Assembly (NCBI GenBank): GCA_947428835.1
Contig: CANENE010000007.1
Span: forward strand, 1-64,000
Length of the DNA: 64,000 bases
Source of the DNA: an uncultured bacterium
GTDB taxonomy: Bacteria > Cyanobacteriota > Vampirovibrionia > Gastranaerophilales > Gastranaerophilaceae
Direction: 5' to 3'
Of this stretch, positions 1 through 64,000 are shown one piece after another (within the stretch, counting starts at the first letter, position 1; every line of letters starts with the position of its first letter). The notes under the pieces are model-generated. The model saw only the letters and a list, made by a program, of their open reading frames with translations, was not told where the DNA came from and made no database searches. Made by a program: the position numbers and the translations under genes.

Positions 1-219
1 ATTTATTCCTGCGGCCCTGGCATTGTTTTGAAATTAGTTTCACAAATTGCAGATAAATTTAATATCCCATCTTATCTTGCAATGGAAAAAGTTATGGCAT
101 GTTCAATTGGAGTATGCAGAGGATGTGTTATAAAACTTTTAAAAGACAACAAAGAAAAAATTGCATCAGTTTGCAAAGACGGCCCGGTTTTTAAAGGAAG
201 TGAGATTATATGGGAATAA
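1..219 (+). CDS. pyrK: Dihydroorotate dehydrogenase B electron-transfer subunit (PyrK), C-terminal part
   Basis: The gene is cut by the window edge; the reading frame is open from base 1 and only the last 72 residues are present. The visible part has the YSCGPG motif of the NAD-binding lobe and then a C-x4-C-x2-C-x15-C cluster, which is the 2Fe-2S site typical of PyrK. In this family the subunit carries FAD and 2Fe-2S and passes electrons from PyrD to NAD+. It overlaps pyrD by 10 bases, and that partner is of the class 1B type that requires PyrK. Identity is confident although most of the protein lies outside the window. Confidence 0.9.
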   Translation: MYSCGPGIVLKLVSQIADKFNIPSYLAMEKVMACSIGVCRGCVIKLLKDNKEKIASVCKDGPVFKGSEIIWE

Positions 220-1148
220 TAGAAACTACTTTAAAAAATGAAAAAACAGGCAATTTTATAAACCTTAAAACACCAATTATCGGCGCAAGCGGAACTTATG
301 GTTATAATTGCGAATTTGAAGATTTTGTTGATTTAAATTATCTTGGCGCAATTTCAACGAAAGGGATAACTCTTGAAAAAAGACCCGGAAATTCAGGCAA
401 CAGAATTTTTGAAGCACAATGCGGAATGATAAATAGAATCGGACTTGAAAATGTAGGTATTAATGCTTTCATTAAAGATAAACTTCCGATTTTAAAAGAA
501 AAAAACATAGATTTTCTGTTGAATATTGCAGGAAGCACACTTGAAGATTATGTTAAACTTGCACATATCGCAAATGAAAACGATATCAAAGCAATTGAAG
601 TTAATGTCTCATGCCCAAACGTTAAACAAGGATGTCTTGAATTTGGCTTAAACCCAAGCAGTCTGTTTGAGCTTACAAGCAACATAAGAAAAGCATACGA
701 AGGCTTTTTAATAGTTAAACTTTCACCTAATACTTCTGATATTAAAGCTCTTGCAAGAGCGGCTGAAGCAGGCGGCGCTGATTGCATCAGCGCAATTAAT
801 ACCCTTAGGGGATTAGGGGTCAAAATAGATTTTATAAATAATAAATTTACCAAAAATACTGTACAAGGCGGACTTTCAGGCCAATGTATAAAACCTGTTG
901 CACTTTATATGATAAAAGAAATCAAAAGTACTGTTAAAATCCCGGTTATTGCAATGGGAGGAATTACAAAACTAAATGACCTTTTTGAATTTATCGCAGT
1001 TGGCGCAGATGCCTTTCAAATCGGAACAGCAAATTTCATAAAACCTTCAATATGCTCTGACCTTGCAATAGAACTTGAAGATTTTATGAAACAAAACAAT
1101 TTTAAAGATTTTAATGAACTTAAAGGAGCAATCAGAAATGAGCAATAA
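210..1148 (+). CDS. pyrD: Dihydroorotate dehydrogenase, class 1B catalytic subunit
   Basis: This 312-aa protein oxidises dihydroorotate to orotate in pyrimidine synthesis. It is a full-length FMN TIM barrel: the N-terminal GASGTYG stretch, the NVSCPN motif with the catalytic Cys at about residue 135 (Cys rather than Ser marks class 1), IVKLSPN, and the FMN phosphate-binding segments IPVIAMGGI and GADAFQIGTA near the C terminus. The start codon overlaps the pyrK stop, and the paired pyrK makes it an NAD-dependent PyrDB. Its end overlaps pyrE by 11 bases, so translation is probably coupled. Confidence 0.95.
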   Translation: MGIIETTLKNEKTGNFINLKTPIIGASGTYGYNCEFEDFVDLNYLGAISTKGITLEKRPGNSGNRIFEAQCGMINRIGLENVGINAFIKDKLPILKEKNIDFLLNIAGSTLEDYVKLAHIANENDIKAIEVNVSCPNVKQGCLEFGLNPSSLFELTSNIRKAYEGFLIVKLSPNTSDIKALARAAEAGGADCISAINTLRGLGVKIDFINNKFTKNTVQGGLSGQCIKPVALYMIKEIKSTVKIPVIAMGGITKLNDLFEFIAVGADAFQIGTANFIKPSICSDLAIELEDFMKQNNFKDFNELKGAIRNEQ

Positions 1149-1710
1149 CGTTGAAGAACTTTTAAAAAAAGCGCAAGGACTCTTAAAAGGACATTTTTGC
1201 CTGACATCAGGACTTCATAGTGATACATATTTTCAATGTGCAAAATTATACCAATACCCAGATATCGTTGAAACTTTGGCACGCGAGCTTGCAGGAAAGC
1301 TAAAAGATGTTGAGTTTGATACAATCGTAGCCCCTGCTATAGGAGCCATTATATTTGGATATGAAGTTGCCAAACAAAGCAAAAAAAGAAATCTTTTTGT
1401 TGAAAGAAAAGATGATGTAATGCAACTAAGAAGAGGCTATAGTCTGGCAAAAGGTGAACGAGTCGTAATTGTTGAAGATGTTATTACAACAGCAAGAACA
1501 ATCTTTGAAACAAAAGAAGCAATTAAAGAATTCGGCTGCGACATCGTAGGAGTTGCTTGTATTGTAGATAGAACACAGGGAAAATTAAATGACCAATTCA
1601 AAATATATTCTCTGTTGCAATCAAGTCCTGTAACCTATGAACCTGATAACTGTCCTTTATGCAAGCAGGGAATAGAACTTGTAAAACCCGGAAGCAGAAA
1701 GAAAGCATAA
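1138..1710 (+). CDS. pyrE: Orotate phosphoribosyltransferase
   Basis: This 190-aa protein converts orotate plus PRPP to OMP. The PRPP loop lies at about residues 109-121 (VVIVEDVITTART), and the ending CPLCKQGIELVKPGSR resembles the Thermotoga/cyanobacterial-type PyrE branch. The ATG at 1138 is chosen over the in-frame ATG at 1114 because TAAAGGAG sits 9 bases upstream of it; the 1114 start would lie deep inside pyrD. The loop reads TTART where most PRTases have TTGGS/T, so the usual glycine is Ala. It lies between pyrD and pyrB with overlap or 1-base spacing. Confidence 0.92.
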   Translation: MSNNVEELLKKAQGLLKGHFCLTSGLHSDTYFQCAKLYQYPDIVETLARELAGKLKDVEFDTIVAPAIGAIIFGYEVAKQSKKRNLFVERKDDVMQLRRGYSLAKGERVVIVEDVITTARTIFETKEAIKEFGCDIVGVACIVDRTQGKLNDQFKIYSLLQSSPVTYEPDNCPLCKQGIELVKPGSRKKA

Positions 1711-1711
1711 A

Positions 1712-2605
1712 ATGAAGCACCTTATCAAAATTGAAGATTTGACAGTTGATGACATAAATAATATTTATGAATGCGCTTGTGCTTTTGAAAGAGGAGAAAA
1801 AAAGGCAAATTTCAAAGACAAATACGTCTGCAATATGTTTTTTGAAAATTCTACAAGAACAAAGCTTTCTTTTGAAATGGCGCAAAGCAAAATCAATATT
1901 AATAAATTCAATTTTGAAGCAAATGTATCTTCAATAAATAAAGGTGAAGATATGTTTGATACAATAAATAATCTTGTTGCAATAGGTATGGATGCTTTTG
2001 TATTAAGGCATAAAGATGATAACCTTATTCAGGAATTATCCAAAATGTCTTATTTCAAAGAAATTTCTTTTGTAAACGCGGGAAGCGGCAAATCAGCCCA
2101 TCCAACACAGGCGCTATTGGATTTTTATACAATAAAAAGTTATTTTAGTGATTTAAAAGGTAAAACCATTACAATCACAGGTGATATTGCTCATTCAAGA
2201 GTTGCAAAATCAAACATTGCGCTTTTAAAGAAATTTTATATGAATATAAGATGCCTGGCTCCAATTGAACTTCAAGGAGAAAAAATCGAAGGAGTCGATT
2301 ACTACACATCACTAAAAGAAGCTTTTGAAGGCTCTGATATAATTATGGCACTTCGCATTCAAAAAGAGCGCTTTGAAAATGAGACTTTAAATTTAGATGA
2401 TTATATTAAAAATTATCAGATAAATGAAAATACTATGCCTGATAATGCAATTTTAATGCACCCGGGGCCGATTAATAAAGATATTGAAATTTCAAGCAGT
2501 CTTTTAAATTCAAATAAAGGAGAAACTATCTTAAAACAGACTCAAAACGGTGTATTTATTAGAATGGCAGTACTTAATAACATAATAGAAACCAGGGGGT
2601 TTTAA
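1712..2605 (+). CDS. pyrB: Aspartate carbamoyltransferase catalytic chain
   Basis: This 297-aa protein forms carbamoyl-aspartate from carbamoyl phosphate and aspartate. The carbamoyl-phosphate motif NSTRTK is at residues 46-51, the catalytic loop lysine is in SSINKGED (K77), HPTQALLD is at 130-137, and HPGPIN is near residue 250. Length is normal for the family. No PyrI regulatory chain is nearby, so an unregulated or PyrC-associated catalytic form is likely. It starts 1 base after the pyrE stop. Its TAA is followed at once, in the same frame, by the TTG of pyrC. Confidence 0.95.
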   Translation: MKHLIKIEDLTVDDINNIYECACAFERGEKKANFKDKYVCNMFFENSTRTKLSFEMAQSKININKFNFEANVSSINKGEDMFDTINNLVAIGMDAFVLRHKDDNLIQELSKMSYFKEISFVNAGSGKSAHPTQALLDFYTIKSYFSDLKGKTITITGDIAHSRVAKSNIALLKKFYMNIRCLAPIELQGEKIEGVDYYTSLKEAFEGSDIIMALRIQKERFENETLNLDDYIKNYQINENTMPDNAILMHPGPINKDIEISSSLLNSNKGETILKQTQNGVFIRMAVLNNIIETRGF

Positions 2606-3592
2606 TTGTTAAAGGATAAAAACATAATTAAAATTCCTTCTTTGATTGATATGCACGTTCACTTTAGAGAACCGGGTTTTACTTATAAAGAAACTATAAA
2701 AACAGGTATCGAAGCAGCTCTTGCAGGAGGATTTAGCGGCGTGTGTACTATGCCAAATACAAAACCTGTCACAGATAACCCCAAAATTGTAAAAGAAATC
2801 TTGCAAAAGGCAAAAAAATATAAGTTTAATATATACCCTGTTGCTGCAATTACAAAAAACCTTGATAGCCTGGAGCTTGTTGATTTTAAAGAGCTTAAAA
2901 AAGCAGGTGCTATTGCTTTTTCTAATGACGGGCTTCCTCTTTTAGATAAAGATGTTTTTCTTGAAGCATTAAAAAGCGAAGAACTTATTCTTTCACACTG
3001 TGAAGACGAAACAGTTGAAGTAAATTGGCAAATAGAACAGTTTGCAAAAGCAATAAATCTCGGGTATAACCCAAAGCTTCATTTTTGTCATATTTCAAAA
3101 AAAGAAAGCATAGATTTAATCAGAGCTGCAAAGCAAAAAGGGCTTAAAATCACCTGCGAAACTGCTCCTCATTATTTTACTTTTACAAATGAAGATGTAG
3201 ATAATACCGGCACTTTTAAAATGAATCCGCCTTTAGGAAGTCAAAAAGATAAAAAGGCTGTTATGGACGGGCTTTTAGATAATACTATTGATGTTATTGC
3301 AACAGACCATGCACCTCATAGTATGGAAGAAAAATTAAAACCATATGTTGAATCTCCAAATGGTATCACGGGGCTAGAAACAGCATTATCATTATCATAT
3401 GAATTATTGGGACTTGATAAAACCATTGAAAAAATGGCAATCAATCCAAGAAAAATTTTAAATATAATAAATACCAAAACCGTAAACTTTGCACCCGATA
3501 TGACCTGGATAGTAAATCCAAAAGAATTTAAAACAATGTGCAAAGTTTCGCCATACAAAGGAATGAAACTAAAAGGAAAAATAGTAAAATGA
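2606..3592 (+). CDS. pyrC: Dihydroorotase, compact form
   Basis: This 328-aa amidohydrolase closes carbamoyl-aspartate to dihydroorotate. The metal ligands DMHVHFREPG (H17, H19), ILSHCED, LHFCHIS and VIATDHAPHS are all present, as is the substrate motif ETAPHYFTF. It starts with TTG immediately after the pyrB TAA in the same frame; the GGGGG at 2595-2599 is the nearest SD-like stretch. Class I dihydroorotases are usually about 420-430 aa. This one lacks most of the N-terminal beta-sandwich strands and roughly 25 residues between HCED and HFCHIS, where NEG..S..LGL..IP normally lies. It overlaps pyrF by ATGA. Confidence 0.88.
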   Translation: MLKDKNIIKIPSLIDMHVHFREPGFTYKETIKTGIEAALAGGFSGVCTMPNTKPVTDNPKIVKEILQKAKKYKFNIYPVAAITKNLDSLELVDFKELKKAGAIAFSNDGLPLLDKDVFLEALKSEELILSHCEDETVEVNWQIEQFAKAINLGYNPKLHFCHISKKESIDLIRAAKQKGLKITCETAPHYFTFTNEDVDNTGTFKMNPPLGSQKDKKAVMDGLLDNTIDVIATDHAPHSMEEKLKPYVESPNGITGLETALSLSYELLGLDKTIEKMAINPRKILNIINTKTVNFAPDMTWIVNPKEFKTMCKVSPYKGMKLKGKIVK

Positions 3593-4323
3593 ACGACAAT
3601 GATATTAAAAAAAGGTTAGTACTGGCGCTTGATGTCGAAGATATTCAGGAAGCAAAAGAACTGGTAGAACTTTTAAGCCCGTATATAGGGACTTTTAAAG
3701 TAGGCTTACAGCTATTTTGCGGATATGGACTTGAAATTGTTAATTATATCAAAGAAAAAAATGCGGATTTCTTTTTGGATGTTAAATTACACGATATTCC
3801 AAATACCGTTCAAAAAGCTTCTTTTAATGTTGTTAAAAATGGTGCAAGTTTCTTTAACGTTCATGCTACAGGCGGTATTGAAATGATGAAAGCAGCTAAA
3901 CAAGGGGCTATTGAAGCTGTTGAAAAATTTAATAAGAAAAAACCAATCATCCTTGCTGTTACAGTTTTAACAAGTATTTCAGATGAAATTTTAAAAGAAG
4001 AATTATCAAACACCAAAAATTCATCGGATTTTGTAATCGAGCTTGCAAAAAATGCTAAAAAAGCAGGGCTTGATGGAGTTGTAGCTTCCGCCAAGGAATT
4101 AAAACTAATCAAAAAAGAATTAGGAGATGATTTTATAGTCTTAACTCCGGGCATTAGACCAAAATGGTCAAGCAAGGATGATCAAAAAAGAATAGTAACG
4201 CCATCTGACGCTTTTAAAGACGGCTCTAATTATATAGTTCTTGGCCGTGCCGTTACAAAAGCAGCCGACAGACTGGATGCTATCAAAAAAATATACGCTG
4301 AAATCAAAGAGGAAATGAAATAA
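3589..4323 (+). CDS. pyrF: Orotidine 5'-phosphate decarboxylase
   Basis: This 244-aa protein decarboxylates OMP to UMP, the last step of the pathway. The catalytic D-x-K-x2-D motif is FLDVKLHD (D64, K66, D69), followed by the phosphate-binding LTPGIRP and VLGRAVT segments. The ATG at 3589 overlaps the pyrC stop as ATGA and has AAAGGA about 10 bases upstream. The longer GTG start at 3538 would lie inside pyrC and add an atypical basic tail, so it was not used. Confidence 0.95.
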   Translation: MNDNDIKKRLVLALDVEDIQEAKELVELLSPYIGTFKVGLQLFCGYGLEIVNYIKEKNADFFLDVKLHDIPNTVQKASFNVVKNGASFFNVHATGGIEMMKAAKQGAIEAVEKFNKKKPIILAVTVLTSISDEILKEELSNTKNSSDFVIELAKNAKKAGLDGVVASAKELKLIKKELGDDFIVLTPGIRPKWSSKDDQKRIVTPSDAFKDGSNYIVLGRAVTKAADRLDAIKKIYAEIKEEMK

Positions 4324-4324
4324 A

Positions 4325-5446
4325 ATGGATATCGGAACAATTATTCTTCAAGACGGAACCGTAATTAAAGGCAAAAGCTATGGTAGCAAATCTGCTAAAA
4401 TCGGCGAAATTGTCTTTAATACATCAATGACAGGATATCAGGAAATCTTAACAGACCCAAGTTATGCAAGTCAAATTATCGTGATGACCTATCCTGAAAT
4501 TGGAAACTATGGAATTAATAATTTTGATTTTGAATCAGACAGGCCGGCTTTATTTGGTTTTGTCGCTAAAAACCGCTGTAAAACGGGCAAAGAAAGCCAC
4601 TATCAATCCTCTAAATCTATTGAAAAATATCTTGAAGAAAATGATATTGTTGCAATATATGATGTCGACACAAGAAGCCTTGTTAAAAAAATCAGAAAAT
4701 ACGGTACAATGAATGCCTATATTGCAGGCTATGATATGTCCGAAAATGAAATTGAAGCAAAACTTGATGAGCTTCAAAATTACCAAAGCAAAAAAGATAT
4801 TATTTTAGACGTTTGTCCTAAAGAGACATACCAATTCAATAAAGAAGGTGATATTAATCTTGCTTTTATTGATTATGGCGCAAAAAAGGGCATTTTAAAT
4901 TCTCTTGCTCAAAGAGGCTGTAAAATAACAGTGTATAGAGCTGATATTGAGGCTGATAAACTTGTAGATAAAGGCTATGATGCCATATTTTTATCTAATG
5001 GCCCCGGAAACCCCGCTGACTATACTTTTCAAATTGAACAAATCAAAAAATTATCAGGTACAATTCCGATTTTTGGTATTTGTCTTGGCTATCAGCTTTT
5101 AGCTCTTGCGCTTGGTTCTGATACATATAAACTTAAATATGGTCACAGAGGCGCCAATCATCCTGTAATTAATCTTGAAAATAATAAAGTTATGATAACA
5201 AGCCAAAACCACGGTTACGCAGTTGATGAAACTAAGCTTACAAACATAATGCGCGCCACTTATAAAAACTTAAATGATAATACTTTGGAAGGTTTTGAAG
5301 CAACAAGATTAAAAATCTATGCCGTTCAATTCCACCCTGAAGCAAACCCCGGGCCAAATGACGCATCTGTCATTTTTGATGAATGGATTAATATTATGAA
5401 AGCAAACAAAAATAAACAAGACAAGCAGGTAAAAAATGAAAAATAA
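4325..5446 (+). CDS. carA: Carbamoyl-phosphate synthase small subunit
   Basis: This 373-aa glutamine amidotransferase subunit feeds ammonia to CarB. The N-terminal CPSase small-chain domain holds the family stretch FNTSMTGYQEILTDPSY. The C-terminal class I GATase domain has the nucleophile C253 in GICLGYQ and H337/E339 in FHPEANPGP. It starts 1 base after the pyrF stop and overlaps carB by 11 bases. Together they supply carbamoyl phosphate to pyrB in the same operon. Confidence 0.96.
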   Translation: MDIGTIILQDGTVIKGKSYGSKSAKIGEIVFNTSMTGYQEILTDPSYASQIIVMTYPEIGNYGINNFDFESDRPALFGFVAKNRCKTGKESHYQSSKSIEKYLEENDIVAIYDVDTRSLVKKIRKYGTMNAYIAGYDMSENEIEAKLDELQNYQSKKDIILDVCPKETYQFNKEGDINLAFIDYGAKKGILNSLAQRGCKITVYRADIEADKLVDKGYDAIFLSNGPGNPADYTFQIEQIKKLSGTIPIFGICLGYQLLALALGSDTYKLKYGHRGANHPVINLENNKVMITSQNHGYAVDETKLTNIMRATYKNLNDNTLEGFEATRLKIYAVQFHPEANPGPNDASVIFDEWINIMKANKNKQDKQVKNEK

Positions 5447-8400
5447 AACTCTAAAAAAAGTAATGGTAATAGGCTCAGGGCCAATTGTAATTGGTCAGGC
5501 TGCAGAATTTGACTACGCGGGTGTTCAAGCGTGCCGCGCACTAAAAGAAGAAAAAATTGAAATTGTTCTTGTAAATTCAAACCCTGCAACAATTATGACA
5601 GATGAAGAAATTGCAGATAAAGTATATATTGAACCGCTTACACTTGATTGTTTGACTGAAATCATTAAAAAAGAACGACCCGATGGTCTCATTGCAAGCC
5701 TTGGCGGTCAAACAGCCCTGAATCTTGCCTGCGAACTGGATGAAGCAGGAGTGCTTGAAAAATATAAGGTGCAACTGCTTGGAACAAACATTGAATCAAT
5801 CAAAAAAGCGGAAGATAGAGAATTATTTAAAGAACTAATGAATGAAATAGAAGAGCCGATTCCGGTGAGCCGCACGGTTTCAAGCTATGAAGAGGCGCTT
5901 GAATTCAGCAAAGAAATTGGTTTTCCAATTATCATTCGCCCTGCTTTTACCCTAGGAGGAGCAGGAGGCGGTATCGCCCATAATGCGCAAGAATATGATG
6001 AAATTGTCCACGGAGGCTTAAATCAGTCTCCTATTAATCAAGTTCTTGTTGAAAAATCAATTGCAGGCTATAAAGAAATCGAATACGAAGTTATAAGAGA
6101 TGCAAACGATACCTGTATTATTATTTGTAATATGGAAAATATTGACCCCATCGGCATTCACACAGGCGATAGCTTTGTTGTTGCCCCAAGCCAAACTCTA
6201 ACCAACAATGAATTTCAAATGCTAAGATCAAGCGCCATTAAAATCATAAGAGCCCTAAAAATTGAAGGCGGTTGCAATGTTCAATTTGCACTTGATAGCA
6301 AATCCAAACAATACTATGTAATTGAAGTTAATCCAAGAGTCTCAAGGTCATCGGCACTGGCCTCTAAAGCAACAGGATACCCTATCGCCAAAATTGCAAC
6401 AAAAATTGCAATCGGCTACAATCTCCATGAAATTAAAAATTCAATAACCAAAAAAACCTATGCAGCATTTGAGCCAACTCTTGATTATGTTGTTGTAAAA
6501 ATTCCAAAATGGCCTTTTGATAAATTTTCAAAAGGCGATAGGATGCTTGGAACAAAAATGAAAGCAACAGGCGAAATTATGGCAATTGGAAGAACATTCA
6601 ATGCCGCATTTAAAAAAGCTGTTGCATCATTAGAAGAAAAATATCTCGGGCTTTTAAACAGAGGCTTTGAAAAACTTGATGATAAAGAACTTTTAAAAGA
6701 CCTTCATATTCAAGATGATAGAAGAATTTTCAGGCTGGCTCAAGCATTATATAACGGCGAAAATGTTGACGAATTAAATAAAATTACAAAAATAGACAAA
6801 TGGTTCATCGAAAAAATCAAAGAAATAATAGAGCTTCAAAAGAAATTAGAATCAAATTCTTTAGATAAAGATTTATATATAGAAGCTAAAAAAATGAATT
6901 TCTTAGATGAAGAAATAATTAACCTAACAAATTCGTCCAAAGAAGAAATTGAAAGCTATAATATAAGCCCTTCTTACAGGCTCGTTGATACTTGTGCCGC
7001 CGAATTTATGGCACAAACCCCATATTTTTATTCAACATATTTAGAAGCCGATGAAGCAAGCGAATTTAAAGAACAGCAGCTTAAAGAATACAAAGAACAG
7101 GGAAAAGATAAAAAAGATACAATTGTAGTTCTTGGCTCTGGCCCGATTAGAATAGGGCAAGGTATTGAATTTGATTATTGCTCGGTCCATGCAAGCGATG
7201 AGCTTATTAAAAGAGGCTACCAGTCGGTTATGGTAAATTCAAATCCTGAAACTCTATCAACCGATTTTGATATTGCAGACAGATTATATTTTGAACCAAT
7301 GAATATAGAATATATCTATAACATAATCAAAAAAGAAAACCCAAAAGGAGTTCTTGTTCAATTTGGAGGACAAACTGCAATTAATTTGGCTGAAAAGCTT
7401 GATAAATTAGGAGTTAAAATCCTTGGAACAAGCATAGAAAGCATCAATGCTGTTGAAGATAGAAAAGTCTTTGAAAAGCTTTTAAGAGAGCTTGGCATAG
7501 CCCAACCTAAAGGCTGTGCTGTAACATCCAAGGCACAGGCAATTGAAGCAGTCAAAGAGCTTAATTATCCCGTTCTTGTACGCCCAAGCTATGTAATAGG
7601 GGGCCGCGGAATGCAGGTTGTCTATAATGACGAAGAACTTTTAACTTATATAACGGAAGCCTTTAAATTTTCAAACGAACACCCTGTTTTAATCGACCAA
7701 TATCTTGAAGGACAGGAAGTAGAACTTGACGCTATAAGTGATGGACGAGATATCCTGATTCCGGGTATATGCGAACACATCGAGCGCGCGGGAGTACATT
7801 CGGGTGATTCTATGAGTATTTACCCGAGCCAAAATATCTCAAGAAAAAATGAAAAAATTCTTGTAAAATACGCTACTCAAATTGCAAGAAAGCTTAATAT
7901 CAAGGGCTTGATGAATATTCAATTTATCATAAAAGACGATAAAGTTTATGTAATTGAAGTTAACCCGAGAGCCAGCAGAACCGTTCCTATTATGAGCAAA
8001 GTAACGGGTATTCCTATGGTAAATATTGCAGTAAGCGCAATATTGGGTAAATCCATCAGAAGATTTGGCTATGGAATAGGATTATACAAAAAAAGCAATC
8101 TTGTTTCAGTTAAAATGCCGATTTTCTCTTGGCAAAAGCTAAATAGAATCGATCCTGCTTTAGCTCCGGAGATGAAATCAACAGGCGAAGTATTAGGAAT
8201 TGATACTAAATACAAAAGAGCCTTGTATAAAGCATTTTTAGCAGGCGGTTACAAATTTTCAAAAGAAAAACAAAGGGTATTGGTTTCACTTAATGACCAC
8301 AATAAAGTGCCCGCACTTCCAATGCTTAAAAAGCTCTTTAAGCAAGGGTTTTTCATAATGGCAACCCACGGAACCCATAAATTTCTGGAACAAAATGGAA

Positions 8401-8687
8401 TTCCATCCAAAATGATTGAAAAATTTATGATAGATAAACTTCAAAAACGTATGAAAGACGGCAGATTGAGCTTTATTATCAATACTCCAACCACAGGTAA
8501 AAACTCTCAAAATGCAGGTTTTCAAATAAGAACCATTGCACAGATGTACGGCATCGGAAGCTTTACTTCTATAGATACAGCTGCTGCATATCTCAAAGCC
8601 TACAAGGTTTTTGACAAAAATACCGCTTTGGATTATGAAACAATTACAAATTATAGAAAGAAAAAATTTCCAAGACTGTTTAAATAA
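5436..8687 (+). CDS. carB: Carbamoyl-phosphate synthase large subunit
   Basis: This 1083-aa protein is the full-length double-ATP-grasp synthase. The two homologous halves are visible: GSGPIVIGQAAEFDY near residue 12 and GSGPIRIGQGIEFDY near residue 566. Each is followed by a P-loop-like ATP-grasp segment (RPAFTLGGAGGG and RPSYVIGGRGMQ). The C-terminal MGS-like allosteric domain begins around FIMATHGTHKFLE. It is the last gene of the pyrimidine operon. Only 28 bases separate it from the next gene, which has its own promoter-like box. Confidence 0.97.
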   Translation: MKNKTLKKVMVIGSGPIVIGQAAEFDYAGVQACRALKEEKIEIVLVNSNPATIMTDEEIADKVYIEPLTLDCLTEIIKKERPDGLIASLGGQTALNLACELDEAGVLEKYKVQLLGTNIESIKKAEDRELFKELMNEIEEPIPVSRTVSSYEEALEFSKEIGFPIIIRPAFTLGGAGGGIAHNAQEYDEIVHGGLNQSPINQVLVEKSIAGYKEIEYEVIRDANDTCIIICNMENIDPIGIHTGDSFVVAPSQTLTNNEFQMLRSSAIKIIRALKIEGGCNVQFALDSKSKQYYVIEVNPRVSRSSALASKATGYPIAKIATKIAIGYNLHEIKNSITKKTYAAFEPTLDYVVVKIPKWPFDKFSKGDRMLGTKMKATGEIMAIGRTFNAAFKKAVASLEEKYLGLLNRGFEKLDDKELLKDLHIQDDRRIFRLAQALYNGENVDELNKITKIDKWFIEKIKEIIELQKKLESNSLDKDLYIEAKKMNFLDEEIINLTNSSKEEIESYNISPSYRLVDTCAAEFMAQTPYFYSTYLEADEASEFKEQQLKEYKEQGKDKKDTIVVLGSGPIRIGQGIEFDYCSVHASDELIKRGYQSVMVNSNPETLSTDFDIADRLYFEPMNIEYIYNIIKKENPKGVLVQFGGQTAINLAEKLDKLGVKILGTSIESINAVEDRKVFEKLLRELGIAQPKGCAVTSKAQAIEAVKELNYPVLVRPSYVIGGRGMQVVYNDEELLTYITEAFKFSNEHPVLIDQYLEGQEVELDAISDGRDILIPGICEHIERAGVHSGDSMSIYPSQNISRKNEKILVKYATQIARKLNIKGLMNIQFIIKDDKVYVIEVNPRASRTVPIMSKVTGIPMVNIAVSAILGKSIRRFGYGIGLYKKSNLVSVKMPIFSWQKLNRIDPALAPEMKSTGEVLGIDTKYKRALYKAFLAGGYKFSKEKQRVLVSLNDHNKVPALPMLKKLFKQGFFIMATHGTHKFLEQNGIPSKMIEKFMIDKLQKRMKDGRLSFIINTPTTGKNSQNAGFQIRTIAQMYGIGSFTSIDTAAAYLKAYKVFDKNTALDYETITNYRKKKFPRLFK

Positions 8688-8701
8688 ATTACATTTTGGT
8701 A

Positions 8702-8707
8702 TATAGT
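8702..8707 (+). promoter_or_regulatory. -10 box of the Clp_N gene
   Basis: TATAGT, with a weak TTTAAA at 8679-8684 17 bases upstream. The predicted start of transcription falls on or next to the ATG at 8716, implying a leaderless mRNA. Confidence 0.45.
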
Positions 8708-8715
8708 ATATAAAT

Positions 8716-10086
8716 ATGTTTGAAAGATTTACCCAAAAAGCAATAGATGTTGTGCAATCTGCCCAAAATTTGGCAGATAGCTTCGGACATAAAAAAGTTA
8801 TGTCGCAGCATCTTTTGATGGGACTTTATATTCAAACAAAAGGTGTCCAGGCAAAGATTTTAAATTTTGATAAAATCAACTATGAAGATTTACAGGAGCT
8901 TGTAATAAACTATGGAAAAGAAGATTTAAGAGAAAAAGAAAATAATAATATCTTGTTTTCCCGTGTTGCAAGAGATATATTGAAGCTTGCTGTCGAATTA
9001 TCAGTCAAATTAAACTCCAAATTTGTTATGCCGCAGCATATAGCGCTAGCACTATTTTTAGACAAAAACACAGTAGCTTATGAAATATTAGAGCATTTTA
9101 ATGTCGACAAAGAAAAAATTATTGCAAACCTCGAAAAAATGCTTGATAAAAGCACCGCCATTCAAATAATCCATCCTGAAATAGCAAAAGAAAATAATGA
9201 ATTGTCTGATATCAATAAGTTCTTCAAAGAAAAAGTAATTTCAAATATTTTATCAAATGCTCAATCAAAACTTACTGCCTCAGAATATGAAATAGTCGGC
9301 ACAGAACAAATTTTACAGTCTATTTTAGAAAACAAAGATTATAAAATAGTTGAAATTTTAAACAAATATTCAATTGATTTTGAAACATTTAATGAAGAAT
9401 TAAAAAAATTCTCTTCAAGGTATCCTGAATTCGAAAATTCGGAAAAACAGATAATTTTTACCCCTAATGCCTTCAGAACCATTCTTGTGGCACTTGATTG
9501 TGCAAAGGAAATGGGCAGTACAGAAATTTTAGCAGAACATATTGTCCTTGGTATTTTAAAATTAAAAAAAGGTATTGCATATAAAATCTTGTCTTCTCTT
9601 CTTCCAAATGCAATTGATTTTGAAGATATTGTAGTTAAAAAATTAAACGAAAACATACCTGAAACCCTTGCCATTATGAGACTTGCAAAACAGGAAGCAA
9701 GAGCTTTGATGTCAAATACCATAGGAACCGAAATGATTTTACTTGCAATATTGTCTTATGGCACAGGAATTGCATATAGGACATTAAAACGTCTTGGAAT
9801 TAACTATAAAGATGCTAAATTTGAAATTGAAAAAATCATTAAGACCCAAAACATAAAAGAAGATGAAAATCCGAATTACAGTCCAAGAGCTAAGCAAGTT
9901 TTAGAAATAGCTTATCATACTGCAAGCGAACACAAAAAAAACAAAATCAAATCAGAAAATATTTTATATGGCATAACAAAAGTTGAAAATTGCGTTGCAA
10001 TGCAAATACTTTCAGCTCTTGGAACAGACATTCTTGAAATCAAAGAAGGAATAAAACAAGAACTTCTTGGCGGAATGGAATTATAA
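8716..10086 (+). CDS. Tandem Clp N-domain protein without ATPase
   Basis: This 456-aa protein consists of about six Clp_N-type repeats, that is three double Clp N-domains. The repeats start near residues 2, 76, 168, 246, 315 and 391. Recognisable units include FTQKAIDVVQSAQNLA..HLLMGL, FTPNAFRTILVALDCAKEMG..HIVLGIL and YSPRAKQVLEIAYHTA..NILYGI. No Walker A or B and no AAA+ module is present, so it is not ClpC/ClpB itself. By analogy with plant ClpT proteins it may be a Clp protease accessory or decoy, which is inference. A TATAGT box ends 8 bases before the ATG and there is no SD. Confidence 0.75.
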   Translation: MFERFTQKAIDVVQSAQNLADSFGHKKVMSQHLLMGLYIQTKGVQAKILNFDKINYEDLQELVINYGKEDLREKENNNILFSRVARDILKLAVELSVKLNSKFVMPQHIALALFLDKNTVAYEILEHFNVDKEKIIANLEKMLDKSTAIQIIHPEIAKENNELSDINKFFKEKVISNILSNAQSKLTASEYEIVGTEQILQSILENKDYKIVEILNKYSIDFETFNEELKKFSSRYPEFENSEKQIIFTPNAFRTILVALDCAKEMGSTEILAEHIVLGILKLKKGIAYKILSSLLPNAIDFEDIVVKKLNENIPETLAIMRLAKQEARALMSNTIGTEMILLAILSYGTGIAYRTLKRLGINYKDAKFEIEKIIKTQNIKEDENPNYSPRAKQVLEIAYHTASEHKKNKIKSENILYGITKVENCVAMQILSALGTDILEIKEGIKQELLGGMEL

Positions 10087-10153
10087 TCACTTAAAACAAA
10101 ATTAATCTAAAGTACTAGTTCCCATAATTGATTTAATCTTCAAAAATAAATAG

Positions 10154-10159
10154 TATAAT
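10154..10159 (+). promoter_or_regulatory. -10 box upstream of the small ORF and tatD
   Basis: A consensus TATAAT lies 6 bases before the ATG at 10166. No good -35 is visible at 17 bases. The predicted transcript would start at the A of that ATG. Confidence 0.5.
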
Positions 10160-10165
10160 TCAAGC

Positions 10166-10282
10166 ATGCTCAAAACAATGTTTTTAGAAGTTTGGAATAA
10201 CTTACACCCTATGACACATATTTGGCTGATTGCAAGCACAATTGGCTTTTTAGCGTTATATGGTCTAATGTTTGTCATATAG
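10166..10282 (+). CDS. 38-aa putative single-span membrane peptide
   Basis: This short ORF has a hydrophobic stretch from about residue 19 to the end (IWLIASTIGFLALYGLMF). It starts 6 bases after a TATAAT box and ends 3 bases before tatD. Neither it nor tatD has a Shine-Dalgarno, so translation of tatD could be coupled to this ORF. The family was not recognised. It may be a real microprotein or only a leader peptide. Confidence 0.45.
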   Translation: MLKTMFLEVWNNLHPMTHIWLIASTIGFLALYGLMFVI

Positions 10283-10285
10283 TTT

Positions 10286-11044
10286 ATGTTAATTGATACT
10301 CACGCACACATTAATATGCTATCAAATATAGATAGCTCCATTGAAGAAGCACGCAAGGCAGGAGTTAAAGAAATCATAGTACCAACTGCAACTGGTGATG
10401 ATTTTGATTGCGTTATTGAACTTACAAATAAATTTGATAATATGTATGCTCTTATTGGAGTGCATCCTGAAGATTGCGAAAATTTTGACGATGCCACAGC
10501 AAAAAGAATAATAGAGCTATATAAAAACGAAAAAGTCGTTGGAATTGGAGAAATCGGGCTTGATTATCACTATACAAAAGAAAATACAAAAACCCAAAAA
10601 GATTGTTTTATAACACAACTGGAAATTGCAAAAATCTTAAAAGCTCCGATTGTCATACACGATAGAGATGCTCATAAAGATGTTTTTGATATTTTAAAAG
10701 ATATGAAAAGCGAAAATGTATTGATGCATTGTTTTTCAGGTTCCGTTGAATTAATGTATCAAGCGCTTGATATGGGTTATAAAATTGCAATCGGAGGTGT
10801 TGTCACTTTTAAAAATGCCAAGACAATTAAAGAAGTGGCTCTTAAAATTCCATTAGAAAGCCTGATGCTTGAAACAGACTGCCCCTATTTAACGCCGCAT
10901 CCTTTCAGAGGATTAGAAAATTCTCCGAAATATATTGGATTTGTTGCAAAAGAAATTGCCAAAATCAAAAATATACCTTATGATAGCATTGTAAATATTA
11001 CGGCGAAAAACGCAAGAGAGTTTTTTAATTTAAAAGATGATTAA
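10286..11044 (+). CDS. tatD: TatD-family metal-dependent DNase
   Basis: This 252-aa TIM-barrel hydrolase has all TatD motifs: the metal ligands DTHAH at residues 4-8, GEIGLDYHY, VIHDRDAH, LMHCFSG and the C-terminal ETDCPYLTPHPFRG. Members are Mg2+-dependent 3'-5' exonucleases or deoxyribonucleases acting in the cytoplasm. Length is typical. It begins 3 bases after a 38-aa ORF with no SD. The 87-aa unknown gene follows 22 bases downstream. Confidence 0.93.
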   Translation: MLIDTHAHINMLSNIDSSIEEARKAGVKEIIVPTATGDDFDCVIELTNKFDNMYALIGVHPEDCENFDDATAKRIIELYKNEKVVGIGEIGLDYHYTKENTKTQKDCFITQLEIAKILKAPIVIHDRDAHKDVFDILKDMKSENVLMHCFSGSVELMYQALDMGYKIAIGGVVTFKNAKTIKEVALKIPLESLMLETDCPYLTPHPFRGLENSPKYIGFVAKEIAKIKNIPYDSIVNITAKNAREFFNLKDD

Positions 11045-11066
11045 AATAGATAGGAGATAAAATAAA

Positions 11067-11330
11067 ATGGCTCAACAAGAAATTCAAGGAACAATCAGAA
11101 TAAGAACTGCTGTTTTAGTATTTTGTAAAGATATGGCAACACCTTTGGTTTTATATTTTGATAATGCCCAAAAAGTTTATGACGACTTGAAAGCTTTAAT
11201 CAATTCAACAGAAATCAAAATGGTAGAATTTGAACCAATCGGACCTATCAAAAAAGCATCTCTTCTATCAAGCAATATTTTAGGTGTTGCCCTTCAGGAA
11301 GAAAGATATTTAGAACCTAAAAACGACTAA
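11067..11330 (+). CDS. Conserved-looking 87-aa protein of unknown function
   Basis: The family was not recognised. The protein has no signal peptide or membrane span, is a mix of beta- and alpha-forming segments, and has a hydrophobic N-terminal half (IRIRTAVLVF). A good AGGAGAT site at 11052-11058 precedes the ATG. Its stop overlaps the tlyA start as TAATG. This tight coupling to tlyA suggests a housekeeping role linked to RNA modification or nucleic-acid work, but that is only context. Confidence 0.75.
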   Translation: MAQQEIQGTIRIRTAVLVFCKDMATPLVLYFDNAQKVYDDLKALINSTEIKMVEFEPIGPIKKASLLSSNILGVALQEERYLEPKND

Positions 11331-12112
11331 TGAAAAAGAGGCTGGATTTAATCTTATTTGAAAAAGGATATTTTGAAACAAAAAATTCGGCAAGTGTTAA
11401 TATTTTAGCAGGCAACGTAAAAATTGCAGATAAAATCATTACAAAAGCCGGACAGTTGTTTGATGAAGAAAAACTATTTGACTCAGATAATCCTGTATCA
11501 ATCGAAATAAACTCCATTCCTTATGTATCTCGAGGCGGTCTAAAGCTTGAAGGTGCAATCAAAGCCTTTAATATAGATTTAAAAGATAAAATCTGTATTG
11601 ATATGGGAGCTTCGACCGGAGGATTTACAGATTGTATGCTTCAATTTGGAGCAAAAAAAGTTTATGCTTTGGATTGCGGAATAAATCAGCTCGCTTGGAA
11701 ATTAAGGCAAGATAAAAGGGTTGTAGCTATTGAAAAAATAAATGTCAAAAATTGCACATTTTTTGATGTTTTTCAAAAAAATTCATTAAATGACAGCGAA
11801 ATGCCTTCTTTTTTAAGTATGGATTTGTCTTTTATTTCGATAAAAAAAGTTTTTGAAAACTGCATAAATTTCATTTCAAAGCAGGCGAGCTGCGTTATTT
11901 TAATCAAACCACAATTTGAAGCAAAATACGAGCAGATTGATAAAGGCGGCGTTGTTAAAGATGAAAAAATCAGAATTGAAATAATTGAAGATATAAAAAC
12001 ATTTTGTAAAAACCTGGGTTTTGAAGTCTTGGGCTTGATTGAAAGCCCGATTAAAGGTCAGAAAAGCAAAAATATTGAATATTTGATATATATAAAAAGG
12101 AATTTTATATAA
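11330..12112 (+). CDS. tlyA: TlyA-family rRNA 2'-O-methyltransferase
   Basis: This 260-aa protein has an N-terminal S4 RNA-binding domain (about residues 3-60, beginning KKRLDLILFEKGYF) followed by an FtsJ-type Rossmann methyltransferase. The SAM motif GASTGGFTDC is at about residues 97-106, the acidic loop ALDCG follows, and IKPQFEA is present near residue 190. TlyA enzymes methylate cytidines in 16S and/or 23S rRNA. It overlaps its upstream and downstream neighbours by 1 base each (TAATG), giving a three-gene translationally coupled unit. Confidence 0.9.
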   Translation: MKKRLDLILFEKGYFETKNSASVNILAGNVKIADKIITKAGQLFDEEKLFDSDNPVSIEINSIPYVSRGGLKLEGAIKAFNIDLKDKICIDMGASTGGFTDCMLQFGAKKVYALDCGINQLAWKLRQDKRVVAIEKINVKNCTFFDVFQKNSLNDSEMPSFLSMDLSFISIKKVFENCINFISKQASCVILIKPQFEAKYEQIDKGGVVKDEKIRIEIIEDIKTFCKNLGFEVLGLIESPIKGQKSKNIEYLIYIKRNFI

Positions 12113-13269
12113 TGAATACAGTTGAATGCTTAAATTTAATAAGTACAACCATAAATGATATGATGGATTTTGCAACAACCGATGAAACTTTAGAAAACGA
12201 TTTTAGGGAATATCTTGAAATCAATAATGTTGAAATAGAAGGTCCAAAAGCATTCACTAATATTTTTCTTCAATATCTTTTTGACATGAAAATGCAAAAC
12301 GGTTTAAGGGTTATCGAATACTATAGAAGAAACAAAAAGGGTGAAAATGGCATAATAGAAGCCCTTGCTAATTCTTTTTGCGGCATTTTTAAGGTAAATA
12401 AAGTTTTATCAAATGCATATAATGTAACTTGTTTAAGCTCGGAAGCTGATTTTGAAATTATTCCAATGGTTAAAATGCATCATTTAAAGCAAATCGGAAA
12501 AAATGATTACATAAAGGCAAGAATTTTATCTTTCCACGGAATTGAATTCATTCTCGAAATTTATGATGTAATATCCGAACTGAACCCAGCTAAAGCTGCT
12601 ACAGAAGCAATTAGTTTGATGCTTCAAAGCCCAAGAAGTGCATACTATAAAAATGAAGAAAAAAAAGAAATTCTAAAAAACAGCGTTAAGGATTTCTATG
12701 AAAAATTTATCGAATTTTTTAACCAGGAATTTGTTATAACCACAAATAAACACATTGATAAATTAATTGAAACCTATAATATATATAGACAAGACGGGCA
12801 AAAACAAGATTATTCAAATTTAATTGAAGATGTTAAAGAAAACAGATTTTTTACAATCAAAGAAATGAACTGCACTGATGATAATTTTATAGAAAACGCT
12901 TCGGGAGGGTTCTCAACCCATAGCGAAACATATGATATCGCACTTTGGATGGATAGAAACAGAGGCTTATATATAATTCCTTTTTTAGATACATTTTTAA
13001 AATGTTTCAGCGAAAATATCGAAGGTAAAAAAGAATGTATTCAGGAATTTTTGACAAGCGATAAAATTCCTCCAAGTGTTTTAAAATATGCTTATGAAAT
13101 CAATGAAAATTTCTTTGAGGTTATAAATAAAGAACTCAATACTGATTTTCAAACATTTCAGGACTTGCTTTTTAACACAAAAGCAGCTTTTATAGATTCA
13201 GATATTTTTTCGCCTGCTATAATTTTATTTAATTCAAAACTGTTTTCAAATATGGTTGAAAATCAATAA
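12112..13269 (+). CDS. 385-aa protein of unknown function
   Basis: The family was not recognised. The protein appears soluble and alpha-helical, with no signal peptide or transmembrane span. It is rich in Asn, Glu and Phe. A basic stretch YYRRNKKG lies near residue 65. Its ATG overlaps the tlyA stop, so it is expressed with tlyA. Composition and codon use match its neighbours, giving no sign of recent transfer. Confidence 0.8.
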   Translation: MNTVECLNLISTTINDMMDFATTDETLENDFREYLEINNVEIEGPKAFTNIFLQYLFDMKMQNGLRVIEYYRRNKKGENGIIEALANSFCGIFKVNKVLSNAYNVTCLSSEADFEIIPMVKMHHLKQIGKNDYIKARILSFHGIEFILEIYDVISELNPAKAATEAISLMLQSPRSAYYKNEEKKEILKNSVKDFYEKFIEFFNQEFVITTNKHIDKLIETYNIYRQDGQKQDYSNLIEDVKENRFFTIKEMNCTDDNFIENASGGFSTHSETYDIALWMDRNRGLYIIPFLDTFLKCFSENIEGKKECIQEFLTSDKIPPSVLKYAYEINENFFEVINKELNTDFQTFQDLLFNTKAAFIDSDIFSPAIILFNSKLFSNMVENQ

Positions 13270-13283
13270 TAATCAAAACTAAC

Positions 13284-13703
13284 TTAATTTCGATTTAACA
13301 TATCATCCAAAATAGAAGTTGCATCTTCAATCATTTGAACACAGTGTTTCTTTCTTTCGGATGAATGAAAATCTGCAAAATCTTTTGTTAAAACCCTGCA
13401 GCAAGTTACTTTATGAATTGCTGTGAATCTTTCATACAATTCTTTTGCTAAATTTCTTGCAGTATCATCTTCAAATTCGCCATGGAAATATCCTAATACC
13501 ATTTGGCTTGCAGCAACTGCACCACACAAACATCTTGATGACATTCCGCCTGAAAAGCTTGTTGCAACAGAAACAAATCTTTTATCCACAAGTCCCATTT
13601 CGAAAGCCGCCATTGCAACAGATTCAGAACACGAATACCCTTGCATAAAATATTTTGGAGCAAGCTCTTTAAAATTAACTTTTACACCTTCTTTAATTGC
13701 CAT
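13284..13703 (-). CDS. C_GCAxxG_C_C family-like protein
   Basis: This 139-aa protein carries regularly placed cysteines: C25 in YSCSESV, C58/C60 in SSRCLCGAVAAS, a CC pair in KVTCCRVL and a C-terminal KHCVQMI. This fits the family named for its C-GCAxxG-C-C pattern, often seen near redox or cytochrome genes, whose function is unknown. AGGGGA lies about 5 bases before the ATG. It is a single gene, convergent with the 385-aa unknown and about 25 bases downstream of the dgkA start. Confidence 0.75.
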   Translation of the reverse strand: MAIKEGVKVNFKELAPKYFMQGYSCSESVAMAAFEMGLVDKRFVSVATSFSGGMSSRCLCGAVAASQMVLGYFHGEFEDDTARNLAKELYERFTAIHKVTCCRVLTKDFADFHSSERKKHCVQMIEDATSILDDMLNRN

Positions 13704-13727
13704 ATTTTCCCCTTATATTTAAACTAT

Positions 13728-14105
13728 TTACATATAATTTTGATAAATTTTGCTGCCGTATATCAAAAATGATATAACTGCACTCATAACAGCTGCGAGC
13801 AATACAGAACCCGCCGCTATGTCTTTTGATAATTTAGCAAGCTTTGCCCATTTGTTTTTATAATACGCATCTATAACAAATTCAATAACTGAATTCATCA
13901 TTTCAAGCACAAGTACAAGCGTATTTGCAAAAACAATCAGACAAAATTCAACAATGTTAACTTTTAAAACCGCTGCAAGCGCAAACGTAAAAAATGCAAT
14001 TATAATGTGCTTTCTAAAATTCCTTTGGGATTTAAATGCGAGTCTTAGCCCGTTTAAAGCATACATTGCACTTTTTTGAAATGACTTTGATTGAAATTTA
14101 TTCAT
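13728..14105 (-). CDS. dgkA: Diacylglycerol kinase / undecaprenol kinase
   Basis: This 125-aa integral membrane kinase belongs to the prokaryotic DgkA family. It has an N-terminal amphipathic part with NGLRLAFKSQRNFRKH, three hydrophobic spans, and the signature EMMNSVIEFVID followed by LSKDIAAGSVLL. In most bacteria outside Proteobacteria this enzyme phosphorylates undecaprenol, recycling the lipid carrier for cell-wall synthesis. Its start overlaps the ybeY stop by 8 bases. The order ybeY-dgkA behind a PgpH-like HD gene is also common in Firmicutes and Cyanobacteria. Confidence 0.92.
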   Translation of the reverse strand: MNKFQSKSFQKSAMYALNGLRLAFKSQRNFRKHIIIAFFTFALAAVLKVNIVEFCLIVFANTLVLVLEMMNSVIEFVIDAYYKNKWAKLAKLSKDIAAGSVLLAAVMSAVISFLIYGSKIYQNYM

Positions 14106-14598
14106 TAAATTCCTTTAAAACCTTTTTTTGAACTCCCACAACAAAATCGTAATCTTTTTTTGTTAAATGGTCAAATCCGATTAAATGTAAAATTCCATGA
14201 GTTGTTAATTCTATAAAATCATCTTTATTTTTGAGCATCTCAACATTTATTATAATCTGCCCTAAGTCTGCTGTTTTTCTATATATAATTGAATTTTCAT
14301 CATCGTTAAAAAGCGAAAAAGTTATAACATCGGTTGCAGCATCTTTGTTTCTATAGTCTCTATTTATTTCTTGAATTTTTTCATTTTTACAAAATGCAAT
14401 GTCGAAGCGGATTTTTTTTATATCTTCTGTAAAAATTTTGCTTTTTTGTATCTCTTTAAAACCAAATAGGATATCCAAAATCTTTCTGACATTTTTTCTG
14501 TATTCAACAAGTGTAAAACCATATTTTTTTAAATATATATTATCAAGCCTGCAAATAGAAAAACTGCTTTTAAAAGAAACCCGTTGCATTTTAGGCAT
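14098..14598 (-). CDS. ybeY: YbeY rRNA-maturation endoribonuclease
   Basis: This 166-aa single-strand-specific metalloendoribonuclease carries the zinc motif HGILHLIGFDH near the C terminus and the upstream DAATDVITFSL segment. It acts in 16S rRNA 3'-end processing and ribosome quality control. The ATG at 14598 is preferred over the ORF limit at 14655 because AAAGGAAA stands 5-12 bases upstream of it and because the longer form would run far into the previous gene. It still overlaps the end of the HD gene by 8 bases. Confidence 0.92.
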   Translation of the reverse strand: MPKMQRVSFKSSFSICRLDNIYLKKYGFTLVEYRKNVRKILDILFGFKEIQKSKIFTEDIKKIRFDIAFCKNEKIQEINRDYRNKDAATDVITFSLFNDDENSIIYRKTADLGQIIINVEMLKNKDDFIELTTHGILHLIGFDHLTKKDYDFVVGVQKKVLKEFNE

Positions 14599-16822
14599 TG
14601 TTATTTCCTTTGTTTTTTTCTTGCAATTTTCTAAGTTTTCTTTCAAATTCATCATCTTGAGATTCAGAAAAATTATTTTTATTTTTATCTGAAAGCTCGT
14701 CTACGACTTTTTCCTGGTATTTTATTCTTTCGTGCTGCATACCTCTTAAAATTTTATTAAATGTCATTGCAATAATTTTTATATCTTTAAGAGTCAAAGG
14801 GCAATCTGATAGCTGACCGTCGTTTAATCTTTCCGTAAATATTTTATTTAACATTGCATCTATTTCATCCTGGCTTGGATTTTTAAGAGAACGAACAGCA
14901 GATTCAAGAGCATCAGCCAGCATCAAAATTGCAGTTTCTTTAGTTTTGGGTTTTGGGCCCGGATATCTGAATTGATTTTCAGAGACATTTTCTTCCCCTT
15001 CTTCTTCAATTGCTTTTGTATAAAAATGCCCCGCTAAACATTCGCCATGATGCTCTTTAATAAAATCAATAACCATCTCTGGAAGTCCGTATTTTCTTGC
15101 AATTTCAACTCCATCTTTGGTATGAAGCGTAATTACCATTTTACTTTGTCTTGGAGTAAGCGTGGTATGAGGGTTTTCAACTCCAAAATACGATTGGTTT
15201 TCTATAAAAAATAAAGGTCTTTGAATCTTTCCTATATCATGGTAAAAAGCTCCGACTCTAGCCAATATTGAATTAGCACCAATTGCACAAGCTGCAGCTT
15301 CACATAAATTTGCAACCATTAGAGAATGGTGAAAGGTGCCGGGAGCTGTACTTCTAAGCTTTGATAAGAGCTCCTGATTTTGATCACCAAGCTCAATTAA
15401 AGCATAAGGGGATACGATTTTACAAACTTTTTCAATAATCGGAATCAAAAACATCGCAATCATTGAAGATATCAGGCCATTTACCAAACCAAGGAACGGA
15501 TTTTGATTATGAAGCTGAAATAGTATATTAAAAGCTTCTGTCTGATATTCAAAAAACAATACATAAAGCATTGCAAGCCCCATTGTAAGCCCTATTTGAA
15601 AACCACACCAAATAATGTCAAAACGTTTTGAATACGACATCATAGAAACAAGGTAACTCGAAAATAACGTTATGCATATAAAAGTATAAACCAATTGTGC
15701 ACTTAAAAAGAGTGTAACTGTAAGCAATGCTATCAATAAAATCGTAACTAAAAACGAAAGAATGGGACTGGTAAAAATAGCAAGTATCATTGTAAAAGCC
15801 ACAAAAGGCATAAGATAATTGGATATATGAGCCGAACTTGCAATAACTATACAAATATAAATCAAAATTACGCTTGATAGCGCGATATAAAACATATATC
15901 TTGGTGTAAAGAATTTGGTTTCATATTTTCTTAAATATAAAACCAAAAAATACATAGTCAGACACACGAGCGCAAAAATCCCGAAAACCCCAAGTTTATT
16001 TAATTCATAGGCATTATATCCTGATGCTTTCAGGGCATCTTTTTTAAGCTGTGTTACTTTTTCTCCTGCAGTTAAGATTTTTTCTCCTTTTTTAAACGTT
16101 ACAACATATGGCTTAACTGCACTTTTGGCATTTTTTCTTGCAATATCGGTTGCATATTCATCTATGATAAGATTTGGAACAACGCTATGTTCTATTAAAC
16201 CGATAATCAGCGGGAATTGGACCTTTTTAACTTTGTATTCAAGTCTTTTTTCAATAAAGGCATCAGTTAAAAAGTTTGAAACATCGGTATCAAATACACC
16301 AACATTTAATATCTCATTTAGAATATATTTTGTATTTGTAAATGTTGTGCTTAAATTTGTATCGGATGAAGATAAAATATATGCTATTGCCTTGTTTTTA
16401 ATTTCAGCATCACTAATTTCTAAAATATTAAAAAGCTCTTTTTGCTTTGCCTGATATGTTTTTCTTTCTTTTTTAATTTTTTCAATTTCATCCATTACAT
16501 GTTGAAGATCATCTTTTATATAATCACCCTCAACAGGAGTTACAACAGGCCTTATTTTGTTTGCAACTTCTCTTTTAATAAGTTCTGTACGTTGTTTATC
16601 TACAACCTCAAATGAATTTTTGGCATAAATTGTTTTTTGGGCAATTCCATTGCTTATGATATTTTGATATAAATAATATCTTACTGATAATAAAGATGTA
16701 AAAATAAAAGCGACCACAAAAAAAGCAACAATATTTGCAGGTTTCGAGCCTTGAAGAACATCTTCGTTTTTTAAGAAATTGTTTGCTATAAAGTTTTTAA
16801 TAAATTCTACTGTTTTTTTCAT
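14591..16822 (-). CDS. pgpH: PgpH-like 7TM-HD domain phosphodiesterase
   Basis: This 743-aa membrane protein has an N-terminal span, an extracytoplasmic domain of about 230 residues, a block of seven hydrophobic spans, and a cytoplasmic HD domain. HD-domain ligands are visible in GTFHHSLMVANL, AFYHDIGKI and IKEHHGECLAGH. In Listeria the homologue hydrolyses c-di-AMP, so a c-di-AMP phosphodiesterase role is likely. The ATG at 16822 is chosen; the TTG five codons upstream would overlap the TATAAT box (16834 to 16829) that ends 6 bases before the ATG. It is first in an operon with ybeY and dgkA. Confidence 0.9.
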   Translation of the reverse strand: MKKTVEFIKNFIANNFLKNEDVLQGSKPANIVAFFVVAFIFTSLLSVRYYLYQNIISNGIAQKTIYAKNSFEVVDKQRTELIKREVANKIRPVVTPVEGDYIKDDLQHVMDEIEKIKKERKTYQAKQKELFNILEISDAEIKNKAIAYILSSSDTNLSTTFTNTKYILNEILNVGVFDTDVSNFLTDAFIEKRLEYKVKKVQFPLIIGLIEHSVVPNLIIDEYATDIARKNAKSAVKPYVVTFKKGEKILTAGEKVTQLKKDALKASGYNAYELNKLGVFGIFALVCLTMYFLVLYLRKYETKFFTPRYMFYIALSSVILIYICIVIASSAHISNYLMPFVAFTMILAIFTSPILSFLVTILLIALLTVTLFLSAQLVYTFICITLFSSYLVSMMSYSKRFDIIWCGFQIGLTMGLAMLYVLFFEYQTEAFNILFQLHNQNPFLGLVNGLISSMIAMFLIPIIEKVCKIVSPYALIELGDQNQELLSKLRSTAPGTFHHSLMVANLCEAAACAIGANSILARVGAFYHDIGKIQRPLFFIENQSYFGVENPHTTLTPRQSKMVITLHTKDGVEIARKYGLPEMVIDFIKEHHGECLAGHFYTKAIEEEGEENVSENQFRYPGPKPKTKETAILMLADALESAVRSLKNPSQDEIDAMLNKIFTERLNDGQLSDCPLTLKDIKIIAMTFNKILRGMQHERIKYQEKVVDELSDKNKNNFSESQDDEFERKLRKLQEKNKGNNNA

Positions 16823-16828
16823 AAAAAC

Positions 16829-16834
16829 ATTATA
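16829..16834 (-). promoter_or_regulatory. -10 box of pgpH
   Basis: TATAAT on the minus strand lies 6 bases before the ATG at 16822, with no SD between. It faces the similar box of the divergent gene at 16854. Confidence 0.5.
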
Positions 16835-16853
16835 CAATAAATCTTTTTTCTTA

Positions 16854-16859
16854 TATACT
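16854..16859 (+). promoter_or_regulatory. -10 box of the exported GH13-like gene
   Basis: TATACT lies 7 bases before the ATG at 16867, again without an SD. It implies a leaderless or near-leaderless transcript. Confidence 0.45.
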
Positions 16860-16866
16860 CTTAAAT

Positions 16867-18380
16867 ATGAAAAGAATTTTTATTTTATTTTGCATAAGCA
16901 TATTATTTTTGCCTAATGCATTTGCACAAGACAAAAAAAGCCTAAAAGAATTATTTGCAAATAATGAAGCAATAATTTACACAATTAATATAAGAAATTT
17001 TGGTGCAGCAGATATAGATGGCGACGGTTTAATTGGTCCCGGTGATACAAAAGGAACATTTATAAACGCTGCAGAAAAGCTTGAAGAATTAAAAGAAGAA
17101 GGAATCAATGTAATCTATCTTCTTCCGATTACCAAAACAGGCAAATTAAAAGCTCTTGGGACTGCAGGTTCTTTATATGCAATGGATGCTTTTGATGTTA
17201 TAAACAACCAACTCATTCTTCAAAAAGCCTTATTGAACAGGCCAAAAGTTTTGTTGAAAAAGCACACAATCTTGGATTTAATGTTATAATTGACCTTCCA
17301 AGCTGCGGCTCTTATGATTTGTCTATTAAAAAACCTGATTGGTTTATAGAAGACAAAAACATAGTTCCTGCCGATTGGACAGACGTAAGACTTTTTAAAA
17401 TATACAACGAAAATAAAAGCCTAAATACCACAACTGTTGAAAATTTCAAAAAATTTATTGATATGGTTTTATATCTTAAAGCAGATGGCATTAGGGCAGA
17501 TGTTGCCGCAATCAAACCGAAAGAGTTTTGGTTAGAAATTATAAAATATGCGCATAAACAAAACAAAGATTTTCTTTTCCTTGCAGAAGCAAGCCCTATG
17601 TGGGATAACCCTGCAAAAAATGCAGTAAGCCACTATAGCACAACAGATGAATTACTAAATGCCGGTTTCGATAGTTACTATGGTTCCTGGAGCAATTTTG
17701 CAGACATTAAAACTAAACAAGACTTTGACAAAAATTTAAACAATAATTTTAAAATCTTGAATAAACACAAAAATTCAAGCATAATTTCAGCCATTGCAAC
17801 CCATGATCAAAAAGCTCCAATTTTAAACGGTGAAAACTATTGGCGCAAAGTGTTATGGTTGTCCGTCACAATTCCTCAAAATACATATTTTCTTGATGGA
17901 TTTAAATATGGTGATGATTTTTTATATAAATATGAAAATGCGCCGGCAAAAACATCTTTAACCGATGATAGCGAGTATTTCGTTCATACCGGACTTTTTG
18001 ATATTTTTAATCTTACAGCTCCGACCAGACAAAAGCATCCAAACTTAAAGAAAGAGTACCTAAAAGCAATTGATTTCAAAAAAAGAAATATTGATTTAAT
18101 TACAAATGGCAGGTTTAAACTTCTAAAAACCGGCAATGAAAAGGTCATTGCCTATTCTATAACAAACTTTGAGCAGGAATTGATTGTAATTGCATCTTTA
18201 GATGAAACTACAAATCAGCAGGCAAACGTAACTTCAAAATATATAGATGATGATTACGTATTTTTAAATGTCACGGAAAATAATATGCCAAATATCAGTA
18301 AAAACAAAATATCTGCTGAGCTTGAACCTCATCAAATAAAGGTATTTTTAATAGGGCTTGCAAAATACAGGGCAATGTAA
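16867..18380 (+). pseudogene. Exported GH13-like alpha-amylase family protein, frameshifted
   Basis: The frame opens at 16867 with a signal peptide (cleavage near AFA-Q, residue 21) and a GH13 barrel start (AAEKLEELKEEGINVIYLLP). It leaves frame near 17203-17226 and continues in the -1 frame (SLIEQAKSFVEKAHNLGF, then IIDLP) to 18380. Rejoined, it would be about 500 aa. Catalytic regions are intact in the second frame: GIRADVA (nucleophile Asp), FLFLAEASP (acid/base Glu) and IATHDQ (stabiliser). A single missing base explains the break, so this may be a recent pseudogene, an assembly error, or frameshifting at CAAAAAG (17221-17227). The left part alone would end at 17289. Confidence 0.75.
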
Positions 18381-18391
18381 ATTTATATAAA

Positions 18392-18580
18392 TTAATCCAA
18401 AAGATTTTCTAAAATATCGGCATTTTTCTTGGCATTTGGATTATTAATTCTGTTCATTTTTCTTAAATAGTCTCTAAGGGCCTCTCTAACAAGCTCAGAG
18501 CGCGTTCTTTGTTCTGAAAGCGCAATTTCGTCTATTGTTTTCAAAAAGTTATCTTTCATTGAAATCAATATTCTTGCCAT
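18392..18580 (-). CDS. Ribbon-helix-helix (CopG/Arc-type) DNA-binding protein
   Basis: This 62-aa protein begins with a beta strand (ARILISM) and is followed by helices typical of RHH repressors (FLKTIDEIALSEQRTRSELV, then REALRDYL). RHH proteins bind operators as dimers and often serve as antitoxins, but no toxin ORF is adjacent. A GGGAGG site lies about 12 bases upstream of the ATG, and a minus-strand TATAAT is at 18619 to 18614. Confidence 0.8.
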   Translation of the reverse strand: MARILISMKDNFLKTIDEIALSEQRTRSELVREALRDYLRKMNRINNPNAKKNADILENLLD

Positions 18581-18746
18581 AATTACAATTTCCCTCCCGA
18601 AAAGTTTTTTTCATTATAACACGTAAATTAATAGTTTTTTGTTTTTTATATTAACTTTTGTAAATTTTTGGACAACCTTTGCAATTTCATCTTTCAAAAA
18701 TACTTTTTAAAGATATAGAGTTTTATAAGAAAATAAGAGAATTGGT

Positions 18747-18953
18747 ATGACCGAAGTTGAATTAAACGCATTATTTAACATTACACCCGAAAAAGAAAAA
18801 AATGTCTATGCTACTAACACAATCAAAAGTGCGGATGAGATACGCAGAATTGTGAAAGTATTTAACATTGCAAAAGAACAAAGAAGCACATCTAAATCTA
18901 TCTCTGCAAGAGGGTTAGCCGCTTTTAGGACAATGCTTATCAGTAACAATTAG
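18747..18953 (+). CDS. 68-aa protein of unknown function
   Basis: The family was not recognised. It is a small basic, probably helical protein with no signal peptide or span; the middle segment SADEIRRIVKVFNIAKEQR could be a helix. The upstream GAGAATTGGT is a weak SD. It sits alone between the RHH gene and the GH57 gene. It could be a false ORF, but the codon choice resembles its neighbours. Confidence 0.5.
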   Translation: MTEVELNALFNITPEKEKNVYATNTIKSADEIRRIVKVFNIAKEQRSTSKSISARGLAAFRTMLISNN

Positions 18954-19011
18954 TCTTGAAAACATAATTCTAAACATTTGTTTCAATTTTAGACTAAATT
19001 GATGAAAATGC

Positions 19012-19040
19012 TTGTAATAGCCATAAATAAAGGCTATAAT
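19012..19040 (+). promoter_or_regulatory. Promoter of the GH57 gene
   Basis: TTGTAA at 19012-19017, 17-base spacer, TATAAT at 19035-19040. The ATG follows 11 bases later, so the predicted leader is only about 5 bases and has no SD. Confidence 0.65.
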
Positions 19041-19051
19041 CGCAGTATCTT

Positions 19052-21301
19052 ATGAAGAAATTAAGCATAGCTTTTATATGGCATTTTCATCAGCCAAACT
19101 ATCAGGTAAATTATGATAGCGAATTTTTACTGCCTTGGGTAAGACTTCACGCTTCTAAAGATTATCTTGATATGTTAAAAAGAATGGACAAGTTTAAGAA
19201 TTTAAAACTTAACTTCAACTTTTCACCCGTCCTTTTGAATGCCCTGCAGAAATATATTTCAGGCGCAATGGACATTCACTTAAGACTTTTAATAAAAGAT
19301 GAAAATCAGTTAAGCGAAGAAGAAAAAATCTTCATTTTAAATAATTATTTTGATCTTAATTATAAAAATATGGCTTTAAAAAGGTCATATTATACCGAGC
19401 TTTTTAATCATCGCTCTAACGCAAGAGAATTAAATTGCAATATATTTACAAACCAACAATATGCAGATATCATGGCAAATTATACGCTATGCTGGATAGA
19501 TGGAAGTTTCTTGAATGATTATGTTGATCTTCAAGAACTTATGGCCAAAGAAAAAGATTATACACTAAGGGATAGAAACAAAATTTATGAAATTCAGCTT
19601 GATATCATAAGAAGAATACTTGTTGAATATAAAAAATACCAAGATAAAGGTTTAATAGAAGTATCCACAAGTCCTTATTATCATCCTATTGTTCCTTTAC
19701 TTTTTGATTTTAAAAATAAAGAAATAAAAAATACTGAAAATCTGCCGCAAGACTACGCAGATACAACAAACGCAGCAGAGCAAATCAAAAGAGCAAAAGA
19801 TAAGTACTATGAAATTTTTAAAAGAGAGCCAAAAGGTATGTGGCTTTCAGAGCAATGCGTTTGCCAAAAAACTATTGAACTGCTTGCAAAAGAAAATTTC
19901 AACTGGACTGTTTTGGACGAAGGAATTTTATCAAAATCCACAAAAAAAGAGTTTATAAGAGATTTTGAAGGCAATTTAGAAAATCCTTTTAATTTAACAA
20001 TTAATTATACGAGCAAAAAGCAGCCTGATGTTAATTTATTTTTTGCAGATTCATTTTTCTCAAGTTTGATAAATTTCGGATACGGTAATTATGACTCTAT
20101 TAGCGCCGCAAACGACTTATACGACAAAATTAAAACCATTCAGGCTAAACTTCAGAGTTCTCCAAAAGAGCATCATATAATCACAATTGCTCTCGATGGA
20201 GAGAACTGCTGGGAAACATATGAAAATGATGGCGCCATATTTTTAGACACATTGTATAGCTTAATTTCAGAGGATAAAACACTTGAAACAGTTACAATCA
20301 GCGACTACATCCAAAAAAATGAAGCAGAGACATTGGATAATCTTAAATCAGGCTCATGGATAAACAGGAATTTTGATCTTTGGATTGGAAGTCCGGTCAA
20401 AAATGCTGCTTGGCTATATCTGTCAACAGTTACAAAAGAATTTGAAGAATATAAAACCGAAAGCCTTAAATGGGTTAGAAATGATAAAGAAAAAGAATAT
20501 CTTGATAAAAAACTAAAAGAGGCACAAAGAGAAATTCTTATCGCACAAGGAAGTGATTGGTATTGGTGGTACGGAGAACCCAATGAATCCAAAAATGATG
20601 ATGTTTTTGATTTTTTATTTAGAAGCCACCTGATAAATGTTTATAAAATTTTAGGACTTGAAATACCCGAATATCTTTTAATACCTTTAACACATGCTGC
20701 TTCAAGCCCTCTTAGAAATCCTGCCAGGGAAATAAGTCCCTCTTTAATATGCGATGTTAACGACACAAAAGGAGAGTGGAAAAACGCTGGTCACATTTTT
20801 ATCGCAGATGGTCCTACTTCAAATATCAACAGGCTCATTAAAAATATTCATTTTGGTTCAGACAAAAAATTTCTATATTTAAGATTTGAATTAAATAAAA
20901 ATTCCGCAAAAATAAACAGAGTTGATATTGAAAATCAAATTGCAATTTATTTTGCAAACGACAAAGATTTGTTTTTCTCGCCTATACGCTTTTCTTGCAA
21001 AAACGAGAAAATTATACACCCGATTATTAAAAATCAATTTTCAAGAGAACTTCGTTTTGTTTTTGATACCAAAAAAACTTCAAGGCTATTTTTTAACAAA
21101 GCTTGTCCTTGGGGACTTTGGAGCCAAACTGTTGCGAAAAATTCTAAAATTGCATACAAAAACGTTATAGAGCTAAAAATCGCATTTTCTGATTTGGAAA
21201 TTAATGATAAAGATTTTTCATTCTTCATACTGGATGCAACAAACGAATTAATAAATGAAGTCTACCCGCAAGATACCTTGATTTGTCTTTCAGAAGAATA
21301 A
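19052..21301 (+). CDS. Glycoside hydrolase family 57 protein
   Basis: This 749-aa protein starts with the GH57 signature WHFHQPNY (residues 10-17) and has the catalytic glutamate E267 in MWLSEQCV and the conserved aspartate region IALDGENCWETYEND near residue 388. GH57 enzymes are retaining alpha-amylases, 4-alpha-glucanotransferases or branching enzymes. The C-terminal 180 residues form a beta-rich domain (FIADGPTSNINRLI.. to the end) of the kind often attached to GH57 enzymes. No signal peptide is visible, so a cytoplasmic role in glycogen-like polymer turnover is likely. The nearby GH13-like gene fits a glucan theme. Confidence 0.88.
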   Translation: MKKLSIAFIWHFHQPNYQVNYDSEFLLPWVRLHASKDYLDMLKRMDKFKNLKLNFNFSPVLLNALQKYISGAMDIHLRLLIKDENQLSEEEKIFILNNYFDLNYKNMALKRSYYTELFNHRSNARELNCNIFTNQQYADIMANYTLCWIDGSFLNDYVDLQELMAKEKDYTLRDRNKIYEIQLDIIRRILVEYKKYQDKGLIEVSTSPYYHPIVPLLFDFKNKEIKNTENLPQDYADTTNAAEQIKRAKDKYYEIFKREPKGMWLSEQCVCQKTIELLAKENFNWTVLDEGILSKSTKKEFIRDFEGNLENPFNLTINYTSKKQPDVNLFFADSFFSSLINFGYGNYDSISAANDLYDKIKTIQAKLQSSPKEHHIITIALDGENCWETYENDGAIFLDTLYSLISEDKTLETVTISDYIQKNEAETLDNLKSGSWINRNFDLWIGSPVKNAAWLYLSTVTKEFEEYKTESLKWVRNDKEKEYLDKKLKEAQREILIAQGSDWYWWYGEPNESKNDDVFDFLFRSHLINVYKILGLEIPEYLLIPLTHAASSPLRNPAREISPSLICDVNDTKGEWKNAGHIFIADGPTSNINRLIKNIHFGSDKKFLYLRFELNKNSAKINRVDIENQIAIYFANDKDLFFSPIRFSCKNEKIIHPIIKNQFSRELRFVFDTKKTSRLFFNKACPWGLWSQTVAKNSKIAYKNVIELKIAFSDLEINDKDFSFFILDATNELINEVYPQDTLICLSEE

Positions 21302-21317
21302 ATATTAATTTATATTT

Positions 21318-22232
21318 TTATACCTGCAAATGTTTCTTTATACTCAAGAAGCTTCCAATCGCACCAAATGCAACACCTAAAACCATTACACTAAATAGTA
21401 CAAAAAATTGTGCAAGCGGATTAATTGAAATCATAAAGAATTCATGGATTTTTATGATATAACCCTGAACAATGTCAATAGGAATAACAGCAACCAAAGC
21501 GCCTAAAAATCCATAAATTGCGCCTTGAAGCACAAGAGGTGTTTTTATATACCAATTTGAAACCCCCATAAGGCGCATTATTTCAATTTCTTCTTTTCGT
21601 GATTGTATTACAAGCTCAATTGTATTATTGATAATTGCAATTGTTAAAATACAAACAATTCCTACAAAAACAACTGTTGCAGTATTAATAATTGCATTAA
21701 TCATTTCAAATTTTTGTATTAAATCTTTTGCATAGCTTGTATCGTCAATTCCTTTTATAGTTTTTAGACTTGCCATAACAGGAATAATATTTTTGGTACT
21801 ATCCAACTTAACATGAAGCGTATTTGGAAGAGGATTTGCAATATCGGGCACATCTATTTCTTTTTTTAATTGTATCCAGGAAGCTTCTTTTGAAATAAAA
21901 GAAACACCTTTAACATGTTCCAGTTTCTTTATATTTTGAATAGCAGCATCAACATCAGCTTCAGGGGATAAATACGCACTGATTTCAAGAGCAGACCCCA
22001 TCGAATTTGCAAATGTATCAAGTGCTAATGTTACTCTAAATATTGAACCGAAAATCGTCAAAATTGCAGCAATTGTAGTTATAATTGCAATATTTACAAT
22101 TCCTGCTCTTGCTATTCCCTTTATTGTTTCTATTGCAATTCTATATGTTATCCTAACCTCACTCATCCAATCTTTTGGAATATGAGACTTAACTTTTTGC
22201 TTTATATTTCTTCCTCTGCTTTTTCTAATCAT
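21318..22232 (-). CDS. ftsX: Cell division ABC transporter permease FtsX
   Basis: This is a 304-aa membrane protein with a basic cytoplasmic N terminus, a first span near residues 45-70, an extracytoplasmic domain of about 100 residues and three C-terminal spans. This is the FtsX layout. FtsEX regulates peptidoglycan hydrolases at division. The ATG at 22232 (MIRKSRGRN) is chosen because AGGA lies just upstream; the in-frame ATG at 22250 is possible but has no SD. It overlaps the ftsE stop by 8 bases. Confidence 0.9.
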   Translation of the reverse strand: MIRKSRGRNIKQKVKSHIPKDWMSEVRITYRIAIETIKGIARAGIVNIAIITTIAAILTIFGSIFRVTLALDTFANSMGSALEISAYLSPEADVDAAIQNIKKLEHVKGVSFISKEASWIQLKKEIDVPDIANPLPNTLHVKLDSTKNIIPVMASLKTIKGIDDTSYAKDLIQKFEMINAIINTATVVFVGIVCILTIAIINNTIELVIQSRKEEIEIMRLMGVSNWYIKTPLVLQGAIYGFLGALVAVIPIDIVQGYIIKIHEFFMISINPLAQFFVLFSVMVLGVAFGAIGSFLSIKKHLQV

Positions 22233-22899
22233 ATGTTCCTGCTTGTACATCTTTTATAACTTGTCCATGGTCAAGTGTTACAACTCTTTTTCTAAAGTAA
22301 TTAACCATTGTTTGATCGTGCGTTGAAACAAGAATGGTAATTCCTCTCTGATTAACTTGCTCTAGAATTTGCATTACTTCAAGAGAATTTTTAGGATCAA
22401 GATTTCCCGTAGGTTCATCTGCAATCAAAAGAGGAGGTCCGTTTACAATTGCTCTTGCAATAGAAACTCTCTGCTGCTCGCCGCCTGACAACTCAGATGG
22501 CTTTGACCTGTATTTATCTTCAAGACCGACAACTTTTAGCGCTCCCATTACGCGTGTTTCAATTTCGCGGGAAGAAATACCCATAGTTCTTATTACATAG
22601 GCAATATTGTCGTATACTGTATGGTTTTGAAGAAGCTTGTAATCTTGGAAAACTATACCCATGCAACGTCTTAGACTTGGAACTTTATTTGGTGTCAGTT
22701 TTCCTATATCAATTCCTGCAACATAAACATTTCCTCTTGTAGGGCGTTCTTCGAGGTAAAGCATCTTCATCAACGTTGATTTGCCGGCTCCTGATGAACC
22801 CACCAGAAATACAAATTCACCCGGGTGAATATGAAGATCAACACCTCTTAAGGCATATTTATTTTTATATTGTTTTACTAAATCTCTTACTACTATCAT
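22225..22899 (-). CDS. ftsE: Cell division ATP-binding protein FtsE
   Basis: This 224-aa ABC ATPase has Walker A GSSGAGKST at about residues 34-42, signature LSGGEQQR, Walker B LLIADEPTGNLDP and switch His in VSTHD. The length and the pairing with ftsX identify it as FtsE. Its ATG overlaps the stop of the transketolase C-terminal subunit as ATGA, so the two are translationally coupled. Confidence 0.94.
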   Translation of the reverse strand: MIVVRDLVKQYKNKYALRGVDLHIHPGEFVFLVGSSGAGKSTLMKMLYLEERPTRGNVYVAGIDIGKLTPNKVPSLRRCMGIVFQDYKLLQNHTVYDNIAYVIRTMGISSREIETRVMGALKVVGLEDKYRSKPSELSGGEQQRVSIARAIVNGPPLLIADEPTGNLDPKNSLEVMQILEQVNQRGITILVSTHDQTMVNYFRKRVVTLDHGQVIKDVQAGTYD

Positions 22900-23849
22900 T
22901 TTACATCCATAAATTCAATTATCTTTTCGTAGATTTTTTTATCAGTAAGTCCATAAAACTCCATTAGCTGTCTTTGTTCGCCGGATTGTCCAAAGGTATC
23001 TTTAGTGCCTATTCTATACACTTTAGTCGGATAGTATTGAGCTAAAGTTTCACAAACAGCACTTCCTAAGCCACCTATTATGCTATGATTTTCTACTACA
23101 ACAACTTTATTTGTTTTTTGTGCGCTTTGTTTCAAAACTATATGCTGAAAAGGTTTTACAACCGGATAATGAAGAACATCTGCTTCAATTCCAACTTCTT
23201 TAAGCTTTTTGGCAGCTTCTATTACTTCATTTAAGGTTTCACCGTTTGTGACGATTGTAATGTCTTTGCCGTCCATAATTTTAACACCGGCACCCGGATT
23301 AAATTTGTATTTTTCGCTATCAAATACATCTTTTATATTTGTTCTTGGAATTCTAATATACATAGGCCCCGGTGTATTTGCTGCATATTGAATAACCTGA
23401 TGCACTTCACTGCAATCCCCGGGAATAATTACTCTCATATCAGGAATGGAGCGCATATATGAAACATCTTCAAGCGCCTGATGAGATGCACCGTCTTCTC
23501 CAACGGTAATTCCGCCGTGGGTTGCAACAATTTTGACATTTAATTTAGAATAGCAAATTGTATTTCTAATTTGATCCAAGCATCTTGCTGTTGCAAACAT
23601 CGCAAATGTACTTGCAAAAACAATTTTACCTTCATAAGCAAGTCCTGCAGCTGTTGTCATCATATCTTGTTCTGCTATTCCCATATTAAAAAATCTATCG
23701 GGATACGCTTTTTGAAACCTTGCAGTTTGCGTAGAACAGGATAAATCCGCATCAAGCACAACAATATTCGGATTTTTTGCACCCAATTCAACAAGGGTGT
23801 CACCGTACATATTTCTTGGAGATTTAATTTCAGGGTTTTTAATTAACAT
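22896..23849 (-). CDS. tktB: Transketolase, C-terminal (pyrimidine-binding) subunit
   Basis: This 317-aa protein holds the transketolase pyrimidine domain (MGIAEQDMMTTAAGLA, with the catalytic Glu that activates thiamine diphosphate) and the C-terminal transketolase domain (VVVVENHSIIGGLG). It pairs with the N-terminal subunit encoded just upstream with an 11-base overlap. Such split transketolases occur in archaea and several bacterial phyla. DXS is less likely because DXS is a single chain with different N-terminal motifs. Confidence 0.92.
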   Translation of the reverse strand: MLIKNPEIKSPRNMYGDTLVELGAKNPNIVVLDADLSCSTQTARFQKAYPDRFFNMGIAEQDMMTTAAGLAYEGKIVFASTFAMFATARCLDQIRNTICYSKLNVKIVATHGGITVGEDGASHQALEDVSYMRSIPDMRVIIPGDCSEVHQVIQYAANTPGPMYIRIPRTNIKDVFDSEKYKFNPGAGVKIMDGKDITIVTNGETLNEVIEAAKKLKEVGIEADVLHYPVVKPFQHIVLKQSAQKTNKVVVVENHSIIGGLGSAVCETLAQYYPTKVYRIGTKDTFGQSGEQRQLMEFYGLTDKKIYEKIIEFMDVK

Positions 23850-24648
23850 TTAATTCCTCCAGTGCTTGTTTAAGTTCATCATCTTTAGGAGCTTTTCCAT
23901 GCCAGCCCGGGTTATTTTCCATAAATGAAACTCCCTTACCCTTTATAGTATTTGCAATGATTGCAACAAGATTGTTTGAATTTTTAGCATTTTGCAAAGC
24001 TTCTTCAATTTGGCTATAATCATGTCCATCGATTGAATATGTTTCAAAACCAAATGCTTTTAATTTGTCTTCAAGAGGCTCCAGGGTTTTAACTTCATCT
24101 GTTGTTCCATCTATTTGAAGATGATTCTTATCAATTATAACAACAAGGTTATTTAATTTTTTGGCATTTGCATTCATCAAAGCTTCCCAAACGCTGCCTT
24201 CTTGCATCTCGCCATCACCCATAAGCACATATACTTTAGATTTTACACCATCAAGACGCATTGCAAGTGCCATGCCAACTCCAATTGAAAGCCCCTGTCC
24301 AAGAGAACCTGTTGAAACTTCAATTCCCGCCAAATTCACTCTTGAGCTTGGATGCCCCTGAAGTTTTGAACCTAAAACCCTAAAACCATTTAAAAAGTCT
24401 TTTGAAAAATATCCAAGGTTTGCTAAAACTCCATACAAAGCGGTACTTGCATGACCTTTTGACAGAATAAATCTATCTCTATTTTTAAAGTCAAGAGACT
24501 TATCCCAATCAACCGGAACAAAAAGAATTTTTTTATATAATACAGACAAAATATCGACACAAGAAAATGCACCGCCCGGGTGTCCCGATTTTGCATTGTG
24601 TATCATTTTTATAATGTCTTTTCTTACTTCACGTGCAAATTCTTTCAA
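23839..24648 (-). CDS. tktA: Transketolase, N-terminal (ThDP-binding) subunit
   Basis: This 269-aa protein has the transketolase thiamine-diphosphate domain: SGHPGGAFSCVDIL, SKGHAS, GSLGQGLSIGVGMA and the Mg/ThDP motif GDGEMQEGSVWEA followed by IIDKNHLQ. Together with the next gene it forms a complete transketolase of the non-oxidative pentose phosphate pathway. The start is TTG at 24648, supported by AAAGGAAGAG a few bases upstream; no ATG fits the domain boundary. Confidence 0.92.
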   Translation of the reverse strand: MKEFAREVRKDIIKMIHNAKSGHPGGAFSCVDILSVLYKKILFVPVDWDKSLDFKNRDRFILSKGHASTALYGVLANLGYFSKDFLNGFRVLGSKLQGHPSSRVNLAGIEVSTGSLGQGLSIGVGMALAMRLDGVKSKVYVLMGDGEMQEGSVWEALMNANAKKLNNLVVIIDKNHLQIDGTTDEVKTLEPLEDKLKAFGFETYSIDGHDYSQIEEALQNAKNSNNLVAIIANTIKGKGVSFMENNPGWHGKAPKDDELKQALEELNVN

Positions 24649-24672
24649 ATTCTCTTCCTTTTAATTGCTACA

Positions 24673-25407
24673 TTAAACGTTATTTTTATCCATTATACAC
24701 TTTATAAGAAATAATGGCAAAGTCGGAAATATCCTTTTAAATCTTTTGGGCTCTTTTAATGTCCTATAAAGCCATTCCAAGCCAAGTTTTTGATATATTT
24801 CAGGAGCTTCTTTTGTAAGTCCTGAAAAAACATCAAAGCTTCCGCCTACACCTATCATAACACAGGAATTTAATTTTTCTTTAAGTTTTTCAATAACCTT
24901 TTCTTGAGCAGGTGAACCAAGCCCAACCAAAAGTATATTAGGTTTAGCTATTGCAATTTCATCTAAAATAGGCTCAATTTCATCAAAATAACCGTTTCTA
25001 TAATAGACAATATTTAAGTTATTATACTTTGTTTTAAAATTTTCTATAGTCTTTTCAATGACTTCTTGCTTTGCACCAAAAAAGGCAATTTTATAATTTT
25101 TGTTATTTGCAAGTTCAACCAATTTCCTTGCCAAATCAACCCCTCTTATGTGGTTATTGCTGATTTTTTTCAGTTTTAGGGCAATTTTAACACCGATACC
25201 ATCTGCAATGTTCAAATCCGCTTTGTTGACTATTTCTTTAAAATTAGCATCTTTTGAAGCATTCATAATCATTTCAGGATTAATTGTAATTATTTGAAAA
25301 CTTCTGCCTTCATTTATAGTTTTTTCAGCCAACGAAAAAATATCTTCTTCCCGCCTTATGTCAACACGGCAGCCCAATACATCAGCTTTTATAATATTGT
25401 TTTCCAT
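24673..25407 (-). CDS. WecG/TagA/CpsF-family glycosyltransferase
   Basis: This 244-aa protein matches the GT26 fold by its order of motifs: TINPEMIMNASKD, ADGIGVKIALKL, VDLARKLVELANN, AFFGAKQEV, LVGLGSPAQEKVI and GVGGSFDVFSG, then LGLEWLYRTLKEPKRFKR. These enzymes transfer ManNAc or ManNAcA to lipid-linked GlcNAc in teichoic acid, ECA or capsule synthesis. It heads the minus operon wecG-tktA-tktB-ftsE-ftsX. Its ATG lies 6 bases after an extended -10 box and has no SD. Confidence 0.9.
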   Translation of the reverse strand: MENNIIKADVLGCRVDIRREEDIFSLAEKTINEGRSFQIITINPEMIMNASKDANFKEIVNKADLNIADGIGVKIALKLKKISNNHIRGVDLARKLVELANNKNYKIAFFGAKQEVIEKTIENFKTKYNNLNIVYYRNGYFDEIEPILDEIAIAKPNILLVGLGSPAQEKVIEKLKEKLNSCVMIGVGGSFDVFSGLTKEAPEIYQKLGLEWLYRTLKEPKRFKRIFPTLPLFLIKCIMDKNNV

Positions 25408-25413
25408 AACTAT

Positions 25414-25422
25414 ATCGTAGCA
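25414..25422 (-). promoter_or_regulatory. Extended -10 box of the wecG-tkt-ftsEX operon
   Basis: The minus strand reads TGC then TACGAT (25419 to 25414), 6 bases before the ATG at 25407. This matches the leaderless geometry of other genes here. Confidence 0.45.
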
Positions 25423-25503
25423 TAAAAATTTTTTATATTTGCTATAAGATTTTTATTGTATTAAAATTGTTAATAAATAAAGGATTTTAAGAAGGCAAGT
25501 ATA

Positions 25504-26499
25504 ATGGAAAAGTGCACAGCGGTAATAGGATGCGGAATTTGGGGAAGAAATATCGTAAGAAATTTTTATAACCTCAAAGCCTTAAATTGTGTCTGCGATT
25601 TGGATGAAGAAAATCTAAAAATGGTAAAAGAACTTTATCCCGATGTTCACATCACAAAAGATATTGATGAAGTATTGAATAATCCTCAAATAAATTCTGT
25701 TTGCGTTGTCACTCCAAGTCATACCCACTTTAACATTGTCAAAAAAGCCATTCTTAAAGGAAAACATGTTTACGTAGAAAAACCAATTTCAACTTCATCT
25801 AAAGAAGCTCTTGAGTTAAAAGAACTTGCACTGAATATGAATGTTAAATTATTGGTTGGTCATCTGCTTTTATATCATCCTGCTGTAAATCGCCTAAAAA
25901 TGCTTATTGCGGAAGGGGTATTGGGCAGAATTAAATACGTTCAATCTGACAGATTAAATATAAATTATTTTAAAAATGACAGAAGTGTAATGTGGGATTT
26001 AGCCCCTCATGACGTCTCTATGATAGCCCATATTACAGGAAAAGCACCTTTAAAAGTATTAAATGCAACAGGTGTTGCAAGCGAATTTGAAAATATCTTC
26101 GATATTACACATCTTACAATTGAATTTGAAGATGGCATTATAGGACAAGTTTCAGACAGCTGGATACATCCGACTAAAAGAGTTAATCTTTTAGTTCGGG
26201 GCGAAAAGGCAACAGCGATTCTTGATGACACCGTCACAGAAGGCAAATTAAAAGTTTTTGATAATCAAAAGAACGCTCAAAAAGATATTGAAATCTTTGA
26301 TTATCTTGAAATTGAGCCATTGAAATTAGAATGTCAGCATTTTCTAAACTGCATTGAAAATAACAAAACTCCCCGCTCGGATGGCGAAAATGGTTATATG
26401 ATTGTAAAAATTCTTGAAAGTGCTGAAAATATAATGCTTGGAAACAAAAAAGAAGCGCTTGATAAGCACGAATTCAAAATCTCCCGCTCCAAAAAATAG
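25504..26499 (+). CDS. Gfo/Idh/MocA-family NAD(P)-dependent oxidoreductase
   Basis: This 331-aa protein has an N-terminal Rossmann motif GCGIWGRN at residues 9-16, the family signature VYVEKPIS near residues 94-101 with the EKP lysine, and a C-terminal alpha/beta domain with MWDLAPHDVSMI. Members oxidise or reduce sugars and often act in nucleotide-sugar routes for surface glycans. An AAGGC lies shortly before the ATG. It is divergent from the wecG operon, so a surface-polysaccharide role is plausible but not shown. Confidence 0.88.
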   Translation: MEKCTAVIGCGIWGRNIVRNFYNLKALNCVCDLDEENLKMVKELYPDVHITKDIDEVLNNPQINSVCVVTPSHTHFNIVKKAILKGKHVYVEKPISTSSKEALELKELALNMNVKLLVGHLLLYHPAVNRLKMLIAEGVLGRIKYVQSDRLNINYFKNDRSVMWDLAPHDVSMIAHITGKAPLKVLNATGVASEFENIFDITHLTIEFEDGIIGQVSDSWIHPTKRVNLLVRGEKATAILDDTVTEGKLKVFDNQKNAQKDIEIFDYLEIEPLKLECQHFLNCIENNKTPRSDGENGYMIVKILESAENIMLGNKKEALDKHEFKISRSKK

Positions 26500-26502
26500 T
26501 TT

Positions 26503-27624
26503 TTAATTCTCGTTGTTGTTTTTCTTATTTTCTTTAACAACTTCTTGAATTTTTGCTTGTTCTTGTTTTGATGTCTTTTTAAGTTTATAAACAAATATAA
26601 GAATTTCCGCTATTGCTTTATATAAATCAGGCGGAATTGGCCTATCTACTTCTACGAGCTTGAATAGCGCTCTTGCAACAGGAGGGTTTTCAATAACAGG
26701 AATTCCATATTTAACAGCAATTTCTTTGATTTTTCTTGCGAATAACTCTGTTCCTTTTGCAACCAAAACAGGGGATTCCATAGTTTTTGCATCATATTTA
26801 ATAGCACATGCCACATGGGTTGGATTTGTTACAACAAAATCGCAGGTGGTTACAGCATCCATCATTTTTTGCTGCAAAAGCTGCTGTCGTCTTTGACGAA
26901 GTGCAGCTTTGACGTTGGGGTCACCTTCCTGATTTTTGTATTCATCTTTAACTTCCTTAAACGACATCTTTTGATCTTGTAGAAATTTCCATTTGGTCAC
27001 ACCATAATCTGCCGCCGCAATAATCAAAAAGGCAATACCCGCTTTAATTACAAAATCAAGTATTAAAGAACCAAATTGGATTAAAATTGCAAAATGATTG
27101 TCGACAGCTGCAAGCATCAAAATCTGCTCAAAATGTGAAGTATAGACAATATAACCGATAATGCCCAAAATTATAACTTTTGCAATATTTTTAAATAAGT
27201 CAAACAGGGTCTTTGGGCTGACTAAATTTTTAAAGTATTTGGTCGGATTAAATTTTTCTGCACTAAATTCCATAGGCTTTGTCGTAAATAATGGCCCTAT
27301 TTGCACCATATCACCCAAAATTCCGACAAAAGAAGCCAAAAACAAGATAGGAAGCAAAATAAGCGCCGTTGGAATTACTGTTTTAAAAAACATATATGCA
27401 TAGCCGATTTCATCTAAATGTTTATTTGGAATTTGCTCATAAATCCCTGCAAAAAGAGCACTTAATTGACCCCAAATAATAGGCCCAAGCAGGTAAATTG
27501 CGCTAAACATAATAATTATAGCAATAGCCACAGATAAATCCTTGGATTTAACTACCTGACCATCCTGCCTTGCTTTTCTTAGCTTTTGCTGGCTTGCCTC
27601 AAATTGTTTATTCTCATCACCCAT
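26503..27624 (-). CDS. flhB: FlhB-type export apparatus protein
   Basis: This 373-aa protein has four hydrophobic spans in the first 210 residues and a cytoplasmic C-terminal domain with the autocleavage motif NPTH near residue 267, followed by VLVAKG and PVARALFKLV. FlhB switches substrate specificity of the flagellar type III export machine. The N-terminal start (QFEASQQKLRKARQDGQV) is that of flagellar FlhB. No other flagellar gene lies in the window. It begins 3 bases after the stop of the HerA-CarD gene, so the two are probably one transcript. Confidence 0.93.
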   Translation of the reverse strand: MGDENKQFEASQQKLRKARQDGQVVKSKDLSVAIAIIIMFSAIYLLGPIIWGQLSALFAGIYEQIPNKHLDEIGYAYMFFKTVIPTALILLPILFLASFVGILGDMVQIGPLFTTKPMEFSAEKFNPTKYFKNLVSPKTLFDLFKNIAKVIILGIIGYIVYTSHFEQILMLAAVDNHFAILIQFGSLILDFVIKAGIAFLIIAAADYGVTKWKFLQDQKMSFKEVKDEYKNQEGDPNVKAALRQRRQQLLQQKMMDAVTTCDFVVTNPTHVACAIKYDAKTMESPVLVAKGTELFARKIKEIAVKYGIPVIENPPVARALFKLVEVDRPIPPDLYKAIAEILIFVYKLKKTSKQEQAKIQEVVKENKKNNNEN

Positions 27625-27627
27625 TTG

Positions 27628-30600
27628 CTATTGCTCTAGCTTAATATCTGCAACAACCGGATCAAGAAGCTTTTTACCTGCTTCGTTAAATTCAATTTGC
27701 AAAAGTTGTCTTTGCTCGTATTGTATTGTTTTAACAACTTTTCCTGTACCATATTTCTTGTGACTGACGATTGATCCTACTTCGTAAACTTGCGTGTTCA
27801 TTTTATCGGTTTTGATTTCTTCTTTAAAAATCGGAAGATCTTCATTTTCATTAGCTTTATTGGTTAAAATATTTTCATCTATTTTTGTTTCTTCATCAAT
27901 TTTAAGCTCTATGATTTCTTGATTCGATTGCTCATTTATAATTTGTTCAAAACTTTCATTAATTGAATTTCCTGCAACTAAAGACAAATCAATATCATCG
28001 CTTTGTATATCAATTTCTTCATCATTTGCAAGTTCAATTGCATTTGTATCTTCTTTATTTTCCTCTGATTCTTTCAATTCATCTACAGTTTCAGGCTTTG
28101 CATCTTGTATGGTTTCTATTGAATCTGTATTTTCAACAATTTCTGCACTTTTGGGATTTTCTTCTTTATTTATTATAATTTCATCATCAATATGTGCTTG
28201 AAGCGCAGCCTCTTGAAGATTTTGAGCAAATGTTTCTTCTGTGTCTTTATTATTATCCTGATTATTTTCTTCTTCAGCAATTTCTATAGTCTCTGAAACT
28301 TCCAGGTTCATTTCATTAACTGAGTCTTGCACATTTTGTATATTAGTATTTTCAGCTATAGCATTTTGCTCATCTTGAATTTGAACATCATCAGAAATAT
28401 TTAATACAGCATCATTTGAAATTAATTCAACCCCAGTATCAGCTTCTAAAGGCTCTTCTATTTTGTTATCTTCCTGTTTATATTGTTCAATTTTATCTTG
28501 ACTATCTTGGTCACTAATGGGAGCTGATTCACCATTTTGAGTTTTGTATTCAACATTATCAACAAGAACAGTTTTTTGTTCGCTGCTTTCACCAAGCACC
28601 TCAGAACCATTTTGAAGTTCCACCTGTTCAAGATTATTTCTCAAGGCTTCTTCAAAGTCATCAACTATAAGCTCTTCTTCCTTTGAAATATTTTCAAATT
28701 CTTTGGGCTTAATGTCTTCTTCAGGATTGTCATTTTCTTCTTGTATTTGTAAATTTTCTTGAGGTTCTTTGTTATCTTCCTCTATTTCAATATCTTCTTG
28801 ATTGAATTCTTCTATTTCAGAAGCTTTTTGATTTTCTTCAATATCTTCATCCATTTCGGTTATTTCTTGACTTGCTTCAAAAAAATCTAATTCTTCATCA
28901 GATAAATTCGCCTCATTGTTTTGGATTTCAGACTTGTCATCCAATACTATATCTTCATTTTCTTCAGCACCTTGCAAGCTTTTTTGCTCGTCTATATTAT
29001 CTAAAACTGCTTCATCAAATATATTTTGGGGCTCTATGTCATTTTGCTTATTTTCTTCTCGAACTTCTTGAACTTCCCCAACAGTTTCAATATCATCTTG
29101 TGCAGGTGTTGATTCACCGGATTTATATTCTTCATCTTCTTCGATATTATTAGCCAAATTTTGTTTATATGATTCAACTTCTTCGGGTTCATCCAAATCA
29201 TCTTCAAACGACGTCTCTTGCTCTAACGTATTGCTGAAATCTTCTTCTAAAGTTTCTTTAGGTGCTTCAATTTCTCTATAAAAATCAACATCCAAATCAT
29301 CTTCAGAACCCAATTCTTCCAACAGAATTTTTGAATCTTTTGAAATATTATTCGCCTTAAGTTCAACAACCGGCTGAACATCTTCTTTAACAAAAGACAG
29401 GGCGATTTTTCTGTAGCTTGTTTTTTTGGTATTGTTATCTATTTCATAGTCTTTTACAAAATAGATAAAATTTTCCGTATCTTTACCAAATATAATGCAG
29501 CCTTCATTGATGGAACTAGAAAGACGTGAGTGCATTTCAATTAAATCTGTTCTTTGATACAAACTTGGAAGCAAAATATAGTTTTCGCAATTTTGCATCA
29601 AATATGGAAGTTTTTTCAAATTATAAGATACATTTGGAATGAATCTTATATTTTTCTTTTTGTTATATATTTTATTAATAAGTCCGATGTCAGAATTGTC
29701 ATCATTAATTCTAACAAACAGGTATACATCAGTCTTAATATCTTCGATTAAATTTTCAAAACATCTTTTTTGAAAAGCCGTATTCAAAGGCGATAAGTCA
29801 ACAATTGTAATTTTATTTTCTGCAATTGTTTTTAATAATACATTTTTATTTTTTGGATTATTTAGAAATACATTTTCTTCCTGGCATTTTTTAAGTCTTG
29901 CAATTAAAACCTGTATTTCGGCTCTATTAGTTGCACCCAATTGTACCTCTAAAACTTTTACAAAATTGTCAAAAGGTATAAAGCCGTCTTTTTGCACTTT
30001 GGCAAACTTTTTGAGTTGCGAAAGTATTTCCATACCCAGTGATTGAAATTCAAGACTTCCATCCGATAAAAACTTTCCAAAAACAAAATCCAAATTTGAA
30101 GCATTTAAAAGCATTTGAAAATCTTTAGAAGCTTTAATCTTTTTTGCGCCATCAATATCCATAACGCCTGTGAAATCAAGTATTACAGCATTCTTAATAT
30201 CTGATAAACCTTTTGCAATACTTATTGAAAGCTCACATGCCTTTTCTGCTTTATCTGCAAAAATTATTGGATTGTTGTTGAAAAAATCTTGTCTTATTTC
30301 AAAAGGCAAGTCGTTTTTGGTATTTATGCCAAATTCAAAAGTGGGGCTGTTTTCATTAATAAAGTTTTCAACTTCTTTTTGATTAATTTTAATAATTTCA
30401 CATTCTTTGCTTGGCGTGAAATTATCATAAGGGATAACTTCATCATTTTCGTTAATTTTATAGAATAGTTTTAATTTTGCAACATTTTGGGCTGTATCAA
30501 ATTTATCAGTAAAAAGCTCTATAACTTGCGCAAGGTATCTTTCATTTTCCGATTTGACCAATAATATATCAAAAAGCTTAATAACTTCCACTTTGGGATT

Positions 30601-30645
30601 ATAAAGTATTCTTATTATATTATTCAAAGCGTTAGCAACTTGCAT
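27628..30645 (-). CDS. HerA-like degenerate ATPase with acidic linker and C-terminal CarD-like domain
   Basis: A 1005-aa protein with three parts. Residues 1-110 resemble a HAS-barrel and 110-440 a HerA-type ATPase: VILDFTGVMD, TIVDLSPLN, and ILLPSLYQRTDLIEMHSRL then SSSINEGCIIFG. The expected P-loop (residues 126-138, IIFADKAEKACEL) has no GxxxxGK[ST], so ATP hydrolysis is doubtful. Residues ~455-935 are a low-complexity Glu/Asp/Asn/Gln-rich linker. The end, ~950-1005, is CarD/CdnL-like (VYEVGSIVSHKKYGTGKVV), a fold that contacts RNA polymerase or Mfd. CarD-like assignment is fair; HerA homology is my reading from motif order. It heads an operon with flhB. Confidence 0.7.
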   Translation of the reverse strand: MQVANALNNIIRILYNPKVEVIKLFDILLVKSENERYLAQVIELFTDKFDTAQNVAKLKLFYKINENDEVIPYDNFTPSKECEIIKINQKEVENFINENSPTFEFGINTKNDLPFEIRQDFFNNNPIIFADKAEKACELSISIAKGLSDIKNAVILDFTGVMDIDGAKKIKASKDFQMLLNASNLDFVFGKFLSDGSLEFQSLGMEILSQLKKFAKVQKDGFIPFDNFVKVLEVQLGATNRAEIQVLIARLKKCQEENVFLNNPKNKNVLLKTIAENKITIVDLSPLNTAFQKRCFENLIEDIKTDVYLFVRINDDNSDIGLINKIYNKKKNIRFIPNVSYNLKKLPYLMQNCENYILLPSLYQRTDLIEMHSRLSSSINEGCIIFGKDTENFIYFVKDYEIDNNTKKTSYRKIALSFVKEDVQPVVELKANNISKDSKILLEELGSEDDLDVDFYREIEAPKETLEEDFSNTLEQETSFEDDLDEPEEVESYKQNLANNIEEDEEYKSGESTPAQDDIETVGEVQEVREENKQNDIEPQNIFDEAVLDNIDEQKSLQGAEENEDIVLDDKSEIQNNEANLSDEELDFFEASQEITEMDEDIEENQKASEIEEFNQEDIEIEEDNKEPQENLQIQEENDNPEEDIKPKEFENISKEEELIVDDFEEALRNNLEQVELQNGSEVLGESSEQKTVLVDNVEYKTQNGESAPISDQDSQDKIEQYKQEDNKIEEPLEADTGVELISNDAVLNISDDVQIQDEQNAIAENTNIQNVQDSVNEMNLEVSETIEIAEEENNQDNNKDTEETFAQNLQEAALQAHIDDEIIINKEENPKSAEIVENTDSIETIQDAKPETVDELKESEENKEDTNAIELANDEEIDIQSDDIDLSLVAGNSINESFEQIINEQSNQEIIELKIDEETKIDENILTNKANENEDLPIFKEEIKTDKMNTQVYEVGSIVSHKKYGTGKVVKTIQYEQRQLLQIEFNEAGKKLLDPVVADIKLEQ

Positions 30646-30820
30646 TTATAAAACTTTCTACTTAAACTTATCTTAAAACCACATTTTGGCACGATAACCA
30701 ATATATTTTATATAAATTAATATTACAAAAAAAGCATGATTTTTGCAAACACTATGTTAATTTTCTTACAAAATATAAAACAAATTGACTAAATAAAGAT
30801 AAAGAAGCGAAAAATAATAC

Positions 30821-30849
30821 TTGACAGTTTAATATGTCCCTAATAAGAT
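30821..30849 (+). promoter_or_regulatory. Promoter of the tRNA-tuf unit
   Basis: Consensus TTGACA (30821-30826), 17-base spacer, TAAGAT (30844-30849). Predicted start about 7 bases before the first tRNA. Confidence 0.8.
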
Positions 30850-30862
30850 ATATTTATAAATT

Positions 30863-30934
30863 GCCGATGTAGCTCAATGGTAGAGCAACGGTTTTGTAAA
30901 CCGTAGGTTGCGGGTTCGAGTCCCATCATCGGCT
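30863..30934 (+). tRNA. tRNA-Thr (anticodon UGU)
   Basis: This 72-nt cloverleaf has acceptor GCCGATG/CATCGGC with discriminator T. The D-arm is AGCTC..GAGC, the anticodon stem ACGGT/ACCGT encloses TTTGTAA, and the T-loop is TTCGAGT. CCA is not encoded. It is the first gene of the tRNA-tuf unit. Confidence 0.95.
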
Positions 30935-30948
30935 TTTTTTGATAATGT

Positions 30949-31020
30949 GCCCTTGTGGCGCAGGGGTAGCGCACTCCCTTGGTAAGGGAGAGGCCGTGAG
31001 TTCAAATCTCATCAAGGGCA
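30949..31020 (+). tRNA. tRNA-Thr (anticodon GGU)
   Basis: This 72-nt cloverleaf has acceptor GCCCTTG/CAAGGGC with discriminator A. The anticodon stem CTCCC/GGGAG encloses TTGGTAA, giving GGU. The T-loop is TTCAAAT. CCA is not encoded. Together with the UGU isoacceptor it reads most Thr codons. Confidence 0.95.
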
Positions 31021-31043
31021 AAATACTATCCTATATTTGCAGT

Positions 31044-31073
31044 TTGACAATTAAATAGTTCAACAATGATTAT
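31044..31073 (+). promoter_or_regulatory. Possible internal promoter before tRNA-Tyr and tuf
   Basis: TTGACA at 31044-31049 and GATTAT at 31068-31073 with an 18-base spacer. It could add transcription of tRNA-Tyr and tuf. The -10 is imperfect. Confidence 0.4.
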
Positions 31074-31102
31074 CACAAAGATTACGTAAAATATTTAAAT
31101 TT

Positions 31103-31185
31103 GGGTAGATGCCCGAGTGGCTAAAGGGAGCAGACTGTAAATCTGCCGTCAATCGACTACGGTGGTTCGAATCCACCTCTGCCCA
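31103..31185 (+). tRNA. tRNA-Tyr (anticodon GUA)
   Basis: This 83-nt class II tRNA has acceptor GGGTAGA/TCTGCCC (one T-G pair) with discriminator A, anticodon loop CTGTAAA (GUA), a long variable arm (CGTCAATCGACTACG) and T-loop TTCGAAT. It lies directly upstream of tuf, an arrangement also known from E. coli thrU-tyrU-glyT-thrT-tufB. Confidence 0.96.
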
Positions 31186-31257
31186 AATTTTTTAATAAAC
31201 ATACATTACAAAAAAACAATAAATTAAACAAAATAAGAAAAAAGGAGAACTTATCTT

Positions 31258-32466
31258 ATGGCTAGAGAAAAATACGAAAGAACCAAGCCACACGTTAACG
31301 TTGGTACTATTGGCCACGTTGACCACGGTAAAACAACTTTAACAGCCGCAATCACAGGCTGTATGGCTGCAGCAGGTCAAGCAGAAGCTAAAAAATTCGA
31401 TGAAATCGATGCTGCTCCTGAAGAAAAAGCACGTGGTATCACCATTTCAACTGCTCACGTTGAGTATGAAACCGAAACTCGTCACTATGCTCACGTAGAC
31501 TGCCCGGGCCACGCTGACTATGTTAAAAACATGATTACAGGTGCTGCTCAAATGGACGGTGCTATTCTTGTTGTTGCTGCAACAGACGGTGCTATGCCTC
31601 AAACTCGTGAACACATCCTACTTGCCCGCCAAGTTGGTGTTCCTAACTTAGTAGTATTCTTAAACAAATGCGATATGGTTGATGACCCTGAATTATTAGA
31701 CCTTGTTGAAATGGAAGTTCGTGAATTGTTAACTTCTTATGAATTTGACGGTGATAGCATTCCTTTCGTTAAAGGTTCAGCTCTTAAAGCTTTAGAAGCT
31801 GTTCAAGCTAACAATTCTATTGCTCGTGGACAAGATCAATGGGTTGATAAAATTTGGGAACTTATGGATGCTATTGACAGCTACTTCCCTGAACCTGTTC
31901 GTGACTTAGACAAACCATTTTTAATGCCTGTTGAAGACGTATTCTCTATTACAGGTCGTGGTACAGTAGCTACTGGCCGTGTAGAACGTGGTATCGTTAA
32001 AGTTGGCGACGAAGTTGAATTAGTTGGTCTTGGCGAAACAAGAAAAACTACAGTAACCGGTGTTGAAATGTTCAGAAAATCTCTTGACCAAGGTCAAGCA
32101 GGTGATAACGTTGGTGCTTTACTTCGTGGTATTGATAAAACTGAAATCCAACGTGGTCAAGTTTTAGCAAAACCTGGTTCAATCACACCACATAAAAAAT
32201 TCACAGCAAACGTTTATGTATTGAAAAAAGAAGAAGGCGGACGTCACACTCCATTCTTCCCCGGATACAGACCACAATTCTATATCAGAACAACTGACGT
32301 AACCGGTTCTATCAAATTCGAAGGCGAAATGGTAATGCCTGGCGATAACGTTGTAATGGATGTTGAATTAATCAACCCTGTTGCAATTGAACAAGGTATG
32401 AGATTCGCTATCCGTGAAGGCGGCAGAACAGTTGGTGCCGGCGTTGTAGATAAAATTGTTGAATAA
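31258..32466 (+). CDS. tuf: Translation elongation factor Tu
   Basis: This 402-aa GTPase delivers aminoacyl-tRNA to the ribosome. Its GTPase motifs are GHVDHGKTT (residues 19-27), the switch I region [13 protein letters not shown] (81-88), NKCD and SALK. Domains 2 and 3 follow in full. AAAGGAG at 31239-31245 gives a strong SD. The gene is unusually rich in GGT, CGT and GCT codons compared with its neighbours, as expected of a very highly expressed protein. It is co-transcribed with three tRNAs and ends in an intrinsic terminator. Confidence 0.99.
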
Positions 32467-32501
32467 TTAATTTAATTGTTAGTTATTTATCAAATATACT
32501 T

Positions 32502-32537
32502 AAAACCTCGAAGAATTATTTCCTCGAGGTTTTTATT
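32502..32537 (+). terminator. Intrinsic terminator of tuf
   Basis: Stem AAAACCTCGA (32502-32511) pairs with TCGAGGTTTT (32524-32533), with a 12-base loop and a T-rich tail. Confidence 0.9.
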
Positions 32538-32563
32538 TTGCTATTAAAAATATTAACTAAGTA

Positions 32564-32794
32564 CTATGCAGTCGCACAAAATCCACCCCCTGATGCAGCG
32601 CCTGATGATGCGCTTGCGGCAGCACCTGCCGAAGAGGGGGCAGCGCTTGCAATAGTTCCTGCAGTTTCGGTGGATGGAGCTGCAGCTATGAATAATTTTG
32701 GCTCGGGTGTTTGATTTTGCGCAATAGTTCCTGCTGTTTCAACTGTTTTATCTATTTTAACAGTACTTTTTTGGTTAGCGTTAATTGATTCCAT
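32564..32794 (-). CDS. 76-aa Ala/Ser-rich peptide with C-terminal FCATA
   Basis: The family was not recognised. The N-terminal third is charged and polar without a signal peptide. The C-terminal half is mostly Ala, Ser and Gly and ends in GGGFCATA with the only cysteine (C73). ETAGTIA occurs twice, at residues 19-25 and 43-49, mirrored by a 20-bp DNA repeat with one mismatch (32649-32668 and 32721-32740). GGAAAGAG precedes the ATG. A small precursor-like leader/core layout next to an XRE regulator would fit a modified peptide, but no modifying enzyme is nearby, so this is a guess. Confidence 0.55.
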   Translation of the reverse strand: MESINANQKSTVKIDKTVETAGTIAQNQTPEPKLFIAAAPSTETAGTIASAAPSSAGAAASASSGAASGGGFCATA

Positions 32795-32862
32795 ATTTTT
32801 CTCTTTCCATAAAACTAAACTTAAATTTTATATTCCACAATATGGTTTTTTAAAACGCAAAA

Positions 32863-33198
32863 TTAAAGTTTTTTTAAGTTATTTGTAATTTGATATATTG
32901 TTCTTAAAAGCTTGGTATCTTTTTTTAAAACAATATTCAATTCTTCCATCATTTTATTAGCATCAGGTTCTTTCAAATGCTGAAAGATGTACAGTTCAAA
33001 AACCTGGATATTCAAGCCCTTGGCTATTTTTTCTATGGTTTCTGCATTTGGATAGTTTTTTCCGTTTTCAATATTACTTAGACTTGGAACTTCAATTCCT
33101 ATTCTTTCAGCCAGCTGTTCTTGTGTATATTTATTGTGTTTTCTAAATTCTCTAATTCTTCTTCCTAATAGCAGCTTAACGCTATTCTTATTATCCAT
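32863..33198 (-). CDS. XRE-family helix-turn-helix regulator
   Basis: This 111-aa protein has an N-terminal Cro/C1-type HTH at about residues 11-66 (LGRRIREFRKHNKYTQEQLA, then SLSNIENGKNYPNAETIEKIAKGL). A helical tail of 45 residues follows and may dimerise. It sits between the Ala/Ser-rich peptide gene (same strand, 68 bases downstream) and the divergent pseudopilin gene. It may control one or both, which is inference. A GTGAGCGAAG stretch precedes the ATG. Confidence 0.88.
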   Translation of the reverse strand: MDNKNSVKLLLGRRIREFRKHNKYTQEQLAERIGIEVPSLSNIENGKNYPNAETIEKIAKGLNIQVFELYIFQHLKEPDANKMMEELNIVLKKDTKLLRTIYQITNNLKKL

Positions 33199-33267
33199 CT
33201 TCGCTCACTTTTTAAGGTTAAATCTAAATTTATTCTAGAAAAAATAGTATAAAAATATAATAACCTA

Positions 33268-33296
33268 TTGACTAAATTATTAATAGATTTTATTAT
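33268..33296 (+). promoter_or_regulatory. Promoter of the pseudopilin-like gene
   Basis: TTGACT (33268-33273), 17-base spacer, TATTAT (33291-33296). This predicts a leader of about 57 bases containing AAGGA before the ATG. Confidence 0.7.
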
Positions 33297-33359
33297 ATTT
33301 AATAATAAAACTTATTATATGTAATAAAATCTAACACTTTTTTAAGGAACACAAATAAC

Positions 33360-36320
33360 ATGGAAAATGAATTTAACGCGCGCAATGCGCTTAGGTCCAA
33401 TTGCGCAAAAATGGGGTTTTCTCTTATAGAGATATTAATTAGTTTGATTATAATTTCTCTTCTTGTTGCAGCATTCACACCGATTATCACAAAGAAATTG
33501 AAAGCATCAGATATTTCAATAGGCTCATTTGGTAATGGCGGAAATGTCAATATGACATTAGAAAGACAGGTGACAAAAGAAGACTGCGACAAATATGATG
33601 CTCTATTTATCCCGGCCAGCTTTAATGGAGGACAAAGAAATTTATGTGTTACTAAGTACAATATGGGAGATAATGACCTTCCTTTAGCAGACAGTGTAAA
33701 GAAACTTTCAGCCGGAAACACATGTTCCGATAAAGATATGGGTAATTGTTGCTGGCAAGGTAAAACTGCAGGAACTTGCGGCAGCAGCGGAAATGGAGAT
33801 GGAGATTATTCGGGATGTAATAGAACCGTATGTCAATTCCAAGCGGCAAACGCTTCTTGTGCGTCTTTTGCTCCAAACAACGAAAACGAAGGAAAATGGA
33901 GATTACCCAACAAAGAAGAGCTCAACAACTGGGGAAGTAACCTGATATCCATAAACAACAACAAAGGAAAAGAAGGTTTGCAGCTATGTGATTATACAGA
34001 TGCAACATCAGGGCTTGTGCAATGTACAAGCGGGATGGGTCTTTGCAAAGGATCTTTAACGCAAGATTGCGGACCGCACAATTTCTGGTCGGGCACGCAA
34101 TCGGGAGATGACACACAATATTATACGCCTCGCATAAAACAAGGAAAGTTTGAAGCAATGAATTTAGCTTACAGTGCTGCAGGTAGTGCAAGGTGCGTAC
34201 TTGACAGTATGACAGTAGATATATCGGAACTTCCCAATGGAAATGGAATTAAAGATCCGACAGTAAATCCTTTTTATGGGGAACCCAAAGACCAGGCAGA
34301 CTGCGACAAGATTGTTGCAATATTTATTGACAAAAAAATGTCAGGGGCAAATCGTAATATTTGTGTAAGTAAATATAATGCAGGAGACGCAGGGCCTGAC
34401 GGATTTGGACCTCCAATACCACAAAATTTTACGCAATATATTATAAGCATCGGACAAACTTGTCCATATCCGGGGTATTGCTGTTGGAAAGGAAAAACTG
34501 CAGGCACTTGCGGTTTGGATGGCAATGCGGGAGCAAATTACAGCGGCTGTAACAGGACAGTATGCCAATGGAAAGCTGCCAATTCCGCCTGCAGAGAATA
34601 CAATGCTTTTGGAGCAACGGCAGTTGGTGCCTGGAGGCTTCCAACTCAGGCAGAATTCAGTGTTTGGGCACAATATATGGATAAAATTAACAATAATCAA
34701 GGAACGAACGGTCTGCAGTTATGCTTTGAAAGCACAGGCAAAGGAGCGGTAAGATGCACTTACACAACAGGCTGCCCGGGATCAACCAACAGTTATTGCT
34801 TCCCGCACACTTTGCACTCAAGCACATATGGGGCCAGATTAAGAAATGATGCCCTAACAACAGAAGACAGTGGAGATTACACAGCAAGCGTCAGATGCGT
34901 ATATGACGGTATAACTAAAGCAAATAACTATGAAGAAGATTTAAGCGACTATGATGATAGCAACGCTCCAAAGGATGAACCCAAATCACAAGCGGATTGC
35001 GATAAATTAACTGCAATTTTCGTTCACAAAAAGTATATAGGAGGAATGAGAAACCTATGTGTAAGCAAATACAATGTAGGAGATAGCGGTCCAAGCGGCT
35101 CGGGTCCTGCAATTCCTTCGACATATGCAAGCTACACAATGAATGTCGGGCAAACTTGCCCATACCCGGGTTATTGTTGCTGGAAAGGCAAAACTGCAGG
35201 CACTTGCGGTATTACAGGAAATGCCGGGGCAAATTACAGCGGCTGTAACAGGACAGTATGCCAATGGAATGTAGCAAATGAAAGCTGTCTAACCTGGACT
35301 GCAGGAGGAAAAACCTCTGTTGGAGCCTGGAGACTTCCGACACAAGCAGAACTTACAACTATGACAAATTATATGAATATTGTAAATAATGATAGAGGAA
35401 AAGATGGTCTGCAACTATGTTTTGAAGGCGCAAACAATGGCTCCGTGCAGTGTACATATACAGAAAAATGTTTAGGCGCATCTAGAGCATATTGTTTTCC
35501 TCACACTTTGCATTCAAGCACATATGGAGTCAGATTAAGAAATGACGCTATGGTAACAGAAGCTGATAATTACACTGCAAGTGCAAGATGTGTTTACGAT
35601 GGAACTGTTCGAAAAGTTGAAGAAGTAACCGACTACGATGAAACAGGTGCTGCCCCTGATGAGCCAAAATCACAAGCAGATTGTGATAAATTGACTGCTA
35701 TATTTATTCACAAAAAATATTCAGGCTCCTCAAGAAATATTTGCGTAAGCAAATACAATGTAGGAGACAGTGGTCCAAGCGGCTCCGGCCCTGCAATTCC
35801 AACAGAATACAAACAATACTTGGTAAGCACCAGAACAGGCTGTAGTAAATCAGGATATTGTTGTTGGAAAGGAATTACATCAGGAACCTGCGGAATAGTC
35901 GGAAATATGGGAAGCGATTATAACGGCTGCGGAAGAGTAGTCTGTCAGTGGAACATCGCAGATGCTGCATGCCGCGCCTATACCGCAAACGGAAAAACAC
36001 AAGCAGGTTACTGGAGGCTTCCAAATAGTTTTGAACTTACCACTTGGGCCAATCATATTGATATTTTAAGCAAAAATCGAGGGAAAGACGGTCTTCAATT
36101 ATGCGTAGAAAATGGCACGGCAGCAGGTCATGTCCAATGTACATATAACCAAAATTGCAGCGGTGCAGGTGGTGCATACTGTTTCCCTCATACTTTGTGG
36201 TCTTCAACATCGACCGGAAGCAATGTATATTTCAGACTCAGAAATACAGATTCGGAAAGTCTTGCAAATACCTATACAGCAAGTGCAAGATGTGTTTATG
36301 ACGGGTCAAAAGCAAACTAG
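33360..36320 (+). CDS. Cys-rich four-repeat protein with prepilin N-terminus
   Basis: A 986-aa protein. Residues 1-19 are a prepilin leader ending in G19; mature F20 and E24 match the PilD/PilE cleavage-methylation rule, and GFSLIEILISLIIISLLVAA forms the pilin helix. Four repeats of about 230 aa follow, starting near bases 33579, 34287, 34984 and 35668. Each has QADCDK, RN-[IL]-CVSKYN, CCWKGKTAGTCG, CNRTVCQW, W-R-L-P, GLQLC and TASARCVYDG, and at least ten cysteines. The WRLP..E..W signature recalls DUF1566/FISUMP modules of surface proteins. It is probably an exported pseudopilin-anchored adhesin or filament protein. The neighbouring XRE gene is divergent. Confidence 0.8.
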   Translation: MENEFNARNALRSNCAKMGFSLIEILISLIIISLLVAAFTPIITKKLKASDISIGSFGNGGNVNMTLERQVTKEDCDKYDALFIPASFNGGQRNLCVTKYNMGDNDLPLADSVKKLSAGNTCSDKDMGNCCWQGKTAGTCGSSGNGDGDYSGCNRTVCQFQAANASCASFAPNNENEGKWRLPNKEELNNWGSNLISINNNKGKEGLQLCDYTDATSGLVQCTSGMGLCKGSLTQDCGPHNFWSGTQSGDDTQYYTPRIKQGKFEAMNLAYSAAGSARCVLDSMTVDISELPNGNGIKDPTVNPFYGEPKDQADCDKIVAIFIDKKMSGANRNICVSKYNAGDAGPDGFGPPIPQNFTQYIISIGQTCPYPGYCCWKGKTAGTCGLDGNAGANYSGCNRTVCQWKAANSACREYNAFGATAVGAWRLPTQAEFSVWAQYMDKINNNQGTNGLQLCFESTGKGAVRCTYTTGCPGSTNSYCFPHTLHSSTYGARLRNDALTTEDSGDYTASVRCVYDGITKANNYEEDLSDYDDSNAPKDEPKSQADCDKLTAIFVHKKYIGGMRNLCVSKYNVGDSGPSGSGPAIPSTYASYTMNVGQTCPYPGYCCWKGKTAGTCGITGNAGANYSGCNRTVCQWNVANESCLTWTAGGKTSVGAWRLPTQAELTTMTNYMNIVNNDRGKDGLQLCFEGANNGSVQCTYTEKCLGASRAYCFPHTLHSSTYGVRLRNDAMVTEADNYTASARCVYDGTVRKVEEVTDYDETGAAPDEPKSQADCDKLTAIFIHKKYSGSSRNICVSKYNVGDSGPSGSGPAIPTEYKQYLVSTRTGCSKSGYCCWKGITSGTCGIVGNMGSDYNGCGRVVCQWNIADAACRAYTANGKTQAGYWRLPNSFELTTWANHIDILSKNRGKDGLQLCVENGTAAGHVQCTYNQNCSGAGGAYCFPHTLWSSTSTGSNVYFRLRNTDSESLANTYTASARCVYDGSKAN
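34287..36312 (+). repeat. Tandem coding repeats of about 690 bp
   Basis: Units 2, 3 and 4 of the pseudopilin-like gene start near 34287, 34984 and 35668. The DNA is strongly similar between units 2 and 3 (for example the CTGCAGGCACTTGCGGT stretch near 34498 and 35195). Unit 1 (from about 33579) is more diverged. Confidence 0.8.
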
Positions 36321-36344
36321 TTAAACTTTATTTTTGTGTTTAAT

Positions 36345-36378
36345 GAGGCTTAGTAGTTTTACAAGCCTCTTTTTTTTT
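36345..36378 (+). terminator. Intrinsic terminator of the pseudopilin-like gene
   Basis: Stem GAGGCTT (36345-36351) pairs with AAGCCTC (36363-36369), followed by nine Ts. Confidence 0.9.
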
Positions 36379-36391
36379 GATTCACATAACT

Positions 36392-36490
36392 CGTCACCCT
36401 GAACTCGTTTCAGGGTCTGACCAGGTCTGTAGTATTGCAACTGTTTCTACATTCCAACACCTCAGATGCTGAAACAAGTTCAGCATGACA
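36392..36490. repeat. Imperfect palindromic intergenic repeat
   Basis: Left arm CGTCACCCTGAACTCGTTTC begins at 36392 and right arm GAAACAAGTTCAGCATGACA ends at 36490; they are near reverse complements around a 46-base centre. This arm type (gtcaNcctgaactNgtttcag) is widespread as a dispersed repeat in unrelated bacteria. No ORF lies inside. Confidence 0.7.
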
Positions 36491-36544
36491 TTTGCGTGAA
36501 ATTTATTTTAATATGCCACTGCAACGACAGTTGTTCTCTACCAA

Positions 36545-37054
36545 CTACCCAATAACAGGGGCAACAAATGTTCTTGTAGCAAGTTCTTTATCAAGTGCCA
36601 AAAGCGCTGTTTTATCATCACCGATTAATTTTAATTGAGCAAGAACACCACCAACACTTGCTTCTTCTTCAACTTGCTCTTTAAGGTACCAGTTTAGAAA
36701 TATCAATGAAGCTCTATCTTTAGTTTCTTCTGCCACATCCATCAATGCGTTAATTCTGCTTGTAACAAATTCTTCGTGCCTTAAAACATGTTCAAAAACA
36801 TCCAAAGGACATTTCCAACTATTTTCAGGTTTATCGATAGCTTCTAAGGTAACTTTCCCGCCGCGCTCTATAACATAATCAAACATTCCCATTGCATGAG
36901 CGTGCTCTTCCTGAACTTGTACATCCATCCAATTTACAAAACCCATTAAATTTAAATCAGCAAAATATGCTTTCATAGATAAATAAAGATATTCTGAAAA
37001 TAATTCTTTATTAATCTGATCCAAAAAAGCAGCCTGCATTTTTTCATTTATCAT
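36545..37054 (-). CDS. ftn: Non-haem ferritin
   Basis: This 169-aa four-helix-bundle iron-storage protein has ferroxidase ligands in NKELFSEYLYLSM (E17), VQEEHAHAMGMFDY (E50/H53 type) and the second pair around LKEQVEEEASV. This is FtnA-like; there is no haem-binding Bfr methionine context. A very strong GAGGAGG lies 6 bases before the ATG. It is a single gene divergent from pyruvate kinase. Confidence 0.94.
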   Translation of the reverse strand: MINEKMQAAFLDQINKELFSEYLYLSMKAYFADLNLMGFVNWMDVQVQEEHAHAMGMFDYVIERGGKVTLEAIDKPENSWKCPLDVFEHVLRHEEFVTSRINALMDVAEETKDRASLIFLNWYLKEQVEEEASVGGVLAQLKLIGDDKTALLALDKELATRTFVAPVIG

Positions 37055-37125
37055 AATGTTTCCTCCTCAAAAATATTATTTTCAAAATTAATTTACCATA
37101 AATTAATCTTTTTTACATCAATCAT

Positions 37126-37133
37126 GCTAAAAT
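37126..37133 (+). promoter_or_regulatory. Extended -10 promoter of pyk
   Basis: TG-C-TAAAAT (37125-37133) gives an extended -10. The predicted leader of about 18 bases contains GAGG (37147-37150) before the ATG at 37159. Confidence 0.5.
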
Positions 37134-37158
37134 AATTTTGAACTATGAGGTTAAAATT

Positions 37159-38583
37159 ATGGAAAATATATTTTACAAAAGAACAAAAATCGTTGCAACT
37201 ATAGGTCCAAGCACAGACGCGCAAGAAAAAATTAAATCTCTTATTGAAAAAGGGTGCAATGTTTTTCGCCTGAATACTTCCCATGGCTCTATTGAAAGCC
37301 ACAAAGAAACTTTTGACAGAATAAGAAAAGTGCAAAATGAAACAAATTCATATAGCTCTATTATGATTGATCTTCAAGGCCCAAAAATCAGAGTAGGAAA
37401 TATTGAAGACACTCTTTTAAAAGAAAACGATACAGCAATTTTTGCTCACAAATCAGAAGAAAAAAATGTCATCCCTGTTGACTATGAAGGCATAAGTAAA
37501 GATGTGAAAGCCGGTTCTAAAATTCTTTTGGATGACGGTAAAATTCAAACCATCGTTGAAAAAGTCGAAAACGAAAAGGTATACACAAAAATAGCCTCAG
37601 GCGGCATTTTAAAATCAAGAAAAGGCTTGAATATCCCGGGCTCTACTGCCTCACTTGAAGCAGTTACCAAAAAAGATATTGAATACATTAAATTTGCAAT
37701 AGAAAATAATGCAGACTACATCGCTCTTTCTTTTGTAAGGAAAAAAGAAGATGTTTTGCTTGCGAAAAAATATATTAATGATTTTGGAAAGCATATTCCC
37801 GTCATTTCAAAGCTTGAAAAACCGGAAGCTATTGAAAATCTCGAAGAAATTGTTGAAGTCTCTGATGCCATAATGGTTGCAAGAGGAGATTTAGGAATCG
37901 AGGTTTCACCCGTTGAAGTGCCAATTTGTCAGAAAAAAATCATAAAAATGTGCAACAAATATAAAAAACCTGTTATTGTAGCAACACAAATGCTTGAAAA
38001 CATGATAAATGAACCAATTCCAACCCGGGCCGAAAGTTCTGATATTGCAAATGCAATAATAGATGGAACCGATGCTATTATGCTTTCAGGCGAAACTTCT
38101 GTCGGCAAATACGCACTTAAAGCGGTTCAAACTATGGCAGACATAGCAAATCTTACTGAAAACAGCGCTTTTTATGATTTTGAAATAGAAAATGATATAA
38201 CCCAAGACTTTGTAATCACAAGACAGGCAATTGCCTTTGGTGCAACAAGAATGGTAGATTACGTTAACGCTAAAGCAATTTTAAGCTTTTCTCATTTCGG
38301 AAATACAACAAGATTAATTTCAAAATTAAAACCAAGGGTTCCGGTTATTTTGATTTCCGATAGAGTTGAAACCTGCAGACAAATGGCACTATTATGGGGT
38401 GTTTACACATATCATAAAAATTGGGACAATGTTTTGGATTCCGATGTTTTATTAAACATAGATGACTTTTTGATTAATGAAATAGGTTTTAAGCCTGATG
38501 ATTATGTTATTATAACAGGTTCCGCACCAAAATTAATTTCCGGAAAAACCAATTTCATAAGAGTACACAGAATTGGCGCCTAA
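37159..38583 (+). CDS. pyk: Pyruvate kinase
   Basis: This 474-aa glycolytic enzyme converts PEP and ADP to pyruvate and ATP. Motifs are TKIVATIGPST at the N terminus, the catalytic lysine and metal-site region VISKLEKPEAIENL, VARGDLGIEV, and MLSGETSVGKYALKAVQTM. A C-terminal allosteric domain is present, but the extra PEP-utilising domain of Bacillus-type enzymes is absent. The ATG at 37159 with GAGG 8 bases upstream is used; a TTG seven codons earlier lies on the probable transcription start. Confidence 0.96.
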   Translation: MENIFYKRTKIVATIGPSTDAQEKIKSLIEKGCNVFRLNTSHGSIESHKETFDRIRKVQNETNSYSSIMIDLQGPKIRVGNIEDTLLKENDTAIFAHKSEEKNVIPVDYEGISKDVKAGSKILLDDGKIQTIVEKVENEKVYTKIASGGILKSRKGLNIPGSTASLEAVTKKDIEYIKFAIENNADYIALSFVRKKEDVLLAKKYINDFGKHIPVISKLEKPEAIENLEEIVEVSDAIMVARGDLGIEVSPVEVPICQKKIIKMCNKYKKPVIVATQMLENMINEPIPTRAESSDIANAIIDGTDAIMLSGETSVGKYALKAVQTMADIANLTENSAFYDFEIENDITQDFVITRQAIAFGATRMVDYVNAKAILSFSHFGNTTRLISKLKPRVPVILISDRVETCRQMALLWGVYTYHKNWDNVLDSDVLLNIDDFLINEIGFKPDDYVIITGSAPKLISGKTNFIRVHRIGA

Positions 38584-38594
38584 AGCTAAAAAGC

Positions 38595-40049
38595 CTATTC
38601 TTTTATAACTTCCAGCTTATCGTAATCAAAAAGATAAGGCATATGCTCTTGTTTTATAATTTCACCGGGAAGCAAAATTGAAATCCCCGGAGGACAAAGC
38701 GCAATTACTTCTGATGAAATTCTTCCTATGGCTTCTTCTTTTTTGACAAGCTCTTTTGGGGCAAAATAAGCTTCTTTAAGATTCATTACAATATCCGGGT
38801 CCACTAAAGGCATAATTTTATTATTTTTAGATTTATAGATATACTGATTTTCTTCAATTTTCTTTGAAATTTCTTTCAATGAGTTTATTAAATGCTCAAA
38901 TTCATCTTTTGCATTTCCGATATTTGATAAAATCAAAAGCCCCTCATCTGATGCTGATTCTATTTCTATATTATAGTCATATTCAAGAATATGCTCCAGC
39001 TCAAGCCCTGTTAAACCCTTCATTTTGATAAATATTTTCGTAATATCAATAGTGCAATCAATATCGCCATCCAGGACAGAAAGGTTTTTAATATTTTTTG
39101 CTTCTTTTCTAAAATACAAAGCATTTTCAATTGCACTATTAAGCTTCTTTGCACCATCAGAACTGTTTAAATAGCTTCTTTGGGCGTCTAAACTTGTTAA
39201 AAGCAATAAAGAAGGGCTGGTGGTATGAAAAAGCTTGAGCGCATGAGTGATTTTTTCTTCATCAAATCTTGAATTTTTAGCTAAATGAAGCATAGAAGCC
39301 TGTGTCATAGCGCCTCCTGTTTTATGAAGCGAGTGGACAACAGCATCTGCGCCATATTCTAAAGCTGATTTTGGAAGTTTGGAATTAAATTTCCAAAGTG
39401 AACCGTGAGCTTCATCAACAATTAAAGAAGCCTTATACTTTTTGCATATTTCAGATATTTTTTTAATATCGGAGACAACACCTTCATAAGTAGGGTTTGT
39501 TATCCAAACAAGCTTTATGTTTCTGTTTGTTTTAAGTTTGTGTTCAATATCATCAGGGTCAATATTGCCAAAAATTGCCCAGTCATTGAGTTTTTTGGGA
39601 ATTACCCAATTAACCTTGGCACCTGTCATAATAAGCCCTGTTAAAACTGACCTGTGGCAGTTTCTTCCAATTAAAATTTCTTCATTTGGATTTGTAACAC
39701 CAAATGCAAGAGCAAGATTTGCCGTAGTGGAACCTGTTGTTATAAAATATGTTCTTTTGGCTCCATATACATTTGCTGCAATTTCCTGTGCCTCTTTAAT
39801 GGCACCGGTAGATGGGTGCAAGGTTCCAAGATTATCAAATTCATCTGTTGTATCAAGTTTTAAAACATCGGCACCAATCAAGTTTTTAAACCTCGGATGA
39901 ACACCTTCACCTCTATTGTGCCCCGGAATATGAAAGCCCGTCATAGGAGAATTTTTATAATTTTCCATAGCCTCAAGTAAAGGCTCTTTAGCCTTAGGCA
40001 CAGCGCTTTTGGGTTTTTTTGATTTAAATTTAAAAAGATTAAATATCAT
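38595..40049 (-). CDS. Orn/Lys/Arg decarboxylase family PLP enzyme
   Basis: This 484-aa fold-type I PLP enzyme is of the short Bacillus-type group (like SpeA or YaaO). Motifs are GFHIPGHNRGEG, TTGSTTANLA, IVDEAHGSLW (PLP Asp) and the Schiff-base lysine in VHSLHKTGGAMTQ. The C-terminal decarboxylase domain ends in LCPPGISILLPGE. The substrate (Arg or Lys) cannot be decided from the sequence. It is likely in polyamine synthesis or acid response. It converges with pyk, and the gap between the two stops is 11 bases. Confidence 0.9.
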   Translation of the reverse strand: MIFNLFKFKSKKPKSAVPKAKEPLLEAMENYKNSPMTGFHIPGHNRGEGVHPRFKNLIGADVLKLDTTDEFDNLGTLHPSTGAIKEAQEIAANVYGAKRTYFITTGSTTANLALAFGVTNPNEEILIGRNCHRSVLTGLIMTGAKVNWVIPKKLNDWAIFGNIDPDDIEHKLKTNRNIKLVWITNPTYEGVVSDIKKISEICKKYKASLIVDEAHGSLWKFNSKLPKSALEYGADAVVHSLHKTGGAMTQASMLHLAKNSRFDEEKITHALKLFHTTSPSLLLLTSLDAQRSYLNSSDGAKKLNSAIENALYFRKEAKNIKNLSVLDGDIDCTIDITKIFIKMKGLTGLELEHILEYDYNIEIESASDEGLLILSNIGNAKDEFEHLINSLKEISKKIEENQYIYKSKNNKIMPLVDPDIVMNLKEAYFAPKELVKKEEAIGRISSEVIALCPPGISILLPGEIIKQEHMPYLFDYDKLEVIKE

Positions 40050-40073
40050 AAAAGATATTATTACATAAAAATT

Positions 40074-40748
40074 TTATAATAAGCATAAAAATTTATGAGT
40101 TTGGGGAATTAGCCTTACTTTTTTATAACAAATATAAAATTTATTATAAATATCCATTAAATCAATATCAGTATCCATTGGCATTTTTGGCTGCAAAATA
40201 ATTTCAACATTGTATCTTTTTGCAATTTTTATTATTTCTTGTATTTCAAAATCTTCTATATTTTTATCAAAAACAACTTTAATAAAAGCTTTCTTTTTGG
40301 CAATTTTCAAAAATTGCAAATTCTTTTCAAACAGGTTAATTTGACCCGTTGCGGATTCTATTTTGATATCCATTGCAACTATATCAATGTATTTTATAAG
40401 CCTTTTAAGCTCGTCAGACAGGGTTCCGTTTGTTTCTAAGTAGATTTTTTTATTAAGCTTCTTTCTATATTTTTTTAAAAAACTATAAAGAAAATCGCTA
40501 TCTAAAAGAGGTTCTCCACCTGTAAGGCTGATTGTTGCTGCGTTTTCATTTTTTAAAATATCAAAAAGCCCATCTTGTGTATATTCTTTTGCGTCATTTT
40601 GAAAATCAGTATCACAGTATTTGCAATTTAAATTGCACTTGGTAAATCGGACAAATGTATGCAAAAGCCCCGCTTCAATGCCTTCCCCTTGAATTGAAGT
40701 AAAAATTTCTTTGATTTTTACACTGCTTTTATTAAATTGCTTTTGCAT
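40074..40748 (-). CDS. queE: 7-carboxy-7-deazaguanine synthase (radical SAM)
   Basis: This 224-aa protein has IFTSIQGEGIEAG at the N terminus, the 4Fe-4S cluster CNLNCKYCDTDF (C-x3-C-x2-C) and TGGEPLLD for SAM binding. QueE makes CDG, the precursor of queuosine and other 7-deazapurines. No queC, queD or queF lies in the window. Its start overlaps the end of the DnaJ-like gene by 17 bases. Confidence 0.92.
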   Translation of the reverse strand: MQKQFNKSSVKIKEIFTSIQGEGIEAGLLHTFVRFTKCNLNCKYCDTDFQNDAKEYTQDGLFDILKNENAATISLTGGEPLLDSDFLYSFLKKYRKKLNKKIYLETNGTLSDELKRLIKYIDIVAMDIKIESATGQINLFEKNLQFLKIAKKKAFIKVVFDKNIEDFEIQEIIKIAKRYNVEIILQPKMPMDTDIDLMDIYNKFYICYKKVRLIPQTHKFLCLL

Positions 40749-41643
40749 TTTTCTTGTTTAAATTAATCTCTTTCAGCTTTTCATATAAGCGATATTCTTC
40801 ATCTGTTATGCTTGATGGGATTTGAATTGTAACAGTTACAATTTCATCTCCTTTTTTGCCTGTTTTTTTATCAACTAATCCAGCTTCAACCAGTTTAAAG
40901 CTTTGGCTTGATTTTGTCAAAGGGGGGATTTTTATTGTTTCAAATCCATATAAGGTGCTAACTTTAACATCACCACCTAAAACCGCAGTATATGGGCTTA
41001 TGCTCAGATTAAAATAAACAATTCCATCTTTGATTTGAAATTTGGAATTTTCTTTAATATTAATTTCAACATACAAATTTCCGTTTTGCCCGCCATTAAG
41101 GCCGCTATTACCTTCATTTTTTATTCTTAATTTTGATTTATTTTTTACAAAAGCTGGAATTTTGACCGTTATTTTTCTTTTTTGGATAATTTCTCCGCTG
41201 CCATTGCAAACGGGGCATTTTGAACCATTTGCAAATATTACACCTTTGCATTTTGGACAAAGCTCGCTATGAACGATATTAATCGTTCTGTTTGTTCCTA
41301 AAATTGCTTCTTTCTCATCAATTGTTACTTCAACAAAAATATCCTTGCCTTTTTTGGGAGGATTTGAAAAATAGTCTTCTTTTGGCTTTTTGTCTTTGTT
41401 TTTATATGCTTCTTTTTTGATGTTTTGGTATTTTTTTACTCTTAAGCTATCGTATTGCCTTCTTTTATCATCATCTAATAAAATTGTTGCAGCTCTGTTT
41501 ATCTCTTTAAAAATATTTTCAGCTTCCAGGGAAGTATTAACGTCCGGATGATACATTTTTGCAAGTTTTTTAAACTGCAGCTTAATTTCATCTTTTGTTG
41601 CATCTTCTTTTATATTTAATATTTCATAATAGCTTTTTAACAT
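40732..41643 (-). CDS. DnaJ-like co-chaperone with reduced zinc region
   Basis: This 303-aa protein has a J domain at residues 1-66 with the HPD motif at 32-34, which stimulates DnaK ATPase. A Gly/Phe region is lacking. The zinc region has only two CxxC pairs (C129/C132 and C143/C146, the second in CPVCNGSG), where DnaJ has four. The C-terminal DnaJ substrate-binding domains follow (to VTIQIPSSITDEEYRLYEKL). It is therefore intermediate between DnaJ and CbpA. It is upstream of queE and divergent from metG. Confidence 0.88.
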   Translation of the reverse strand: MLKSYYEILNIKEDATKDEIKLQFKKLAKMYHPDVNTSLEAENIFKEINRAATILLDDDKRRQYDSLRVKKYQNIKKEAYKNKDKKPKEDYFSNPPKKGKDIFVEVTIDEKEAILGTNRTINIVHSELCPKCKGVIFANGSKCPVCNGSGEIIQKRKITVKIPAFVKNKSKLRIKNEGNSGLNGGQNGNLYVEINIKENSKFQIKDGIVYFNLSISPYTAVLGGDVKVSTLYGFETIKIPPLTKSSQSFKLVEAGLVDKKTGKKGDEIVTVTIQIPSSITDEEYRLYEKLKEINLNKKNAKAI

Positions 41644-41712
41644 AGATTTGCCTTTAAAATTACTTTAATAATGATTTGAAAAAAATCCAATATCTTTTAT
41701 GGCAACTTTTAT

Positions 41713-41720
41713 GCTATAAT
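41713..41720 (+). promoter_or_regulatory. Extended -10 promoter of metG
   Basis: TGC-TATAAT with TATAAT at 41715-41720. The leader of about 27 bases carries AGGGA before the ATG at 41754. Confidence 0.6.
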
Positions 41721-41753
41721 CCGATTAAAAGTTTATAAATAGGGAATTTGCGA

Positions 41754-43313
41754 ATGGAAAAATTTTATACAACAACAGCTATAGATTATGTAAACGGTGC
41801 CCCTCATATTGGCCACGCCTATGAAAAAATTCTGACAAATGTTATATTCAGGCATTTTAAGCAAAGAACAGATAACGCCTATATGCTTACAGGAGTAGAC
41901 GAGCACGGAATTAAAATTCAAAAAACTTCTAAAGAAATGGGAATTGAACCAAAGGCTTTTTGCGATATGAACGCTCAAAAATTCAAAGAAGCTTGGGAAC
42001 TTTTAGATATCAACTATACAAAAATGATTAGAACAACAGATGATTACCATAAAAAATCCGTTCAGCTTATTTTTAAAAAGCTTATGGAAAAAGGCGATAT
42101 CTATAAAAATTCTTATAAAGGCTTATACTGCGCAGGCTGTGAAGCATTTTTAGCTGAAAAAGACCTTGATGAAGATGGTTTTTGCCCTGTTCATAAGAAA
42201 AAACCCGAAGTAGTCAGCGAAGAAAACTATTTCTTTAAATTAACTAAATACAAAGATGCTATAATCAATCATATCAAGCAAAATCCTAATTTTATTATTC
42301 CAAGCTTTAGAGCAAAAGAGGTTTTAAATCAACTTGAAAATATTGAAGATATCTCTGTTTCAAGAGCGAAATCAAACGTGAGCTGGGGAATTGATGTCCT
42401 GGATGACCCGACACAGGTAATTTATGTTTGGATTGATGCGCTTTCAAACTACATAACGGCTTTAGGTTACGCGCCCGATAAAGAAAGTGAAGAATTTAAA
42501 AAATATTGGCCGGCTGATGTTCAGGTTATCGGAAAAGATATTTTAAAATTCCACAGTATCTACTGGCCCGCTATTTTGATGGCATTAGATTTGCCGCTTC
42601 CAAAGCACATTTTAGCCCATGGCTGGATTACAATTGATGAAACAAAAATGTCAAAATCACTGGGTAACGTCGTTTCTCCAAAAAGCGTTATGGAATCATT
42701 TAATCTCAATGAACCAGACGCATTCAGATATTATATGGCAACAGCGGCTCCCGTTGGAAAAGATGGCAATTACTCTGATGACGATTTTAAAGAAAAGGTT
42801 AATGCAATTTTAGCTAATTCTATGGGAAATCTTTTAAACAGAACCTTATCAATGCTTGTTAAATACTTTGACGGCAACATCAAACAAGAATTTATCAAGC
42901 ACAATAGTCTTTTTGATGGTGCAAAACAAACGATAGAAAAAGTTAAACACCATTTTGATTATTATGAAGTCGCAGAAGCCGGGCAGGAAATTGCAAATTT
43001 AATTGACAAAACCAATAAATATGTAACCGACAGCGCCCCTTGGACGCTTGCAAAAGAAGAAAAGATGGACGAAACCGGCCATATTCTATATACGGTACTT
43101 GAAATTATGTGTGTAGCTTCAAGCCTTATTTATCCATATTGCCCAAACATTGCTTCTAAAATGGCACATCAGCTAAAATATGATATCACTAAAAAAATAG
43201 ATGATATTGATTTTAACAATATTAAAGAAGGAAAATTGATTTCAAAAGAAGAGATTGAACCTGTCTTTTTAAGGCTCGATAGCGAACTTGCAAAAGATAA
43301 AAAAAATAAATAA
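41754..43313 (+). CDS. metG: Methionyl-tRNA synthetase
   Basis: This 519-aa class I synthetase has HIGH motif PHIGH near residue 20, zinc-knuckle cysteines in YCAGCEAFL and GFCPVH, and KMSKS motif TKMSKSLGN near residue 298. It ends after the anticodon-binding helical domain and lacks the C-terminal EMAP/Trbp111-like dimerisation domain found in many bacteria. The ATG at 41754 (MEKFYTTTAIDY) with AGGGA upstream is preferred over the TTG at 41748. Confidence 0.96.
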   Translation: MEKFYTTTAIDYVNGAPHIGHAYEKILTNVIFRHFKQRTDNAYMLTGVDEHGIKIQKTSKEMGIEPKAFCDMNAQKFKEAWELLDINYTKMIRTTDDYHKKSVQLIFKKLMEKGDIYKNSYKGLYCAGCEAFLAEKDLDEDGFCPVHKKKPEVVSEENYFFKLTKYKDAIINHIKQNPNFIIPSFRAKEVLNQLENIEDISVSRAKSNVSWGIDVLDDPTQVIYVWIDALSNYITALGYAPDKESEEFKKYWPADVQVIGKDILKFHSIYWPAILMALDLPLPKHILAHGWITIDETKMSKSLGNVVSPKSVMESFNLNEPDAFRYYMATAAPVGKDGNYSDDDFKEKVNAILANSMGNLLNRTLSMLVKYFDGNIKQEFIKHNSLFDGAKQTIEKVKHHFDYYEVAEAGQEIANLIDKTNKYVTDSAPWTLAKEEKMDETGHILYTVLEIMCVASSLIYPYCPNIASKMAHQLKYDITKKIDDIDFNNIKEGKLISKEEIEPVFLRLDSELAKDKKNK

Positions 43314-43342
43314 TAAAAACAAAAAATTAGCACTTTGGATAA

Positions 43343-43428
43343 CCTTTTATGGTAATGAATACAGATTGAATAAAACGCATAATTTTAACATAAAAATTGT
43401 GCGTTTTTAATTTTGAAACCATAAAAGG
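43343..43428 (+). promoter_or_regulatory. Structured leader of the SLH gene
   Basis: CCTTTTATGGT (43343-43353) is perfectly complementary to ACCATAAAAGG (43418-43428), and the latter includes most of the SD AAAAGGAGG. The paired arms enclose the terminator-like hairpin at 43372-43407. If transcribed together, the outer stem would hide the ribosome-binding site. An operator palindrome at DNA level is an alternative. Confidence 0.5.
43372..43408 (+). terminator. Terminator-like hairpin between metG and the SLH gene
   Basis: A 15-bp stem: AAAACGCATAATTTT (43372-43386) pairs with AAAATTGTGCGTTTT (43393-43407), with one T-G pair and a 6-base loop. A T-rich run follows. It may end metG or act as an attenuator. 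Confidence 0.75.
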
Positions 43429-43435
43429 AGGAAAA

Positions 43436-45316
43436 ATGACTATTAAAAAAAGACTATTAACAGGAGCAACAATAAGTTTTTGCGCCCTTGCATTAACTGT
43501 TCCTATGGCTTTTGCAGCTTGCCCTGTTCAAAATGATTGCGGGTGCGATAAAACAACATCTGAAATCGTAACACCTGACAATGCAACTTGTTCTAAATGC
43601 AAAAAATCAGATTGCGGATGCGAAAAGAAAAAGAAAAGCAAATGCGACCCATGTGAAAAACAAAAATCTGATTGCGGATGCCCAACAGGCGGTGCTGCAC
43701 CATGTGTTGAAAAAATGCCTTTAAATCAACAAACTTATGCTTATCCAAACGCTATCTACTCTCATTCTAATTCTGCTATCGTTGGCGATGAACACAATAA
43801 CGCCCAAACAACAGATGTAGATGGAGCTATGATAGATTATAAATATAATGGCGTTCCTGTTGAATGCGGATGCCCGACAGGCGGTGCAGCTCCTGTTATA
43901 AATAGTGCTGCAATGCCAAAATATGATTGTGCTGCTGCACCAAACGTATATTCCACAACAAATATGGATATAATTACTTTAACAAAAGAACCCTTTGCAG
44001 CATTAGGTTTTACAGGTGCTGCTGCTGATATCACTTCTCAACAATATCCTGACGTATATGATAGCTACTGGGCTTCAGGCGATATCAACCGTTTAACCGA
44101 ACAATGTATTCTCGAAGGATACCCCGATGGAATGTTTAAACCAAACAGACGTGTATCACGTGCTGAAATGGCAACAATGGTTGTTAAAGGTTACAACTTA
44201 GATGTTACTTCAGATTGCGATGATTTATCATTTATTGACGTTCCAAGAAGCCACTGGGCACATGATTATATTTCTAAAGGCGTTGCCGAAAATATGATCA
44301 AAGGAAAAACAAATAATAAATTCTTCCCAAATGAAGATATTTCAAGAACAGAAGCACTTACAATTATGTCTAAAGGCTTAAATTGTCCAATGGATGAAAA
44401 CAAAGCAAATGAAATCCTGTCTCAATACAAAGACGGTGCTAAAGTTCCTTGCTGGGCACGTGAATGTGTAGCTAAAGCTATCGAAAACGGTGCTCTTAAA
44501 AACGAAAGAAACCAAGACTTTATTCGTCCAAACGACAAAACTACCCGTGCAGAAGCATCTGCTATGCTTCAATCTATGAGAATTGCAGGCGGATACGATA
44601 AATCAACCAAAACTGCAAGTCAGGATTTAGGCGGAAAAACATTTATTGAAAGAGAGACAAAAGTAACTATTCCTACTTTGGAACTTACAATGAATGATAT
44701 AGTAAATGCTAAACACGTAAACGTTGGCGAACAATTTAGCGCAACTACTATTAATGAAATCACTATCAACGGTCAAACTTTCCCATGCGGATCTACTGTT
44801 AGAGGTAAAGTTACAGAAGTTGTACGTCCAAGCAAAAACGACCAAGGTATGTTAAAACTTTCATTCAATGAAATCATCGGTTGTGACGGCTGTAAAACTG
44901 CGCTTCCTAAACAAATCTTAACAGCTCGCGTTGAAAGACAAAAAGAAATCAACCCTGTATTAAGACTTGTTCAGCTTCCATTCACTTGGGCGGGTACTGT
45001 AATTGGTACTGCAGGTAGAACCGTCGGTGGTGCTGCAATCGGTCTGTCAAATGCTGCAGAAGCATTGCTTGACCAAACAGGTGTAGGTACTTCAGAACTT
45101 CTATCAGCTAAATTCAAAGCAGCAGGAAGAAGCTACCAAGACGGTCTAAAGACTGTATTTAGAGCTCCTGTCGACTTAACAAGAACTGCATTGTCAGGAA
45201 CACTTGGTTTATTACAAACAACAGGCGATGAAATTGCTTATCTTGTAGATGGCAGCGGCGTTCCTATTGCAAAAGTAAATCCCAAAGAAAAAATCACAAT
45301 TGCTTTTGGTAAGTAA
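43436..45316 (+). CDS. Exported SLH-domain protein with Cys-rich N-terminus
   Basis: A 626-aa protein. Signal peptide at residues 1-28 (cut near AFA-AC). Residues 29-165 are Cys-rich with repeated CGC/CDPC/CSKC clusters and two copies of CGCPTGGAAP. Three SLH domains follow at about 205-255, 266-314 and 330-382 (SRAEMATMVVKGYNL, SRTEALTIMSKGLN, TRAEASAMLQSM). These bind pyruvylated or secondary cell-wall polymers or, in Cyanobacteria, peptidoglycan. The C-terminal 230 residues are unrecognised and contain GSTVRGKVTEV and a Gly/Ala-rich stretch. AAAGGAGG and tuf-like codon use suggest a major envelope protein. It ends in a strong terminator. Confidence 0.88.
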   Translation: MTIKKRLLTGATISFCALALTVPMAFAACPVQNDCGCDKTTSEIVTPDNATCSKCKKSDCGCEKKKKSKCDPCEKQKSDCGCPTGGAAPCVEKMPLNQQTYAYPNAIYSHSNSAIVGDEHNNAQTTDVDGAMIDYKYNGVPVECGCPTGGAAPVINSAAMPKYDCAAAPNVYSTTNMDIITLTKEPFAALGFTGAAADITSQQYPDVYDSYWASGDINRLTEQCILEGYPDGMFKPNRRVSRAEMATMVVKGYNLDVTSDCDDLSFIDVPRSHWAHDYISKGVAENMIKGKTNNKFFPNEDISRTEALTIMSKGLNCPMDENKANEILSQYKDGAKVPCWARECVAKAIENGALKNERNQDFIRPNDKTTRAEASAMLQSMRIAGGYDKSTKTASQDLGGKTFIERETKVTIPTLELTMNDIVNAKHVNVGEQFSATTINEITINGQTFPCGSTVRGKVTEVVRPSKNDQGMLKLSFNEIIGCDGCKTALPKQILTARVERQKEINPVLRLVQLPFTWAGTVIGTAGRTVGGAAIGLSNAAEALLDQTGVGTSELLSAKFKAAGRSYQDGLKTVFRAPVDLTRTALSGTLGLLQTTGDEIAYLVDGSGVPIAKVNPKEKITIAFGK

Positions 45317-45370
45317 TAACAAAAACGCCAATATTATATAAATAAATAAAGAAAAACTATTTATAGTTTT

Positions 45371-45410
45371 AGACCGCAGGAACCATATTTCTTTTGCCTG
45401 CGGTCTTTTT
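45371..45410 (+). terminator. Intrinsic terminator of the SLH gene
   Basis: AGACCGCAGG (45371-45380) pairs perfectly with CCTGCGGTCT (45397-45406), followed by Ts. The minus side has no U-tract, so it serves the + strand gene. Confidence 0.93.
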
Positions 45411-45428
45411 CGAATTTTATAATTTTTA

Positions 45429-46463
45429 TTAAAACTGTTTTAAAAATCTTTCGTCATTATTGAAAAAGAGCCTGATATCATCAATTGCATATTTTAGCAT
45501 AGCAAGCCTTTCAACACCCATTCCAAAAGCAAAACCCGAATATATGTTAGGGTCAATTCCGGCATCAGTTAAAACATTCGGATCTACCATACCGGCTCCT
45601 AATATCTCAAGCCAGCCTGTGCCCGAACAAACGCTGCAGCCTTTACCTTCACACATAATACATTGAACATCAATTTCAACGGATGGTTCTGTAAAAGGGA
45701 AAAAGCTGCTTCTATATCTGGTTGGGCGAGATGAGCCGAAATATAATCTTATAAATTCATTTAAAACACCTTTTAATTGTGCCATTGTAACATTTTTATC
45801 TATGTATAATCCTTCAATTTGATGGAAAAGATTGTTTTTTCTTGCACTTATGTTTTCATTTCTATAGACGCGCCCCGGGGAAATTATTTTTATCGGAGGC
45901 TTCGAAGCTAACATCTGTCTGACTTGAGCATTTGAAGTTTGGCTTCTTAAAACAACATTGGCTGCACTTTTACAATAAAATGTATCTTGAACATCTCTTG
46001 CAGGGTGCTCTTTTGGAACATTTAGCATATCAAAATTATATTTTTCAACTTCAACTTCAGGAGAATTTTTATTTTCAGCAAGAGAAAAACCAAGAAAATT
46101 AAAAATTTCAACAAGTTCATTTATAGTTCTTGTCAAAGGGTGAATGTGGCCTAAAGGATTATAAATACCATCAAGCGTCACATCAATTTTTTCTTTGAGA
46201 AGTTTTTCATTCAATTCTTTTTTATAAAAAACTTCATTTTTTTCATCAATTAAACTATTGAGTTCATTTGAAACACTATTTAAAAGAGCGCCAATAATAG
46301 GCTTTTGAGAAGGCTCAAGGTCTTTCATACCTTTTTTTAAATTATTAAATTCGCTGTTTCTTGAAAGATACTTATTCTTAACAGCTTCAAGAGCTTTTAG
46401 GTTATCAGCTTCGTTTATTTCTTTAAGCGCGCAATTTTTGATTTCTTCTATTTTATTTTGCAT
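45429..46463 (-). CDS. pheS: Phenylalanyl-tRNA synthetase alpha subunit
   Basis: This 344-aa class II synthetase subunit has an N-terminal coiled coil (residues 1-90) and then the catalytic core with GHIHPLTRTINEL, HPARDVQDTFY, LRSQTSNAQVRQM (motif 2 region), SPGRVYRNE and the motif 3 segment FGMGVERLAMLKY. The ATG at 46463 with GGAG 9 bases upstream is chosen over TTG at 46478. pheT is not adjacent, which departs from the usual pheST operon. Confidence 0.95.
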   Translation of the reverse strand: MQNKIEEIKNCALKEINEADNLKALEAVKNKYLSRNSEFNNLKKGMKDLEPSQKPIIGALLNSVSNELNSLIDEKNEVFYKKELNEKLLKEKIDVTLDGIYNPLGHIHPLTRTINELVEIFNFLGFSLAENKNSPEVEVEKYNFDMLNVPKEHPARDVQDTFYCKSAANVVLRSQTSNAQVRQMLASKPPIKIISPGRVYRNENISARKNNLFHQIEGLYIDKNVTMAQLKGVLNEFIRLYFGSSRPTRYRSSFFPFTEPSVEIDVQCIMCEGKGCSVCSGTGWLEILGAGMVDPNVLTDAGIDPNIYSGFAFGMGVERLAMLKYAIDDIRLFFNNDERFLKQF

Positions 46464-46556
46464 ATTCTTATTCTCCAATTATTATCATAGCAAAAAAATA
46501 ATAAATAAATAGATTTTTATCGTATAATTTTAATTAAAAAGAGGCGGGGGTTATAA

Positions 46557-49500
46557 ATGAAAAAATTTTTAATCGGATTTTTATATGTTATTTCTATTTT
46601 ACTTATAGGCTTTTATATGGCATTTTTAACAGCCCCTTTAATTGTTAATAAGTTTTATGATTTTGAGCAGTTTAAACCCATCGTTCAAAAGCTCATAAAA
46701 GAAAATTCCAAGCTCAATTTAAACTATAATTCAATAAAAATCTACACAACTCCAATGCTTTCTATTGGCGCAAGTGTGGATAATATATCTGTTGATTTTG
46801 ATGACAAGACAAATTTTATAAATATTGAAAAAGTGAAAGGCGGAATTTGGCTTCCTGCCATATTTGCGCTTAATATAAAAACTGCAAATGTTGAAATTAC
46901 TTCTCCAAAAATCAATGTTGAAGCTAAAGATAAGCAATATAAAATTGTTCAAATTGTAGAAGATATAGTCAATGAAAACAACCAAAAACCACAAGCAGCC
47001 AAACAAGAGCCATCTAAAAATATTCAAAAACTTATGTCTATGGTAAAAATTAATGTTCCAAATATTAAAATAACTGATTTGGATGTTAAAGTTTTTGACA
47101 ACAAAAACAGTCTTACTTTAAATACTCCAAAGCTTAATCTTGGCTATTTTGGCACATTAGATGGGAAAAAACAAAAAACAAAATTTAAAACAATAGTTTC
47201 GCTTTTTTCAAATGAAAATCAAAACATCCTTGCTGATTTAAAAGTTAAAATAGAACTTCCTGATGCTGTAAAAGGCCCAAAAGAAGAAATCGACAAAGAC
47301 GAAAAAATTAAAATTCCTTTTATAGATTTAATTGAAATTTATCAAACCTACGACCTTAATATGAATACCGTTGCAAGGCTTAATTTAAAGAAAAACGGAA
47401 TATATGGATTTTTAAATGTTGATGATTTTAATTTAAAATTATCTTCAATTAGGCTTCCAAATAGCTTTTTACATACTAAATTTTCAAAAAACAAAGTCCA
47501 ATATGATAGCAGTATTTATGTAAAAGATGATGAAAAAATTGCGCTAACCGGAGATATCAAACTTGGAAAGCATCCTTATTTTAATTCTAATATTCAATCA
47601 GACAAAATCTACTTTAAAAATATTTTAGATTTAACAAAAGGATTACTGGACAGCCTAAATATAAAAAACGATATAGCTTCAATTGAAACAAAAGGATATC
47701 TTGAAGCAAATGCCGATATCAAAACTAACTTTAAAAAGCTTAAATCAAAAGGAAATATTCTTATAAAAGAAGGTTCTTTTATAAATACCAAAAACAAAAT
47801 AGGAATAAAAAATCTTGAAGTAGGTTTAATTTTCGATGATAACGCCTTAAATATCAAAGACACTCACGCTAATATTAATAATTCAAATATTGATATAGAA
47901 GGTTATATAGATAATAAAACCAATACAAAAATTAATCTTGATATCAAAGATTTACCCCTTGAAACATTGTATGTCGCTTTTTGCCCCAAAGAAATCAAAA
48001 GAGATCTTAACCTAAAAAAAGCAAATTTGAGCGTAAAGACAAACATTGAAGGAAAACTTGATAATTTAGAAGCTAAAATTAAAACTTCTTTAGAAAATCT
48101 TGCATTGAATGATACCAAAAATACAATGTTTATTAATAACAGCAATCTGAATTTATCTTTTGATGCTTCAAAAGATGGTATTTTAGGTCAAATTGAAAAT
48201 AATGGCTTTAATTTTACCCTGCCAAAAGCAAAAACAAAAGCCCAAATAAACAATCTCAAAATAAGCCTTGATGAAAATAACATCAAAATAAATCCTTTTG
48301 ATGTTATCTATAATTCGCTTTCAAAAATTAACATCCAAGGACAAATTGAAAATTACCTAAAAGACCCAAATATAGATATTTTTGCAGATGGAAAAATCTC
48401 AACTATAAATTTAAAAGAAACTTTAGGCAAAGAAATTTCATATTATCTTGTTTCAAAAGGTTCAATTCCATTTAAAACAAGTATTAAAGGAGATTCAAAA
48501 AAACAAGAAATCCTTACACAAATATATTCTGATAACGCCAACTACATAACACCTGTTGATATAGCTAAACTTATTGGCAAAAAGAGCATAATGCAAGCTG
48601 ATATCACTTTTAAAGGAAACAAAATTAAATTAAAAGATTCAGGACTGTATCTTGCAAATGCTTTTTCAAATGATTTAAAATCAAACGTCAATGAAAACAA
48701 TAAAATCGCGGATTTAACCGCTATTATTGATAATAATCATATTAATTTATTTAGATTAACAATTCCAAAAAGAACAAAAGCCAAAATTTCAATATTTAAA
48801 AAATCAGGTTTTGACATTCAGGGTAAAATGCTTTTAAGGGGTGCTTTTGATGACCTTGCATATCTTGGAAACATAAATATCTCTAATATCAATATCCCTG
48901 AATTGCTTTTTAAACTTGGTGCTTTTGACATGGATTTCAATTCCAAAAATTTAAATTTAAAAGGCTCTAATATTGATTTAAACGGTTCACAAGTAAATGG
49001 AAACTTAAAAGTAGATTTAAATTCGCTTTCATCAGATACAATTAAAATAAAAGATTTATTGATTACATCAAATTCTATAAATGTAGATAAAGCCCTCATA
49101 GTGCTTGAAAAATTAAATAACTACCTGCCTGCCGCTTCTGCTTCAAAAAGCCCGAAGGAGGCTGCGCAAGCTAACATACCAATTAAACTTGATGGCAAGT
49201 TTAATATTAATAACCTAAAAACCGGAATGATAGAGCTATCTGATACTAAAGGTAACTTAAACATGGAAAAAAATAACCTATATATAAATAATCTAGGTGT
49301 CAAAGGCTTTGATGGCAATATCTCGGGTAATATCACAATGAATCTGATAAATGGTTTAATGGATATAAAATTAAAAGGAAACAATATCAACTACGATAAA
49401 CTTATGATTCAAGCAGCAGGTCTTAAAGATACAATTACAGGAACCGGTGATTTTACAACAGATATATCTTTAAAAGGCAGCACATATCTTGAACAGGTAA

Positions 49501-50477
49501 AATCACTGAAAGGCAATGTTACTTTCAAAATCAAAGAGGGGCAGTATGGTCCTTTTGCAAAGCTTGAAAATTTCTTTTTAGCTGAAAATATCAGAGAAAA
49601 CCCCGTTTTTAAAGCTACAATCGGCTCAATTTTAACCCCAATTGCAACAATAGATAGTTCCCACTTTGAAAATTTAATTGGAAACCTAAATTTTAAAGAC
49701 GGAAATGTATATCTAAGCCCGATTACATCGCAAGGAGATATTCTTTGCATCTTAATCAAAGGGCAGATGAATTTAATAAGTAATGAACTTGATACATTTG
49801 CAAGAGTCCGTCTGGCATCTGCCGTATCAGATTTGCTTGGACCTATTGCCGTTGCAAATCCTGTTAATCTTGTTAAAAACACGCCCGGATTAAATATTGC
49901 AACTGCAAAATTATTTACCGTTTTTACAACAGTTGTTCAAGAATCCGAATACAAAGAAATCCCCGATTTTTCAGCCAAACACTCTGATATCAACGCAACG
50001 AAATTTCAAATAATTTTAAAAGGTGATGTCAATAAACCATTGAAACTTGTTAAATCATTTAAATGGCTTGCTCTTAAAGACGAGATGGAGCTTGCACAAG
50101 AATTTAGCAATAAATACATATTAGAGCAGCAACAGCAAATGAAACAAGCCTTAATGGAAAAACTGCAAAAAGAATACGAAGAAAATAACAAATTAAAAGT
50201 CGGGGTAGAAAAAGTATTAAAAATGGATACTACCGCCCCGAAGGTCAAAGAAATGCTTGTTGACGAAATATTAAACACAAGACAAGAACTACAAAATAAA
50301 CAAAACGAAATAAGAATTAAAAACGAACAAAAGAAACAAGAGGCTATTCAAAAGCTTCAAAACAAAAATCTTGAAAACCAACAAAAGTTAAAAAACTTTG
50401 AACAAAATCTGCAAAATAAAATACAAGATAAAATAAAGCCTGTTCAAAGCACTGAATCAAGCAATTCGGGCAGCTAA
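46557..50477 (+). CDS. AsmA-like giant envelope protein
   Basis: This 1306-aa protein has one N-terminal membrane anchor (residues 4-28) and a short AsmA-type domain. About 1100 residues of repetitive beta-strand sequence follow (alternating hydrophobic strands with Asn/Lys-rich turns, for example KGSNIDLNGSQVNGNLKV). An AsmA C-terminal-like region lies near 980-1160 with GTGDFTTDISLKGS, and the last 100 residues form a charged coiled coil (QNEIRIKNEQKKQEAIQKL). AsmA/TamB-family proteins bridge the periplasm to move lipids to the outer membrane, so this supports a diderm envelope. GAGGCGGGGG is the SD and TATAAT is at 46523-46528. Confidence 0.82.
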   Translation: MKKFLIGFLYVISILLIGFYMAFLTAPLIVNKFYDFEQFKPIVQKLIKENSKLNLNYNSIKIYTTPMLSIGASVDNISVDFDDKTNFINIEKVKGGIWLPAIFALNIKTANVEITSPKINVEAKDKQYKIVQIVEDIVNENNQKPQAAKQEPSKNIQKLMSMVKINVPNIKITDLDVKVFDNKNSLTLNTPKLNLGYFGTLDGKKQKTKFKTIVSLFSNENQNILADLKVKIELPDAVKGPKEEIDKDEKIKIPFIDLIEIYQTYDLNMNTVARLNLKKNGIYGFLNVDDFNLKLSSIRLPNSFLHTKFSKNKVQYDSSIYVKDDEKIALTGDIKLGKHPYFNSNIQSDKIYFKNILDLTKGLLDSLNIKNDIASIETKGYLEANADIKTNFKKLKSKGNILIKEGSFINTKNKIGIKNLEVGLIFDDNALNIKDTHANINNSNIDIEGYIDNKTNTKINLDIKDLPLETLYVAFCPKEIKRDLNLKKANLSVKTNIEGKLDNLEAKIKTSLENLALNDTKNTMFINNSNLNLSFDASKDGILGQIENNGFNFTLPKAKTKAQINNLKISLDENNIKINPFDVIYNSLSKINIQGQIENYLKDPNIDIFADGKISTINLKETLGKEISYYLVSKGSIPFKTSIKGDSKKQEILTQIYSDNANYITPVDIAKLIGKKSIMQADITFKGNKIKLKDSGLYLANAFSNDLKSNVNENNKIADLTAIIDNNHINLFRLTIPKRTKAKISIFKKSGFDIQGKMLLRGAFDDLAYLGNINISNINIPELLFKLGAFDMDFNSKNLNLKGSNIDLNGSQVNGNLKVDLNSLSSDTIKIKDLLITSNSINVDKALIVLEKLNNYLPAASASKSPKEAAQANIPIKLDGKFNINNLKTGMIELSDTKGNLNMEKNNLYINNLGVKGFDGNISGNITMNLINGLMDIKLKGNNINYDKLMIQAAGLKDTITGTGDFTTDISLKGSTYLEQVKSLKGNVTFKIKEGQYGPFAKLENFFLAENIRENPVFKATIGSILTPIATIDSSHFENLIGNLNFKDGNVYLSPITSQGDILCILIKGQMNLISNELDTFARVRLASAVSDLLGPIAVANPVNLVKNTPGLNIATAKLFTVFTTVVQESEYKEIPDFSAKHSDINATKFQIILKGDVNKPLKLVKSFKWLALKDEMELAQEFSNKYILEQQQQMKQALMEKLQKEYEENNKLKVGVEKVLKMDTTAPKVKEMLVDEILNTRQELQNKQNEIRIKNEQKKQEAIQKLQNKNLENQQKLKNFEQNLQNKIQDKIKPVQSTESSNSGS

Positions 50478-50526
50478 TGAGATAATTAAAATAAAATCTT
50501 TTGTAAATTTTTGTAAAAAAAATTGA

Positions 50527-50565
50527 CATGAAAATAAAAGATGCGCAAAAAAATTTATTTTCATG
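50527..50565. repeat. 12-bp perfect inverted repeat downstream of the AsmA-like gene
   Basis: CATGAAAATAAA (50527-50538) pairs with TTTATTTTCATG (50554-50565) around a 15-base loop. No T-run follows. Role unknown; it may protect the 3' end of the mRNA. Confidence 0.55.
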
Positions 50566-50621
50566 CATTAATAGTGATGTAAACTCCTCTATAAACTCCG
50601 TAATACTAATTCTATCCATCA

Positions 50622-50658
50622 CGGCATAATTTGTTTGACAAATTGAGCCGTTTTTTTT
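50622..50658 (+). terminator. Intrinsic terminator of the AsmA-like gene
   Basis: CGGC..AATTTG (50622-50633) pairs with CAAATT..GCCG (50639-50650) with a 2-base internal mismatch, and eight Ts follow. It lies 145 bases after the stop. Confidence 0.75.
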
Positions 50659-50660
50659 GT

Positions 50661-52445
50661 CTAAATTTCAGATACTACTCTGTCTCTGCCGGCTTCTTTT
50701 GCTTTATAAAGGCATTTATCAGCTCTTTCAATAATTTCTTGCGGCTTCATATTAATATTACATGAGCTTACACCCACACTTATTGTAACTTTAACTTTCT
50801 GACCGTTTGCAAGAACAAAATCATATGCTCTTATTGCATCACATATTTTATTTGCAGTCGTTACAGCATCAGGTTTTGAGGTATTGGTTAAAATTACAGC
50901 CATCTCTTCTCCGCCATAGCGACAAGCGATATCGGATGTTCTTGAATTTTTCTTTATTATATTTGCAACCTGCATCAATACACAATCACCCGATTGGTGG
51001 CCATAAGTATCATTAAATTTCTTGAAAAAGTCAATATCAATTAATATTAAAGAAAATACAGAACCATAACGATTATAGTTATTTGTATTAATAATCATTT
51101 GCTCCTGGAAATATCTATGATTATATAACTGAGTAAGACCGTCTGTTACTGCAAGCTTATATGTTTGTTCGTAATCTTTTAATTTTAAAAGATACTTTTC
51201 GCAATATATAAAGACAAATGTTGCAACAACGGAAATATAAGGAATAACAAGGGTAAGCCATATGTTAAACCACAACATCATATATGTTGAAAATATATAA
51301 TATATTCCAAGCACACAAAATAAAAATACAAAGCTTTTTAACACAGAGGTTGTTTTTAATACAAAATAGCCAATGATTAAAGACAGGATAATTGAAAATA
51401 GAAAATCAACTTTCATAGACACTTTTTTTATAAAGTTGTTGTCTAAGATGTTATTTAAAAATGTTGTATGAAGCTCGACTCCTGCCATATTCGAATCAGT
51501 CGGCACACTTTTAACATCAGACAAACTAGTCGCTGTTGTTCCTATATAGACAACTTTGTTTTTAAATTCTTTTCTTAAAAAGGCATTATCCCCCTCTTTT
51601 TGCGCTTTTAATACTTTCCAAAGAGGAATATGTTTATAAGTGCCGCTTTTGCCATACCAGTTCATTATTGTTCTTTTTGTAGCATCAAGCGGAATTTTAT
51701 GGTCTTTATCCAAAATTATATAGTTGTCTTTAAAAGTAACTCCATCTATATCAAGCATATCAAGGGCAACCTTTAAAGAAAGATTCGGGTAATAGTCGCC
51801 TTTATATTTAAAGACAGGAATAGCATTTCTTATGATGCCGTCATTGTCCCTTGCAACATTTATCATCCCGATATTTTCAGAAGCTTTGGATAATTCTTTC
51901 ATCACACATCTTGCATTTATATATGTAATATATTCGCTGTCAAACAAAATACCGTCATTCACTTTGAGCTTCAATTTACTGTCCAATACAGGCGATCTTC
52001 TGATATCATCAGAATAATTGTCAAAATTCATAGAAAGATATACGTTTCTATTGTTTCTTACGGCATTTACGAATTCTTTGTCGCCTATGGTATCTCTTAA
52101 ATCGGGTTTTAAAAACAACATATCAAAAATCAGATACTTCGGCTGCGCAAGCTCCAAACCATTTACAACAGATGCCCAAACGCTTCTTGGAATAGGCCAG
52201 GAACCGTATTTATCCATAATATATTCATAGCTTGCATCGTCAACCGAAATTATAACAAGGCTTTTGTTTGCCTTTTTGTGCTTAACTATTGCACTTTGTC
52301 TTAAATCAAAAGAACTTTGTTCAACTTTATTAATAAATTCTCTAAAAGCGCTATAGTGCCCAAGCCAAGCCAAGAAACCAAAAATCACAAATACAATTAA
52401 TGAATAAAGAGCGTATACAACGTACTTTTTATGTTCTTCTTTCAT
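50661..52445 (-). CDS. CHASE2-domain diguanylate cyclase
   Basis: This 594-aa protein has an N-terminal membrane span (residues 9-30), an extracytoplasmic CHASE2 sensor (about 40-335, with IISVDDASYEYI and the VVYIGTTATSLSD segment), three spans (about 343-420) and a GGDEF domain (430-594). The active site reads GGEEM in RYGGEEMAVIL, an accepted GG[DE]EF variant. An RTSD inhibitory site lies at the proper distance upstream. It should make c-di-GMP in response to an external signal. AAGGAG, placed inside the end of the 66-aa ORF, is its SD. Confidence 0.93.
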   Translation of the reverse strand: MKEEHKKYVVYALYSLIVFVIFGFLAWLGHYSAFREFINKVEQSSFDLRQSAIVKHKKANKSLVIISVDDASYEYIMDKYGSWPIPRSVWASVVNGLELAQPKYLIFDMLFLKPDLRDTIGDKEFVNAVRNNRNVYLSMNFDNYSDDIRRSPVLDSKLKLKVNDGILFDSEYITYINARCVMKELSKASENIGMINVARDNDGIIRNAIPVFKYKGDYYPNLSLKVALDMLDIDGVTFKDNYIILDKDHKIPLDATKRTIMNWYGKSGTYKHIPLWKVLKAQKEGDNAFLRKEFKNKVVYIGTTATSLSDVKSVPTDSNMAGVELHTTFLNNILDNNFIKKVSMKVDFLFSIILSLIIGYFVLKTTSVLKSFVFLFCVLGIYYIFSTYMMLWFNIWLTLVIPYISVVATFVFIYCEKYLLKLKDYEQTYKLAVTDGLTQLYNHRYFQEQMIINTNNYNRYGSVFSLILIDIDFFKKFNDTYGHQSGDCVLMQVANIIKKNSRTSDIACRYGGEEMAVILTNTSKPDAVTTANKICDAIRAYDFVLANGQKVKVTISVGVSSCNINMKPQEIIERADKCLYKAKEAGRDRVVSEI

Positions 52446-52450
52446 TGTTT

Positions 52451-52651
52451 TTACTCCTTGTTCTTTTTCATTTCAAGAAGAGATGAAAAATTTATTTCAT
52501 CTATAATTTGATATATCGGGTTTGTGTTTTTAAAATCAATGGGAATATTATTTTTAACAAGTAAGGAAATTAAATCATTTTCTTGATTTTCAACACTTGA
52601 AAAACCGGACAGATATTTAAGCAAATATTGTTCATTTTTGTTCTGTATCAT
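52451..52651 (-). CDS. 66-aa protein co-encoded with the diguanylate cyclase
   Basis: The family was not recognised. It is a small soluble, acidic-to-neutral peptide with hydrophobic helical segments (YLLKYLSGF, LISLLVKNNI) and a charged end. The last codons and stop (KNKE) contain the AAGGAG SD of the diguanylate cyclase 5 bases away, which suggests a coupled pair. The ATG has no evident SD. Confidence 0.6.
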   Translation of the reverse strand: MIQNKNEQYLLKYLSGFSSVENQENDLISLLVKNNIPIDFKNTNPIYQIIDEINFSSLLEMKKNKE

Positions 52652-52746
52652 ATGTCAATTTTCTAACATATTAAGTTTTATTAAATCAATCTTTAGAACA
52701 ATTTTTGCTTTTATTTTTATCCTATAAAAAGAGGATTTTAGCGGTA

Positions 52747-54009
52747 TTAGTTGGAAATTACAACAGTAAAATCCTTGCCGTTTCTATTCATTGCTATAGG
52801 ATCATATACTGTATGTCTTGATTTAAGACCATCTATATCTTTTTTCAAATCTGAAATAATTTCACCTGATATATCAATATTATGAATTGCAATTACGTCT
52901 TTTTTAAGGCCTGATGCAGCTTCCATTTTAACTGTCAAACCTTTTTGCTCCAATTCTTCTTTAAGAACCTGCGCATCTTGTGCTTTTGCAGCATCATACA
53001 TAATTCCTGCAGTCAATGTAGAATATTCAATATTGGCTTTATTTCTATATACCATGTTATTTATAAGCTCTTGCGTTTTTTCAGGATCTAATATCCAATA
53101 GCTGGTGGCGGTTTTAGTAGAAGGAGCACCCGGCAGAGTTGCAATTTGTATTGTTGAAGAATCAATATTTTTTGCAACACCTGCTAGTTTAGCAAGCTCA
53201 TAGCCAGACATATCCGTTTGAATATATTGAGGAATTATTTTTAAAAGTTCGGGTATTTTTGTAATTACACTTGGATCTTTAAGTCTTGCCAAAAGCGCAT
53301 TAAAAAACCATTGCTGACGACGGATACGGCCGATATCGCCATATGAATCATGACGAAATCTCAGATAACCTTCGGTTTGTTTACCTGACAATACATGGTT
53401 TCCTTCTTGAAGATTGATATGGAGACCTGCCGTAAAGTCATTGTATTTCATGGGTTTTTCAATATATATAGGAAGACCGCCTAAGGTGTCAATCATCTGT
53501 ATAACACCTTGATTTGAAATGGCAATATAATTATTAATCTTAACCCCAAAAGAATCTTCCACAGTTTTTACTGCAAGCTTGGCACCGCCAAATGCAAAAG
53601 CGTGATTTATTTTATCGGGTTTATCTTTGCCTTGAATATAAACTTTTGAATCTCTTGGAATGGAAATTACATTAACATCTTTTCCCATAGGTGCAATGCT
53701 AATTAAAAGCATTGTATCGGTTCTATTACCTTTAAAGGGGTTTTTAGTGTTTGTTGCAACATCAACTCCCATAAGAAGAATATTTTGCCTTCTTGGTGAA
53801 AAATTGAATGTTAAATCCATACTTTTATTATCATCATTTAAGCCAAAGTTCAGCTTGAAATTTAAATACAAACACACACCCACAACTATAATTGCAAGCA
53901 AAAGCAATGCTTTTGGAAAATTGTTGTTTCTGCGGTTTTTTCTTCTATATTGCGGTCTTATAGGTGCTCTGTATGCTCTATTTTTTATATCCGTCGTGCT
54001 ATTATTCAT
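52747..54009 (-). CDS. LytR-CpsA-Psr (LCP) family protein with LytR_C domain
   Basis: This 420-aa protein has a basic cytoplasmic N terminus (RRKNRRNN), one membrane span (about 33-50), and an extracytoplasmic LCP domain at about 75-260. The LCP domain has NILLMGVD, NRTDTMLLISI (with the Arg and Asp of the pyrophosphate site), SIPRDSKV, KINHAFAFGG and YLRFRHDSYGDIGRIRRQQ. A LytR C-terminal domain ends the protein at about 320-420. LCP enzymes attach glycopolymers to peptidoglycan; Cyanobacteria also have them. A TAAAAT box lies 9 bases before the ATG and no SD is seen. Confidence 0.93.
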   Translation of the reverse strand: MNNSTTDIKNRAYRAPIRPQYRRKNRRNNNFPKALLLLAIIVVGVCLYLNFKLNFGLNDDNKSMDLTFNFSPRRQNILLMGVDVATNTKNPFKGNRTDTMLLISIAPMGKDVNVISIPRDSKVYIQGKDKPDKINHAFAFGGAKLAVKTVEDSFGVKINNYIAISNQGVIQMIDTLGGLPIYIEKPMKYNDFTAGLHINLQEGNHVLSGKQTEGYLRFRHDSYGDIGRIRRQQWFFNALLARLKDPSVITKIPELLKIIPQYIQTDMSGYELAKLAGVAKNIDSSTIQIATLPGAPSTKTATSYWILDPEKTQELINNMVYRNKANIEYSTLTAGIMYDAAKAQDAQVLKEELEQKGLTVKMEAASGLKKDVIAIHNIDISGEIISDLKKDIDGLKSRHTVYDPIAMNRNGKDFTVVISN

Positions 54010-54147
54010 ATGTATACCATTTTAGCTTTATACAAATCATTATACTACAAGCTAAAAAAGTGTAAAAGGTTAATTTTTATTTACTACACAAAACACTCTT
54101 TTTGATGTAATATTCTAATATAAGTATTAAAAAGATTGTTAAAAATT

Positions 54148-54717
54148 ATGAAAAAAAGTTTAGTCAAGTTTTTTATTTTATGTTTCTTGGTTTCTTCATC
54201 TGCTTTTTGCGAAGATTATAGCGAATTTGATGAAATAAAACAGCAGGCATTGGCACTTTATTCAACAAAAAACTATAATGAAGCTTTTAGTCTTTTAGAT
54301 AACCTTCCTGCAAATGAAAAAGACGAAGAAATATTTTTAGTTTTAGCAAATATTTCAGAAGAAATTAAAAATTCAAATACGGCGATACAATTTTTAAACA
54401 AAGCACTTGATAAGGATTATACATACTATAAAGCCTATTATAATTTAGGCTGCATTTTTGCTTCTAAAAAATCCTATATGCTGGCATCTAACAACTTTGA
54501 ATTAACAATCAAATATAATAAAGACTTTGCTCCCGCATACTACAACCTTGCAAATTGCCAAATAAAGCTTAAAAATTATGAAGAAGCAAAGAAAAATCTC
54601 ATAAAAGCACTTGAATTGGAGCCTGATAACCAAAATGTGCTATACAATCTTGCATACTGTTATAAGATGCTAAACAAAACAAAGCAGGCAAAGAAAATTG
54701 CAGAAAGCATATCCTAG
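54148..54717 (+). CDS. Exported TPR-repeat protein
   Basis: This 189-aa protein has a signal peptide (residues 1-19, KKSLVKFFILCFLVSSSAFC) and four or five TPR motifs, seen at KAYYNLGCIFASKKSYMLA, PAYYNLANCQIKLKNYEEA and NVLYNLAYCYKMLNKTKQA. The signal ends in SSAFC, so lipidation at Cys19-20 is possible but the box is poor. The ATG at 54148 is preferred to the TTG four codons upstream. It may act as a periplasmic scaffold. It ends 3 bases before rlmN. Confidence 0.85.
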   Translation: MKKSLVKFFILCFLVSSSAFCEDYSEFDEIKQQALALYSTKNYNEAFSLLDNLPANEKDEEIFLVLANISEEIKNSNTAIQFLNKALDKDYTYYKAYYNLGCIFASKKSYMLASNNFELTIKYNKDFAPAYYNLANCQIKLKNYEEAKKNLIKALELEPDNQNVLYNLAYCYKMLNKTKQAKKIAESIS

Positions 54718-54720
54718 GTT

Positions 54721-55749
54721 ATGGAAAAAATTATTTTATCAAAATTATCCAAAGACGAGCTTGTTGACTATATTGTTTCAAACAACGAAAAGAAATACAG
54801 AGCCGAGCAGATTTTTTCCTGGATTTGGGCAAAAAATGCCAAATCATTTGACGATATGACAGATGTCAAAAAGGAATTTAGAGCATTTTTAAATGAAAAT
54901 TGTTTAATCACAGATTGCAAAATCAAACAAAGACAAATTTCAAATGACGGAACAATCAAATATTTGATAGAATTCAAAGATGGCTGTGTAGCAGAAACCG
55001 TCTTAATGAGGTTTGATAATCGCGCTAATCTTTCGATGTGTGTTTCAAGCCAGGTTGGCTGCAAAATGGGTTGCATCTTTTGCGCTACAGGTAAAAACGG
55101 CTTTAAAAGAAACCTGCTTCCTTATGAAATAGTTTCTCAGATTTTATTGTGCCAAATGGATACAGATTTAAAAATCACAAATGTTGTCTTTATGGGACAG
55201 GGTGAACCTTTGGATAACTTTGAAAATGTCACAAGGGCAATAGAGCTTATAAATAAAAACCTTCAAATTTCAATAAGGAGAATGACACTATCAACTTCAG
55301 GCATTGTACCAAAAATCTATGAACTTGCTAAAAATAACCTTGTACCAACTCTTGCAATATCCCTACATGCTCCAAATCATCAGATAAGAAAAGAAATCAT
55401 GCCGGTTGAAAAAAGATATGATATAAATTCCCTTCAAAGGGCTCTGATTGATTTTTCAAACCAAACAAAAGACAGAGTCACAATAGAATATATTTTAATT
55501 GGCGGCTTAAATGATACTGATAAATGCGCAGGCGAGCTCATTGAATTTTTAAAAGATATCAAATGCAATATTAATTTAATTCCTTATAATGAAGTTGAAG
55601 GCTTAAGCGATTTCAAAAAACCCGATAAAAAAAGCTCTATGAGATTTAAATATCTGCTTGAAAAATCAGGTAAAAAAGTCACAATAAGACTGGAAAGAGG
55701 CGCTGACATTGATGCTGCCTGCGGCCAACTTGCAGGTAAAGTAAAATGA
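54721..55749 (+). CDS. rlmN: Dual-specificity RNA methyltransferase RlmN
   Basis: This 342-aa radical SAM enzyme methylates C2 of A2503 in 23S rRNA and A37 in some tRNAs. The cluster motif is CKMGCIFCATG (C-x3-C-x2-C). GQGEPLDN, the conserved cysteine in the SLHAPN-containing half and the C-terminal catalytic Cys in DIDAACGQL are all present, so the resolving Cys pair is intact. It overlaps the next gene by ATGA. Confidence 0.95.
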   Translation: MEKIILSKLSKDELVDYIVSNNEKKYRAEQIFSWIWAKNAKSFDDMTDVKKEFRAFLNENCLITDCKIKQRQISNDGTIKYLIEFKDGCVAETVLMRFDNRANLSMCVSSQVGCKMGCIFCATGKNGFKRNLLPYEIVSQILLCQMDTDLKITNVVFMGQGEPLDNFENVTRAIELINKNLQISIRRMTLSTSGIVPKIYELAKNNLVPTLAISLHAPNHQIRKEIMPVEKRYDINSLQRALIDFSNQTKDRVTIEYILIGGLNDTDKCAGELIEFLKDIKCNINLIPYNEVEGLSDFKKPDKKSSMRFKYLLEKSGKKVTIRLERGADIDAACGQLAGKVK

Positions 55750-56393
55750 GCGAAAAAATATATAAAGCTGCTATTTTTGATATGGATGGAACAATCCTAT
55801 ATACCCTTTTAGATTTGGCCGATAGTACAAATTACGCTCTTAATAAATTAAATCTAAAACAAAGAACCCTTGAAGAAATAAGAAATTTCGTCGGAAATGG
55901 CATTTATAAGCTAATTGAAAGAGCGGTTGGAGACCATCAAGAAAAAATTGAAGAGTGCTTTGAAATTTTTAAAGCACACTATAAAAGCAATTCAACAAAT
56001 AAAACAACTCCTTACAAAAATTCCCTTGAAACCCTTTTATATTTAAAAGAAAAAGGTGTCAAACTTGCGGTTTTATCAAATAAAATCGATAGCGAAGTAA
56101 AGAAACTATCTGACATTTATTTTAAAGGTATCTTTGATATATCCATTGGAGAAAGCGAAAATTTTCCTAAAAAACCAAACCCAGCTTCAACGAATTATAT
56201 AATTGAACAATTTGGCTTAAGGAAAAATGAAGTTCTGTTTATCGGCGATAGCGAAGTTGATATTCAAACTGCAAATTACGCCAAAATCGATTGCATAAGC
56301 GCAAGCTGGGGCTATAAGACAAAAGATTTCTTAATCAAAAACAACGCTAAGGTAATCATAGATAATTTTGAACAGCTGAAAAATTATTTTTAA
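55746..56393 (+). CDS. HAD-family phosphatase (phosphoglycolate phosphatase-like)
   Basis: This 215-aa HAD hydrolase has motif I FDMDGT (D12 nucleophile, D14), a helical cap (residues 18-85), motif II VLSNK, the lysine of motif III in KKPNPAS, and motif IV GDSEVDIQTA. It is closest in layout to Gph/PpaX. It overlaps rlmN by four bases, so the two are translated together. The exact substrate is not determined. Confidence 0.88.
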   Translation: MSEKIYKAAIFDMDGTILYTLLDLADSTNYALNKLNLKQRTLEEIRNFVGNGIYKLIERAVGDHQEKIEECFEIFKAHYKSNSTNKTTPYKNSLETLLYLKEKGVKLAVLSNKIDSEVKKLSDIYFKGIFDISIGESENFPKKPNPASTNYIIEQFGLRKNEVLFIGDSEVDIQTANYAKIDCISASWGYKTKDFLIKNNAKVIIDNFEQLKNYF

Positions 56394-56450
56394 TAATATT
56401 ATCTTTAAGCTAAAATTAAAATAAAGATAGCAAATAAGGAAAATAAAATT

Positions 56451-58166
56451 ATGAAAATGTCTAAACTTTTTAATAAAACCTTAAGAGAATTTCCAAATGA
56501 CGCTGATGCGATGTCTCATAAATTGCTTGTTAGAGCAGGTTTTATCAAAAAATTAGCCAACGGAATATATACATATATGCCCCTTGCCCAAAGGGTTTTG
56601 AATAAAATTTCAAATATTGTACGAGACGAAATGAACTTATCAGGCGCGCAGGAACTTTTGATGCCTTTTGTGCAACCTGCCGAAGTTTGGAAAAAATCCG
56701 GAAGATGGAATGTGTATGGAAAAGAACTTCTAAGATGTAACGACAGACACGATAATGAAATGTGTCTTGCTCCAACCCATGAAGAAGTTATTACAAGCAC
56801 AGTTGCCGATACCATAACTTCTTATAAAGATTTACCCATTAACGTTTATCAAATCCAAACAAAATTTAGAGATGAAATCCGCCCCCGCTTCGGCTTGCTT
56901 AGAGGAAGAGAATTTATTATGAAAGATGCCTACTCTTTTCACACAAGCCAAGCTGATTTAGAGCGCGAATATGAAGTTATGGCACAAACCTACACCAATA
57001 TCTTTAAAAGATGCGGACTTGATACAAAAGCTGTTCAATCAGATAGCGGCGCTATAGGCGGCAATGTTTCCCATGAGTATATGGTTTTAACAGATACAAT
57101 GGTTGGAGAAAACGATGTTTTTTATTGTCAAAGCTGCGATTATAGTGCAAACTCTAACCACGCAATATCATTTTTGAATGTTGAAAATGTAGATGGCGGC
57201 TTTGAAAAAGAAGAAATAGTCGATACTCCAAATACAAAAACAATTGATGACCTTGCAAAATTTTTAAACGTTAAACCTAATTGTATTTTAAAGGCAGTCG
57301 CTTATATTGCGGATTCTAAGCCTGTTGTTGCAATGATTAGGGGCGATAAAGAAATCGAAGAAACAAAATTAATGAATGCCGTTGGCGCTCTTGAAATAAG
57401 ACCTATGGAAGATAGCGAAATCGTTGAATATTTAAATTCTTCTGCAGGATTTATTTCATATAGAAACGTTGATAAATCAAAAGTAAAAGTATTGTTTGAT
57501 AAATCCGCCAAAGGAATGAAAAATTTTGTTTTAGGCGCAGATATTAAAGATAAACACATAGTGGGTGCTAATCTTGAAGACAATATTGAATTTGTTGATA
57601 TTTCACTTGTAAAAGAAGGGGAACTTTGCCCGATATGCAAAAAACCTCTTAAAGTTACAAGAGGGATAGAAGTTGGAAATATTTTCCAGCTTGGAACAAA
57701 ATATTCTAAGGCAATGAATGCCTGCTATACAGATGAAAACGGTGAATTAAAACCCTATATTATGGGCTGCTATGGTATTGGAGTATCCCGCACAATGGCT
57801 GCTGCGATTGAAAAATACCATGATGATTTTGGTATAATTTGGCCTGTTGCGATTGCTCCATATCATGTTGATGTTGTTCCTGTTGATATCAACGATAAAG
57901 ACCAAATGGAAACCGCTCAAAAAATTTACGATGCCTTAAATAGCCTTAAAATAGAAGCTGTTTTAGACGATAGAGACTATAGAGCAGGTGTCAAATTCAA
58001 AGATGCCGATTTAATAGGTTTTCCAATCAGAATTACAGTCGGAAAAAGTATATCAGAAGGTCTTGTTGAATTTAAATTAAGAAAAGATAACAAAGACAAA
58101 ATGGTTAAAATCACACCAACGGATGCAATTGAAAAATGCAAACAAATGGTTTTGAATCAAATTTAG
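56451..58166 (+). CDS. proS: Prolyl-tRNA synthetase, bacterial type
   Basis: This 571-aa class II synthetase charges tRNA-Pro. It has the bacterial layout: catalytic core with MPLAQRVLNKI, APTHEEVIT and LLRGREFIMKDAYSF. A YbaK-like editing insertion spans about 235-385, with CGAIGGN-type spacing absent but GAIGGNVSHEY just before it. The core then resumes with GIEVGNIFQLGTKYS and GIGVSRTMAA. A C-terminal anticodon-binding domain follows. AAGGA about 10 bases upstream supports 56451. The next gene starts inside its last 31 bases. Confidence 0.95.
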   Translation: MKMSKLFNKTLREFPNDADAMSHKLLVRAGFIKKLANGIYTYMPLAQRVLNKISNIVRDEMNLSGAQELLMPFVQPAEVWKKSGRWNVYGKELLRCNDRHDNEMCLAPTHEEVITSTVADTITSYKDLPINVYQIQTKFRDEIRPRFGLLRGREFIMKDAYSFHTSQADLEREYEVMAQTYTNIFKRCGLDTKAVQSDSGAIGGNVSHEYMVLTDTMVGENDVFYCQSCDYSANSNHAISFLNVENVDGGFEKEEIVDTPNTKTIDDLAKFLNVKPNCILKAVAYIADSKPVVAMIRGDKEIEETKLMNAVGALEIRPMEDSEIVEYLNSSAGFISYRNVDKSKVKVLFDKSAKGMKNFVLGADIKDKHIVGANLEDNIEFVDISLVKEGELCPICKKPLKVTRGIEVGNIFQLGTKYSKAMNACYTDENGELKPYIMGCYGIGVSRTMAAAIEKYHDDFGIIWPVAIAPYHVDVVPVDINDKDQMETAQKIYDALNSLKIEAVLDDRDYRAGVKFKDADLIGFPIRITVGKSISEGLVEFKLRKDNKDKMVKITPTDAIEKCKQMVLNQI

Positions 58167-58894
58167 ATTTAGATTTAAAAGTCGGATGGCTTTGTCCTGA
58201 TATTCTTCAGGCTTTTTGTGATGAAGTCAATGTTGAAGCATTTAAATTCAGAGCGCAGGCAAGAGATATAAAGATAGAAATCATTCCTTTTGATATCTCT
58301 AAAAAAGTCAAAGAATGCGACTTTTATTATATCGGAGGCTCAAAACCTTCAATGTTTCCATATGCTATCAAGTACCTGAAAGAAAATTCAAAAATCATTA
58401 GTGAAATGGCAGATAATAACATTCCTATGCTTGCAGTAAATTTGGGGTTTCAACTACTTTCAACTTCTTATCAGCACATAAATAAACCTGAAATGAAAGG
58501 GCTTGGGATAATAAATGCTTATTTTGACTATATTGAAGACTACGAAAACGCAATCACAGGAAACATCATAGGTGCTTGTAATTTTTTGGCAAATCAAAAT
58601 ATTGTCGGTTACAAAAACCAAAATGCTCTATGCACCTTAAAAGACAAAACAGCCCCTTTTATGAAAGTTACAAAAGGAACAGGAAATAACAAACAAGACC
58701 CCTTTGAAGGAGCAAGGTATAATAATGTAATTGCAACATCAATTACAAGCCCGATATTGCCGCAAAATCCGCACTTTTGCGATTATTTAATAGGTCTTTC
58801 TTTAAGATGCAAATACGGAGCAAAAATTTACCTTTCCAATCTTACAGATGATATTGAATGGTATAGCCACAACTACTTAGCTGAAATGAAATAG
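58136..58894 (+). CDS. GatD/CobQ-like amidotransferase-fold protein lacking the catalytic residues
   Basis: This 252-aa protein has the GatD/CobB-CobQ glutaminase layout: KVGWLCPDILQAF..VNVEAFKFRAQARDI at the N terminus, DFYYIGGSKP, and PMLAVNLGFQLL where GatD has an A-[IV]-C-G-G-[YF]-Q nucleophile elbow. The nucleophile position is Asn102 instead of Cys, and the usual His (in NHGG) is replaced in GYKNQNA (N161/Q162). It therefore looks like a pseudoenzyme. GatD normally pairs with MurT to amidate lipid II, but no murT is adjacent. The start at 58136 overlaps proS by 31 bases; no other start precedes the conserved GW. Confidence 0.72.
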   Translation: MQTNGFESNLDLDLKVGWLCPDILQAFCDEVNVEAFKFRAQARDIKIEIIPFDISKKVKECDFYYIGGSKPSMFPYAIKYLKENSKIISEMADNNIPMLAVNLGFQLLSTSYQHINKPEMKGLGIINAYFDYIEDYENAITGNIIGACNFLANQNIVGYKNQNALCTLKDKTAPFMKVTKGTGNNKQDPFEGARYNNVIATSITSPILPQNPHFCDYLIGLSLRCKYGAKIYLSNLTDDIEWYSHNYLAEMK

Positions 58895-58922
58895 TTGTGC
58901 TTCAAAAATTTCATTTCTTTGA

Positions 58923-58928
58923 TAAAAT
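58923..58928 (+). promoter_or_regulatory. -10 box of coaX
   Basis: TAAAAT lies 6 bases before the ATG at 58935 with no SD, matching the leaderless geometry elsewhere in the window. No consensus -35 at 17 bases. Confidence 0.4.
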
Positions 58929-58934
58929 TAATAT

Positions 58935-59708
58935 ATGCTTTTAGTAATAGACATTGGAAATACAAACACATCTTTGGGGATTTTTGATAAGGATAATTTG
59001 ATTAATACCTTCAATTTATCATCCGATGTCAAAAAAACGGTTGATGAATACGGAATTTCGCTTCTTGCAATTTTAAATCATAATAATATGACCGAAAAAA
59101 TCCAAGGCGCAATTATATCTTCAGTTGTACCGCAGCTGTTGGAAATTTTTGATAACGCAATTAAAAAATATTTAAATATTAAGCCTGTTAATTTAACTTA
59201 TAAATCCAAAATGCCAATTAAACTTGCTCTTGATAATAACAAAGAAATAGGAGCAGACAGGCTTGCAAATGCCGCAGCGGCAGTAAAAAAATATAAACTT
59301 CCATCTATAGTTATTGATTTTGGAACCGCAACGACATTTGATATTGTAGATGAAAACGCTAATTTCATAGGAGGAATCATTGCTCCGGGGCTTAAAATTC
59401 AAGCAAAGTCATTGTCGCAATTCACTTCCAAGCTTCCAAAATTAAAAATCGAAATGCCCAAAAAAGCAATAGGAAAAGATACAATTTCGGCGATGCTATC
59501 AGGGATTGTCTTGGGGCAAAAATGTATGATTAAAGGAATGGTTGAAAAATGCGAGCAAGAGCTCGGGCAAAAAGCAACAGTTATTGCAACAGGCGGGTTT
59601 TCAGATATTTTAATCAATGATACAGATAACACCATAAATTATATCGACAAAGATTTAACACTTTTTGGACTGAAAGAATTATATTACTTAAATCAAAAGA
59701 ATAGCTAA
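58935..59708 (+). CDS. coaX: Type III pantothenate kinase
   Basis: This 257-aa ASKHA-fold kinase performs the first step of CoA synthesis. Motifs are the phosphate loop DIGNTNTSLGIFD at residues 5-17, GADRLANAAAA near residue 107, IDFGTATTFDIV and GGIIAPGL. Length is standard. It is followed 17 bases later by dut. Confidence 0.94.
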   Translation: MLLVIDIGNTNTSLGIFDKDNLINTFNLSSDVKKTVDEYGISLLAILNHNNMTEKIQGAIISSVVPQLLEIFDNAIKKYLNIKPVNLTYKSKMPIKLALDNNKEIGADRLANAAAAVKKYKLPSIVIDFGTATTFDIVDENANFIGGIIAPGLKIQAKSLSQFTSKLPKLKIEMPKKAIGKDTISAMLSGIVLGQKCMIKGMVEKCEQELGQKATVIATGGFSDILINDTDNTINYIDKDLTLFGLKELYYLNQKNS

Positions 59709-59725
59709 ATAAAGGAAATAAAAGG

Positions 59726-60178
59726 ATGAACAAAGAAAATTTAACATTAAAAATTAAAAAACTTGAAAATTATGTTTCAATTCCAGAGTATCAAACACAA
59801 GGAGCTTCTGCAATGGATTTAGTTGCAGCAATAACAGATGATATTGTAATTCCATCGGGAGAAATTCGAATAATTCCAACAGGAATTGCAATAGAACTTC
59901 CTCATAACACAGAAGCCCAGGTCCGCTCCCGTTCCGGAATGGCAGTCAAAAAAGGAATTGCGGTTGTAAATGGTATTGGAACAATAGACGAAGACTATAG
60001 AGGCGAAATTTGTGTCGGGCTCATTAACCACTCTAAAGTAGATTTTACTGTTTCAAGAGGCGATAGAATTGCCCAAATGGCAATTATGGAAGTATTAAAA
60101 CCATCTATAGTTGTATCTGATGAATTATCAGATACCCAAAGAGCAGCAGGCGGTTTTGGTTCAACAGGCGTTAAATAA
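59726..60178 (+). CDS. dut: dUTP diphosphatase
   Basis: This 150-aa trimeric dUTPase hydrolyses dUTP to dUMP and PPi. All five motifs are present: GASAMDLVA, RSRSGMAVKKG, NGIGTIDEDYRGEI (catalytic Asp), RGDRIAQM and the C-terminal RAAGGFGSTG arm. AAAGGAAATAAAAGG precedes the ATG. It belongs with coaX and the helicase in one run of genes. Confidence 0.96.
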   Translation: MNKENLTLKIKKLENYVSIPEYQTQGASAMDLVAAITDDIVIPSGEIRIIPTGIAIELPHNTEAQVRSRSGMAVKKGIAVVNGIGTIDEDYRGEICVGLINHSKVDFTVSRGDRIAQMAIMEVLKPSIVVSDELSDTQRAAGGFGSTGVK

Positions 60179-60200
60179 AAAAATAAATTAGGAATTTAAA

Positions 60201-62543
60201 ATGGAAGAAGAAAACTTCGGCTTTCCTTTTGAACTCGATGATTTTCAAAAAGAAGCAATAAATTATATTAAAGCTGGCAAAAGCGTTGTAGTTTGCGCCC
60301 CGACAGGCGCAGGTAAAACCGTTATTGCCCAAAGTGCTATTAATTTTGCGCTGATGAATAATCAAAGAATTTTTTACACAACTCCGCTTAAGGCGCTATC
60401 TAATCAAAAATATAACGATTTTTCAAAAATCTACGGCTGTGATATCGTAGGGCTTCTAACAGGCGACACCACCATCAATAGAGACGCCCAAATTGTCATA
60501 ATGACAACCGAAGTCTACAGAAATATGCTCTATGGAACAACGTTCGGCTCAATCAAAGATAATCTAAAAGACGTTAAATTCGTTGTTTTAGATGAAGTTC
60601 ATTATATGAACGATGAAGATAGAGGAACAGTTTGGGAAGAAAGCATCATATACAGCCCAACAGATATTCAGCTTATCGCGCTTTCTGCAACAGTTCAAAA
60701 TTCAAGACAGCTGACAGACTGGATTAATACGGTTCATTCAAAGACAGAGCTTGTTTATACTGATTTTCGCCCTGTTCCATTGAGATTTTTCTACTATGAT
60801 AGCTCTAAACCAAATAACATCCTGCCTCTTTTGACTCCAAACGGAGCATTAAACAGCAAAATCAAACCTGAAAGCAAGTTTAAATACTACAACAAAAGAG
60901 ACAAAATAAAAAATCCTGCCCCAAATGTTGTCGAAATTTTACATAACAAAAATATGCTTCCTGCGATATATTTCACTTTTTCAAGAAAAAAGTGCGATGA
61001 AAACGCAAGAAAATGCCTAAAACTTGATTTACTAAGCAAAGAAGAAAGCACAGAAGCAAATAAAATCATTGAAGAGTATTTAGCTCAAAATTCTTATTTG
61101 GAAAATAATCCCCAGCTTGATTTAATAAAATCAGGTATAGCCTCTCACCATGCAGGCTTATTGCCTGGATGGAAAGCACTTGTTGAAAAACTTTTTCAAA
61201 AGGGACTTATAAAAGTTGTTTTTGCAACAGAGACACTTGCTGCAGGAATTAATATGCCCGCCAGAACAACAATCATCAGCTCCATATCAAAAAGAACAGA
61301 TAACGGCCATAGAACTCTCACAGCTAACGAGTTTCTTCAAATGTCGGGAAGAGCAGGCCGCAGAGGTATGGATGAAATAGGCTATGTTGTAGTAATTGGA
61401 ACACCTTTTCAGACCCCAAATGAAGTAGCCGCTCTTGTACAATCTGATTCAAACCCATTAGAAAGCAAATTCAGCCCAAAATATTCTATGGTCTTAAATC
61501 TTTTGCAAAGGTTTTCTATTGATGTTGCAAAAGAGCTTATTTTAAAGACTTTTGGCTATTTTTCTTCAACAGATAGATTGACTCCTCTTATAAATAAAAA
61601 AGAAGCCAAAGCAAAAGAAATTGAAGAGCTTCACGATTTTAGCTGCAGATATAAGCTCAAAGATGAAGATTTAGAAGCTTTTATCAAGGCAAAAGAAAAA
61701 TTTGTTCAATCAAGAACGCTATTTAAGGTCTTAAAAAGACAAGCTAAAGGAAAATACAAAAACCCGAATCTCGCCCCCGAGGTTATAGAATTTCAAAAGC
61801 AATCTAAAGAATTCAGGTTAAAAATGGAATCTTTTGGCTGCAATACCTGCAAGCTCTATAAAAAACACAAAAGATGCCTCGAGCTTACCCAAAGATACGA
61901 AAAAGAAATCAAAAATTTGGATAAACAAATTGAATTTCAAAAAGATGTTTATTGGCAAAAGTTCCTTGCTCATAGAGAAATCCTAACCCAAACAGGAAAC
62001 CTTAAAGACGATTATCCGACCGAAAAAGGTAAAATTACAATGGCTCTGCGCTGCGAAAATGAGCTCTTTTTATCCGAAGTCATACAATCAGGTTTATTAA
62101 ATAATTTGTCCGCTATTGAGCTTTCGAGTGTTATTTGCGCACTTACCACAGAAGGAATAAGACAAAAAGACGATGGGCTTGCTGAACCCTGCGCGAAGGA
62201 AGTCAGAAAAACACTAAATCAAATCAAAGACATAAGAAGAAAAATATTCTTTCTTGAAAGAGACAACAACATAGAAAATCCAATGTATATCAATAAAGAC
62301 TACTGTTATTTTATTGAATATTGGATAGGAGCAAACCAAAACCCCGAAAACAATAACATTGAAACCTGGGATAATATGTTTGAAGGCACTGAAATTTCAC
62401 AAGGTGATGTGGTTCGAACATTCAAAAGAACAATTGACGTTTTAAGACAAATTGTTCTTTTGGATGGAATTGACGAAAACCTGAAACAAACAGCAAAAGA
62501 TGCTATTAAGTTAATCAATGTTGAACCGATTAATGTAGACTAA
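60201..62543 (+). CDS. Ski2/Mtr4-like DEVH-box RNA helicase
   Basis: This 780-aa superfamily 2 helicase has motif I APTGAGKT at about residues 33-40, motif Ia TTPLKALSNQKY, motif II DEVH, motif III SATV, and the motif V/VI region TETLAAGINMPARTT then QMSGRAGRRG. A DSHCT-type C-terminal domain with a helical arch region follows (from about residue 470 to the end, including a Cys pair in CNTCKLYKKHKRC). Such Mtr4/Ski2-like proteins occur in Cyanobacteria and Actinobacteria and probably act in RNA turnover. It starts 22 bases after dut. Confidence 0.9.
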   Translation: MEEENFGFPFELDDFQKEAINYIKAGKSVVVCAPTGAGKTVIAQSAINFALMNNQRIFYTTPLKALSNQKYNDFSKIYGCDIVGLLTGDTTINRDAQIVIMTTEVYRNMLYGTTFGSIKDNLKDVKFVVLDEVHYMNDEDRGTVWEESIIYSPTDIQLIALSATVQNSRQLTDWINTVHSKTELVYTDFRPVPLRFFYYDSSKPNNILPLLTPNGALNSKIKPESKFKYYNKRDKIKNPAPNVVEILHNKNMLPAIYFTFSRKKCDENARKCLKLDLLSKEESTEANKIIEEYLAQNSYLENNPQLDLIKSGIASHHAGLLPGWKALVEKLFQKGLIKVVFATETLAAGINMPARTTIISSISKRTDNGHRTLTANEFLQMSGRAGRRGMDEIGYVVVIGTPFQTPNEVAALVQSDSNPLESKFSPKYSMVLNLLQRFSIDVAKELILKTFGYFSSTDRLTPLINKKEAKAKEIEELHDFSCRYKLKDEDLEAFIKAKEKFVQSRTLFKVLKRQAKGKYKNPNLAPEVIEFQKQSKEFRLKMESFGCNTCKLYKKHKRCLELTQRYEKEIKNLDKQIEFQKDVYWQKFLAHREILTQTGNLKDDYPTEKGKITMALRCENELFLSEVIQSGLLNNLSAIELSSVICALTTEGIRQKDDGLAEPCAKEVRKTLNQIKDIRRKIFFLERDNNIENPMYINKDYCYFIEYWIGANQNPENNNIETWDNMFEGTEISQGDVVRTFKRTIDVLRQIVLLDGIDENLKQTAKDAIKLINVEPINVD

Positions 62544-62560
62544 GCCCTCTATGACAATTT

Positions 62561-62596
62561 AAAATAAAAACTGTTACAAAACTTAACTTGTAACAG
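62561..62596 (-). terminator. Intrinsic terminator of the HExxH protein gene
   Basis: On the minus strand CTGTTACAA (62596 to 62588) pairs with TTGTAACAG (62579 to 62571), with an 8-base loop and TTTTTATTTT after it. The + side has no U-tract. Confidence 0.85.
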
Positions 62597-62632
62597 TCAT
62601 ACTAATTTAAATAGAAAGGAGGATATGTAATT

Positions 62633-63202
62633 TTAGTTTAAGCCCGCATACACAGGGTTTGATGCAATTAGTTTTTGAATACCTATGACACCATTTTTGC
62701 TTCTTAATTTTGCGATATAATTTTCACGTTTTGCAAGTGGTTCAGTAGCATTAGCGAATGTTTTATTTCTTTTAACAATTTCATTCCAAGCTTGAGATTC
62801 GGATATCCAGGCTCTTAATTCTTCTGCTCTTGAATTTGTATATGTATGGTGCTGTGATTCGTGAGCTATCAGACAAGCAATACATTCAGGGCTTGCACCT
62901 TTATGCTCTGCGTTAATATAAATAACAAGACCATTATCTTTTGTTTTAATTGTCAAAGCTTCGCAATCAGCTGCTCCAAAAACTGCCAAATTTCTAAACA
63001 TAACCCTGATTGGTTTTTTGGTTGCATTTCTTCCATATAAAATCGCAATTACGTCTCGTCTGTTGATTCCTTCTAAGACGTTCAGAGCTGCTGTAATCTT
63101 TGGATTTGTAGAAATTCTTGAATAATCAAGAGCAAAGCTATCTGCATCTACGCCAAAAAATAAAGTTACAAATGTAAATAAAACTAATAATATTCTTTTC
63201 AT
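62633..63202 (-). CDS. Exported HExxH metallopeptidase-like protein
   Basis: This 189-aa protein has a signal peptide (residues 1-24, cut near SFA-LD) and a zinc-type motif HESQH at residues 114-118 within CLIAHESQHHTYTNS. An acidic residue in SRAEELRAW may be the third ligand. Two cysteine groups (C80; C107/C110) could form disulfides. The peptidase family was not recognised. It is a monocistronic gene with its own terminator. Confidence 0.78.
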   Translation of the reverse strand: MKRILLVLFTFVTLFFGVDADSFALDYSRISTNPKITAALNVLEGINRRDVIAILYGRNATKKPIRVMFRNLAVFGAADCEALTIKTKDNGLVIYINAEHKGASPECIACLIAHESQHHTYTNSRAEELRAWISESQAWNEIVKRNKTFANATEPLAKRENYIAKLRSKNGVIGIQKLIASNPVYAGLN

Positions 63203-63388
63203 AAAACTACCTTGATATCTAATTTTTTCCCAATCGTTATCTTGTTTTAGTTATCGTCATTTTTTGAAATAACTTTATAGATTTTAATTCTTTTTTTACA
63301 ATTCTTAATATTATTCGCGCTTTTTAGCTCATAGTGCGATTTTTGAAATCGGTAAAAAGTCTAAACTTTAAATACAATAGGACTTTTT

Positions 63389-63943
63389 ATGTTTAAATTT
63401 TTTAAAAGAAATATTAAATTTCAAATTATATATACTATATTTTTCACGACAATTCTATATTCAATACTTACTCCCCTTGTTTCATATTGCCAGGAAGAAA
63501 CAAAAACAATAGTAATAACCAAAGAAGATATTCAAAATACAAAACCGAGACCGTATCCTGTTTATTTTGATGCAAAGGACTTAAAGGCAATTGAAATTAT
63601 GGAAAAAAGGCATTTTTCAAAAACCTTCAACGATGAAGATGATTCAAGAAGATTAAAAAATCTTGAATGGGAGTTATTTGGCAAAATTTGGCAATACAGC
63701 CCGACAAAAAGCAGAATTGAAAAGCTTAAAATCGCTTCATCTAATACAATGCTGATAGGAACCGCAATGCCAGCACATTTAAGCAGTAAAAGAACCATCA
63801 AAAGAATGCGAAATAACGATATAGGCTTGAGAGACAGAGACAGCGTAGGGCTTATAGATGGCTTTTTGAGGCTGATGTCACCCCAGGCATATGAAGTTTT
63901 TAGAAAACATTCAGACCACAGATTTAATGACTATGAATGGTAG
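63389..63943 (+). CDS. Exported protein of unknown function
   Basis: This 184-aa protein has a hydrophobic N-terminal export segment (residues 11-33) and an otherwise polar, charged body. The central stretch MEKRHFSKTF..EDDSRRLKNLEWELFGKIW then SRIEKLKI resembles the short E+.lfg+.f....R...LE units common in exported proteins of Melainabacteria/Cyanobacteria; this is recalled, not searched. AGGA precedes the ATG by about 8 bases. The end (NDYEW) is at a true stop inside the window. Confidence 0.75.
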   Translation: MFKFFKRNIKFQIIYTIFFTTILYSILTPLVSYCQEETKTIVITKEDIQNTKPRPYPVYFDAKDLKAIEIMEKRHFSKTFNDEDDSRRLKNLEWELFGKIWQYSPTKSRIEKLKIASSNTMLIGTAMPAHLSSKRTIKRMRNNDIGLRDRDSVGLIDGFLRLMSPQAYEVFRKHSDHRFNDYEW

Positions 63944-64000
63944 TTTGGTTTAATTTTTGCTTGCAACAAATATTTTACCATTGTAAGATTATGTTATAGG

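Follow-up and report, generated by a model that had tools for sequence, protein, structure and literature searches.

Gene and genome context

The window analysed here comprises 64,000 nucleotides of contig CANENE010000007.1 (assembly GCA_947428835.1) from an uncultured bacterium of the family Gastranaerophilaceae, whose 1.8 Mb genome is held in 24 contigs and whose named relatives in the public collection belong to Candidatus Gastranaerophilales, non-photosynthetic Cyanobacteriota that live in the gut. On the minus strand lies an open reading frame of 1005 codons plus stop, from an ATG at 30645 to a TAG at 27630-27628, exactly as delimited in the original prediction, and the motifs named there are present in the encoded protein. 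The protein is predicted to join a degenerate HerA-like domain, through a long acidic linker, to a C-terminal Tudor domain of the type found in the PcrA and UvrD helicases (Table 1), and its gene is referred to below as the pseudo-HerA gene. The upstream flank contains three tRNA genes and tuf on the opposite strand, and the downstream adjacency to flhB is found only within the genus of the window genome. A promoter and terminator scan returned counts close to the shuffled expectation.

Table 1. Features of the pseudo-HerA gene and its downstream neighbour (window coordinates).
Feature	Residues	Position	Strand	Basis or remark
Whole gene, pseudo-HerA / acidic linker / Tudor	1005 aa	27628..30645	-	
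N-terminal beta-barrel, predicted HAS-barrel-like part of the HerA fold	~1-86	30388..30645	-	AlphaFold2 strands, Foldseek
Predicted HerA-type RecA-like core with degenerate catalytic motifs	~101-405	29431..30345	-	Profile, AlphaFold2, Foldseek, motif inspection
Lost P-loop site, FADKAEKACELSISIAKG	129-146	30208..30261	-	Alignment with 4d2i and 28-member alignment
Acidic low-complexity linker	~406-934	27844..29430	-	Composition, low pLDDT
LPIF motif	937-940	27826..27837	-	[LVI]P[IV][YF] in relatives
PcrA/UvrD-type Tudor domain	952-1005	27631..27792	-	PF21196, AlphaFold2, Foldseek
flhB		26503..27624	-	Downstream gene; start 3 bp past the pseudo-HerA stop codon

An N-terminal HerA-like domain that has lost its ATP-site motifs

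The claim that the N-terminal part carries a HerA-type fold was borne out by several lines of evidence. The AlphaFold2 model of residues 1-435 reached a pLDDT of 77.6 and a pTM of 0.76, with barrel strands at residues 2-7, 10-15, 27-32, 35-46, 54-64, 70-72 and 83-86. When this model was compared with the PDB by Foldseek, the best 50 matches listed were all HerA or HerA-like assemblies (TdpAB, SIR2/HerA, DUF4297-HerA), with TM-scores of 0.44-0.64 on the query; the best E-value was 1.5e-12 at a probability of 1.00, and the match to HerA was full-length. Additionally, a profile of residues 1-408 built from the 28-member alignment matched Sulfolobus HerA (4d2i, E 3.3e-7), and DUF87 (PF01935) was matched by 14 of the 28 alignment members, with the curated cut-off exceeded in several relatives. 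A Pfam search with the window protein alone gave no HerA or DUF87 match, PHROGs yielded a single weak hit, to a family whose function is unknown, and profile-profile comparison with three intact HerA proteins gave only 30% probability. Of the HerA landmarks, the D-x-x-G-[DE]-[YF] and hhDLS strands survive, as does the terminal hxxGxxT...P segment. Combined, the modelling results support a HerA fold for residues ~1-405. Intact HerA is present in two other families of the class (f8 and f12) and was not found in sampled members of the window genome's own family, a pattern compatible with descent from the intact HerA of the class's other orders.

The catalytic motifs, judged against intact HerA comparators, are gone. 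At the position of the HerA xATGSGKSNT motif, the window protein reads ADKAEKACEL and relatives read, for example, ADKETQKNNL; the Walker B (D/E)EAH position holds variable residues across the pseudo-HerA family, and the SQRP position reads NVSY, SVSH or similar. The original prediction of a P-loop site lacking GxxxxGK[ST] was upheld by inspection of the aligned site, and the motif [AG]xxxxGK[ST] was found nowhere else in the window protein and in none of 108 homologue loci, some of them overlapping. The P-loop glycines, the Ser/Thr, the Walker B Glu and SQRP are missing in every sampled member; therefore, by sequence, the N-terminal domain is a pseudo-ATPase throughout the sampled family, and we infer that the actual protein would not bind ATP.

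The reading that the protein is still an active or ATP-binding P-loop enzyme with an unorthodox site can draw on two aspartates, D157 and D283, that are invariant or nearly so, and on a Lys (in a QK pair) retained near the P-loop position in distant members. Set against the uniform loss of the catalytic landmarks, these residues leave such an enzyme only a slim chance.

A C-terminal Tudor domain of the PcrA/UvrD type

The C terminus had been taken for a CarD/CdnL module, an identity that has to be replaced. PF21196, the PcrA/UvrD Tudor family, scored 29.5 bits on the window protein against a curated cut-off of 23.9 and was matched by 29 of the 29 aligned sequences (one of them a PcrA helicase), whereas CarD_TRCF_RID (PF02559) stayed below its cut-off of 23, at 14.7 bits on the full length and 18.4 bits on the C-terminal part. 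The AlphaFold2 model of the last 54 residues had a pLDDT of about 90 or more, and Foldseek placed it closest to 5dma, the PcrA Tudor (TM-score 0.86 on the target), then 6yi2, 9dqs and 7egs, with 7egt next; the PDB sequences best matched by the Tudor profile were likewise UvrD/PcrA tails. A CarD identity was thus ruled out in favour of a PcrA/UvrD Tudor on the basis of the Pfam cut-offs and Foldseek. A profile was needed for this assignment, since single-sequence phmmer of the Tudor domain put false matches at the top (repetitive Tako8), the true ones being weak. No SF1 motor accompanies the domain, in that no Pfam helicase match was obtained in the window protein. The PcrA/UvrD Tudor is structurally akin to CarD but, in the cases studied, binds to a different site (PMC8318588).

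In Geobacillus stearothermophilus PcrA, mutation of H681, W684, K712 or L714 severely reduces RNA polymerase (RNAP) binding (PMC5397179). By alignment with UvrD, these residues correspond to H962, Y965, K992 and L994 of the window protein. At the position of H681, 94/103 homologue loci have His and 9/103 have Thr; an aromatic residue stands at that of W684 in all 103, and Lys or Arg at that of K712 in 97 of 97 scored. By alignment, then, most homologues retain the RNAP-contact residues or replace them conservatively.

The acidic linker and its short motifs

The long E/D-rich tether of the original prediction is real: the linker of the window protein spans about 550 residues, with 32% D/E, 7% K/R and 25% hydrophobic residues, and where it was modelled, from residue 404 on, AlphaFold2 pLDDT fell below 50. 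In 104 homologue readings its length ranged from 127 to 619 aa (median 334), with 23-43% Asp/Glu and low Lys/Arg.

Two short motifs (about 27826-27987, minus strand) sit within this otherwise variable segment. Residues 887-903 form a stretch conserved at the genus level and predicted to be helical, LxxIAxxSIDxSFExII, and the LPIF motif recurs in 93 of 94 homologues, as [LVI]P[IV][YF], 22-30 residues before the Tudor motif. Both are likely to be extra peptide docking sites.

Distribution, selection and gene neighbourhood

Conservation of the fusion in related genomes proved to be near-universal in sampled Gastranaerophilales. The relatives search recovered homologues from 56/57 of the order's genomes, and the single out-of-order genome was matched only via its PcrA Tudor. 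Among genomes of the same family, the fusion was found in 37 of 38 in the class-wide sample and 84 of 85 in the phylum-wide sample; outside the order, it was found in none of 79 and none of 109 genomes, respectively. A detectable pseudo-HerA gene is lacking from just two of the order's sampled genomes, G147, of the same family (99% complete, in 110 contigs), and G016, of the same genus (87% complete), reflecting either loss or an assembly gap.

Pairwise dN/dS was about 0.02-0.11 for the N domain (scorable pairs), about 0-0.2 for the Tudor domain and about 0.05-0.7 for the linker, which is less conserved than both ends. On these sequence comparisons, strong purifying selection acts on both the HerA part and the Tudor domain, so the gene is no pseudogene; the intact reading frame across the order and the low dN/dS rule out both a pseudogene and an artefact. 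Chance is excluded as the origin of the arrangement because the order of N domain, linker and Tudor recurs across the whole order and the N-domain dN/dS is low.

The gene neighbourhood differs by lineage and carries no consistent repair or transcription theme. In the window genus, the gene lies by tuf/tRNA genes and flhB, the latter directly after it in nearly every locus with enough contig; much of the remaining family has nadD-yqeK, and several other families have a yifB neighbour, with or without a 153-aa orphan.

In several of the order's families, this orphan, c7 (KNRFSIEGKFHRIIFQKGK...IPLYIWKGVTKHLGPI), usually precedes the pseudo-HerA gene by 20-65 bp (loci L033:964-1425, L057:1963-2421, L059:2971-3429 and others). 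It matched no Pfam family, and a class search for it, in a sample without c7-bearing families, was empty, the window genome included.

Candidate partners of the Tudor domain

The PcrA Tudor binds a beta-hairpin with the helicase interaction motif [VIL]-D-x-x-T-G-E-[VIL]-[VILT] in RpoB (within the SI1 insert) and in UvrB, and the two compete for it (PMC8318588). Structures are available for the UvrD C-terminal domain with UvrB (7egt) and on the E. coli RNAP lobe (7egs). The UvrB of the window genome contains a perfect copy of the motif, IDSMTGEIV, and the motif is also present in UvrB from three further genomes of the order. A degenerate DNA form of the motif picked out four proteins in the genome, named from their sequence as UvrB, a PBP-like protein, an AMP-ligase-like enzyme and bL17, and a reversed-motif control gave 0 matches; the motif is found in many unrelated proteins of relatives, and its presence alone is therefore weak evidence.

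The RpoB of the window genome (G000:C3:138961-142071) is a short, 1104-aa frame; it has no SI1-type TGE motif and is missing the SI1 stretch, which in other bacteria bears the motif for PcrA docking. The nearest motif-like stretch is VNRDSGEIK in its N-terminal region, where VNRDSGEIKEQEV partly resembles the helicase motif. Because RpoB lacks the motif while UvrB has a perfect copy, UvrB is the best-supported predicted partner and the transcription link drawn in the original prediction is plausible rather than proven, with RNAP a possible partner of the Tudor domain.

Exactly two PF21196 Tudor proteins are encoded in the genome, the window protein and an 838-aa frame that, where readable, is a PcrA/UvrD-type helicase. 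Since these are the only two and the other is helicase-like, direct competition with PcrA is possible; equally, the UvrB motif could serve PcrA alone.

Proposed role and alternatives

The architecture is drawn from sequence and structure prediction, from which we infer a mechanism. The protein would descend from a HerA translocase whose ring-type domain no longer binds or hydrolyses ATP and acts as a scaffold; by analogy with HerA, the N domain is assumed to be possibly still oligomeric and possibly still in touch with DNA. The long disordered acidic tether would present the Tudor domain, which would most likely dock on the beta-hairpin surfaces that recruit PcrA/UvrD, namely the UvrB motif and possibly a site on RNAP beta. 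As a result, repair and/or transcription complexes could be held together, or the protein could compete with PcrA for them. A non-catalytic, HerA-derived scaffold that competes with PcrA or localises it at UvrB and/or RNAP is a tentative reading, placed a little below an even chance. Its finer elements, namely the partner (UvrB favoured over RNAP), the oligomerisation and the competition with PcrA, are predictions. If a HerA ring is still formed, we conjecture that several Tudor arms per particle would provide high avidity. The more ambitious version, in which an order-wide, perhaps oligomeric dead-HerA hub uses Tudor arms on acidic tethers to occupy or cluster UvrB/RNAP sites and so regulates PcrA/UvrD recruitment, is somewhat unlikely; if true, it would imply control of transcription-coupled repair or R-loop removal. 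To our knowledge, such a hub would be the first HerA-derived pseudo-ATPase acting as a PcrA/UvrD-recruitment regulator.

The idea of an RNAP accessory factor, carried over from the original prediction, would have the Tudor domain on RNAP beta (on the beta1 domain in the manner of CarD/Mfd, or at a different lobe site) and the dead HerA on nucleic acid that lies upstream or is exiting, modulating transcription. The retained RNAP-contact residues, the placement of the UvrD C-terminal domain in 7egs, the stretch partly resembling the helicase motif in the RpoB N-terminal region and the weak score of the CarD-type model all point this way. However, that score is below the cut-off, the canonical motif is missing from RpoB, and CarD's second, DNA-binding domain is absent because the protein ends with the Tudor domain; this role is accordingly regarded as unlikely.

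A helper role in DNA end processing or phage defence alongside a nuclease or effector, as in HerA-NurA, HerA-SIR2 and HerA-DUF4297, is suggested by the fold, which is closest to exactly those HerA proteins among the Foldseek matches listed, but it is highly improbable given that all catalytic motifs are lost. NurA was detected in 0/41 high-quality genomes of the relatives set and in 1/56 overall (a weak fragment), control genomes being positive, so that a HerA-NurA resection role is unlikely. Most of the neighbours are housekeeping genes, and no nuclease or effector recurs among them; PADLOC gave only two isolated matches among the 28 members, and the vertical, order-wide presence is unlike that of a defence system; HerA-NurA and known defence systems were rejected on the lack of NurA and of any consistent PADLOC match. 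Least probable of all is a part in regulating flagellar or type III export, which is prompted by the position of the gene 3 bp upstream of flhB and by the regularity of this arrangement in the window genus. Other genera and families have nadD-yqeK or yifB in place of flhB, and a functional link to flhB was rejected because the neighbourhood differs between genera.

Relation to known systems

With the HerA translocase (4d2i; 8zis, 8xau and others), the window protein shares the barrel and RecA-like core fold as well as the D-x-x-G-[ED]-[YF] strand, the hhDLS strand and the hxxGxxT...P end motif. Unlike HerA, it lacks Walker A, the EEAH Walker B and SQRP and adds the linker and Tudor domain, and no NurA, SIR2 or DUF4297 partner was found near the gene. 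With the PcrA/UvrD tail (PF21196; 5dma, 6yi2, 7egs, 7egt, 9dqs), it shares the Tudor fold, its H/aromatic/K/L surface and its place at the extreme C terminus behind a disordered linker; the Tudor domain is joined here to a dead HerA, whereas in PcrA/UvrD it is joined to an SF1 motor, and the linker of the window protein is much longer and acidic. CarD/CdnL and the Mfd RID (PF02559) have a Tudor-like fold and a possible RNAP contact in common with it, but their structural match is weaker than that of PcrA/UvrD, and the helical DNA-binding domain that follows in CarD is missing here, where the protein ends. The DUF domain of EccC5 is likewise a catalytically degenerate ATPase fold of the broad FtsK/HerA clade (PMC11154593); it forms one part of a multi-ATPase secretion motor, whereas the window protein is a free-standing HerA with a Tudor domain.

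Searches for a HerA-Tudor fusion turned up no NCBIfam model, no catalogue entry and no paper in the open-licence literature, in keeping with the proposal of a new architecture, and the fusion is conserved across the order. The HerA and Tudor modules are each known; their combination, its order-wide conservation and the uniform loss of the catalytic motifs are undescribed in searchable sources. PcrA/UvrD shares one small Tudor domain among RNA polymerase, UvrB and other partners, and another protein bearing that docking domain, near-universal in the sampled order, would be a natural competitor or co-organiser and would give a view on the regulation of helicase recruitment. It is also a clear example of a hexameric DNA motor family that has yielded, apart from defence and secretion systems, a member both conserved and catalytically dead.

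Another large gene in the window

Elsewhere in the window, positions 33360-36320 of the plus strand encode a 986-aa prepilin-like protein with the N-terminal sequence GFSLIEILISLIIISLL, which would be an unusually large pseudopilin and is composed of about four tandem cysteine-rich units of ~200 aa (CDKL.AIF.HKKY.G..RN.CVSKYN.GD.GPSGSGP...).
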